Part shown: positions 1 through 38,733 of the stretch, piece by piece
How positions within the stretch are numbered: the stretch's first letter is position 1
Layout: every line of letters starts with the position of its first letter
Assembly: GCA_937891825.1 (NCBI GenBank)
Contig: CALAHN010000022.1
Span: forward strand, 1 to 38,733
Direction of reading: 5' to 3'
DNA length: 38,733 nt
DNA from: an uncultured Alphaproteobacteria bacterium
Lineage (GTDB): Bacteria; Pseudomonadota; Alphaproteobacteria; Bin95
Notes under the pieces: generated by a model
Seen by the model: only the letters and a program-made list of their open reading frames with translations
What the model was told of the DNA's origin: nothing
The model's database searches: none
Made by a program: the position numbers and the translations under genes

Positions 1-1
1 C

Positions 2-2734
2 GCGGCGCTGCCGCCGGCCTGGCGCGGGCGCGCGACCGATCCCGCAATTCTGACGGAGCAGGCGGACGCGGGCGCTGCCGCGCGCGCGGCCTTCCTGGCG
101 CTCGCCGGGACGGGCGAAGATCCGGGCGCCTTGCGCGAGACGCTCCGCCTGCGGCTTGTCGACAACCGGGACCTCCTGGCGGCCGGCGGCGCCATCGCCG
201 AACGGGCGGCCGGGTTCCAGGCGGCGTTCGCCCGGTTCGAGGCGGCGCTTGGGGCGTTCCAGGACCTTGCCGGATGGTCAGGCGACGCCCCGTCGCTCAA
301 GGCGATCGCGGAGAGCGCCGGCGCGGTGATCGCGCAAGCGCCGCGGCTCCGGGACTGGTGCGCCTGGGTCGAAGCGCGGCGGATCGCCGAGGACGTGGGC
401 CTTGGCGCGCTCGCGGCCGGTCTGGACGCGGGCCTGATAGCGCCCGGCGACGCCCGGGCAGCGTTCGATACGGCCTACGCAGCCTGGCTCGCGCCGAAGC
501 TGATCGACGAGCGGCCGGCGCTGCGCCGCTTCTCGAAGCAATTGCATGAGGACCGGATCGCGGCATTCCGGGCGCTTGACGCGGAAGTGGCGGGCCTGAC
601 CAGCGCCTATATCCGGGTTCGGCTCTCCGGCGCCATCCCGTCGCCCCAGGCGAAGGATGCCGGCCCCGGCTTCAGCGTGCTGGCGCGGGAGATGCGGAAG
701 AAAGCCCGGCATTTGCCCGTGCGCCGCCTGATGTCGGAAATGGGCGACACGCTGTTCCGCCTGACGCCTTGCGTGTTGATGAGCCCGCTTTCGGTCGCGC
801 AATTCCTGCCGGCTGACCAAGCCTTATTCGATCTCGTGATCTTCGACGAAGCCTCGCAGATCACGGTCTGGGACGCCATCGGCGCGATCGCGCGCGGCCG
901 GAACGTCATCGTCGTCGGCGACCCGAAACAGATGCCGCCGACGAATTTCTTCAACAAGGCGGCGGCGGACGATGATCTGGAAAGCGACACGGCGGACCTG
1001 GAGAGCATTCTCGACGAGGCGATGGGCGCCCGCGTGCCGCATCACCGGCTGACCGGGCATTATCGAAGCCGGCACGAAAGCCTGATCGCGTTCTCCAACC
1101 ACGCCTATTACGACAGCCGCCTGATCACCTTCCCCTCAGCCGAGACGCGGGCGAGCGCGGTGTCCTTCCGGCGGGTCAAGGGCGTTTATGCCAAGGGCGC
1201 GGCGCGCACCAACCCGATCGAAGCGCAAGCCGTGGTCGATGAGGCCGCCCGCCGCCTCGCCGATCCGGGCTTGAGCGCGCTCAGCATCGGCATCGTCACG
1301 TTGAACGCGGAACAGCAGCGGCTGATAGAGGACAAACTCGACGAGCTGCGCCGCAGCCGTCCCGAGTTCGAGCCGTATTTCAATGGGCAGGCGGGCGAGC
1401 CAGTGTTCGTCAAGAACCTGGAGACCGTGCAGGGCGACCAGCGCGACGTAATCCTGATCAGCATCGGCTATGGCCCGACCGCGCCCGATAGCCCGGCCAT
1501 GTCGATGAATTTCGGCCCGCTCAACCGTATGGGCGGCGAGCGTCGGTTGAATGTGGCGATCACACGGGCGACGACCGAAGTCATATTGTTCGCAAGCTTC
1601 GACGCGACGATGATCGATCTCTCCCGGACCCAGGCGGCGGCGGTGCGCGATCTCAAGACCTATATCGATTTCGCCGAGCGCGGGCCGGTCGCCTTAGGGC
1701 AGGCGATCGCGCTCGCGGCGGGAGACAGCTACGATTCGGATTTCGAATTTGTCGTGGCCGAAGGCCTTCGGCGCCGGGGCTGGGACATCAGGACCCAGGT
1801 CGGCGTCTCGAAGTTCCGGATCGACCTTGGCGTCGTCCATCCCGATGCGCCCGGCCGGTTTCTGGCAGGGATCGAGTGCGACGGCGCCGCCTATCATGCC
1901 TCGCCGACAGCGCGGGACCGCGACCGGGTGCGCCAGGCGATCCTGGAAGCGTTGGGCTGGCGGCTTCTCCGCATCTGGTCGACGCACTATTTCCGCGAAC
2001 CGGAAGCGGTTCTGGACGATGTGGATGGCGCGCTGATCGATCTGCTGGCGGACGACAGGCAGGCGGCGGCTGAAGCGCCGCCAGAGCCGGACCTGCCGCC
2101 GCCGCCGCCGACCGCCGACCCCGTTGATCCTGCGCCTGAAGCACAGGCAGAGCCGCCGCTTGCGGCGCCGGAACCTGCAGTTGGCGCCGCTGCCACGGCG
2201 CCCGCGCCGGCGGACCTGTTTCCGAAATCGGATGCATCCGCGTTCCCGCCGATGCCGGACGCAGATGGCGGCCGGTTCTATGACGGCGACTACAATCGCA
2301 CGCTCGCCGCCATCGCGACCGGGCTGATCGACCGGGAAGGGCCGGTCACCTTCAAGGCTCTGTCCGACCGCATCGCCCGGCTGCACGGCTTTCAGCGCAC
2401 CGGCTCGGAGATCAAGAAGCGGGTCTGGCGGGTCGTCGAGCGCGCGCGCCGCCATGTGTCGACGCCGGACGGCCACACGGTCTTCTGGCCGAAGGACGTG
2501 CCGCCCGCCGCATCCTTCCCGTTCCGGGGCCCGGCCATCGACGGCCAGACGCGCGCCTGGGCGGACGTGGCCTATCCGGAACGTCGCGCCGCCGTGGAGG
2601 CGGCCATGGCCGCGGACGGGGAGGCGTTCCACGGGGCCATCGCGCGGCAGATGGGGCTGACGCGGGTCGGCGCCGGCATGCGGGCCGACCTCGACGCCAT
2701 CGCCGATGCGATCCGGAACCCGGACGGCGGCTGA
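2..2734 (+). CDS. DUF3320-containing superfamily I helicase with Vsr/MTES_1575-type nuclease, 5'-truncated
   Basis: The reading frame is open to the left edge, so the N-terminus, including Walker A, lies outside the window. Visible helicase motifs are a DEAS box (about 838-855), a GDPKQMPP motif (about 919-945), ETVQGDQRD (about 1423) and the motif VI signature RRLNVAITRA (about 1546-1575). A PD-(D/E)XK/Vsr-like nuclease domain follows at about 1738-2040, with an Asp in RIDLG and an ECD motif. A Pro/Ala-rich linker (about 2050-2270) leads to a DUF3320 domain (about 2280-2500) and a short basic tail. The order helicase, Vsr-like nuclease, DUF3320 matches large DUF4011/DUF3320 proteins, of which the Hhe type has been reported as a single-gene anti-phage defence. 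The defence role is inference; the domain assignment is firm. No partner gene is seen downstream. Confidence 0.85.
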   Translation, partial: AALPPAWRGRATDPAILTEQADAGAAARAAFLALAGTGEDPGALRETLRLRLVDNRDLLAAGGAIAERAAGFQAAFARFEAALGAFQDLAGWSGDAPSLKAIAESAGAVIAQAPRLRDWCAWVEARRIAEDVGLGALAAGLDAGLIAPGDARAAFDTAYAAWLAPKLIDERPALRRFSKQLHEDRIAAFRALDAEVAGLTSAYIRVRLSGAIPSPQAKDAGPGFSVLAREMRKKARHLPVRRLMSEMGDTLFRLTPCVLMSPLSVAQFLPADQALFDLVIFDEASQITVWDAIGAIARGRNVIVVGDPKQMPPTNFFNKAAADDDLESDTADLESILDEAMGARVPHHRLTGHYRSRHESLIAFSNHAYYDSRLITFPSAETRASAVSFRRVKGVYAKGAARTNPIEAQAVVDEAARRLADPGLSALSIGIVTLNAEQQRLIEDKLDELRRSRPEFEPYFNGQAGEPVFVKNLETVQGDQRDVILISIGYGPTAPDSPAMSMNFGPLNRMGGERRLNVAITRATTEVILFASFDATMIDLSRTQAAAVRDLKTYIDFAERGPVALGQAIALAAGDSYDSDFEFVVAEGLRRRGWDIRTQVGVSKFRIDLGVVHPDAPGRFLAGIECDGAAYHASPTARDRDRVRQAILEALGWRLLRIWSTHYFREPEAVLDDVDGALIDLLADDRQAAAEAPPEPDLPPPPPTADPVDPAPEAQAEPPLAAPEPAVGAAATAPAPADLFPKSDASAFPPMPDADGGRFYDGDYNRTLAAIATGLIDREGPVTFKALSDRIARLHGFQRTGSEIKKRVWRVVERARRHVSTPDGHTVFWPKDVPPAASFPFRGPAIDGQTRAWADVAYPERRAAVEAAMAADGEAFHGAIARQMGLTRVGAGMRADLDAIADAIRNPDGG

Positions 2735-2834
2735 CGCGCGCGACGCCCCCCCCTGTGACAAGCAGGGCGGGTCGTGAGTAATCTGGCATATTCCCTCGGG
2801 CAGTCCGGCGGGAGCATCAGGCGGGGCATGATCG

Positions 2835-4001
2835 ATGTATGATGTTGTTATGATCGGCGGCGGACTGCATGGCGGGTTCGCCGCGTGGCATCTGCTCAAG
2901 CGGGAGCCGGGCCTCAGGATCGCCATCGTCGAAAAGGACCCGACCTATGAGTTCGCGGCCTCGGCGCGGTCGAACGCCGGCATCCGCGTCCTGTTCAGCC
3001 AGGAAGAAAATCTCCGCATGTCCCAGTATGGCCACGAGGTCTATGGGAACTTCGGCGAGTTGATGGCGGTCGACGGAACGCCGCAGCCGCTGTCCTTCTG
3101 GCGGCACGGCTATCTCTTCATCGCCAACACGGCCGCCCAGGCGGACGACATGGCGGCGAATTATGAAGTTCAGACGGCGCTCGGCGCCGAGGCCGACCTG
3201 ATCGACGCAGCCGAGTTGAAGCGCCGCCGGCCCTCCATGAATACCGACGACGTGACGCTCGCCTGCCACTCGCCGAAAGACGGCTGGATCGATCCCTATG
3301 GCGCGCTGATGGGCTTGAAGCGCAAGAACCAGGCTCTGGGCGTCACATATCTGAAGGCCGCCGCGACGGGCTTCACGGTCACGGGCGGGGCGGTCCGCAC
3401 TGTCACGCTGGACACCGGCGAGACGCTTGCGGCCGACTGGTTCCTCAACACGACCGGCGCCTGGGCGCGGGAGATCACGGGCATGCTGGGCTTCGATATC
3501 CCGGTCGCGCCGCTGCCCCGGATCACCTTCTATTTCGAATGCCGGGAGCAACTGGAGCAGCACAGCCTGACCATCGACGGCAAGGGCTGCAGCTTCAAGC
3601 CCGAAGGCAAGGGCTATGTCACCGGCCACACGGTATTTTCCCGCGCCGGCGCGTTCGACTGGACCGTCCATGAGGATCGGTTCGAAGCGGAGAACTGGCC
3701 CCTCGTCAGCCATCGCATCCCGGCGTTCGAAACCGTGAAACTGGTGAATTCCTGGGCCTGCCACTACGCCTTGAGCGAATGGGACGGCAATGCCCTGCTC
3801 GGCGCCTGGCCCGGCCAGCCCGAGAATTTTCTGATGGCGACCGGCTTTTCCGGCCACGGCCTGCAACAGGCGCCGGCGAGCGGGCGGGCGCTCTCAGAAT
3901 TGATCCTGGACGGGGGCTTCCAGGCGCTCGACCTGAACCGCTTCGCCGCCAGCCGCGTCCTGGAAGGCCGCAAGGAGCCGGAGCGGGGCGTCAAGGCCTG
4001 A
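2835..4001 (+). CDS. FAD-dependent oxidoreductase, FOXRED1/DAO family
   Basis: A 388-residue flavoprotein of the D-amino-acid oxidase (DAO) fold. The N-terminus carries the dinucleotide-binding glycine motif (VVMIGGGLHGG) and an acidic residue ending beta-2 (IVEKD). The C-terminus carries the family motif GFSGHGLQQAPASGRALSEL that closes over the flavin. The segments TYEFAASARSNAGIR and the HGLQQAP motif recall FOXRED1, a mitochondrial complex I assembly factor, more than a sarcosine oxidase, although bacterial members are usually annotated as oxidases of D-amino or N-methylated amino acids. No signal peptide is seen, so it should be cytosolic. The start at 2835 is the only sensible one, because the ATG seven bases upstream hits a stop at once. 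The Shine-Dalgarno is weak (GGCGGGG). It converges on sodB. The substrate is unknown. Confidence 0.85.
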   Translation: MYDVVMIGGGLHGGFAAWHLLKREPGLRIAIVEKDPTYEFAASARSNAGIRVLFSQEENLRMSQYGHEVYGNFGELMAVDGTPQPLSFWRHGYLFIANTAAQADDMAANYEVQTALGAEADLIDAAELKRRRPSMNTDDVTLACHSPKDGWIDPYGALMGLKRKNQALGVTYLKAAATGFTVTGGAVRTVTLDTGETLAADWFLNTTGAWAREITGMLGFDIPVAPLPRITFYFECREQLEQHSLTIDGKGCSFKPEGKGYVTGHTVFSRAGAFDWTVHEDRFEAENWPLVSHRIPAFETVKLVNSWACHYALSEWDGNALLGAWPGQPENFLMATGFSGHGLQQAPASGRALSELILDGGFQALDLNRFAASRVLEGRKEPERGVKA

Positions 4002-4018
4002 TCGCGCTGACCGCAACA

Positions 4019-4053
4019 AAAAGCCCGGCCGCCGTTTCCGGCGACCGGGCTTC
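4019..4053 (-). terminator. Rho-independent terminator of sodB (possibly bidirectional)
   Basis: A GC-rich hairpin lies between the convergent oxidoreductase and sodB genes. The arms at 4021-4034 and 4039-4052 pair over 14 bp with one G.U pair, around a four-base loop. On the minus strand the stem is followed by five T residues, a classical intrinsic terminator for sodB. On the plus strand the tail is only TTCTC, so termination of the oxidoreductase there is possible but weaker. Confidence 0.85.
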
Positions 4054-4086
4054 TCAAAGCCGGGACAGACTTGCGTCAGTCGGGAA

Positions 4087-4680
4087 TCAGAGGCGGCTCG
4101 CCACGTTTTCCCAGTTGACCATGCTGTCGAGGAAGGCCTTCACGTAGTCGGGGCGACGGTTGCGGTAATCGATGTAGTAGGAGTGTTCCCACACATCGCA
4201 GCCAAGCAACGTCTTCTGGCCCTTGAAGCACAGCGGATTGACGCCGTTCGGCGTCGAGGTCACTTCAAGCTTGCCGCCGTTGTCGACGAGCCAGGCCCAG
4301 CCGGAGCCGAATTGACCGGCCGCCTTCGCGACGAACGCCGCCTTGAACTCATCGACCGAACCGAAATCCGCCTTGATGCGCTTCTCGAGCTCGCCCGGAA
4401 TCGCGCCGCCGCCCTTGGGCTTCATCATTTCCCAGAACTGCATGTGGTTCCAATGTTGCGATGCGTTATTGAACACGCCCGCTTTATCGGCCACGTTGTA
4501 GGTGCTGGTCACAATGTCCTCGAGGGACTTGGACGCCAGCGGGGTGTCCTTGACCAAATTGTTCAAATTCGTGACGTAGGTCTGGTGGTGTTTGTCGTGA
4601 TGAAACTCAAGCGTCTCCTGCGACATGTACGGACCAAGCGCGTCGTGAGCATACGGCAGATTTGGCAGTTCAAAGGCCAT
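4087..4680 (-). CDS. sodB: Superoxide dismutase, iron type
   Basis: A 197-residue Fe/Mn superoxide dismutase converting superoxide to oxygen and hydrogen peroxide in the cytosol. All four metal ligands are visible: His27, His79 (in HWNH), Asp162 and His166 (in DVWEHSYYIDY). Gln75 just before HWNH, in the context NNASQHWNH, is the position that marks iron-type enzymes. The manganese-type glutamine is absent from the DVWEH region. The start MAFELPNLPY at 4680 is preceded by AAGGGGAA at proper spacing; an in-frame ATG 14 codons further upstream gives a non-conserved extension and was rejected. It is divergent from the squalene/phytoene synthase-fold gene at 4746 and ends in a strong terminator. 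The length is normal for the family. Confidence 0.95.
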   Translation of the reverse strand: MAFELPNLPYAHDALGPYMSQETLEFHHDKHHQTYVTNLNNLVKDTPLASKSLEDIVTSTYNVADKAGVFNNASQHWNHMQFWEMMKPKGGGAIPGELEKRIKADFGSVDEFKAAFVAKAAGQFGSGWAWLVDNGGKLEVTSTPNGVNPLCFKGQKTLLGCDVWEHSYYIDYRNRRPDYVKAFLDSMVNWENVASRL

Positions 4681-4745
4681 GACATTCCCCTTCGGAAGTG
4701 TGAATTGGACGTTCGAGCGCAAGACGTGCGCGTACCCTCGTATCT

Positions 4746-5645
4746 ATGCTTGCATTCCGCGTCTGTCGAGTGCCGCCCGTGATCGCCGGCTTTGAGGATG
4801 CTATTCGAATAGCCAGGGCGTCCGGGTCGCCCATGGAGAAAGCAGCGGCGGCGCTCGACCCCGTGCGCTATGGCCTGTTCTGCGCCACATATGCCTCGAT
4901 GCGCGTGATCGACGATTTTGTCGATGACGAATTCTTGGCGCAGCCGGCCCCGCGCCGCGCCGCGGACCGGCCGTCGGCGCGCGCTGTCGTCGAAGGCTGG
5001 CGGACGGGCGCTATGGCGGCCCTGACCACGGGCGCCGCCCCCGCCAAAGGCGACCGGTTCCAGGCGACCCTGGCCGCGCTGGCGGCATGCCATGGCGTGG
5101 CGGTCCTCGATCCAGCGCCCTGGGACAAGCTCGCCGGCGCCATGCAGCGGGATATCGACGAGCGGCCGATGCCCGATTGGACAGCCTTCCTGGACTACGC
5201 CGAGGGCGCGACGGCCGCGCCGGCCGCCGTTTTCATAGAAATCCTGGCGCTCCGGCCAGCGGCTGGCGGACGGTTGGCGAGCGCCCTGGAGGGACCCGCA
5301 GTCGCGCGCATCCGGAATGCGGCGATCCTGCTCTACCTCGTGCACATCATGCGCGATCTCGCGAAGGACGCGGCGAAAGGCGCGGTGCTGCTGACCCTGC
5401 CGGAAAGCCTGTTTCAGGAAATCGGCGCCGACGCCACCAGCTTCGTCGCCCGCGCGGCGGCCGAGCCGGCGCTCGTCGCCGACGTCCGCGCGCGGGTCGC
5501 GGACTATGCCGGCCGGTTCCTGCTGCCGGCGCTTGGCGAGTTGACCGCGCTCGACGCCGTTCTGGCCCCCGGCGACAGCGCGATTTTGCGCGGCCTCTGC
5601 GAACCCTATATCGAGCGCTATGAAACATTCGCCGCCGGCCTCTGA
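4746..5645 (+). CDS. Squalene/phytoene synthase family protein with intact Asp-rich motifs
   Basis: A 299-residue all-alpha class I prenyl synthase fold. The first Asp-rich motif, DDFVDD, is at residues 56-61, preceded by YASMRVI. The second, RDLAKD, is at about residue 203 in the context YLVHIMRDLAKDAAKGAVLL. Both are the Mg-diphosphate binding sites of head-to-head synthases, so this member may be catalytically active, condensing prenyl diphosphates to a squalene- or phytoene-like product. No hopanoid or carotenoid genes are nearby, so the product is unknown. The first 29 residues are poorly conserved, and translation could begin at Met30 (4833). The gene overlaps the next one, which has the same fold, by 26 bases, which implies translational coupling and perhaps a heteromeric complex. 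Confidence 0.75.
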   Translation: MLAFRVCRVPPVIAGFEDAIRIARASGSPMEKAAAALDPVRYGLFCATYASMRVIDDFVDDEFLAQPAPRRAADRPSARAVVEGWRTGAMAALTTGAAPAKGDRFQATLAALAACHGVAVLDPAPWDKLAGAMQRDIDERPMPDWTAFLDYAEGATAAPAAVFIEILALRPAAGGRLASALEGPAVARIRNAAILLYLVHIMRDLAKDAAKGAVLLTLPESLFQEIGADATSFVARAAAEPALVADVRARVADYAGRFLLPALGELTALDAVLAPGDSAILRGLCEPYIERYETFAAGL

Positions 5646-6384
5646 CGCCCAGTATTGCGAGGACACGGTCCGCGCCCAGGATAGCGACCGCTATCTGATC
5701 GCGTTCTTCCAGCAGCGCCGCCTCCGGCAGGCGTCGGTGGCGCTCGCTGCCTGGAACCTGGAACTGGCGCGGGCCCGGCCGCGCTCGGGCGAGACGGCCA
5801 TAGGCCTGATGCGCCTGCAATGGCACCGAGAAGCGCTGCAAGAAATCCGCGAGGGCCGCGCCCGCCGTCATCCGGTCATCGGCGAACTGGCGGCGGCCCA
5901 TGCCGCCAGGCTGGTGGATCTGGACCACCTGGAGGGCATAGTCGACGCGCGGGAGCGGGACCTGGACCCAGCGCCCGCCGCTAATCTGGACGATCTCGAA
6001 GCCTATGCCAGGGCGACCGCGGGGGCCCTGAACGCCGCCCTGTGGCAGGGAACGCCGGCGGCGGCGGCGGCGGCGGACGCGGGCACGGCCTTCGCGCTGA
6101 TCGGCCTGATGCGGTCAGAACCGATCAACCAGGCGGCCGGGCGGCCCTGGGCGCCGAAGTCGCTTCGCGGCGGCCTGAGGCCTATTGTCGAGCGCGCGGC
6201 GGACCTGGCCAGGGTCAAGGCCGTGCCGGGGCATCGCGGCGCCGTCGCGCCCGCCATCCTGGCGGCCGGGTATGTGGAGCGGGCGCGCGCCGTCGGCTCC
6301 GATCCCCAGCACCCGATCATGGTTTCGGTCGATCCCGGCCGCATGTGGCGCCTCGCCAAGGCGCGGCTTTTGGGGCGCTTGTAG
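5620..6384 (+). CDS. NDUFAF6-like squalene/phytoene synthase-fold protein without Asp-rich motifs
   Basis: A 254-residue protein starting YCEDTVRAQDSDRYL after a short leader. Motifs match the NDUFAF6 branch of the squalene/phytoene synthase fold: NLELARAR where the first Asp-rich motif would be, then GLMRLQWHREAL, DAREREL-type helix residues (VDARERDLD) and ALIGLMRSEP. The DDxxD-type motifs needed for prenyl-diphosphate chemistry are missing, so it is probably not a synthase. In mitochondria NDUFAF6 is a complex I assembly factor; a similar role in bacteria is only inference. The start codon lies inside the 3' end of the upstream gene (26-base overlap). An Ala-rich stretch (GTPAAAAAADAG) interrupts the middle of the fold. 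The length is slightly short for the family. Confidence 0.75.
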   Translation: MKHSPPASDAQYCEDTVRAQDSDRYLIAFFQQRRLRQASVALAAWNLELARARPRSGETAIGLMRLQWHREALQEIREGRARRHPVIGELAAAHAARLVDLDHLEGIVDARERDLDPAPAANLDDLEAYARATAGALNAALWQGTPAAAAAADAGTAFALIGLMRSEPINQAAGRPWAPKSLRGGLRPIVERAADLARVKAVPGHRGAVAPAILAAGYVERARAVGSDPQHPIMVSVDPGRMWRLAKARLLGRL

Positions 6385-6454
6385 CGCGCTCTTTCCTTTG
6401 GGCGCCGAACTGTCGGAGACTGCGGGCCAACCAATTTTCCGGGAGGACGCCGCC

Positions 6455-7642
6455 ATGACCGAGAACACCCTGCCGCTCCGCCGCTTCAAGGTTCTGGACC
6501 TGACCCGCGCCCGCGCGGGGCCGACGGCCGTGCGCCAACTGGCGGACTGGGGCGCTGAGTGCCTCAAGATCGAGGGTCCGTCGGAAAGCGACGGCCGCAG
6601 CGTCACCGCGGGCGAGCGCGACGGCTTCGACTTTCAGAACCTGCATCGCAACAAGCGCTCGATGACCCTGAACCTGAAGTCGGATGAGGGCCGGAAAATC
6701 TTCCTGAAGCTCGTCGAGACGGCGGATGTGGTGATCGAGAACTACCGCCCGGGCGTGAAGACCCGCCTTGGCGTCGACTATGAAGCGTGCAAGGCGGTCA
6801 ACCCGCGCATCGTCTACGGCTCGATCTCGGGCTTCGGCCAGACGGGGCCTTATATGGATCGGCCGGGCGTCGACCAGATCGCGCAAGGCATGGGCGGGCT
6901 GATGTCGGTCACGGGCCTGCCGGGCCAGGGACCGGTCCGGGTCGGCATCCCGATCGCGGACCTGACCTGCGGCATGTATCTGGCGATCGGCGTCCTGACG
7001 GCGCTGCTGGAGCGGGAGGTCTCGGGCGAGGGGCAGTGGGTGCATACCTCGCTCCTGGAAGCGCAGATCGCCATGCTCGACTTCCAGGCGAGCCGCTGGA
7101 CCATGGCTGGGGAAATCCCGCCCCAGGCCGGCAACAACCACCCGACCAGCGTGCCGACAGGCGTCTTCAAGACGGCCGACGGCCATATCAATATCGCGGC
7201 CTCGGGCGGGACGATGGTGGAGCGGTTGTCGACCGTGCTCGCCGCGCCGGAGTTCCTCTCCGACCCCCGTTTCAACAGCAACAAGGCCCGGGCCGAGAAC
7301 CGCGACGCCATGAACGCGGCCATCGAAAGCTATACGGCGAAGCGGAACTCGGCCGACCTGATCGAGGCGCTCAATGCCGGCGGCGTGCCCTGCGGGCCGA
7401 TCTACAACGTGAAGCAGACGTTCGAGGACGAACAGGTCCGCCACCTCGCCATGGTGGCCCCGGCGCCGCACCCGGACCTGGGCGATCTCCCGATCATCCG
7501 TCATGCGACGAACCTGGAGCGCACGCCCTTCGTCATGCGCGCCGCCGCCCCTGCCCAGGGCGACGCGACGGCCGAAACCCTGGCGGCGCTTGGCTATGAT
7601 GCCGCGGCGCAAGCGGCATTGCGGAAGGAGGGCGTGATATAG
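6455..7642 (+). CDS. CaiB/BaiF family CoA-transferase (class III)
   Basis: A 395-residue class III CoA-transferase that moves CoA between carboxylic acids through an aspartyl-CoA intermediate. The catalytic Asp is Asp169, in GIPIADLTCGMY, exactly where it falls in formyl-CoA transferase. The family signatures VLDLTRARAGP, KIEGP, FQNLHRNKRS, VVIENYRPGV and GSISGFGQTGPY are all present in order. The chosen start at 6455 has a GGGAGGA Shine-Dalgarno eight bases upstream; the longer open frame reaching back into the preceding gene has no such support. It stands 70 bases after the NDUFAF6-like gene and 125 bases before the ABC exporter. The substrate is not determined by sequence; succinyl-, formyl- or mesaconyl-CoA type transfers are all possible. 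Confidence 0.9.
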   Translation: MTENTLPLRRFKVLDLTRARAGPTAVRQLADWGAECLKIEGPSESDGRSVTAGERDGFDFQNLHRNKRSMTLNLKSDEGRKIFLKLVETADVVIENYRPGVKTRLGVDYEACKAVNPRIVYGSISGFGQTGPYMDRPGVDQIAQGMGGLMSVTGLPGQGPVRVGIPIADLTCGMYLAIGVLTALLEREVSGEGQWVHTSLLEAQIAMLDFQASRWTMAGEIPPQAGNNHPTSVPTGVFKTADGHINIAASGGTMVERLSTVLAAPEFLSDPRFNSNKARAENRDAMNAAIESYTAKRNSADLIEALNAGGVPCGPIYNVKQTFEDEQVRHLAMVAPAPHPDLGDLPIIRHATNLERTPFVMRAAAPAQGDATAETLAALGYDAAAQAALRKEGVI

Positions 7643-7681
7643 CGATTGGCAGTAGCCGCACGACCGTCGCAGCTTGCCGGT

Positions 7682-7711
7682 TTGACAGCCTTGGCATGCG
7701 GAGCCTAGACA
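7682..7711 (+). promoter_or_regulatory. Possible sigma-70 promoter of the ABC exporter gene
   Basis: The 125-base gap before the exporter contains a perfect TTGACA hexamer at 7682-7687. The best -10 candidate, TAGACA at 7706-7711, lies 18 bases further on but matches the consensus at only three positions. The placement about 57 bases before the start codon is sensible. The -10 is weak, so this is a tentative call. Confidence 0.35.
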
Positions 7712-7767
7712 GCAGTGGCGTTTTTGCGTCGTCGCCCTTGCAGCCCTGAAGGCCGGTCGTCAGCACC

Positions 7768-9501
7768 ATGCTAGCCGTTCTCAAGATTTTTTTGAATTCG
7801 AAGAGCACGCGCCCTTGGCTGGTGCTTACCTGCCTGCTGTTCGGCGGTGTTGCCGAGATGGCGAGCATCAGCGCCCTGCTGCCGGTGATCACAACGCTAT
7901 CCGGCGGCGAATCGGCCAATGCCTCGCCCCTGAATGGGACAGCGCGTGACTTCATCCGGCAAGTTGGCGTTGAGCCGACGCTCGGGATGATGATCCTGTT
8001 GATGTCGGGATTCATGGTTCTGAAGTCGGCGCTCTCGTTCAGCGCATTGTCGTACGCGGGCGTCGCCAGCGCTCGGGTGGCGATCGAACTGCGCCAACGC
8101 TTGATCGCCGCGCTATTCTCGGCCCAGTGGCGCTTTTATTCCGAGCAATCGCGCGGCCGCTTCGCCAACGCCATCGCCAATGACGCGGGCCGCGCCGGTT
8201 CGGCCTATCTGCTCGCGGTGCGCGTGATCGCCTACGGCATCCAGGCGCTGGCCTATGTCGCCGTCGCGATGCTCGTCGACTGGAAGCTGGCGCTGCTCGG
8301 CCTTCTGGCCGGCGCGCTGGTGACGGGCGCGCTTGGCCATCTCGTGCTGCTGTCCCGCAAGGCCGGCGATAAGCAGACCGACCGCACCTCGGACCTGACG
8401 GTGCAGACAGTTGACATGCTGAGCAATATCAAGCCGCTCAAGACCATGGATCGATGGCAGGGCTCGCTGCAGGCGATGACTGCCACCCTGACGCGCCTGA
8501 AGCGGTCGTTGGTCAGGCGGGAGCTTGCGAAGCAGGGATTGATGCAGGGCGGCGACGCGCTCGTCACCATCCTGATCGGCGTCGCAATCTACTTCGCGCA
8601 CACGGCCTGGCAGATCCCTTTGCCAGAACTGGTCGTCAGCGGCGTCATCTTCTTTCAACTGGTCTCTATCATATCGAAGCTGCAAAAGTTTCTGCAGCAG
8701 TCGGCTGAATTGGAAAGCGCCTACTTCCGAACTGAAGCGTTGATCAAGGAGGCCGAAGCCAACCGTGAGACCTGGACTGGCACGGCGGAGCCGCAACCGG
8801 ATATCGGGTTCAGTTTCCGCAACGTTACCTTTGCGCATGACCGACTGCCGGTGTTGCGCGGCCTCGACCTCAGTATCCCCGCCTGCGCGATCACCGTCTT
8901 CATGGGGCCGTCGGGGTCGGGCAAGACCACGATTGTCGACCTGCTGATCGGGTTGCATCGGGCGGGGTCCGGCGAAATCAGAATCGGCGATACGCTGATT
9001 TCAGACGTCGATATCGGGAAATGGCGCGCCATGATCGGGTATGTGCCGCAGGAACTGAACCTGCTGCACGCGAGCGTGCGCGAGAACATCACGCTCGGCG
9101 ATCCGACAATCACGGACGAGGCGATCTGGGCCGCCCTGAAACAAGTCAATGCGGACGGCTTTGTGGCCAGCCTGCCGGCGGGTCTCGATACCGATGTCGG
9201 CGAAACTGGCGGCAAGCTTTCAGGCGGTCAACGGCAACGCATTTCGCTGGCCCGCGCGCTGGCGGCGGGGCCCAAGGTCTTGATCCTGGACGAGGTGACT
9301 AGCGCGCTTGACCCCGAGACCGAAGCCGCGATCGTCGAGAACATTCGCCGCCTGGGCAATGGCCGCTATACGATCATCGCCATCACCCACCGTGCGGCAT
9401 GGACGACGATCGCAGACCGGCTCTATGACGTGAGCGGCGGCTCCGTGACGGCGGTTCCGAACGATAACAATGCCGAGACCATTGCGACGCGGGCCGGCTG
9501 A
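7768..9501 (+). CDS. ABC exporter, fused permease and ATPase (MsbA-like)
   Basis: A 577-residue half-transporter. The N-terminal ~310 residues form a six-helix exporter domain, beginning with a hydrophobic segment at residues 16-45. The C-terminal ATPase carries Walker A GPSGSGKTT (from about residue 380), a Q-loop region (GYVPQELNLL), the signature LSGGQRQR (from about 484), Walker B VLILDEVTSALD (from about 505) and the switch His in AITHR. It should work as a homodimer in the inner membrane, exporting a lipid, glycolipid or peptide. Its stop codon overlaps the ATG of the next gene, a glycosyltransferase, by one base, which points to a glycan or glycolipid cargo. That link is inference. No Shine-Dalgarno stands out. 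Confidence 0.9.
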   Translation: MLAVLKIFLNSKSTRPWLVLTCLLFGGVAEMASISALLPVITTLSGGESANASPLNGTARDFIRQVGVEPTLGMMILLMSGFMVLKSALSFSALSYAGVASARVAIELRQRLIAALFSAQWRFYSEQSRGRFANAIANDAGRAGSAYLLAVRVIAYGIQALAYVAVAMLVDWKLALLGLLAGALVTGALGHLVLLSRKAGDKQTDRTSDLTVQTVDMLSNIKPLKTMDRWQGSLQAMTATLTRLKRSLVRRELAKQGLMQGGDALVTILIGVAIYFAHTAWQIPLPELVVSGVIFFQLVSIISKLQKFLQQSAELESAYFRTEALIKEAEANRETWTGTAEPQPDIGFSFRNVTFAHDRLPVLRGLDLSIPACAITVFMGPSGSGKTTIVDLLIGLHRAGSGEIRIGDTLISDVDIGKWRAMIGYVPQELNLLHASVRENITLGDPTITDEAIWAALKQVNADGFVASLPAGLDTDVGETGGKLSGGQRQRISLARALAAGPKVLILDEVTSALDPETEAAIVENIRRLGNGRYTIIAITHRAAWTTIADRLYDVSGGSVTAVPNDNNAETIATRAG

Positions 9502-10232
9502 TGCCATCTGATCGGCGTGACCGTTCCGGCATCCCGCCTGGATTTCCCGTATGGATCGGCTGGGACCCCCGTGAGGCCATCGCCTATTCGGTCGCGCGCC
9601 AGTCATTGCTGCGCCATGCCAGCATTGCCCTCGACGTCAAGCCGATCAAGCAGGAGCCGCTCCGGGCGGCGGGCGTATACGTGCGCGGCGTCGACCCCCT
9701 GGCGACGACGGAATTCACCTATACCCGCTTCCTGACGCCCTATTTGAACCGCTTCGAGGGCTGGGCGCTGTTCTGCGACTGCGACTTTCTGTTTCTCGGC
9801 GACATTGCGGAGCTGCAGCGCTTCGCCGACCCGACGATCGCGGTCTATTGCGTTCAGCATGACTACAAGCCGCAGGAAGACGTCAAGATGGACGGCCGGG
9901 CGCAGACGGTTTATCCGCGCAAGAACTGGTCCTCGTTCATGCTGTTCAATTGCGCGCACCCGTCGACCCGCCGGTTGACGCCGGATGTCGTCAATCGGGA
10001 GACCGGGGCCTACCTGCATCGGATGCAATGGGCCAAGGACAGCGAAATTGGGGCGCTGCCGAGCGATTGGAACTGGCTTGAAGGGTGGAGCGATCTCCCG
10101 GCGAGCGGTCGTCCGCGCGCGGTGCATTATACCAGCGGCGGCCCCTGGTTCGAAACGCATCGGAATGTCGCGTTCGCCGATCTATGGCGCGCCGAAGCCT
10201 CCGCGCTTGCGAGCGAATGGGGAGGGGCATAG
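9501..10232 (+). CDS. Putative glycosyltransferase with DxD motif
   Basis: A 243-residue protein beginning PSDRRDRSG with a core from VWIGWDPREAIAYSVA. The segment FCDCDFLFLGDI contains a DxD motif of the kind that binds the metal and nucleotide sugar in GT-A glycosyltransferases (GT8-like). Later motifs are a conserved WSSFMLFN stretch, EIGALPSDWNWLEGW and HYTSGGPWFE, common in bacterial GT8-like proteins of cell-surface glycan loci. No membrane segment is seen. Its start codon shares one base with the stop of the ABC exporter gene, so the two are almost certainly translationally coupled. The sugar and acceptor are unknown. It converges on the soxB-like gene with a 70-base gap that holds only a weak GC-rich hairpin. 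Confidence 0.75.
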   Translation: MPSDRRDRSGIPPGFPVWIGWDPREAIAYSVARQSLLRHASIALDVKPIKQEPLRAAGVYVRGVDPLATTEFTYTRFLTPYLNRFEGWALFCDCDFLFLGDIAELQRFADPTIAVYCVQHDYKPQEDVKMDGRAQTVYPRKNWSSFMLFNCAHPSTRRLTPDVVNRETGAYLHRMQWAKDSEIGALPSDWNWLEGWSDLPASGRPRAVHYTSGGPWFETHRNVAFADLWRAEASALASEWGGA

Positions 10233-10302
10233 CCCATGCCGGCTTTATCGGCGGCGACCGCCTGATCCGGCGTCTGGCGCCGCCGCCAAAAGCTGCGCGG
10301 GA

Positions 10303-11559
10303 TTAATGCGCGACGGCGGCTGCGCCGTGTTCGTCGATCAAGGCGCCCGTTTCGAAGCGCTTCAGGGCGAAGGGCGCATTCAGGGGGTGCGGCGCGCCGG
10401 TGGCGATGGTGTGGGCGAGGGTCCAGCCGGATGAAGGCGTCGCCTTGAAGCCGCCGGTGCCCCAGCCGCAGTTGATGTACAGGCCCGGAACCGGCGTCGC
10501 GCCGATGATCGGGGAGGCGTCGGGGCAGACATCGACGATCCCGGCCCAGGTCCGCATGACCCGCACGCGGCTGAACATCGGGAAGAGGGCGCAAGCCGCC
10601 GCCATCTGATCCTCGATCACATGCAAGGCGCCGCGCTGGGTATATGACGTGTAGGCGTCGATGCCGGCGCCCATCACCAGTTCGCCCTTGTCGGACTGGC
10701 TGACATAGACATGCACCTGGTTTGACATGACCACGCAATCCAGGAGGCGCTTCAACGGTTCCGAAACCAGCGCCTGGAGCGGGTGGCTTTCGATCGGCAG
10801 GCGAAAGCCCGCCATGGCCGCGAGGATGGAGGAATGGCCGGCCGCGACGAGCGCCCCGGTCCTGGCCTTGATGGTCCCGCGCGTCGTCTCCACGCCGTCG
10901 AACCGGCCTTGCCCGTCCCGGAGGATGGCGGTCACCTCGGCATTTTCGATGATGTCGACGCCAAGCCGGTCGGCGGCGCGGGCATAGCCCCAGACGACGG
11001 CGTCATGGCGCGCCGTGCCGCCCCGGCGTTGCAAGGTCGCGCCGAGCACTGGCCAGCGCGCGTCGGCCGAGATGTCGATCAGCGGGCAGAACGCCTTGAC
11101 GCCCGGCGCGTCGAGCCATTCGGCGTCGACGCCGTTCAACTGGTTGGCGTTGACCCGGCGCATGCCCTCCCGGACATCGTGCAAGGTGTGCGCGAGGTTC
11201 AGGACGCCGCGCTGGCTGAACATGACATTGATGTTGAGGTCGGCCGACAAGCCTTCCCAGAGCTTCAGGCCATGCTCGTAGATCGCCGCACTTTCGTCCC
11301 AGAGATAGTTCGAGCGGACGATGGTCGTGTTGCGCCCGGCATTGCCGCCGCCGATCCAGCCCTTTTCGATGACGGCGACGTTCGCGATCCCGTGCAGCTT
11401 CGCCAGGTAATAGGCGGTCGCGAGCCCGTGCCCGCCGCCGCCGACGATGATCACGTCATAGCGCGGCTTGGGCTCGGGATTGCGCCGCCACGGCCGCCAC
11501 CCGGCATTGCCGCCGAGCGCCTCGCGCAGAATGCGCCCGGCGGAGAAGCGGTCCTGCAT
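10303..11559 (-). CDS. soxB: Sarcosine oxidase beta subunit family protein (orphan)
   Basis: A 418-residue FAD/FMN oxidase subunit that strongly matches SoxB of heterotetrameric sarcosine oxidase. It has an N-terminal amphipathic leader ([14 protein letters not shown]), the FAD motif [41 protein letters not shown], and [14 protein letters not shown], whose His is at the covalent-FMN position of the beta subunit. The C-terminus has [16 protein letters not shown] and ends [14 protein letters not shown], as in true SoxB. The alpha, gamma and delta subunits are not nearby. It begins three bases after the dctM stop, so it is the last gene of the TRAP operon and probably oxidises the imported amine or N-methyl amino acid, or is a partner of a distant soxDAG. 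The substrate is inferred only. Confidence 0.85.
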
Positions 11560-11562
11560 CGG

Positions 11563-13005
11563 TTAGCGATAAACCTCCGTCGGCAGATAGAGCGCCAGAT
11601 CGGGCAGAGCGATGAGCAGCGCGATCATCACGAGCATCGCGAACACGAAGGGGATCGAGCCGACCGCGACGTCATTGAATTTGCCGCGCCCTTCCCGGAC
11701 GCCGTGTACGACGTAGAGGTTGACGCCGATCGGCGGCGTGATCAACGCGGTTTCCATCAGGACTGTGACCAGGATGCCGAACCAGACGGGATCGTAGCCG
11801 AGCCCGCTGACAATCGGGAACACGATGGGCACGGTCGTCAGCATCATCGACAGCGTTTCCATGAACATGCCGAGAATCAGATAGAAGCCGACGATGATGA
11901 GCAGCGTTTCGAACGGCGTCAGGCCCATCGCCGCGATGAAGTCGATGATGTCCTTGGTCACGCCCATGAAGCCAAGGACGAAATTCAGGAACACCGCGGC
12001 CAGGATGATCAGCATGATCATCGCCGTCGACCGCATCGTGCCTTTGAAAGCCTCCAGGAACATGCGCCCGGGGATGATGTCCCGCTTGACCGCATAGAGA
12101 ATGGCGGCCAGCAGGATCGCCGTCGCCGCCATGATGCGGAACTGGGTCGGGATGATCTCCAACTGCACGACGATAATCTCGACGACGGTCAGGAGGGCGA
12201 TGCCGATCCAGAACTTGAAGCCGCCCGTCCGGTGCCATGCGGCAAGGCCGATGGCGAAGACGACGCCGACCGATGCAGCTTCCGTCGGGGTCGCGATGCC
12301 AGCGTAGATCGAGCCGACGACGACCACGAACAGCAATACCGGCGGCAGGAGGTCGGGCAGGACGCGGATGCGGTCGGCCCAGGTCGTCGGGACCGGCGCG
12401 CCGCCCCATGCCGGCCGGTAGAGACAGGCGGCGATGACGACGAGCATGAAGATGATCGACAGCAGCAAGCCGGGGATGATGCCGGCCAGATACAGTTCCG
12501 GCACCGAGGTTTCCGTAATCAGCCCATAGATGATGAGATTGATCGAGGGCGGGATCAGAATGCCGAGCGTGCCGCCGGCTGCAAGCGTGCCGAGAAACAG
12601 ACGCTCATTGTAGCCGCGCTTTTCGATCTCCGGGATGGCGACCGTGCCGACAGTCGCCGCTGTCGCGACGCTCGAGCCGGAGGAGGCGGCGAAAATCGCG
12701 CAGGAGCCGATATTGGCATGCATCAAGCCGCCGGGCAGCCAGGAAAGCCACTGGATGACGGCATTGTACATGCGCTGCGCAATGCCGGCGCGCAGCATGA
12801 TTTCGCCGAGCAGGATGAACATGGGAATCGCGACAAGGATGAACTCCTTGCTTTTCTCCCAGACGAATTCGCCAAGCGCATTCTGCAGGCCGCCGCTGAA
12901 GTAGATCTGATCCAAGGTCAGCGACAGCATGCCGAGCACGGCCGCGACCGGGATCGCCCCGAAAACCAGAATCAGAAGGATTGCAAGGGTTAAGAAAGCG
13001 GCCAT
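11563..13005 (-). CDS. dctM: TRAP transporter large permease (DctM)
   Basis: A 480-residue, highly hydrophobic protein with about 13 predicted membrane helices, belonging to the large permease subunit of tripartite ATP-independent periplasmic transporters. Family features include AIPMFILLGEIMLRAGIAQRMYN, the motif FAASSGSSVATAATVGTVAIPEM-like segment, GTLGILIPPSINLIIYG and the C-terminal ALITPPIGVNLYVVHG. It catalyses sodium- or proton-coupled uptake with DctQ and DctP. It is longer than the usual ~430 residues because of an extra hydrophobic stretch in the middle, around GGFKFWIGIALLTVVEIIVV. The start lies one base after the dctQ stop, indicating tight coupling. Confidence 0.93.
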   Translation of the reverse strand: MAAFLTLAILLILVFGAIPVAAVLGMLSLTLDQIYFSGGLQNALGEFVWEKSKEFILVAIPMFILLGEIMLRAGIAQRMYNAVIQWLSWLPGGLMHANIGSCAIFAASSGSSVATAATVGTVAIPEIEKRGYNERLFLGTLAAGGTLGILIPPSINLIIYGLITETSVPELYLAGIIPGLLLSIIFMLVVIAACLYRPAWGGAPVPTTWADRIRVLPDLLPPVLLFVVVVGSIYAGIATPTEAASVGVVFAIGLAAWHRTGGFKFWIGIALLTVVEIIVVQLEIIPTQFRIMAATAILLAAILYAVKRDIIPGRMFLEAFKGTMRSTAMIMLIILAAVFLNFVLGFMGVTKDIIDFIAAMGLTPFETLLIIVGFYLILGMFMETLSMMLTTVPIVFPIVSGLGYDPVWFGILVTVLMETALITPPIGVNLYVVHGVREGRGKFNDVAVGSIPFVFAMLVMIALLIALPDLALYLPTEVYR

Positions 13006-13006
13006 G

Positions 13007-13597
13007 TCAGGCAGTCTCCCGCTTCGCGTCTCGGCCGGACAACTCGGCCTGTACTTCTTCGTCGACCGAAAGCACGCCTGCGACTTTGTTGATGCCGGCC
13101 ATGTCGCCGACGATGAGGCGCGAGATGCTGAAGGCCGCGACGAAGATCAGCGTGATCATGAACAGCACAAGGCCGGCCACCCAGAACAGTTGCGGGATCC
13201 AGAGCGGCGTCAGCAAGGTCGTGACGGCGGTGGAGTTCTGCTCCCAGGATTCGATGAATGTGCCGATCGCAAGGTTTGTCTGGATGCCCATGTATGTCAG
13301 CAGCAGGATGATGCCCACGATGTCCAAGAGCGCCTTCGCCCAGATCGGCATCAGATTGTAGAGCACATCGATGCGGACATTGGACCGGTTCAGCAGCGCA
13401 TAGCTGAACGCCCAGGTCGTGCCTGCCGCGAACACGTAGCCCGAGATTTCATCGGACCCGCTGACGGTCAGGCTGAGGAACTTTCGGCAGATAACGTCGA
13501 CCGTGACGAGCACGGCCGCGATCAGCAGCGCGATGCCGGCCACATAGACCGCGCGCCGCGAGATCGTCTCAAGAATGGCAAACCCTCTTTCCCACAT
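13007..13597 (-). CDS. dctQ: TRAP transporter small permease (DctQ)
   Basis: A 196-residue membrane protein with four hydrophobic segments, typical of DctQ. Landmarks are the first helix VYVAGIALLIAAVLVTVDVI followed by CRKFL, then GSDEISGYVFAAGTTWAFSYAL and RSNVRIDVLYNLMP, which is the family signature just after helix 2. The C-terminal cytoplasmic tail is charged and of variable sequence. It forms the membrane complex with DctM. It is separated from dctP upstream by 219 bases containing two hairpins, and from dctM by one base. The Shine-Dalgarno is weak, which fits lower expression than the binding protein. Confidence 0.9.
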   Translation of the reverse strand: MWERGFAILETISRRAVYVAGIALLIAAVLVTVDVICRKFLSLTVSGSDEISGYVFAAGTTWAFSYALLNRSNVRIDVLYNLMPIWAKALLDIVGIILLLTYMGIQTNLAIGTFIESWEQNSTAVTTLLTPLWIPQLFWVAGLVLFMITLIFVAAFSISRLIVGDMAGINKVAGVLSVDEEVQAELSGRDAKRETA

Positions 13598-13635
13598 ACT
13601 CTTATCCGCTTCCCGCGCCCTCGTTTGATGGTGTT

Positions 13636-13675
13636 AGAGCAAGGCGCGTCCGGGCGGACGCGCGGCCCATGCTCT
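13636..13675. repeat. Dispersed 40 bp palindromic repeat, copy 1 (AGAGC...GCTCT family)
   Basis: The element has an outer AGAGC/GCTCT pair and an inner perfect 8-bp stem, GCGCGTCC (13644-13651) with GGACGCGC (13656-13663), around a GGGC loop. A second copy of the same length and design lies at 33980-34019. It sits in the dctP-dctQ intergenic space, where a hairpin can protect the dctP message and lower readthrough into the permease genes. Confidence 0.75.
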
Positions 13676-13759
13676 ATCGAATTGATAACGCATAATCTAT
13701 CCGCCTTGCGGCGAAGCCGCTGAACGGCAGGTCGACCTGGCGCAAGCCAGAACGCAGTC

Positions 13760-13793
13760 GGCGCCCGAACCCTCGATGAAGGGCGCGGGCGCC
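13760..13793 (-). terminator. Hairpin after dctP, possible attenuator of the TRAP operon
   Basis: The arms GGCGCCCG (13760-13767) and CGGGCGCC (13786-13793) pair perfectly over 8 bp, with an inner CCCT/AGGG helix. The hairpin lies 23 bases after the dctP stop codon on the minus strand. No T-run follows, so it is more likely a partial terminator or an mRNA-stabilising structure than a full stop. Confidence 0.5.
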
Positions 13794-13816
13794 GCCTGTT
13801 TAACAAGTCCAGGCTG

Positions 13817-14884
13817 TCAGTTTGGAATCTGGACGCCGGTGATGTCGCTCAGCAGCGTGTTCCACGTACCAGCGCATTCGGCGCCGCAACGCTCAGCCCA
13901 ACGCTTCAGCACGAAGTTCTCGACGATGCCCTTCAACTGGGCGTCGTCAGCCGCGGACGGCTCGATCGGAACCATGCCGGCCGGCTCGCCCGCCGCACAG
14001 GGGCCGGAGGCGTTGCAGTCCATGCCAGCTTGATCTTCGGCCTTGGTGGCGTCCCAGAGATCGTACTCGACCGCTTTCGCCTTGGCGGCGATGAGGGCCT
14101 GGGTATCGGCGTTCAGGCCGGCCCAGCTTTTTTCGTTCATCGCCATGAACGTCGCGGCATAGCCGAGACGCACCCGAATATTGTGGGTCACGACCTGGCC
14201 CCATTTGGCGCTGTAGGCCGGCATCGTGCCGGTGGTGCCGCAGTCGGCGACGCCGCGCTGCAGGGCGGGCACGACTTCGGCGAAGGCGATGGTCACGGCG
14301 CTGGCGCCGAGGCCTTCGATGAAGTCGCCGAGCGTGGTGGAATAGGTCCGGATCTTCTTGCCGGCCAGATCCTTCAAGCTGACAGAGGTGTTGCTCTTGT
14401 CGCCCAGATTGCACCAGAGCTGCTGGCTGGGGAATGCGTACAGCATCAGAACCGTGGCGTTGTACTTCTGCTGCAGTTCCTTCTCGATGATCGGGCGATA
14501 GATATCCATCACCTTGCGATAGGTATCGATATTCTGCACGACGCCCGCAAGGTCGGCGCCTTCGATCGCGGGCGAGTCGGACGAGGTGTAGCCTGTCAGC
14601 GCGTGCGCGGCGTCGAACACGCCGAGCTTCAGCTGCCGCATGATCTCAAAGCCGGAAAGGCCAAGTTCGGTATAGGGCTTGGCGTTCGCCGTCAGCTTGC
14701 CGCCGGAGGCCGCGGGCAGGACTTCATCCCAGAAGCGCTTTTCGTGGTCTTTCCACTGGTTCAGGAAGCCCCATGTCCCGACGACACGGAACTCCTTGGT
14801 GTCGATTTCCGCCGATGCCGACCCGGCGCTGAAAGCCAGCCCCGCCGCCAACGCGCCCGCCAGGGCCATTTTCTTCGCATTCAT
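13817..14884 (-). CDS. dctP: TRAP transporter substrate-binding protein (DctP)
   Basis: A 355-residue periplasmic solute-binding protein. The N-terminus is a Sec signal peptide (MNAKKMALAGALAAGLAFSA, cleavage near SASA-EI). The mature part carries the DctP pattern: FRVVGTWGFLNQW, the helix before GLSGFEIMRQLKLG, and AGKKIRTYSTTLGDFIEGLGA, whose Arg is at the usual carboxylate-binding position. The start is the ATG at 14884 behind a GGAGG Shine-Dalgarno; a TTG one codon upstream was discarded. The C-terminal region contains two close cysteine pairs (CNASGPC and CGAEC) that could form disulphides in the periplasm. It captures an organic or amino acid for DctQM. The ligand cannot be named from sequence. 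Confidence 0.92.
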   Translation of the reverse strand: MNAKKMALAGALAAGLAFSAGSASAEIDTKEFRVVGTWGFLNQWKDHEKRFWDEVLPAASGGKLTANAKPYTELGLSGFEIMRQLKLGVFDAAHALTGYTSSDSPAIEGADLAGVVQNIDTYRKVMDIYRPIIEKELQQKYNATVLMLYAFPSQQLWCNLGDKSNTSVSLKDLAGKKIRTYSTTLGDFIEGLGASAVTIAFAEVVPALQRGVADCGTTGTMPAYSAKWGQVVTHNIRVRLGYAATFMAMNEKSWAGLNADTQALIAAKAKAVEYDLWDATKAEDQAGMDCNASGPCAAGEPAGMVPIEPSAADDAQLKGIVENFVLKRWAERCGAECAGTWNTLLSDITGVQIPN

Positions 14885-14968
14885 CAATTTTCGTCCTCCC
14901 GTTCTCTCGATATAAGCAGGGTCAGGTCTCGACCCCGGTAGCGCTCGCCCCGAAAAGATGGGGCGCAG

Positions 14969-15805
14969 TCAAGCGGACCAGCGCATGCTGACCGCATCGC
15001 TCGCCTGATCGCCGATCAGCATGGCGCCAGGGGTATGGGTGATGCAGATGGGCGGCTCTGCATTCTGCAGCACGAGTTGCGGCGTGACGCCGCAAGCCCA
15101 GAAGACCGGGATTTCGCCCGCCCGGATTTCGACCGGATCGCCCCAGTCCGGCTTGTCGATATCCGCAATGCCGATCGCCGCTGGATCGCCCAGATGCACC
15201 GGGGCGCCATGGGCGGCGCGGAAGCGCGACGTGATCTCGACCGCTTTCAGGGCGTCCGCTGGCGTCATCGGCCGCATCGAGACGACAGTGCCGCCCGCAA
15301 ACCGGCCGACCGGCCGCGTCGCCAGGTTGGAGGCGTACATCGGCACGGTCAGGTTCATGTCGATGTGCCGCAAGCCGATCCCGGCTTTCAGGAGCGCATC
15401 CTCGAAGCTGAAGGAGCAGCCAAGCACGAAGCCGACGAAATCGTCCTGCCAATGCTGGACGATATCCGTAGTCTGCTCGGCCAGGACGCCGTTGCGATAG
15501 ATGTTGTAACTGGGCGCGTCGGTGCGGATATCGACATCGGCGCCCATGTCGGGAAGCATCGGATCGCCGGGCAAGGTCATGGCGACGATCGGGCAGGGCT
15601 TTGGGTTGCGGTGGCAGAAGATCGCGAATTCAAGCGCCAGGTCTTTCGGCAGAATCGCCAGATTGCCCTGCAGTCGGCCAAGCGCCATTCCCGCGGTGTG
15701 CCCGGTATGCAGGCCAGCGCGAATCAGGCGACGCGCCGCCAGCGCGGAGACGGCCGGATTGTCGTCGTCGGTCCGAATGCTTGAAAGAGGCTTGGCGGCG
15801 ATCAT
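14969..15805 (-). CDS. DUF1445 family protein, putative hydro-lyase/D-glutamate cyclase-like
   Basis: A 278-residue protein of the DUF1445 family (UPF0317, related to the cyclase part of human DGLUCY). Recognisable segments are RLIRAGLHTGHTAGMALGRL near the start, FCHRNPKPCPIVAMT, DIRTDAPSYNIYRNG, DFVGFVLGCSFSFEDALLKAG and a C-terminal PVFWACGVTPQL plus TPGAMLIGD. Known members include an enzyme that interconverts D-glutamate and 5-oxoproline, but most are untested. The start MIAAKPLSS at 15805 is preceded by a GGGAG box; a much longer open frame upstream in the same phase is antisense to the next genes and was rejected. It is 84 bases upstream of dctP in the same orientation, so it is probably the first gene of the TRAP-soxB operon. 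Confidence 0.8.
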   Translation of the reverse strand: MIAAKPLSSIRTDDDNPAVSALAARRLIRAGLHTGHTAGMALGRLQGNLAILPKDLALEFAIFCHRNPKPCPIVAMTLPGDPMLPDMGADVDIRTDAPSYNIYRNGVLAEQTTDIVQHWQDDFVGFVLGCSFSFEDALLKAGIGLRHIDMNLTVPMYASNLATRPVGRFAGGTVVSMRPMTPADALKAVEITSRFRAAHGAPVHLGDPAAIGIADIDKPDWGDPVEIRAGEIPVFWACGVTPQLVLQNAEPPICITHTPGAMLIGDQASDAVSMRWSA

Positions 15806-15913
15806 CCCGCTCCCGTATGCTTCGCTGCGTGCGGCTATCGGATGGGATATTGCCGCTTCCCACACTGCAGCGCAACAGAGTTTCACATTATCCGACGGAA
15901 ATGGAGCACATTG

Positions 15914-16819
15914 ATGAGCGAGAGCATCGGTTTTATCGGCCTTGGCGCGATGGGCGGACCCATGGCCCGGCGCCTGCTGGATGCCGGCCACACGGTCACG
16001 GCGTTCGATCCGAACGCCAAGGCGCTCGAAGCGCTCGTCGCCCACGGGGCGACGGCGGCCGCGAGCACGAAGGCGCTCGCCGATACGGTCGAGACGATTT
16101 TCGTCAGCCTGCCGACGCCGAACATCGTGAAGGCGGTCGCCGAGGATGTCGCGAAAGGCGCGAAGGCGAAGCTGTTTGTCGATCTGTCGACGACCGGGCC
16201 GCGCGCCGCCCAGGACATCGGCAAGATCCTGAATGCAGCCGGCGTCGAGATGCTCGACTCGCCAGTCTCCGGCGGCGTCGGCGGGGCCGAGAAAGGCACG
16301 CTGGCGGTCATGGTCTCCGGCCCGGAAGCGCAATGGACGCGCTGGCGGCCGGTGCTTGAAGTGATCGGCAAGAGCGCCTTCTTCATCGGCGAAGGCCAGG
16401 GCCAGGGCCAGATGATGAAGCTGATCAACAACATGCTCTCGGCGACCGCCATGGCCGCGAGCGCCGAGGCGTTCGCCCTGGGCGCCAAGGCCGGGCTCGA
16501 TCCCGATATCATGGTGAACGTCATCAATGCCGGGTCCGGGGCCAACACGGCGGTGCGCGACAAGTTCCCGAAGGCCGTGCTGACCCGAACCTTCGATTAC
16601 GGCTTCCGGACGGAGCTGATGTACAAGGACGTACGCCTCTGCATGGAAGAGGCGGAAGCCCTGGGCTCGCCGATGTGGGTCGGCCAGCCGGTCAAGCAAT
16701 GGTGGTCGCTCGCCCTCGCCCGCGGCGGCGCGACGGAGGATTTCACCAACATCATGCGCTATGTCGAGGAACAGGCTGGCGTCGAAGTGCGCGGCCGCAA
16801 GAACGACCCGAAGCCGTAG
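15914..16819 (+). CDS. NAD(P)-dependent beta-hydroxyacid dehydrogenase (3-hydroxyisobutyrate dehydrogenase family)
   Basis: A 301-residue two-domain dehydrogenase. The N-terminal Rossmann motif is IGFIGLGAMGGPMARRLLDAG, preceded by the start MSES at 15914, which has GGAG seven bases upstream. The substrate-binding motif DSPVSGGVGGAEKGTL and the helix containing the catalytic Lys (MKLINNML, KxxxN) are intact. The family oxidises hydroxyacids such as 3-hydroxyisobutyrate, tartronate semialdehyde (in reverse) or serine-type compounds; the exact member is unclear. It is divergent from the DUF1445 gene with 108 bases between starts, in which I see no convincing promoter. It converges on the carboxymuconolactone decarboxylase-like gene across a palindromic repeat that starts at its stop codon. 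Confidence 0.88.
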   Translation: MSESIGFIGLGAMGGPMARRLLDAGHTVTAFDPNAKALEALVAHGATAAASTKALADTVETIFVSLPTPNIVKAVAEDVAKGAKAKLFVDLSTTGPRAAQDIGKILNAAGVEMLDSPVSGGVGGAEKGTLAVMVSGPEAQWTRWRPVLEVIGKSAFFIGEGQGQGQMMKLINNMLSATAMAASAEAFALGAKAGLDPDIMVNVINAGSGANTAVRDKFPKAVLTRTFDYGFRTELMYKDVRLCMEEAEALGSPMWVGQPVKQWWSLALARGGATEDFTNIMRYVEEQAGVEVRGRKNDPKP

Positions 16820-16873
16820 ATCAAACCTGTCATGGGTCTTGGGCGGAATCGCCCAAGATTGGATAATTTGGTC
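16819..16873. repeat. Palindromic repeat with GAAT loop, copy A
   Basis: A long imperfect palindrome. The outer arms GATCAAA (16819-16825) and TTTGGTC (16867-16873) enclose an inner 11-bp stem, 16835-16845 with 16850-16860, around a GAAT loop. The core is TTGGGCGGAATCGCCCAA. The copy at 38683-38730 has TTAGGCGGAATCGCCTAA, so both sides of a base pair have changed together. It begins on the last base of the dehydrogenase stop codon and lies between two convergent genes, where it can act as a bidirectional terminator. Confidence 0.85.
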
Positions 16874-16881
16874 GAAGCGGT

Positions 16882-17430
16882 CTATTCGGGCAGGGGATGG
16901 GCGTCGAGGTGCGACTGGTAGTTCGCCTCGACGTCGATCCCAAGCGAGGCCAGCAGGCGGACGACGCCGCAGTAGAACGCGATCACCATGACCAGTTCGA
17001 CCATGCGCTCGTGGTCGAGGTCGGCCGCGATCAGGGCGTAGGTTTCCGCCGACATCGCGCCGGCGTTCGCCATTTCGCGCGCGCCCTTGAGGCCCGCGCG
17101 ATAGAGCGGCGGGAGATCGGTCGTCTTGCCGGCGCTTTCCAGCTTGACCGCCTCGATATCGGCGTCGGTCAGCCCGAAATCCTTGCCGATCTTGACGTGG
17201 TGCGACCATTCATAGGGGCTTCGCGCCAGCCAGCCGACCTGGAGAATCACCAGTTCCCGGAGCTTCGGGTCCAGTTTCGCCCCATAGCGGATCCAGGCGC
17301 CGATGCCGCCGAAGGCGCGGGCGCCGTCGACCGAATGGGCCAGACCCCGATGGAGGTTGATCGGCCGCTTCAGGATGTCCTTGTCGGCATCCTTCAGGTC
17401 TTTCTCGTCGAGGTAGGGCACTCGGGCCAT
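16882..17430 (-). CDS. Carboxymuconolactone decarboxylase family protein lacking CxxC
   Basis: A 182-residue all-alpha protein of the CMD/AhpD fold. It starts MARVPYLDEKDL and holds the family core RELVILQVGWLARSPYEWSHHVKIGKDFGLTD. In AhpD-type peroxidases this region carries a redox CxxC; here there is no cysteine pair, only the EW-HH context, so peroxidase activity is unlikely. Hydrolase or decarboxylase roles on small ring or keto acids are possible. The start codon overlaps the stop of the class V aminotransferase gene by one base, implying joint translation and a shared pathway. Confidence 0.8.
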   Translation of the reverse strand: MARVPYLDEKDLKDADKDILKRPINLHRGLAHSVDGARAFGGIGAWIRYGAKLDPKLRELVILQVGWLARSPYEWSHHVKIGKDFGLTDADIEAVKLESAGKTTDLPPLYRAGLKGAREMANAGAMSAETYALIAADLDHERMVELVMVIAFYCGVVRLLASLGIDVEANYQSHLDAHPLPE

Positions 17431-18602
17431 CAGGCAGTCTCCGCGAGATATGTGGCCGCGGCGTCAAGCGCGCCTTTGCCGTGGGGCACATTCAGGTATT
17501 TCAGCGCAAGGTCGATGCCGCCGAGCGCGCCGAGGATCATCGGTTCGTTCAGGTCGCCCATATGGCCGATCCTGAAGGCCTTGCCCATCAGGGCCGCCAG
17601 GCCGCCGCCCAAGCTGACATTGAATTTTTCGCGGGCGACCTCGCGGATCTTGTTCATGTCGGTGTCGCCGACCTGCCGGACGCAGGTGATCGAGTTCGAG
17701 CGGGCGGCCGGGTCGATCGTGTTGAATTCAAGCGCGCCGCCTTCCGCCCAGACCGCGACCGCGCGGCGGCTCGCCTCGGCCAGCCGCGCATGGCGGGCGA
17801 CGATGGCGTCCAGTCCTTCCGCGCGGATTTTCTCCATGACATGCATCAGGCCCCAGACCATGTGCATGGGCGCCGTGCCGCAGAACCGGCGGTAGGTCTC
17901 CATGGCCATGCGGGTTTCCCAGGACCAGTATTCCCGGTGGGCCGTCACGGTCTTCGATACGGCGAGCGCCTTCTTGCTGACCGCCGTGAAGGAAATGCCG
18001 ATCGGCATCATCAGGCCCTTCTGCGAGGCGGCGATGACGCAATCGACGCCCATCGCGTCGGTCTTGAGTTCATGGCAGCCGAAGGAGGCGATGGCGTCGA
18101 CGATCAGCAGGGCCGGATGGCCGGCGGCGTCCATGGCGCGGCGGATGGCCTTGAGGTCGGTGACGGCGCCCGTCGCGGTTTCCACATGCACGATCAGGAC
18201 AGCCTTGATCTTGTGCCCGGCGTCCTGGCGCAAGGCGTCCTCGACCTGTTGCGGATCGATCGCGCTCCGCCAGTCGTTGTCGATCTCCTGATAGGTGATG
18301 CCGAAGGCCTTGATCATGTCGCGCCAGACCAGCGAGAAGCGGCCGGTAGCCGGCATCAGGACATGATCGCCCGGCGACAGGAGGTTGACGATCGACGCCT
18401 CCCAGGCGCCGTGCCCGTTCGCGATATAGGCGAAGACCTCGCCGTCCGTGCCGAACAGCACTTTCAGTTGGGCGAACATATCCGTCATCGTGGCGATGAA
18501 GGCGGGGGTCGAGAAATCTTCCGCCGGCCGGTGCATTGCGCTCAGGACATCGTCGGGAATGTTTGTCGGACCAGGCGTTTGAAGGAACATTCGGCCAGCC
18601 AT
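17430..18602 (-). CDS. Class V PLP-dependent aminotransferase (alanine/serine-glyoxylate type)
   Basis: A 390-residue fold-type I PLP enzyme. It begins with FLQTPGPTNIPDDVLSAM, the hallmark of the alanine-glyoxylate/serine-glyoxylate/phosphonate transaminase group. The PLP-anchoring Asp is in LLIVDAIASFG and the Schiff-base Lys is Lys195 in AASQKGLMMP. These enzymes transfer amino groups from alanine, serine or a phosphonate to glyoxylate or pyruvate in the cytosol. It is cotranslated with the downstream CMD-like gene (one-base overlap). Upstream is rne, separated by a strong terminator, so it should have its own promoter, which I could not identify in the short gap. The exact substrate is open. 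Confidence 0.88.
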   Translation of the reverse strand: MAGRMFLQTPGPTNIPDDVLSAMHRPAEDFSTPAFIATMTDMFAQLKVLFGTDGEVFAYIANGHGAWEASIVNLLSPGDHVLMPATGRFSLVWRDMIKAFGITYQEIDNDWRSAIDPQQVEDALRQDAGHKIKAVLIVHVETATGAVTDLKAIRRAMDAAGHPALLIVDAIASFGCHELKTDAMGVDCVIAASQKGLMMPIGISFTAVSKKALAVSKTVTAHREYWSWETRMAMETYRRFCGTAPMHMVWGLMHVMEKIRAEGLDAIVARHARLAEASRRAVAVWAEGGALEFNTIDPAARSNSITCVRQVGDTDMNKIREVAREKFNVSLGGGLAALMGKAFRIGHMGDLNEPMILGALGGIDLALKYLNVPHGKGALDAAATYLAETA

Positions 18603-18625
18603 CGGAGGGTCTTTCTCACGTGTTG

Positions 18626-18656
18626 AAAAGGGGCGGCGGTTGTGCCGCCGCCCCTT
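18626..18656 (-). terminator. Rho-independent terminator of rne
   Basis: A perfect 12-bp GC-rich hairpin (18628-18639 with 18645-18656, five-base loop) lies 19 bases after the rne stop codon on the minus strand and is followed by a TTTT run. It separates rne from the downstream aminotransferase gene. Confidence 0.9.
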
Positions 18657-18675
18657 GGGGTCGGATGAGGTTAGA

Positions 18676-21531
18676 TCAGGATCGTATGCGCCGCCACCAG
18701 CCGCTGCGCGGCGGCCCGGCGGGCTCAGGCTCCGCTTCCGGCTCCGGCTCGGACGGCTCCGATTGCGCAGTCGGTTCAGGTTCGGGCGTCGGTTCCGCCG
18801 GGCTCGCGGCGACGGGCTCCGCCTCCGGTTCCGGGGCCGGCTCTGCCGTCCCAGTCACTGGCGGTTCCGGTTCGGCGACGGTTTCAGCTTCGGCTTCCGG
18901 TTCGGTCACGGCTGCCGTTTCGGGCGCCGGCGTTTCGGCGGCGGACACGCTGTCGGAATCGCCTTCGCTCTCGTCGCCGTCCTCGGACCCATCGGCCTGG
19001 GCGTCGCCGTCGGAGCGCCGGCCACGGCGACGCCGACGGCGGCGACCGCGATTGGCCTTGGCGTCGCCGTCGTCATTGGCGTCTGCGTTCGCTTCAACCT
19101 CGGCGCCCGTGCTGGCGTCCGCAGCAGCTTCTGCGTTCGGTTCGGCATCCGCGTTTTCCGCGGCGGCTTCGCGTTCTTCAGCCGCCATCGTTTCGGCGAC
19201 ATCCGCCGCCGTCACGGCCTCAACTGCGCCGCCCTCATTGGCCTCGCCGTCGTCGCCGGCCTGGCCGCGGCGACGCCCGCCGCGTCGGCCGCGCCTGCGG
19301 CGCTTGCCGCCGTCATCCTCGGACTCGTCCTTGGCGTCCGCGATCGCGGGCGTCTCGGTCTCGACTGTCTGATCTTCGGCTTCGGCGCCGCGACGGCGGT
19401 TCCGTCCGCGGCCGCGTCTGCCGCCGCGTTCCTTGCTCTCGCCGCGTTCCTTGCTCTCGCCGCGCTCCTCCTCATCCGTCCGCTCGGGACGTTCGGCGCG
19501 TTCAGGACGTTCGGCGCGTTCAGGGCGCTCATTCCGCGGCCGTCGTTCGTTCCGATCGCCCCGGTCGCCGCGCTCGCCGTTCCGGCCGCCGCGGCCGCGC
19601 GGTTCGTCGGCGCGCTCGTCCCGCGGCAGGTCGTCGTTGACGATGGTTTTCGGCAGGACTTCCGCGCTTCGCTCATGCGGCGCCATGTTGTCATCGCGGA
19701 TGAAAAGCAGCCGGACGCCGTAGGACGTCTCGATGCGGGCGATGTCATCGCGCTTGTGGTTCATGATGTAGACGATGGCTTCCGTCGTCGCCGTAACCGC
19801 GATGTCGGCGCCCTCGCCGCCCTTCAGGGCCGCATCTTCGGCGGCGCGCAACAGGCCAAGCGCGTTCGATTCGACGCCGCGCACCCGGCCCAGGCCGCCG
19901 CATTGCGGGCATTCGTGGAAGCTGGTCTCGAACATCGAAGGCCGCAAGCGCTGGCGCGACAGCTCCATCAGGCCAAGCGGGCTCATCCTGCCGACATGGA
20001 CGCGCGCCCGGTCGGCTTTCAGGGCGTCCTTCAGCTTGCGTTCGACCGCCTGATTGTTGCGGCGGTCGTCCATGTCGATGAAGTCGATGACGACGATGCC
20101 GGCCAGTTCCCTGAGCCGCAACTGGCGCGCGGCTTCGACCGCAGCTTCCATATTGGTCTTGAGGGCGGTTTCCTCGATGCTGCGTTCGCGGGTCGAACGG
20201 CCGGAATTCACGTCGATCGCGACAAGCGCTTCGGTCTGATTGATGACCAGGTAGCCGCCCGAGGGCAGTCGCACCGTCGGATTGAACAAGCTTTCCAGCT
20301 TGGCCTCGACCCCGCGGGCCTGGAACAGCGGCGTCGAATCCCTGTAGGGCTGGACGCGCTTCGCATGGCTCGGCATCAGCGAGCGCATGAAGTCCTTGGC
20401 TTCGCGGTAGGCGGCGTCGCCTTCGACAAGCACTTCGTCGACGTCCCGGCCGTACAGATCCCGGATCGCGCGTTTGACGAGGCTCGCCTCTTCATAGATC
20501 AGCGCCGGGGCGATCGCCTCGAAGACGCGGCTGCGGATTTCTTCCCAGATGCGCAGCAGGAACTCATGGTCGCGCTTGATTTCGGCCTTGGTGCGCTGCA
20601 CGCCGGCGGTGCGGACGATGACCGCCATGCCGTCCGGCAGGTCCAGGTCCGAAATCAGGCCCTTCAGCCGCTTGCGGTCCTTGGCGTCGGTGATCTTGCG
20701 GGAAATGCCGCCGCCCTTGCCGGTGTTCGGCATCAGCACGCAATAGCGGCCGGCGAGCGAGATATAGGTGGTGACGGCCGCGCCTTTGCCGCCGCGTTCT
20801 TCCTTGGCGACCTGGATCAGCATGATCTGGCCGCGCTTCACGACTTCCTGGATCTTGTAGCTGCGGCGGGTCGGTGCGCGCTTGCGCGGCTGGCGGCGGC
20901 GGCGCGTCGCGGCGGCGGGCTCGTCGTCGCTATCGGCGTCTGCGTCGTCGTCGCTGTCGCTTTCGTCGTCGTTCGCGTCGTCATCATCATCGTCATCGTC
21001 GGCGGAATCGTCGTCGGCGGCGTTCGAGGCTGCGACGGAGCGGGCGTTGGCGAATTCTTCGTCGCTGTCGGCTTCGGCTTCAGGCTGCGCGGGCGCGCGG
21101 TTGTCGCCGGCGTCGTCTTCGGCGTCGGCGTCCGGGGATCGCCCGGCTGCGGCCTCGCCGTTTTCGTCCTCGTCCCCGCCCGCCTTATCGGGCGAAGCAG
21201 CCTCGACGACGTCATCGTCGTCGTCGTCATCGTCGTCCATCGCCTCGGCGCGCTCGGCGGCCGCCAGCGCTTCGCGGTCGGCGACCGGGATGCGGTAATA
21301 GTCGGGATGGATTTCGTTGAACGGCAGGAACCCGTGGCGATTGCCGCCATAGCTGACGAAAGCCGCCTGCAGCGACGGCTCGACCCGGGTTACTTTCGCG
21401 AGATAGATGTTCCCTTTAAGCGTGCGCAGGGTGGCGCTTTCGAAATCAAACTCTTCCAGGCCGTTCTGGCCAACGACGACGACGCGCGTTTCTTCGCTGT
21501 GCGCAGCGTCGATCAACATCGATTTTACCAT
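18676..21531 (-). CDS. rne: Ribonuclease E
   Basis: A 951-residue endoribonuclease that starts RNA decay and matures rRNA and tRNA, and scaffolds the degradosome. The N-terminal S1 domain (LKGNIYLAKVTRVEPSLQAA) is split by an acidic insert at about residues 97-208 that includes a nine-Asp run, a known alphaproteobacterial feature though large here. The catalytic Asp residues are Asp440 (LVAIDVNSG) and Asp486 (VIDFIDMDD). The Zn-link cysteines lie in CPQCGGLG (541-544). The C-terminal half is disordered, first Arg/Gly/Glu-rich with short tandem PERAER and GESKER repeats, then acidic and Pro-rich, ending in GWWRRIRS. The start MVKSMLID at 21531 follows a GGAGAG box; 23 residues of upstream frame are not conserved. 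Confidence 0.95.
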   Translation of the reverse strand: MVKSMLIDAAHSEETRVVVVGQNGLEEFDFESATLRTLKGNIYLAKVTRVEPSLQAAFVSYGGNRHGFLPFNEIHPDYYRIPVADREALAAAERAEAMDDDDDDDDDVVEAASPDKAGGDEDENGEAAAGRSPDADAEDDAGDNRAPAQPEAEADSDEEFANARSVAASNAADDDSADDDDDDDDANDDESDSDDDADADSDDEPAAATRRRRQPRKRAPTRRSYKIQEVVKRGQIMLIQVAKEERGGKGAAVTTYISLAGRYCVLMPNTGKGGGISRKITDAKDRKRLKGLISDLDLPDGMAVIVRTAGVQRTKAEIKRDHEFLLRIWEEIRSRVFEAIAPALIYEEASLVKRAIRDLYGRDVDEVLVEGDAAYREAKDFMRSLMPSHAKRVQPYRDSTPLFQARGVEAKLESLFNPTVRLPSGGYLVINQTEALVAIDVNSGRSTRERSIEETALKTNMEAAVEAARQLRLRELAGIVVIDFIDMDDRRNNQAVERKLKDALKADRARVHVGRMSPLGLMELSRQRLRPSMFETSFHECPQCGGLGRVRGVESNALGLLRAAEDAALKGGEGADIAVTATTEAIVYIMNHKRDDIARIETSYGVRLLFIRDDNMAPHERSAEVLPKTIVNDDLPRDERADEPRGRGGRNGERGDRGDRNERRPRNERPERAERPERAERPERTDEEERGESKERGESKERGGRRGRGRNRRRGAEAEDQTVETETPAIADAKDESEDDGGKRRRRGRRGGRRRGQAGDDGEANEGGAVEAVTAADVAETMAAEEREAAAENADAEPNAEAAADASTGAEVEANADANDDGDAKANRGRRRRRRRGRRSDGDAQADGSEDGDESEGDSDSVSAAETPAPETAAVTEPEAEAETVAEPEPPVTGTAEPAPEPEAEPVAASPAEPTPEPEPTAQSEPSEPEPEAEPEPAGPPRSGWWRRIRS

Positions 21532-21930
21532 TAGGGGATCTCTCCGGCGCAAGGCTGGGTCCGGCGGAAAGCAGGTCGCACTCGCCTTCCCATTCGCCAT
21601 TCGCGCTGATTGCCGCGCGGCGGGCTAGGGGGGATGTGTCTTTGCAGATTGCGATGTTCATACCGAAACCAGGGGCGCCACTAGGACATTAAAACAAAAC
21701 TTTGGATCTGACCGGGGGCGGCGGCTCGGCCGCTCGGTCGTCTTCTCCGGCGGCGCGCCCGCGCAATATGCAAGCAGGGCGGCGCGTCGAAACGTGACTC
21801 CGAAGTCATCTTTATACGCACGGGCGCAGCGGAACAACTAAAAACCGACATGCCCGGCCAAGATTGACTTGCGTGTCCGAATCGGTTGTTGCATTGTGAG
21901 GCCGCTGCAACAAACCGGTGAATCGCATTG
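21532..21930. promoter_or_regulatory. Divergent rne/amiC control region with long rne leader
   Basis: There is no gene in these 399 bases. For rne, a good -10-like TATAAA lies on the minus strand at 21816-21811 with only a poor -35. If it is used, the rne leader is about 270 bases long, as expected where RNase E autoregulates through its 5' UTR. A short dyad, TGACT/AGTCA, at 21795-21808 is near the expected start of transcription. For amiC, a TTGACT hexamer lies at 21864-21869 with a weak -10. An 8-bp inverted repeat (21886-21913) lies just before amiC. Confidence 0.5.
21886..21913. promoter_or_regulatory. Inverted repeat upstream of amiC, possible operator
   Basis: The perfect inverted repeat TTGTTGCA / TGCAACAA has a 12-base spacer, giving a centre-to-centre distance of two helical turns. 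It lies 17 bases before the amiC start codon and downstream of a TTGACT -35-like hexamer, a position suited to a repressor site. No regulator is identified. Confidence 0.4.
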
Positions 21931-23094
21931 ATGCGGCGCATTTTATTCGCGTTGGTCGCCATATTGATTTTTTCCGCCCAGGCATCGGCGGATGTCCTTG
22001 GCGTGCGCGCCGCGCCAAAGGCGGGCGGCGCGCGCCTGGTCGTCGACCTTGGTAATGACCTGCCATACCGGGTGTTCGCCCTGTCCAATCCGTCCCGGGT
22101 CGTGATCGATCTTCCGAAGCTCGGTTGGCGCGCGCAAGGGCTGCCGGGTTCGGATAGCGGCGTCGCCAGCCTGCGCCATGGCCTGTTCCGGGAGGATATC
22201 TACCGGCTTGTCTTCGACCTGAAGCAATCCGCCGCGATCCATTCGGCGGGCATGATCGCCGGATTGAACGGTTCGGGACGTCGTCTGGTCGTCGATCTGG
22301 CCTATGGCCGGGCGCCGACGCGCGCGGAGTTCGGCAATCTTGCGCCTGGGACCAAAGCCAAGCCGACGCCGCCGCCGCCGCGCCGACCGAAGGACCGGAT
22401 CGTCGTTCTGGACGCCGGGCACGGCGGGATCGATCCCGGCGCCAGCGGCTATGGCGGCGTCCGGGAGAAAGAGGTCAATCTGGCGGTCGCCCGCGCGGCG
22501 AAGCGCATGCTGGAGGACCTGCCGGGCTATCGGGTCGTGCTGACGCGGGAGACGGACATTTTTCTCCGGCTGCGGGAACGGGTCCGGCTGGGGCGGGCCG
22601 CCGGCGCGGATTTGTTCATCTCGATCCATGCCGATTCCCATCCCGATCATGCGGTCAATGGCGCGTCGCTCTACACGCTTTCGGAGCGGGCGTCGGATGC
22701 TGAGGCGGCCCGGCTCGCCCGCTCGGAGAATCTGGCGGACCTGGTCGGCGGCGGCGATGTCGTCGGCGGCGGGACCGAGGTCTTCGATATTCTGATCGAT
22801 CTGGCGCAGCGCGACGCCAAGAACCGCTCCAGCGCCGCCGCTGACGACCTGCTGTTCGCGCTCGCCGGCACGCAGCCGCTGCTGCAAAGCCCGAAGCGGT
22901 CGGCCGGGTTCGCGGTCCTGAAAGCGCCGGACGTGCCCTCGGTGCTGATCGAACTTGGTTTCCTCTCGAATCGCGAGGATGCGCTGCGGCTCGCCGACCG
23001 CGACGGCCGCGAGCGGATCGCCAGGGCGATCGTCGACGGCGTCATCCGCTATTTCGACGGCGCCAATACCGCCCGCGCCCAGCAGCAGAACTAG
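21931..23094 (+). CDS. amiC: N-acetylmuramoyl-L-alanine amidase with AMIN domain
   Basis: A 387-residue exported peptidoglycan amidase that splits daughter-cell septa. It has a signal peptide (MRRILFALVAILIFSAQASA, cleavage before DVLGV), an N-terminal AMIN domain (about residues 25-130) that targets the septum, a Pro-rich linker (PPPPRRPKD), and an Amidase_3 zinc domain. The zinc and catalytic residues are in VLDAGHGGIDPGA, REKEVNLAVA (Glu), ISIHADSHP (His), and the late Glu in LIELGFLSNREDA. The ATG at 21931 was chosen over the preceding TTG. It is divergent from rne, an arrangement frequent in alphaproteobacteria, where a penicillin-binding protein usually follows; here a convergent gene follows instead. 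Confidence 0.92.
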   Translation: MRRILFALVAILIFSAQASADVLGVRAAPKAGGARLVVDLGNDLPYRVFALSNPSRVVIDLPKLGWRAQGLPGSDSGVASLRHGLFREDIYRLVFDLKQSAAIHSAGMIAGLNGSGRRLVVDLAYGRAPTRAEFGNLAPGTKAKPTPPPPRRPKDRIVVLDAGHGGIDPGASGYGGVREKEVNLAVARAAKRMLEDLPGYRVVLTRETDIFLRLRERVRLGRAAGADLFISIHADSHPDHAVNGASLYTLSERASDAEAARLARSENLADLVGGGDVVGGGTEVFDILIDLAQRDAKNRSSAAADDLLFALAGTQPLLQSPKRSAGFAVLKAPDVPSVLIELGFLSNREDALRLADRDGRERIARAIVDGVIRYFDGANTARAQQQN

Positions 23095-23127
23095 ATCGAA
23101 CCAAGCTTCGACTATGGCTCGCTCAGG

Positions 23128-23160
23128 TGAGCGCGCAGTCCATGCTCTGACGCGCGCTCA
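23128..23160. terminator. Hairpin between convergent amiC and alpha/beta-hydrolase genes
   Basis: The arms TGAGCGCGC (23128-23136) and GCGCGCTCA (23152-23160) form a perfect 9-bp stem with a 15-base loop between two convergent stop codons. No clear T-run follows on either strand, so termination strength is uncertain. Confidence 0.5.
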
Positions 23161-23190
23161 GCCGGACGGCAGCCAGCTAAGCACGAGGAA

Positions 23191-24153
23191 TCAGGGCGTC
23201 GGGAACATGGAGCGGAGATAGGCGTCGATCGCCTCCGCCATTTCATCGCCGGCCTTGAAGGAGAACTGGGCGTCGGCATCCTCGATCGTCCGCACGATGA
23301 CCAATGGGTTTTTCAGGGCCTCAAGCCGTTCGACCGTTGTGGAATTGGGCGCGTCGCGGGTCAGGCCGGGCGTCAGCGCCAGGGTCGGGGTCTTGATATC
23401 CGCCAGGGCGGTCGGCGTGTCGCGCATCGGCTGCACGCCGTAATAGCTGACGATCGACGCTTTGGTCGCCGCGACCGCGCCGCAGTTCAGGAAGGGCGTA
23501 TCCGGCACGACCGCATCGGGCGGCAGTTTGGCGAGCCGGGTCAGCAAGGCCGCCAGCCCAGCCTCATACCGCGCCCGATAGTCAGCGTCCGCCTGCGCTG
23601 GCGTCAATCCGTTCGGGCCAAGCAATATGGCGGCGGCGACCCGGCTTTCATATTCCTTCGCGAGATACCAAGCGATTTGCGCGCCGCCGCGGCCGACGCC
23701 GGACAGGATCGCCGGCCCCCAACCCTGGGCTGTCAGCCAATCGAGCCAGAGGCGAATTTCGTCGAGCGCGTCTTCGTGGCGATGGGCATGCTCGACGCCG
23801 CAGTCCAGGGGCGCGATGCGACGGGTCTGGTTGAGGCTCAGATTGATCGCGACCGACGATATGCCGCGCTTGGCGAACGTGTTCTGGAGCGTGCGGACCA
23901 GCGGGTCGTCGTAGCTGCCCAGCGTATCGTGCAAGACAATGGCGATGCGGTGACTGCTCTCCGGCGCTCTGACCATCCGACCGACGAGATCGATCTCAGC
24001 CTTGCGGACGGTGACAAGTTCGGCCGAAAGCTCGCCCGGACTTTCGGCCGGCAATTCGACCACGGGCGGCTTCAGCGTATCGGCCGCCGCCGACAGCCCC
24101 AACACTGCGCAAAACAGGCCGCCTAGCGCCAGCCGGGTAAAGCCGCTCACCAT
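23191..24153 (-). CDS. Exported alpha/beta-hydrolase fold protein, catalytic residues missing
   Basis: A 320-residue protein with a signal peptide (hydrophobic segment at residues 7-23, likely cleavage near SAAA-DT). The body reads as an alpha/beta-hydrolase: RIAIVLHDTLGSYDDP (oxyanion strand), KRGISSVAINLSLNQ, EIRLWLDWLTAQG, and the nucleophile elbow ILSGVGRGGAQIAWYLA. At the elbow the Ser of GxSxG is Gly154, and no His occurs after residue 126, so the usual Ser and His of the triad are both absent. It may be a non-enzymatic or altered hydrolase. It lies 98 bases downstream of the adenylate cyclase gene on the same strand and may be cotranscribed with it. Function unknown. Confidence 0.7.
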   Translation of the reverse strand: MVSGFTRLALGGLFCAVLGLSAAADTLKPPVVELPAESPGELSAELVTVRKAEIDLVGRMVRAPESSHRIAIVLHDTLGSYDDPLVRTLQNTFAKRGISSVAINLSLNQTRRIAPLDCGVEHAHRHEDALDEIRLWLDWLTAQGWGPAILSGVGRGGAQIAWYLAKEYESRVAAAILLGPNGLTPAQADADYRARYEAGLAALLTRLAKLPPDAVVPDTPFLNCGAVAATKASIVSYYGVQPMRDTPTALADIKTPTLALTPGLTRDAPNSTTVERLEALKNPLVIVRTIEDADAQFSFKAGDEMAEAIDAYLRSMFPTP

Positions 24154-24251
24154 CGTTGTTTCAGTCGCCCCCGATTTTGCGTAGGTTCGAATACTAGGAG
24201 CTTATCGCTTCCAGCGCTACTATCAGGCGGCGAGAATCATGGGCATTTGTG

Positions 24252-26606
24252 TCATTTTTCAGACATTTGCCACACTCCGTCCCAGTCGTCCGGCGGCGGT
24301 TGGTCGCAGTAATAACGGCAGCGATTTACATAGACTTTTGCCGGCCCGTCATTCGGCTGGTCGTCCAGAACGCCGGCGAAACCCTCGAGCGCCGCCTGCC
24401 AGTTCCGCGACCGGTAGAGGCGCAAGGCGTTCTCATAAGCGTCGATGGTGCGCCTCAGCGCATCGCCTTCCGCCGCCGCTCGATGATTGAGCGCTTCGAC
24501 GATTTCGACCGGCGTCTTGCGCCCCTTCACCCGGATCAGGTCGACGGGACGCAGCAGGTGCTTGTCCTTCAACAAGGCCGCCGTCGTATCCGAGAGCAAA
24601 ATGGTGGTGCCGTAGTGTTTGTTGGCGCCTTCCAGACGGGACGCCAAATTGACGCTGTCGCCGATGACGGTGAATTCCAGCCGCCGTTCGGACCCGACGC
24701 TGCCGGACAGCATCTCGCCTGTGGCCAGGCCGACGCCGATCTCGATCGGCTCCTGGCCGCGCGTCCGCCGCCGTTCATTCAGAAGCCCAAGCGCATGCTG
24801 CATTTCGGTGGCGGTCAGGACTGCATCGTCGGCATGGCGGCCGCTTGCGATCGGCGCGCCGAATACGGCCATGATCGCGTCGCCGATATACTTGTCCAGC
24901 ACGCCGCCGCGCTTGAAGATCACCTCGACCATATCCGTGAAATATTCGTTCAGCAGTTCGACGACGCTCTTGGCGCTCATGCCTTCGGCCAGGGACGTGA
25001 AGCGGCGGATGTCGGAGAACAGCACGGTCGCGTTGACGCTCTCGCCGCCGAGGCCCAGGGAGTCCTGTCGCAGCAGCCGGTCGACGACTTCCTTCGCCAT
25101 GTAGCGCGCCATGGCGCTACGCACCCGCTTTTCGGTGGTGATGTCCTCGAACGCCAGCACGCAGCCCAGCGATTCGCCTTCGACTCCGACCAGCGGGGAT
25201 ACGGTCAGGTTGACGGCCGCGCGTTCGCCGTCCGCTCGGCGAAAATCAGTGTCCGGGTGGTAGTCGTCCGCCCCGGTCTGCCTGACATAATCGATGCTCT
25301 TGAGGATCCATTCGTTTCGGGCGCCGAACAGCATGTCGGCGGAGCGCGCCGCATTGCCGGAGCTGGAGATATCGATGCCCAGGATGCGCTCGGCCGCTTC
25401 GTTGGCTTTCACCAGGCCGCCGTTCGCATCCAGTGTGACGACGCCGTTCGACAGCGACTTCAGAATGCCTTCGTTATAGTTCTTCAACGCCAGCACATCG
25501 GAAAACAGCTGCGCATTCTGCAGCGCCACCGCAAGCTGGGCGGAAAAGGCGGAGAGGCGGCGCTCATCGTCGCGCCCGAACGGGCCGCCGCGGCGGTTCA
25601 GGGCCTGGACCACGCCGATCGCCGTCCCGCCCCGATCGACGATCGGGGTCGCCAGGATCGAGCGGGTCTTGAATCCGGTCAGCTTGTCGACGGCCGTATT
25701 GAAGCGCGGGTCGGCATAGGCGTCGGGCACATTGTCGATGCGCCGGGAGGTAAAGGCGGCTCCGGCGACGCCGGCGGTGCTCGGGATGCGGATTTCGGAA
25801 ACGTCGCCGCCGCTTGCTGTGCGGGAGACCAGTTCATGGGTCATGGGATCGTGGACGAAGATCGTCGCGCGTTCGCAGCCCAGTAGTTCGGTCGTGGCGG
25901 CGCCGACGCGCGTCAGCAGCCGGTCGAGGTCCAACTCGGAGGAGACCCATTCCGCCATTTCGAGCAGGCGCGCCTCATCGCGCTTGGCCCGGTCCAGGCG
26001 CTCCGTCAGCCAGATGCGCTCCAGCGCGGCCGCCGCATGGCGGGCCATGGCGACGACCAGGTCCAGGTGCGCCTGCTCGAAGGGGCCGGCCTTGCGGTTC
26101 AGAATCTGGACGACGCCGACGACCGCGCCGTCGCCGCGCGCCACCGGGGCGGCCAGGATGGCGTCGGTCTTGTAGCCGGTGCTCTTGTCGACGGCGCGAT
26201 TGAAGCGCGGATCGGCATAGGCGTCGGCGATGATCTCGGGCCTGGCGCTTTGGAAGACCGCGCCGACGATCCCGCCGGTCGCGGGCACGCGGATTTCGCG
26301 GACGCCAGCGCCGCTCGCGACGCGGGAGAACAGCATGTTCGCTTCCGCGTCGTGCAGGAACAGCGTCGCCCGGTCCGCCTCGACGGAGGCCGCGACCAGG
26401 TCGACGAGATCGGGCAGGATGTCGTCCAGGCCGCCGGGGCGATTGACGATGTCCGCGACAGCGACCATCTTTTGCGCTTGCCGGAGCTCCGCGAGGAGCG
26501 CGCGCCCAAGCTCGGCGTCTCCGTCCGCGAGGCGTTTTTCTAGCTCTGCTGACGGGCCCTGCGTCTCTATTGCGCCGGACGCGAGGCCTGAACTGTCATC
26601 CGACAT
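24252..26606 (-). CDS. Tandem-GAF, PAS, class III adenylate cyclase
   Basis: A 784-residue signalling enzyme making cAMP from ATP. The domains are GAF-A (about 55-195), GAF-B (about 228-365), PAS (about 380-490), class III cyclase (about 520-705) and a ~75-residue tail. Both GAFs carry the phosphodiesterase-type signature DAYADPRFN-AVDK-TG-KT; GAF-B ends with an NKFDE-like NRRGGPFGRDDE, which binds cyclic nucleotide in related proteins. The cyclase has both metal Asp residues (Asp532 in FSDIRRFT, Asp576 in DKYIGD), the ATP-selecting Lys572 and Asp650, and the transition-state Asn/Arg in NLASRLE. This is the layout of cyanobacterial CyaB1. The start at 26606 is preferred; a Met 12 codons upstream lacks a ribosome site. 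It is divergent from the ccmI-like gene. Confidence 0.9.
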   Translation of the reverse strand: MSDDSSGLASGAIETQGPSAELEKRLADGDAELGRALLAELRQAQKMVAVADIVNRPGGLDDILPDLVDLVAASVEADRATLFLHDAEANMLFSRVASGAGVREIRVPATGGIVGAVFQSARPEIIADAYADPRFNRAVDKSTGYKTDAILAAPVARGDGAVVGVVQILNRKAGPFEQAHLDLVVAMARHAAAALERIWLTERLDRAKRDEARLLEMAEWVSSELDLDRLLTRVGAATTELLGCERATIFVHDPMTHELVSRTASGGDVSEIRIPSTAGVAGAAFTSRRIDNVPDAYADPRFNTAVDKLTGFKTRSILATPIVDRGGTAIGVVQALNRRGGPFGRDDERRLSAFSAQLAVALQNAQLFSDVLALKNYNEGILKSLSNGVVTLDANGGLVKANEAAERILGIDISSSGNAARSADMLFGARNEWILKSIDYVRQTGADDYHPDTDFRRADGERAAVNLTVSPLVGVEGESLGCVLAFEDITTEKRVRSAMARYMAKEVVDRLLRQDSLGLGGESVNATVLFSDIRRFTSLAEGMSAKSVVELLNEYFTDMVEVIFKRGGVLDKYIGDAIMAVFGAPIASGRHADDAVLTATEMQHALGLLNERRRTRGQEPIEIGVGLATGEMLSGSVGSERRLEFTVIGDSVNLASRLEGANKHYGTTILLSDTTAALLKDKHLLRPVDLIRVKGRKTPVEIVEALNHRAAAEGDALRRTIDAYENALRLYRSRNWQAALEGFAGVLDDQPNDGPAKVYVNRCRYYCDQPPPDDWDGVWQMSEK

Positions 26607-26702
26607 GTTTGCAGCGGCTCCGAAGGGCTGGTAGGCAATCATAGCCTGTGGCGCGACTTCGCGCCAACGGGCTGCGCAATATCGTTTTACGAGGGCGTTT
26701 GC

Positions 26703-27938
26703 ATGGTTTTCTGGATCGGAGCCGTTCTCGTCGCCCTCGCGGCGGCGGCCTATACCGGAATGCGGCTGATCAGGCGGCAGTCGAACCCGGCCTGGCCGGC
26801 CGCCTGCGGCTTTGCCCTGGCGATGATCGCGGCGTTCGGCGCGGCGGTTCAGGCGACGATCGCGAGCCTTGAAGCGCCGCAGCAGATCGCTGGCGCCGCC
26901 ACGGCCGCCGCGAACGCCGGCGCCGGCGCTGCCGGCGGGGCCGATCCGGGCAATGACAGCTTCGAGGCCTTGATCGCCAAGCTGGAGGCCGGGCTTCAGG
27001 CCAATCCCGACGATCCCGAGCGCTGGGGCCTGCTTGGCCGTTCCTATATCGCGCTCGGCCGCCTGGAAGACGCCGTCAACGCCTTCAAGCAGGCGCTCGA
27101 CCGGTCGGGGACGCGGAGCCCGGAATTGCTTGGCGAGTATGCCGAGGCTCTGGTCGCGGCGGCGGACGGCAAGGTGTCCGGCGCGCCGGAAGCGGCTTTC
27201 GCCGAGGTTCTGGAACTCGCGCCCGGCGATCCGCGCGCCATTTTCTATCTGGCCGAAGCGCAGGTTGAGCGCGGCGCATTGGACAGCGCCCGGGCCCAAT
27301 TGCAGTCGCTCCTGAACAATGCCCCTGCTGACGCGCCCTGGCGGGCGACGGTGTTCGAGCGTCTCCAGGAAATTGACGCGATGCTTCAGTCCGGCGCCGC
27401 GCGGCCGGAAGGCGCGCCCGCGCCCAACGCTGCGCCCGCTGCCGCCTCCGCTGCCGCCCCAGGGCCGACGGCGGAGGATATCGCGGCCGCACAGGAGATG
27501 ACGCCGGAAGCGCGCGCCGAGATGATCCGCGGCATGGTCGATGGCCTCGCCGAGAAGATGGCGGCGAACCCTGACGACTTCGCCGGATGGCTCCGGCTGG
27601 CGAACGCCTATCGGGTGCTCGGCGATAATGCGAAGGCGGCGTCGGCGCTCAAGGCGGCGACGCTGTTGCAGCCGGCCAATGTGCCCTTGCTCATTCAATA
27701 TGCGGAAGTGCAGATCGCGGCTGACGCTGGCGTCGTGACCGCCGATGCCGAGCTGGCGCTGAACCGCGCGGCCGCGCGTCAGCCTGGGAACCCACAAGTT
27801 CTGTGGCGCCTGGGCCAGGCGGCGGCGGCGCGCGGCGAAACGGAGAAGGCGCGCGCGCTCTGGACCGAACTGATGCCCAAGCTTCTGATCGCCGACCCCC
27901 TGAAGGCCGAAGTCAAGGCAGCGCTGGACGCGCTTTAA
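26703..27938 (+). CDS. ccmI: CcmI/CycH-like TPR protein, cytochrome c biogenesis
   Basis: A 411-residue membrane-anchored TPR protein. It opens with MVFWIGAVLVALAAAAYTG (helix 1), a short basic loop RLIRRQ, and a second helix (about 32-53). An Ala/Gly-rich stretch leads into TPR repeats (NPDDPERWGLLGRSYIALGR and matching helices at about 100-230), an Ala/Pro-rich linker, and a second TPR block beginning MAANPDDFAGWLRLANAYRV, typical of the CcmI C-terminal domain. CcmI presents apocytochrome c to the haem ligase CcmF/H. The loop between the helices is much shorter than in classic CcmI, and no other ccm genes are close, so a different TPR role is possible. Confidence 0.65.
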   Translation: MVFWIGAVLVALAAAAYTGMRLIRRQSNPAWPAACGFALAMIAAFGAAVQATIASLEAPQQIAGAATAAANAGAGAAGGADPGNDSFEALIAKLEAGLQANPDDPERWGLLGRSYIALGRLEDAVNAFKQALDRSGTRSPELLGEYAEALVAAADGKVSGAPEAAFAEVLELAPGDPRAIFYLAEAQVERGALDSARAQLQSLLNNAPADAPWRATVFERLQEIDAMLQSGAARPEGAPAPNAAPAAASAAAPGPTAEDIAAAQEMTPEARAEMIRGMVDGLAEKMAANPDDFAGWLRLANAYRVLGDNAKAASALKAATLLQPANVPLLIQYAEVQIAADAGVVTADAELALNRAAARQPGNPQVLWRLGQAAAARGETEKARALWTELMPKLLIADPLKAEVKAALDAL

Positions 27939-27961
27939 CCGCATCTTTGCTTGCCGGGACG

Positions 27962-27988
27962 GATTGTCGCGCAGTAAGCGCGACAATC
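27962..27988. terminator. Perfect 11-bp hairpin after ccmI-like gene
   Basis: The sequence GATTGTCGCGC, AGTAA, GCGCGACAATC forms an uninterrupted 11-bp stem with a five-base loop, 23 bases after the ccmI-like stop. No T-run follows, so it is either a Rho-dependent or mRNA-protecting hairpin, or a repeat element. It lies about 120 bases before the acetolactate synthase gene. Confidence 0.55.
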
Positions 27989-28107
27989 GATCGAAAGGTC
28001 GGTATGCTTCAGGGGCCGCCGGGGCGAGGCGGCCATAATTTTAATTGGGCGTAGAGGCATCTGAAGCTTCTACCGCCTAAGTCTTTGGCAGATGGGGGGA
28101 CCATTCA

Positions 28108-29778
28108 ATGGCTCAGATCAAAGCGTCGGACTTGTTCGTACAATGCCTTGAAGAAGAAGGCGTGAAGTACATTTTCGGCGTGCCTGGCGAGGAAAACGCC
28201 GACTTCATGATGTCGCTCCGCAAAAGCGACAAGATTGAATTCATCCTGTGCCGGCACGAACAGGCGGCCGCCTTCATGGCGGACCTTTACGGGCGGCTTA
28301 CCGGCAAGGCCGGCGTCTGCCTCGGCACGCTTGGGCCGGGCGCGACCAATCTCGTGACCGGCGTCGCCGATGCGAACATGGACCGCGCGCCGCTGGTCGC
28401 CCTGATCGGTCAGGCGGGCACTTATCGCCTGCACAAGGAAAGCCATCAGAACATGGACGCGATCGCCATGTTCCGCCCGATCACCAAATGGGCGCAGACG
28501 ATCTACAACGCGGGCACCGTTCCGGAAGTCGTGCGCAAGGCCTTCAAGGTCGCGGAAGCCGAAAAGCCGGGCGCCTGCGTGATCGAGCTGCCGGAAGACA
28601 TCGCCAAGCATATGGTCGATCTGAAGCCGCTGGAGCCGCGCAAGGTGCGCCGCCCCGCCGCCGATCACAAGGCGATCAAGGCCGCCGTCGATCTGATCGC
28701 CGGGGCCAAGACCCCGGTGATCCTGGCCGGCAACGGCTGCGTCCGGAAGCGGGCGTCCCAGCAATTGCGCCGTCTCGCCAAGAAAACCGGCATTCCGGTC
28801 GTGAATACGTTCATGGGCAAGGGCGCGGTCTCCATGGACGATGAGCATTGCATGTTCACCATCGGCCTGCAGGGCCGGGACCATGTGAACCTCTTGATCG
28901 ACGATGCCGACGTCATCGTCGCCGCCGGCTACGATCTGGTCGAGTACGCGCCGGGCTTCTGGAACAAGGGCAAGCCGAAGAAGGTCATCGTGATCGACTT
29001 CGAGCCCGCTGAAGTCGATGTGGCGCTGCCGGTTGAAGTCGATATCGTCGCCGATGTGGCCGACAGCCTTTGGGGCATCAACGAGGAGCTGAACAAGCGC
29101 TTCGGCGACAAGCTGCCGCTGTTCGACATCAAGAAGTACGCCAAGCTGCGCCAGCGCATCTATGACGATCTGACGGCCGAGGCGGAAGACAACAGCTTCC
29201 CGATGAAGCCGCAGCGCGTCGTCAATGAAATGCGCCGGGCGCTCGGGCCGTCGGACATCATGCTGTCCGATGTCGGGGCGCACAAAATGTGGGTGTCGCG
29301 CTACTACAATTGCTATGAGCCGAACACCTGTCAGATCTCGAACGGCTTTTGCACCATGGGCTTCGCGCTGCCGGGCGCCATCGGCGCCAAGTTCGCGCTG
29401 CCGGACCAGAAGGTCGGCTGCATCATGGGCGATGCGGGCTTCCTGATGAACGTGCAGGACCTGGAGACCGCGGCCCGCAACAAGATCCCGTTCGTTTGCG
29501 TCGTCTTCGTCGACGGCGAATACGGCCTGATCAAGTGGAAGCAGCAGAACCAGTTCGAAGGCCAACACTCGAACCTGGCGTTCACGAACCCGGATTTCGA
29601 GATGCTGGCCAAGGCCTTTGGCATCTGGGGCAAGACCGTGACCAGGGGCGAGGACCTGCGGGGCATCATCGAAGAAGCCTTCAAGCAGAACGGTCCGGCG
29701 CTCGTCGCCGTGCCGATCGACTATTCCGAAAACCTGAAGCTGACGAAGCGCCTGGGCGCGATCGAAGCGACGATCTAA
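28108..29778 (+). CDS. Acetolactate synthase-like thiamine diphosphate enzyme (catabolic type)
   Basis: A 556-residue ThDP enzyme of the acetolactate synthase family, closest in pattern to catabolic AlsS/BudB, which joins two pyruvates. The catalytic Glu lies in FGVPGEEN, and RHEQAAAFMADLYGRLTGKA and LATLGPGATNL-type motifs (LGTLGPGATNLVTG) are conserved. The C-terminal ThDP motif is GDAGFLMN with Asp 27 residues later in FVDGEYGL, matching the Mg ligand spacing of catabolic enzymes, although the usual Asn before that Asp is Val. No FAD-specific regulatory subunit (ilvN) follows, which also fits a stand-alone catabolic enzyme. The start has GGGGGGA upstream. It ends in a clear terminator. A related carboligase or oxalyl-type activity cannot be excluded. 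Confidence 0.85.
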   Translation: MAQIKASDLFVQCLEEEGVKYIFGVPGEENADFMMSLRKSDKIEFILCRHEQAAAFMADLYGRLTGKAGVCLGTLGPGATNLVTGVADANMDRAPLVALIGQAGTYRLHKESHQNMDAIAMFRPITKWAQTIYNAGTVPEVVRKAFKVAEAEKPGACVIELPEDIAKHMVDLKPLEPRKVRRPAADHKAIKAAVDLIAGAKTPVILAGNGCVRKRASQQLRRLAKKTGIPVVNTFMGKGAVSMDDEHCMFTIGLQGRDHVNLLIDDADVIVAAGYDLVEYAPGFWNKGKPKKVIVIDFEPAEVDVALPVEVDIVADVADSLWGINEELNKRFGDKLPLFDIKKYAKLRQRIYDDLTAEAEDNSFPMKPQRVVNEMRRALGPSDIMLSDVGAHKMWVSRYYNCYEPNTCQISNGFCTMGFALPGAIGAKFALPDQKVGCIMGDAGFLMNVQDLETAARNKIPFVCVVFVDGEYGLIKWKQQNQFEGQHSNLAFTNPDFEMLAKAFGIWGKTVTRGEDLRGIIEEAFKQNGPALVAVPIDYSENLKLTKRLGAIEATI

Positions 29779-29805
29779 CCGTCACCTGAATCGGCAATTG
29801 AATGA

Positions 29806-29839
29806 GCCCGTCCTCGCGGCAAGCGAGGGCGGGCTTTTT
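29806..29839 (+). terminator. Rho-independent terminator of the acetolactate synthase-like gene
   Basis: A 12-bp hairpin (29806-29817 with 29823-29834, one G.U pair, five-base loop) is followed by TTTTT, 27 bases after the stop codon. It also separates this gene from the convergent threonine synthase-like gene, which ends 13 bases later. Confidence 0.93.
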
Positions 29840-29851
29840 CGTTTGGTCAGG

Positions 29852-30988
29852 TCAGGCGCCGGCGTTCCGGATCGCGTCGACGGCCTTCAGGCCCGTCCCG
29901 GTCAAGACCAGCACGACGCTTTCCGCCGCCCCGATCCGGCCGGACGCCAGCAATTGCGTCAGCCCGGCCGCGCCGGCCGCCGTCGTCGGCTCGACGAAAT
30001 AGCCGCTTCGATGCAAGGCGCGCATGGCGGCGATGATTTCAGGCTCCGTGACGCCCAGCAGCCCGCCGCCGCTTTCGCGGCAGGCGGCCATGACCTCGGT
30101 CAAGCGCACGGGCTTCGCGGACGTGATGCCGTCCGCGATCGATGGCTGGGCGTCGATCGGCACGGGCGCGGCCGATCCAGCTTCCCAGGCCGCCAGATAG
30201 GGTGCGGCCCGCCTGGCCTGAACGCCGTGGATCGCCGGAACCCTCTCGACCAGCCCCGCCGCCAGAAGTTCCCGGAAGCCGATATCCAGGCCCATGACGT
30301 TGCCGCCCTGGCCGCAGGCGACCACGACATGGTCGGGCGCATTGCCGCCCAATTGCTCCCAAAGCTCGAAGGCCAGGGTCTTGCAGCCCTCCAGGAAGAA
30401 CGGCTGGATATTGTGGCCGGCATAGAAAACCCCGTTCGCGGCTTCGGCCAGCGCCGCGTCCGCCGCATTCTGGCGGGGACCCGGAATGGCGCGCACGTCC
30501 GCGCCCAGGGCCTGCATCTGGGCGAGCTTGGCGGGCGGCGCGGCGGCGGGCGCGAAGATCGTCGCCGTCATGCCGCTCGCCGCCGCGTATGTGGCCACCG
30601 AGGAGCCGGCGTTGCCGCTGCTGTCTTCCAGCACGGCCGTGACGCCGCGGCCCCGAAGATAGGCCATCATCACTGCGACGCCGCGGTCCTTGAAGGAGCC
30701 GGAGGGCATCATGTGGTCGCATTTGAAGGCGACGGGGCGGCCGTTCCAGGCGCCGTCGAGTAATGGCGTCCAACCTTCGCCGAGCGAAATCGGGGCCGCC
30801 GCCTCGAGCCGCAGCATCGCGCCATAACGCCAGAGGGTCGCCTGGCCGCGGTCGATGGCGGCTGGATCGAAGCCGCCCGCCGCCGTCAGATTGACATAGC
30901 CGCCGTCGTCGGGCGCGCGCCAGAGCGGCTGGTCCGTCGGCCATGCGGCGCCGGTGCGCGGGTTCAGATAGCGGGCGGGGGCGATCAT
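29852..30988 (-). CDS. Threonine synthase-like PLP-dependent enzyme
   Basis: A 378-residue fold-type II PLP protein of the threonine synthase group. The N-terminus RYLNPRTGAAW is like the zinc-ribbon-like head of plant-type threonine synthases but without cysteines. The PLP Lys is Lys100 in PSGSFKDRG; the phosphate-binding and cofactor segments EDSSGNAGSSVATYAAASG and ACGQGGNVMG follow, and the C-terminus has the PTTAAGAAG and LTGTGLK motifs. It may make threonine from O-phosphohomoserine or carry out a related beta/gamma-replacement or lyase reaction. The start codon overlaps the stop of the acyl-CoA ligase gene by four bases (ATGA), so the two are coupled; that pairing argues for a specialised pathway rather than housekeeping threonine synthesis. 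Confidence 0.82.
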   Translation of the reverse strand: MIAPARYLNPRTGAAWPTDQPLWRAPDDGGYVNLTAAGGFDPAAIDRGQATLWRYGAMLRLEAAAPISLGEGWTPLLDGAWNGRPVAFKCDHMMPSGSFKDRGVAVMMAYLRGRGVTAVLEDSSGNAGSSVATYAAASGMTATIFAPAAAPPAKLAQMQALGADVRAIPGPRQNAADAALAEAANGVFYAGHNIQPFFLEGCKTLAFELWEQLGGNAPDHVVVACGQGGNVMGLDIGFRELLAAGLVERVPAIHGVQARRAAPYLAAWEAGSAAPVPIDAQPSIADGITSAKPVRLTEVMAACRESGGGLLGVTEPEIIAAMRALHRSGYFVEPTTAAGAAGLTQLLASGRIGAAESVVLVLTGTGLKAVDAIRNAGA

Positions 30989-32580
30989 GCGGCGGACTCC
31001 TTCGCCAGAATGTCTTCCGCCATGCGCCGGAGGTCGGTTTTACGGACCTTGACGGCATTGGCGCTCATCGTCACCGGGAACGCGTCGAGCGGCACGACCC
31101 GGACGGGGACCTTGTAGTCCGCCAGCCGGGCCTTGCAGCGCGCCAGGGCGCGGGCTTCGTCGAAGGGAGCGGCGCCGGTCAGCAGCACGAAGGCGAAAGC
31201 CCGGTCGCGGGCGCCGATCCGGGTTTGCACCACCTGGGCTTCCTGGATCGCGGGGTCGGCCTCCAGTTCCTTCTCGATATCCATCGGGTTGGTCAGGAAG
31301 CCGGCGAGCCTGAGGACATCCCCCATGCGCGCCAGATAGACAAAGCTGCCGTCGGCGCGCATATGCCCGAGGTCGCCGGTCCTGAAGAAGCCGTCGCCCG
31401 TGAAGGCGGCCTGGGTCGCTTCGGGATTGTCGGCATATTCCGCGAGCAGCGTCGGCGCCTTGAGCTGAATTTCGCCGGCTTCGCCCGCCGCCAGGATCGC
31501 GCCGGTTTCGGGATCGACGACGCGGACTTCGGTTTCCGGATGTACCGGCTTGCCGCCGCCGATCACGCGGTCGGCTTCGGGCAAGCTCATGGGCTGGAAG
31601 GCGAAGAGCGAGCAGCACTCGCTCATGCCGTAGACGGCGCAGATCGGCAGGCCTCGGTCGCGCGCGAGCTTGAGATATGGCGCGAGCGGCGGGTTGGCGC
31701 CGAAGGACGGCGCCGGCGCCAGCTTGGGAAAGGGCACGGGTTCAGGACGGCTGGCGAGCATGCGCTCGTACATCGCATCCATGCCGATCATGTGCGTGAC
31801 GCCATGTTGGACGAAGAGGTCCGCCGCCGCGACCGGCTCGAAGACCGCCTGAATGACCTGCGGCCGCATCGCCGCGACGCCAAGCGTCGCCACATTGAGG
31901 CCGACGACCCCGCAGAGCGGCGCCGCCTGAAACAGGACGCCATCGCTCCGGTCGAGGCCCCAGAACGCCGGCAACCGCTCGGCATGGATGGCGAGGCTCT
32001 GATGCCGGTGCAGGACGAACTTCGGCCGGGACGTCGTGCCGGAGGTGGTGAAAATCTGACATGGCGTCTCGGGCGTCGCCCGGTCCTCGTCGAACGCGCC
32101 ATGGCTTGCCAGATCGGCGAGTGGAACCGACGGCCGCCCCAGCACCTGGTCCCGGCGGTCGGCCCCGAACGCAACGACGGTTTTCAGGCTGGCCAGGGCG
32201 CCGGCGTCGACGCCAGCCAGGATGCCGGCGAAGTCGATATCCTTGAAGCCCGGTTGATAGGCCAGCAGAACGGCCCCGGAGCGGCCGACGATATCTTCGA
32301 CCTCCTTCGCCCTGAACCGGGTGTTGACCCCGACATTGATCGCGCCGAGCCGCCAGAGCGCATAGACGAAGGCGTAATGCTCGACCGAGTTCGGCAGCCA
32401 CGTGGCGACCCGGTCGCCCGGTCCGAGCCCGAGCGCCGCGAGGCCGGCGGCATAGCGGCCGGCGAGCGCGTCGAGCTCGCCGAAGCTCGCGGCGCCGTCC
32501 GCGTGGACGATCGCTGGCTTGTCCCCGGCCGACCTGGCGGCCCGGCGCAACTGGCCTGTCAGCGTGTAGCGTTCCGGCAT
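30985..32580 (-). CDS. AMP-forming acyl-CoA synthetase/ligase
   Basis: A 531-residue adenylate-forming enzyme that activates a carboxylic acid to an acyl-AMP and then usually to a CoA thioester. The P-loop is TTSGTTSRPK (residues 178-187); further core motifs are YGMSECCSLFAF, TGDLGHMRADG and the hinge Asp region ARMGDVLRLAGF. The C-terminal lysine motif is the non-standard TMSANAVKVRKTDL in place of PxTxxGKI. The start MPERYTLTG at 32580 has a GGGGAG Shine-Dalgarno eight bases upstream; the longer open frame upstream is antisense to the methyltransferase and was rejected. It is coupled to the threonine synthase-like gene and divergent from the methyltransferase gene (69-base gap). Substrate unknown. 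Confidence 0.88.
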   Translation of the reverse strand: MPERYTLTGQLRRAARSAGDKPAIVHADGAASFGELDALAGRYAAGLAALGLGPGDRVATWLPNSVEHYAFVYALWRLGAINVGVNTRFRAKEVEDIVGRSGAVLLAYQPGFKDIDFAGILAGVDAGALASLKTVVAFGADRRDQVLGRPSVPLADLASHGAFDEDRATPETPCQIFTTSGTTSRPKFVLHRHQSLAIHAERLPAFWGLDRSDGVLFQAAPLCGVVGLNVATLGVAAMRPQVIQAVFEPVAAADLFVQHGVTHMIGMDAMYERMLASRPEPVPFPKLAPAPSFGANPPLAPYLKLARDRGLPICAVYGMSECCSLFAFQPMSLPEADRVIGGGKPVHPETEVRVVDPETGAILAAGEAGEIQLKAPTLLAEYADNPEATQAAFTGDGFFRTGDLGHMRADGSFVYLARMGDVLRLAGFLTNPMDIEKELEADPAIQEAQVVQTRIGARDRAFAFVLLTGAAPFDEARALARCKARLADYKVPVRVVPLDAFPVTMSANAVKVRKTDLRRMAEDILAKESAA

Positions 32581-32649
32581 AAGCTTTCTCCCCGTGCGGC
32601 TCGAATGATGGCGTCGATGCCGCGCGCCGTCGAGGGGAGAAGCTGCCAG

Positions 32650-33486
32650 ATGTATGAGGCGTTCAAGGCGTTCGAGCAGGCGGGCTGGGAACGGCTCGCG
32701 GATACGTATTTCGAAGTGACCCAGGCGTCGACGCCCATTGCGTCGGCGGCGTTGCTGGACGCGGTCGGCTGCGTTGGCGAGGCGGCGCGTGGGATGCGGC
32801 TCCTGGATGTCGCGACCGGTCCCGGCTACGGGGCGGGGCTCGCGGCGGCGCGGGGCGCGGATGCGGAGGGCGTGGACTTCGCCGCGGCCATGGCGGCGAA
32901 AGCGGCGACCGTCTTCCCGGCCGCGCGCTTTTCCCAGGCGGATGCGGAAAACCTGCCGCATGGCGACGCGGCCTTCGACGCGGTCGTCTGCGCCTTCGGA
33001 TTGCTGCATTTCGCCGACCCCGACCGCGCGATCGCCGAAGCCTATCGCGTGCTGCGGCCGGGCGGGCGCTATGCCTTCAGCGTCTGGCGGCCGGCGGAGG
33101 AGGTGGAGACCTTCAAGATTTTCCGGAGCGCCATCGCGGCCCACGGCGACCTGAACGTGCCGCTGCCGGAAGGCCCGCCGATGTTTCGCTTTGGCGATCC
33201 GGCCGAGGCCGCCCGCTCGCTCGAGGCGGCCGGGTTTTCAGCGGTCGCGACCCAGAGGTTGACGATCCGCCGCGAAACGACGCCTCAGGCGCTTCTGGAG
33301 AACCTGACCAAGGCGACCGTCCGGACCCGCGCGCTGTTCGAAGCGCAGCCGGAAGCGGCGAAGCCCAGGATCAATCGGGAGATCGTCGCGCAGGCGGAAG
33401 CCCTGATGGCGGCCCGGGGCGGCGACGGCGTGCTGACGCTCGAGATGCCAGCCGTATTAGCCGTCGGCCGCAAGGGACCCGGATGA
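32650..33486 (+). CDS. Class I SAM-dependent methyltransferase
   Basis: A 278-residue methyltransferase with the UbiE/Methyltransf_11 pattern. Motif I is RLLDVATGPGYGAG (about residues 50-63), the acidic end of beta-2 is EGVDFAAAM, motif II is FSQADAENLPHGDAAFDAVVCAFGLLHF, and motif III is YRVLRPGGRYAFSVW. The start MYEAFKAFEQAGWERLA at 32650 follows GGGGAG and matches the usual N-terminus of this subfamily (WERLADTYFE). Small-molecule methylation is expected; the acceptor is unknown. It is divergent from the acyl-CoA ligase, with which it may share a promoter region, and ends nine bases before the convergent response-regulator stop. Confidence 0.87.
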   Translation: MYEAFKAFEQAGWERLADTYFEVTQASTPIASAALLDAVGCVGEAARGMRLLDVATGPGYGAGLAAARGADAEGVDFAAAMAAKAATVFPAARFSQADAENLPHGDAAFDAVVCAFGLLHFADPDRAIAEAYRVLRPGGRYAFSVWRPAEEVETFKIFRSAIAAHGDLNVPLPEGPPMFRFGDPAEAARSLEAAGFSAVATQRLTIRRETTPQALLENLTKATVRTRALFEAQPEAAKPRINREIVAQAEALMAARGGDGVLTLEMPAVLAVGRKGPG

Positions 33487-33495
33487 ACCCGTCAT

Positions 33496-33909
33496 TCAGG
33501 CCATAGCCATTCTGCCAAAGGGCGCGGCGAGCTGGGACCGCAAGCGTGACGACCAGGACACGAATGCGCTGTGCAGCAACGGCTTCCGGAAAAGCTCGAC
33601 ATTCTCGGCGCCGGACAGTTGGGCTTCGATCGGCCGCGTCGAACCGGCCGTGCAGAGCAGGCAGGGGGTATCCATATTCGGCCCGGCCTGACGAATCTGG
33701 TGGATCGCCTCCAGACCGTTCAGGTGCGGCATGTTGAAGTCGAAGATCATCGCGTCGAAGCGCTCGACCCGGGCCTGCTGGACCGCGGCCGCGCCATCGA
33801 ACACGGAGATTGCCGACCAGTTGTGGCTTTGGACGTACGCAAGCATCAGCGATCGGTCGAGAACACTATCGTCGGCGATCAGGAAATTCAGATGATCGGA
33901 TGCTGACAT
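33496..33909 (-). CDS. Single-domain response regulator (REC), first of two
   Basis: A 137-residue stand-alone receiver domain. The acidic pocket is Asp13/Asp14 (LIADDSVLDR), the phosphoacceptor is Asp57 (MIFDFNMPHLNG), the switch Thr is Thr87 (CTAGST) and the conserved Lys is Lys109 (LFRKPL). No DNA-binding or output domain is attached, so it acts by protein contact or phosphorelay. The start MSASDHLNF at 33909 has AAAGGA at good spacing; a longer frame reaching 34104 is not REC-like and runs through the promoter area. It is divergent from the sensor kinase with a 420-base control region, from which both appear to be expressed through operators of the same type. Confidence 0.88.
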   Translation of the reverse strand: MSASDHLNFLIADDSVLDRSLMLAYVQSHNWSAISVFDGAAAVQQARVERFDAMIFDFNMPHLNGLEAIHQIRQAGPNMDTPCLLCTAGSTRPIEAQLSGAENVELFRKPLLHSAFVSWSSRLRSQLAAPFGRMAMA

Positions 33910-33979
33910 GTTAAAGGTCCTTTCGCGCTGACAGGCGGGCGACTGCGCGCATGCGACGGCTGCCGTGGGGCAGACGATT

Positions 33980-34019
33980 AGAGCAAGGCGTGTCCAAGGG
34001 GACGCGACGGCCGCGCTCT
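33980..34019. repeat. Dispersed 40 bp palindromic repeat, copy 2 (AGAGC...GCTCT family)
   Basis: The length and design match the copy at 13636-13675: AGAGC at 33980-33984, an inner stem GCGTGTCC/GGACGCG with one G.U pair around an AAGG loop, and GCTCT at 34015-34019. It lies in the leader of the first response regulator gene. The two copies share most positions, and the loop has changed from GGGC to AAGG. Confidence 0.72.
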
Positions 34020-34092
34020 GATTGAATGACAGTGATCGGCCCGCCTTTCGGGCGAATTGGCCGAAGGGCGGGGAGAAACGCTCGAGTTTTGT

Positions 34093-34103
34093 TGTTGCCA
34101 ACA
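34093..34103 (-). promoter_or_regulatory. Operator 1, TGTTGCCAACA, at the response regulator promoter
   Basis: An 11-bp near-palindrome (TGTT/AACA arms). On the minus strand it reads TGTTGGCAACA and directly follows the -10-like CTTAAG at 34109-34104, so it would cover the transcription start of the response regulator gene. It is the mirror image of operator 2. Confidence 0.6.
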
Positions 34104-34124
34104 CTTAAGTTTTAAGCAGGTAGC

Positions 34125-34134
34125 ATTAGGCTTA
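34125..34134 (-). repeat. Shared TAAGCCTAAT motif, copy 1
   Basis: On the minus strand the sequence is TAAGCCTAAT, lying between the two operators of the divergent region. The same 10-mer occurs on the plus strand at 36688-36697 upstream of the MarR gene. It may be a second binding site shared by the promoters. Confidence 0.4.
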
Positions 34135-34136
34135 AT

Positions 34137-34147
34137 TGTTGGCAACA
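34137..34147 (+). promoter_or_regulatory. Operator 2, TGTTGGCAACA, at the sensor kinase promoter
   Basis: An 11-bp near-palindrome directly after the -10-like CTTAAT (34131-34136) on the plus strand, so it would cover the start of transcription of the kinase gene. It is the reverse complement of operator 1, and its core differs from operator 3 only in the GGC/GCC centre. Confidence 0.6.
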
Positions 34148-34316
34148 CCAAAATGCGGTCGCTGTAAAAAATTTTTGCCCGGTTCGGGGAGACGCGGGCG
34201 CCTTCCCGCCCTGCGATCTCTCGCATACGTTCAACTCTTTCGCGAAGACCGCGCCGGCAGGCTCGCAGGCAATTCGCGTCCAGGCAGACGCGTTGGTCGT
34301 GATCTACCTGGTTGAG

Positions 34317-34323
34317 AAGGAGG
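34317..34323 (+). promoter_or_regulatory. Ribosome binding site that decides the kinase start
   Basis: A near-perfect AAGGAGG lies at 34317-34323. The ATG at 34324 is directly attached and too close; the ATG at 34330 has the ideal six-base spacing. The start is therefore set at 34330. Confidence 0.75.
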
Positions 34324-34329
34324 ATGCAG

Positions 34330-36657
34330 ATGGGCGACCCGCCTGAACACGCGCTTCCCGCTGGCGTTGACAGCCTGTTAGAGCATGAAATCCTGAAAGC
34401 CGCGCTCGATGCGGCCGAGGTCGGCTACGCATTCGAAAACTGTCAGTCGGGCGCAATCACGGTTTCGCGGGTGTTTCAGAAAATGTTGGGCATGGCGGAG
34501 GATACGTTCGTCACGTCGATCGAGACGTTGGCGGCGTTGGCGGCGTTGGCGATAGAGGTCGATGGCCCCGACCTGGCGTCGGCTCGGGCAATGGCGGTCG
34601 AATCCGGCCAGCGCCACACCCTGAACGCGCGGATACGCTGTGCTGACGGCCTATCCACGATCCTGCTGCGCATCGCTGTCCGACCGGTTCGCGGTCCTTC
34701 GGGGGATATCGCCTCAATCGTCTACTTTGCCTGGGATGTCACGGAATCGCCCGAACTGCGGGCTGCATTGACGCGGGAGCGCTTTGCCTATCAGCAAGCG
34801 CAGAAATTGGCGCGGGTCGGGCACTTTGTCGTCGATGCCGAAAGCGGCGAGGTGCTGACGTCGCCAGTTCTGGCCGAGCTTCTCGGTCTGGAGCCGGCCG
34901 ACGGGCCGATCGCGATGGACGATATTCTGAAGCGCGTGATGACGCCGGAAGAAATCGCCGAGAGCGGCCGACGTCGCGACACGTTGATGGCGACCGAGGA
35001 GGCCTATGATGTCGAGGTCGATATCCATGCGGCCGACAGCGGCGAAAGCAGGATCCTGGCTGTCCGGATGGAGCCGATCTTCAACGAGACGGGCGCGATC
35101 TCCGAACGCATCGGGGTCGCCCAGGATATCACGCGCTTCCGCCAGGCCGAACGCGAACTGGCGGACCGCGAGTCGATGTTGCTGCGGGCCGAACGGATGG
35201 GGCAGCTTGGCCATTTCCGAAATGATTTCGCCCGGCGGGAGTTGCATCTATCGCCCATGATCTACGAGATGTTCGGTTTGGAGGCAGGCGTCGACGAGGA
35301 CCGTCTCGGCACATACCGCCTGGCGTCGGTATTGCCGGCGGCCGTGATCGCGGAGTTCGAAGCAAACGGCAAGGCGGCGGTCGCCGAGCGGGCTTCCGGA
35401 TACGGCCATACGTTACGGTTTGTGCGTCGACGCGACGGTTCGCAACGTGTGGTTCATGTTGAAACGACCTTCGACTACGAGAACGACAAGCTCGTCGCAG
35501 CTTTCGGCCTGGCGCGCGACGTCACCGAGATCGCGCACTATCAGAGCGTGCTTGAGTTTCGCGAGCAATTCTACGCGCAAGCCCAGAAAATCGCGCAGCT
35601 CGCGCACTGGCGTTACGATTATACGTCCAGGGAAACCCTCTGGTCCGATGGCATGTACGCGATTTTGGGCCTGGCGAACGCCCACGATGACCTGACCGGA
35701 CTGGAGCGCTTGACGCTGGTTCTTGGCGCAAGGGAAAGCGCGCGGTTTTCGGCCGGGTTGGCGAACACGCTCAAGCAACGGGTCCCGAGCTTCACCATGC
35801 AGGTGTCGGTCCTGCGCCAGACCGACGGCGCGCGCCGCGAAATCCGGATTGAGGCGACGGTTGAATATGATGCATCCGGGCGCGCGCTGGTAATTTTCGG
35901 CATTATCCAGGATATCACGGACCAGTTGGCCGCCGGGCGCGAGCGGCGGCGGCTGCAAAAGATCGTCGCCGATGCGAACCGGTCCGAATCGCTGAATTTC
36001 TTTGCGGGCGGCCTCGCCCATGAATTGTCGAACATGCTGCAGCCGGCCTTGTCGTTCGGCGACCTGACCGAACAAGCCATCAAGCGCGGCGATGACGATA
36101 AGGCCTTGCAGTACCTGACCAGCGTCCTGGCGGCGATCGATCGCGCGAGGACGCTCACCCGGCAGATGCTGGGGTTTGTGGCGCTGCCGCCGGACGATGT
36201 CGCGCCCATTCCGGTGGCTGAGGCGCTAAGCCCGGCGCGGGCGATTCTCGGCGTGGTGGCGCGGACGATCACCTGGACCGTGCCGGATGCGGTGGCGACG
36301 GTCGCGGTAACAGCGGACTCGACCGGCTTGATGCAGATCCTGCTGAACATCGTGCGCAATGCCATCAACGCCGGCGGCGAGGCGACGGCCATCGATATTC
36401 GCGTCGCCGCCCTGGACGCCGAGGCCGGCAAACCGGCGATGATCGCCATCAGCGTGACCGATGACGGACCTGGCATCGAACCCGACGACCTTGTGAAGAT
36501 CTTCGAGCCGCGCTTCACCCGCCGCGCCGCGCATTACAGCGCCGGTCTCGGTTTGCCGATCGCCCGCAGCATCGCGGAACGCTGGGGCGGCGGGTTGGAC
36601 GCTGAAAGCGCCCCTGGCCAGGGCGCCACGTTCCATATCCGCCTTTGCGTCGCTTAA
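34330..36657 (+). CDS. PAS-repeat sensor histidine kinase
   Basis: A 775-residue cytosolic sensor kinase with no membrane helices. Four PAS domains are seen at about 20-140, 150-270, 285-402 and 415-532, three of which open with related helices (AQKLARVGHF, AERMGQLGHF, AQKIAQLAHW), showing internal duplication. The dimerisation domain has phosphoacceptor His564 in GGLAHELSNMLQP. The ATP-binding domain has the N box NIVRNAINAGG (Asn677), G1 DDGPGI (711-716), and G2 GLGLPIA (739-745). It should phosphorylate one or both neighbouring single-domain regulators. Signals could be redox, light or small ligands; no cofactor residue could be assigned. Downstream, after an AT-rich gap, lies the MarR gene. 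Confidence 0.9.
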   Translation: MGDPPEHALPAGVDSLLEHEILKAALDAAEVGYAFENCQSGAITVSRVFQKMLGMAEDTFVTSIETLAALAALAIEVDGPDLASARAMAVESGQRHTLNARIRCADGLSTILLRIAVRPVRGPSGDIASIVYFAWDVTESPELRAALTRERFAYQQAQKLARVGHFVVDAESGEVLTSPVLAELLGLEPADGPIAMDDILKRVMTPEEIAESGRRRDTLMATEEAYDVEVDIHAADSGESRILAVRMEPIFNETGAISERIGVAQDITRFRQAERELADRESMLLRAERMGQLGHFRNDFARRELHLSPMIYEMFGLEAGVDEDRLGTYRLASVLPAAVIAEFEANGKAAVAERASGYGHTLRFVRRRDGSQRVVHVETTFDYENDKLVAAFGLARDVTEIAHYQSVLEFREQFYAQAQKIAQLAHWRYDYTSRETLWSDGMYAILGLANAHDDLTGLERLTLVLGARESARFSAGLANTLKQRVPSFTMQVSVLRQTDGARREIRIEATVEYDASGRALVIFGIIQDITDQLAAGRERRRLQKIVADANRSESLNFFAGGLAHELSNMLQPALSFGDLTEQAIKRGDDDKALQYLTSVLAAIDRARTLTRQMLGFVALPPDDVAPIPVAEALSPARAILGVVARTITWTVPDAVATVAVTADSTGLMQILLNIVRNAINAGGEATAIDIRVAALDAEAGKPAMIAISVTDDGPGIEPDDLVKIFEPRFTRRAAHYSAGLGLPIARSIAERWGGGLDAESAPGQGATFHIRLCVA

Positions 36658-36661
36658 CTGT

Positions 36662-36672
36662 TGAATATAAGT
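36662..36672 (+). repeat. TGAATATAAGT direct repeat, copy 1
   Basis: The 11-mer TGAATATAAGT lies just after the kinase stop codon and recurs at 36753-36763, where it forms the -10 region of the MarR promoter. Ninety-one bases separate the copies. The first may be a decoy or a second start site. Confidence 0.4.
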
Positions 36673-36687
36673 AGAGATTTTTTGGAC

Positions 36688-36697
36688 TAAGCCTAAT
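36688..36697 (+). repeat. Shared TAAGCCTAAT motif, copy 2
   Basis: TAAGCCTAAT is identical to the minus-strand copy at 34125-34134. It forms one side of an inverted repeat, TAAGCC (36688-36693) with GGCTTA (36711-36716), in the AT-rich upstream region of the MarR gene. Confidence 0.4.
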
Positions 36698-36732
36698 TTT
36701 TAAGCAATTTGGCTTACTGCCTCAAATTTAGC

Positions 36733-36762
36733 TTGCGTTCATGGGCGCTTGCTGAATATAAG
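36733..36762 (+). promoter_or_regulatory. Probable promoter of the MarR-type gene
   Basis: TTGCGT (36733-36738), an 18-base spacer and TATAAG (36757-36762) form a reasonable sigma-70 promoter in an AT-rich patch. Transcription would start near 36769, inside operator 3, giving a leader of only about 13 bases to the ATG at 36782. Confidence 0.55.
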
Positions 36763-36773
36763 TGTTGCCAACA
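36763..36773 (+). promoter_or_regulatory. Operator 3, TGTTGCCAACA, in front of the MarR-type gene
   Basis: An 11-bp near-palindrome directly abutting the TATAAG -10 box and ending eight bases before the ATG at 36782. This is the classic position for autorepression. It shares the whole TGTTG-CAACA frame with operators 1 and 2. Confidence 0.65.
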
Positions 36774-36781
36774 ATAAATCT

Positions 36782-37222
36782 ATGGCTTTCAAAATGCCCG
36801 ATCATTCCCGTCACGCCATGGGCGTCGCCGCCCTGTTCGAACAGATCGCGCGTGCGATCTATGAAGAGCGCGGTCCGAAAACCCTGCAGCCTGGACAATG
36901 GCCGTCGCTGCGCTATTTCCACCGGGCAGGGCCGCGCGCCCGTAATGTCTCGGGCTTGGCCAAATATCTCGGCGTGACGCTTGGCACGGCAAGCCGTTCC
37001 GCCGCGGCATTGGCGCGTCGTGGCTTGATTGTCGCGCGTCCGAACCCCGAAGACGGGCGCGGCGTGGTCTATGATCTCAGCGCGGCCGGGGAAGCGGCAT
37101 TGGCGGACGATCCGCTGCAACGTCTTGCCGGCGCGATCGCGGCGATCGAGCCGGTCGAACAGAAAGTCTTCCGTGACGCAGTGCTTGCGCTGGCCGAAAC
37201 CCTTGGCGCTGGACAGGAGTAG
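36782..37222 (+). CDS. MarR-type winged helix-turn-helix regulator
   Basis: A 146-residue transcription regulator. The helix-turn-helix is NVSGLAKYLGVTLGTASRSAAALARRGLIVAR-like (recognition helix around GTASRSAAALAR), followed by the wing PNPEDGRGVVYDLSAAGEAAL, as in MarR proteins. N- and C-terminal helices (AALFEQIARAIYEE and VEQKVFRDAVLALAETL) would form the dimer interface. Two starts are possible, 36782 and 36794, neither with a good ribosome site; the short leader suggests leaderless-like initiation. It most likely binds the three TGTTGSCAACA sites, repressing itself, the kinase and the first response regulator; this is inference from site position. The second response regulator follows after eight bases. 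Confidence 0.85.
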   Translation: MAFKMPDHSRHAMGVAALFEQIARAIYEERGPKTLQPGQWPSLRYFHRAGPRARNVSGLAKYLGVTLGTASRSAAALARRGLIVARPNPEDGRGVVYDLSAAGEAALADDPLQRLAGAIAAIEPVEQKVFRDAVLALAETLGAGQE

Positions 37223-37230
37223 ACTTTCCC

Positions 37231-37638
37231 ATGGCCCATATCCTGCTTGTGGATGACGACGAGTTCGTGCGCGCCGGCCTGGCGGCGGTTTTGGCCGGCG
37301 CCGGCCATATGACGGCCGAGGCCAGCTCGATCATGGCGGCCGAAACGGTTCTCGCCGAGGCCGGCGACGAATTCGACATCGTGTTGCTCGACCTCTGGCT
37401 GCCCGACGGCAGCGGCCTTGGCTTGCTCGATCGGCTGATGGCTTCGAGGCCGCATCTTCCTGTCGTCGTCATGTCGGGCGGCGGCCCCGGCCGATCGCTG
37501 GAGCAGGCGCTGGCCGTCGCGGACGCGACCGGCGCGGCGGCGACGATCATCAAGCCCTTTCAGAACGCGGAATTGATCGAAGCTGTGGAAGCGGTCTTGC
37601 AAAAACGGTCGCAGGTTCAGGACGCCGACGACGACTGA
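37231..37638 (+). CDS. Single-domain response regulator (REC), second of two
   Basis: A 135-residue receiver domain with an acidic pocket (LLVDDDEFVRAG, Asp8-Asp10), phosphoacceptor Asp54 (LLDLWLPDGSG), Ser82 in the switch position (MSGGGPG) and Lys108 (IIKPF). There is no output domain; the C-terminus ends in a short acidic tail. Its ribosome site AGGAG lies within the end of the MarR gene, so both are one transcription unit. Together with the first regulator it gives two candidate partners for one kinase. It converges on the TIM-barrel gene with a 24-base gap and no visible terminator. Confidence 0.88.
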   Translation: MAHILLVDDDEFVRAGLAAVLAGAGHMTAEASSIMAAETVLAEAGDEFDIVLLDLWLPDGSGLGLLDRLMASRPHLPVVVMSGGGPGRSLEQALAVADATGAAATIIKPFQNAELIEAVEAVLQKRSQVQDADDD

Positions 37639-37662
37639 TCCAGGCGGAACGCGCGCATTGCC

Positions 37663-38649
37663 TCATAGGCCGAGGGCGCTTGCTTCGCCGCGCATCCAGC
37701 CGACGCAGGCGACGGCCTGTTCCAGCAAGGAATAGCCGCATCCCATGCCGTAGTCCGGGCCGGGAATGAACTCTGTCGAGATCTGGCCAAGCTTTGCGCC
37801 TACGTCTTTGGACCGATGCCGCAACAGGATGCGCAGGCCTTCCTTCCAGGGCTCCAGCAAGGCTGCATCGAAAGGCGCGTGGTAGGCGCCGGGCTTCGGT
37901 TCGACGAACGGATACTGAATGCCCCGGCCGACTTTGCCGTCCGGGTGGCTGCCTGCCGTATTCTTCGGGTTGTTCGGAACGGCCGCGCGGGCATGGGCAT
38001 GGCGGACCCAGCCGGCCGCGACCCATTCCTCGATCACGTTTCCCGGCTTGAACGGGTCGAGCACGAGAGCGCCGCTTCTGACCTTGGCGGCGGTATCGAA
38101 GATCGCCTGTTCTCCCGGATTGTCGATCTTGAAGATGACGTGGCTATGGTCGAGCGTCATGTTGAATTCCACGCCCCGCGCTTCGACCATGCGGGCGACC
38201 TTGGCGACGCGCGGAAAATCTTCCGACCACATGTTCACATGCACCTCGAAGCAAGGCATGCAGCCTGCTTCCGCGCCGATCTCGGCGGCGCGGAGATATG
38301 CGGCCATCACCTCGTCGTCGGTCACGACATGGCCGTCGGCATGCAGCAGCTTGATCTGCACATTGTGAACCCGGGACCCGAGCTTGCCGCCGAGCTTGAG
38401 ATTATGCTCCAGCAAGGCTTCGTCCGCGCCAAGCGCATAGAACCATCCACCCGCCCGGATCGGCAGGCCATGGCGCTGGCTGAGCGCCTGAAATTCCTCG
38501 ACCTGATCGGGGTCCGGCGTCTTGTCGACATAGTCGAAACATCCGGCGTCCGCCGCCATTTGAAAGCGGGTCGCGAGGTCGGGCATCGGGTCGGCGCCGG
38601 CATGCATCAGGCCATTGGTCTGAATGCCGAACAGCAAGGGGGCGGTCAT
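37663..38649 (-). CDS. Xylose isomerase-like TIM-barrel protein
   Basis: A 328-residue protein of the sugar-phosphate isomerase/epimerase (AP_endonuc_2) superfamily. It begins MTAPLLFGIQTNGLM and has barrel strands with metal-type residues: GCFDYVDKT, LPIRAGGWFYALG, CMPCFEVHVNMWSED (Glu and His), EFNMTLDHSHVIFKI (Asp and His), and a late HAHARAAVPNNPKNTAGS region. A C-terminal segment with GMGCGYSLLEQ is not found in ordinary xylose isomerases. Such proteins isomerise sugars or hydroxyacids with divalent metals; the substrate is not known. A palindromic repeat lies upstream at 38683-38730. It is convergent to the response-regulator operon. Confidence 0.75.
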   Translation of the reverse strand: MTAPLLFGIQTNGLMHAGADPMPDLATRFQMAADAGCFDYVDKTPDPDQVEEFQALSQRHGLPIRAGGWFYALGADEALLEHNLKLGGKLGSRVHNVQIKLLHADGHVVTDDEVMAAYLRAAEIGAEAGCMPCFEVHVNMWSEDFPRVAKVARMVEARGVEFNMTLDHSHVIFKIDNPGEQAIFDTAAKVRSGALVLDPFKPGNVIEEWVAAGWVRHAHARAAVPNNPKNTAGSHPDGKVGRGIQYPFVEPKPGAYHAPFDAALLEPWKEGLRILLRHRSKDVGAKLGQISTEFIPGPDYGMGCGYSLLEQAVACVGWMRGEASALGL

Positions 38650-38682
38650 CGTCTCTCTCCATGGCGGCGGCGCAGAATGCTA

Positions 38683-38730
38683 GATCAAACCAACCTTAGG
38701 CGGAATCGCCTAAGGTTGGATAATTTGATC
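38683..38730. repeat. Palindromic repeat with GAAT loop, copy B
   Basis: The outer arms GATCAAA (38683-38689) and TTTGATC (38724-38730) pair perfectly. The inner stem is a perfect 11 bp, AACCTTAGGCG (38692-38702) with CGCCTAAGGTT (38707-38717), around a GAAT loop. It shares the core, the TAGATCAAACC flank and TTGGATAATTTG with copy A at 16819. It lies upstream of the TIM-barrel gene at the right edge of the window. Confidence 0.88.
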
Positions 38731-38733
38731 GCT

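Follow-up and report, generated by a model that had tools for sequence, protein, structure and literature searches.

A four-gene signaling module of an uncultured alphaproteobacterium, comprising a PAS sensor histidine kinase, two stand-alone receivers (REC1 and REC2), and a MarR-family protein, is probably autoregulated. The MarR protein likely acts as a dimeric repressor that binds three TGTTGSCAACA palindromes and controls the module at three promoters. The module and the elements discussed below lie in a 38,733-nucleotide stretch of DNA (hereafter the window), to which all coordinates refer.

33496..33909, - strand: REC1, stand-alone receiver, divergent from the kinase gene (Response_reg 52.4 bits, cut-off 30.2)
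34087..34153, no strand: inverted repeat that encloses the two divergent palindromes; arms of 23 nt (34087-34109, 34131-34153), 91% complementary, 21 nt between the arms
34093..34103, - strand: TGTTGSCAACA, exact copy, putative REC1 promoter
34104..34109, - strand: CTTAAG, -10-like hexamer of REC1 called from sequence, 3/6 vs TATAAT
34125..34134, - strand: TAAGCCTAAT, copy in the REC1-kinase intergenic region (genome search)
34131..34136, + strand: CTTAAT, -10-like hexamer of the kinase gene called from sequence, 4/6 vs TATAAT
34137..34147, + strand: TGTTGSCAACA, exact copy, putative kinase promoter
34330..36657, + strand: PAS sensor histidine kinase, 775 aa (HATPase_c 88 bits, cut-off 26.4; PAS families over cut-off)
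36688..36697, + strand: TAAGCCTAAT, copy in the marR intergenic region (genome search)
36757..36762, + strand: TATAAG, -10-like hexamer of marR called from sequence, 5/6 vs TATAAT
36763..36773, + strand: TGTTGSCAACA, exact copy, putative marR promoter, ending 8 bases 5' of the ATG
36782..37222, + strand: MarR-family protein, 146 aa, other possible start at 36794 (MarR_2 42.4 bits, cut-off 27)
37231..37638, + strand: REC2, stand-alone receiver, 8 bases past marR (Response_reg 67.3 bits)
37663-38649, - strand: flanking TIM-barrel gene

The genes are of the types proposed in the initial annotation: REC1 and REC2 as receiver-only proteins, the kinase with its PAS and HATPase domains, and the MarR protein all scored above Pfam cut-offs. 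Response_reg was the only Pfam domain in REC1 and REC2, and a DNA-binding output domain was absent from both. In the kinase, for which the initial annotation gave four PAS domains, the best Pfam stretches map to three distinct regions, at residues 39-139, 199-272, and 438-529. Pfam did not report HisKA for this protein at E 1e-3, and its H-box-like GGLAHELSNML aligns with the kinase of Pelagibius, to which it is loosely similar (26% over 661 aligned columns); HisKA was reported for the kinase of another relative, L071. The MarR protein also matched the Pfam family MarR (28.3 bits, cut-off 24.6), and its structure predicted as a single chain (pLDDT 89.9, pTM 0.75) retrieved MarR proteins with Foldseek at TM-scores of ~0.5-0.7, the best solved one being MftR with operator DNA. 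The protein thus has a MarR winged-helix domain, and its predicted model shows the MarR fold, including the end helices through which such proteins dimerize.

A motif search confirmed the three palindromes and found no further copy in the window, as first reported, and shuffled versions of the window (n=100) contained a mean of 0.00 copies vs 3 in the real sequence. Extending the search to the whole 4,297,217-base genome, a check proposed in the initial annotation, revealed that these three are its only exact copies, all located in the module and within 2.7 kb. When one mismatch was allowed, 10 additional copies were found elsewhere, for a total of 13 places vs 6 for the reversed pattern used as a control at equal stringency, and simple arithmetic from these 10 copies yields ~0.3 exact copies expected genome-wide. 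All 10 near copies outside the module are crossed by a stop-free frame of >120 codons, although such frames are frequent in GC-rich DNA such as this genome. One of these near copies, in locus L032, lies ~20 bases 5' of an ATG.

All three sites are placed alike relative to a -10-like hexamer and to the gene that follows, in line with binding by MarR. The reported abutment of hexamer and palindrome in the direction of the gene held at every site; as -10 elements, TATAAG alone is a good match. Read in gene direction, the sites are AACTTAAG-TGTTGGCAACA-ACAAAAC for REC1, GGCTTAAT-TGTTGGCAACA-CCAAAAT for the kinase, and GAATATAAG-TGTTGCCAACA-ATAAATC for marR, with flanks that are alike yet asymmetric, which fits a putative -10 region followed by a transcript start. 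A consensus scan of positions 33490-37660 for sigma-70-like promoters found 0, with 1.0 expected. Given hexamers matching 3, 4, and 5 of 6 bases and this empty scan, promoters at the three sites are plausible yet putative; they may depend on an activator or on a different sigma factor, or may lie elsewhere. The palindromes of REC1 and of the kinase are each ~180 bases from the start codon, and the marR palindrome is so close to the ATG that the marR leader would be very short. RNA elements were considered for the ~180-base leaders and dropped, as folding z-scores were -0.18 (kinase) and -1.09 (REC1) and the window had no Rfam match.

We infer from this arrangement that a MarR dimer would bind each palindrome at the would-be transcription start, just past the -10 region, and would thereby keep transcription of REC1, of the kinase gene, and of marR-REC2 from initiating. 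With three operators, the module would in this way adjust its own expression. Repression would be relieved by a ligand of MarR or by oxidation, as in known MarR proteins, or else by a signal passed on from the kinase.

The 10-base element TAAGCCTAAT also occurs only in the module, with 2 copies genome-wide, one per intergenic region, although its reversed control likewise has 2. Some 10-mer in common between the intergenic regions was found in 368/5000 first-order resamples of the marR intergenic stretch. We consider TAAGCCTAAT a lead rather than a demonstrated element; it may be the site of a second regulator.

Close to home, the module is sporadic, since matches to its MarR and kinase are scarce. 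At E 1e-3, the window MarR gave no hit in four other genomes of the genus and a single weak hit (3.9e-4) in nine others of the family; for the window kinase, none of 13 other genomes, of which eight belong to the family, gave a hit at E 1e-30. The flanking TIM-barrel gene is present in 3/13 other genomes; a search of the corresponding three loci (~4 kb each) for three more genes that flank the module in the window found none. Upstream of the TIM-barrel gene in the window is a perfect inverted repeat (38690-38719), CCAACCTTAGGCG / CGCCTAAGGTTGG, whose arms of 13 bases are separated by 4 bases. More distant relatives were collected by scanning genome contigs with P[GVA]QW[SP][AST]LRY, a pattern biased toward the window's MarR branch, which yielded 67 loci; the resulting tree has 67 rows, i.e. 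the window and 66 loci, with L132 (<95 residues) omitted. In this 67-row tree the window MarR falls within a clade of 8 (support 100/100) alongside two Amylibacter (L068, L070), an alphaproteobacterium (L069), Pelagibius (L072), and three Kiloniellaceae or Denitrobaculum (L071, L073, L074). Its branch is long (0.96), and its position within the clade is unsure.

Upstream of orthologous genes, where the initial annotation would expect the sites to recur, the exact motif is absent, but 5/7 clade relatives, representing two lineages, have two similar palindromes (TTGCTAWTARCAA type) ahead of marR, at a spacing of 46-49 bases. In L071-L074 the pair consists of TTGCTAATAGCAA and TTGCTATTAACAA with a spacing of 49 bases, and in L069 of TTGCTATTAGCAA and TTGCTATAAGCAA with a spacing of 46 bases. 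Among slices of 370 bases drawn at random from the loci, 77/2010 contained a comparable pair. The Pelagibius pair occupies the interval between marR and a divergently oriented receiver gene; read on the strand of this receiver gene, one palindrome comes immediately after TATCTT, which resembles the arrangement in the window. Across the four Kiloniellaceae/Pelagibius genomes searched, TTGCTAWTARCAA occurs at marR only, save for one extra copy in G398 located in AT-rich DNA with no evident target. Beyond the clade, four Telmatospirillum-type loci (L075, L076, L080, L083) share an invariant CTTGCAATATGCAAACA upstream of marR, which holds an imperfect palindrome.

The recurrence of these pairs also bears on whether the palindromes arose as by-products, either of promoter duplication or of a -10/start region, and bind no repressor. 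The upstream regions of REC1 and marR do have two elements in common, which duplication could explain. However, the kinase site carries the palindrome yet faces the opposite way, and the palindrome letters are kept between L069 and L071-L074 despite diverged flanks, so that we regard a by-product origin as very improbable. An observation of a different kind comes from L084, where a 59-base stretch containing TTTTGCGGCAAAA is repeated upstream of marR (32-90 and 197-255), which may reflect either operator duplication or an artifact of assembly.

Other relatives do not fit the same pattern. No TTGCTAWTARCAA-type site was found at marR in either Amylibacter, and in 11 wider relatives the 300 bases preceding marR contain no perfect palindrome of 13 bases. 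In Amylibacter, a single TTGCTACTAGCAA instead lies ~3 kb downstream of marR, behind a hybrid kinase gene (L068 9556-9568, L070 9528-9540) and before a short frame, a possible regulon lead; the L068 genes past this frame are presumably msrB and msrA, which they resemble. The joint consensus TTGYTRNYARCAA has 0 exact copies in the window's genome, as each window site misses an end letter. It occurs 4-10 times in each of the other genomes of the eight searched, and was not enriched over its reversed control in 3/8 (G000, which is the window's genome, and Amylibacter G394 and G395). With control counts of 1-13, this loose pattern is not specific.

The exact motif is found outside the module's host, with 25 copies in 13 other genomes (0-5 each, no two on one contig). 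Sister genomes G001-G006 contain 19 copies vs 2 for the reversed control, scattered over separate contigs, so that the motif is not rare in the family. All 16 of the 25 copies examined are crossed by a stop-free frame of >100 codons, which suggests that these copies sit in coding sequence. As for the possibility raised at the outset that the motif is common in unrelated promoters, the host genome has no exact copy outside the module.

A different regulator of the host genome could instead bind the three palindromes, with MarR acting elsewhere. Sister genomes that lack the window's MarR still carry TGTTGSCAACA, and the host genome encodes 11 other MarR_2 genes over cut-off. This explanation is nevertheless unlikely, as the host genome's exact sites are all in the module and similar palindromes recur upstream of marR in orthologous units. 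The comparison with relatives therefore favors MarR as the candidate binder, and the initial proposal that it occupies all three sites gains support from their uniqueness in the genome and from the palindrome pairs in 5/7 relatives, with binding itself still putative. Weighing against MarR autoregulation are the restriction of fitting relatives to two lineages, the joint consensus TTGYTRNYARCAA with its lack of exact copies in the host genome and of enrichment in 3/8 genomes, the non-fitting Amylibacter, the 11 wider relatives without a palindrome, the empty sigma-70 scan, and the motif copies in sister genomes without the module.

The initial annotation also considered this gene set unusual. 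The comparison does not support this, as a kinase, a stand-alone receiver, and a MarR of the window's type recur together in Alphaproteobacteria. A stand-alone receiver is encoded within 500 bases of MarR in 24/67 tree rows, including 8/8 of the window's clade, with loci truncated by contig ends scored as lacking a neighbor. The remaining rows have a kinase alone in reach (5/67) or neither receiver nor kinase (38/67). In 12/67 loci, marR has a convergent receiver gene, with which it overlaps by 4-26 bases. A class-wide search, in genomes that are partly those of the tree, placed a receiver beside MarR in 12/20 fetched places, namely the best 19 (G000 and G020 excluded) and one with a long frame, of 80 listed. 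Conversely, neither a receiver nor a HATPase was found near any of the 11 other MarR_2 genes in the host genome (0/11, ~4 kb loci), and Azospirillaceae relatives have a receiver by MarR in 2/30 loci, which indicates that this pairing is a trait of part of the window's MarR branch and not of MarR proteins at large.

Most receivers adjoining a MarR of the window's type have in common a (S/T)GGGP...KPF stretch, and REC2 is 43% identical over 124 residues to the REC2-like receiver in the Pelagibius unit of this kind. We do not claim REC1 as an orthologue of the divergent Pelagibius receiver, as the match spans 28 residues only (E 0.002). The four Kiloniellaceae/Pelagibius loci have their divergent receiver within 500 bases of marR, and the REC2-like one is located ~3 kb off, behind the kinase. 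The divergent receivers of these loci (L071-L074, ~5374-5913, - strand) have lost the conserved lysine and one leading acidic residue, and may for this reason be pseudo-receivers.

This gene association raises a further possibility that would extend autoregulation, in which MarR is the detached output of a two-component system: the kinase would phosphorylate REC2, and REC2 would bind MarR and alter its grip on the palindromes. The counts above (24/67 rows, 8/8 in the clade, 12/20 class-wide places, and 0/11 other MarR genes of the host with a receiver or kinase nearby) are consistent with it, as are two window receivers devoid of output domains. A frame of Rhodovibrio sodomensis (L104 3239-4171) that joins PAS (42.9 bits) to a MarR relative of the window's branch points the same way, although its MarR_2 score (20.3) is under the cut-off of 27. 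Response regulators with a MarR output have moreover been tabulated for Azospirillum (PMC4618731). Against this, 38/67 rows have neither partner in reach, the Azospirillaceae show 2/30 loci with a receiver and no receiver-MarR fusion in 30 loci (of 37 places listed), and in Kiloniellaceae/Pelagibius the nearby receiver lacks the conserved lysine and the REC2-like one is distant. We therefore put this extension forward tentatively, as conceivable but rather doubtful. A separate frame of 588 residues (L196 1674-3440, - strand) comprises a MarR relative with a cysteine-rich tail and continues in frame into a stretch that resembles an NhaA antiporter.

MarR autoregulation is our preferred reading, and the recurrent pairing of MarR with stand-alone receivers, for which candidate operators are defined, is directly testable. 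MarR proteins are usually viewed as ligand or oxidation sensors, and for many stand-alone receivers we know of no target. If MarR were indeed a detached output, it would read a phosphorylation signal and not a small ligand only, and the kinase, receivers, and MarR would represent a recurrent alphaproteobacterial two-component system with a separate MarR repressor as its output. Full-text searches of open-license papers retrieved no description of a kinase-receiver-MarR module among the matches listed, and a query with the site sequences retrieved, among the matches listed, none about the module by title.

Several MarR-family repressors, including MarR, MexR, SlyA, and MftR, are autoregulated through palindromic operators. 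The window resembles these systems in its MarR domain and fold and in its palindromes at the putative promoters of marR itself and of divergent genes, and differs in its candidate targets, which are a sensor kinase and stand-alone receivers instead of efflux pump or enzyme genes. To our knowledge, its 13-base palindrome matches no operator of a named MarR protein. Ordinary two-component systems rely on DNA-binding response regulators of the OmpR, NarL, and NtrC types. The window likewise groups a histidine kinase with receivers; unlike in those systems, the receivers have no output domain, which leaves MarR as the sole DNA-binding protein of the unit. A parallel in domain content is provided by the Azospirillum response regulators with MarR output listed in Table 5 of PMC4618731, which also place a receiver and a MarR in one pathway, as a single fused protein in Azospirillum and as two separate genes in the window. 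Finally, the Caulobacter protein RtrC, annotated as hypothetical, is described in PMC9648850 as having a MarR-like fold and being tied to a network of two-component proteins; by that description, it resembles the window MarR in combining a MarR-like protein with a two-component link.
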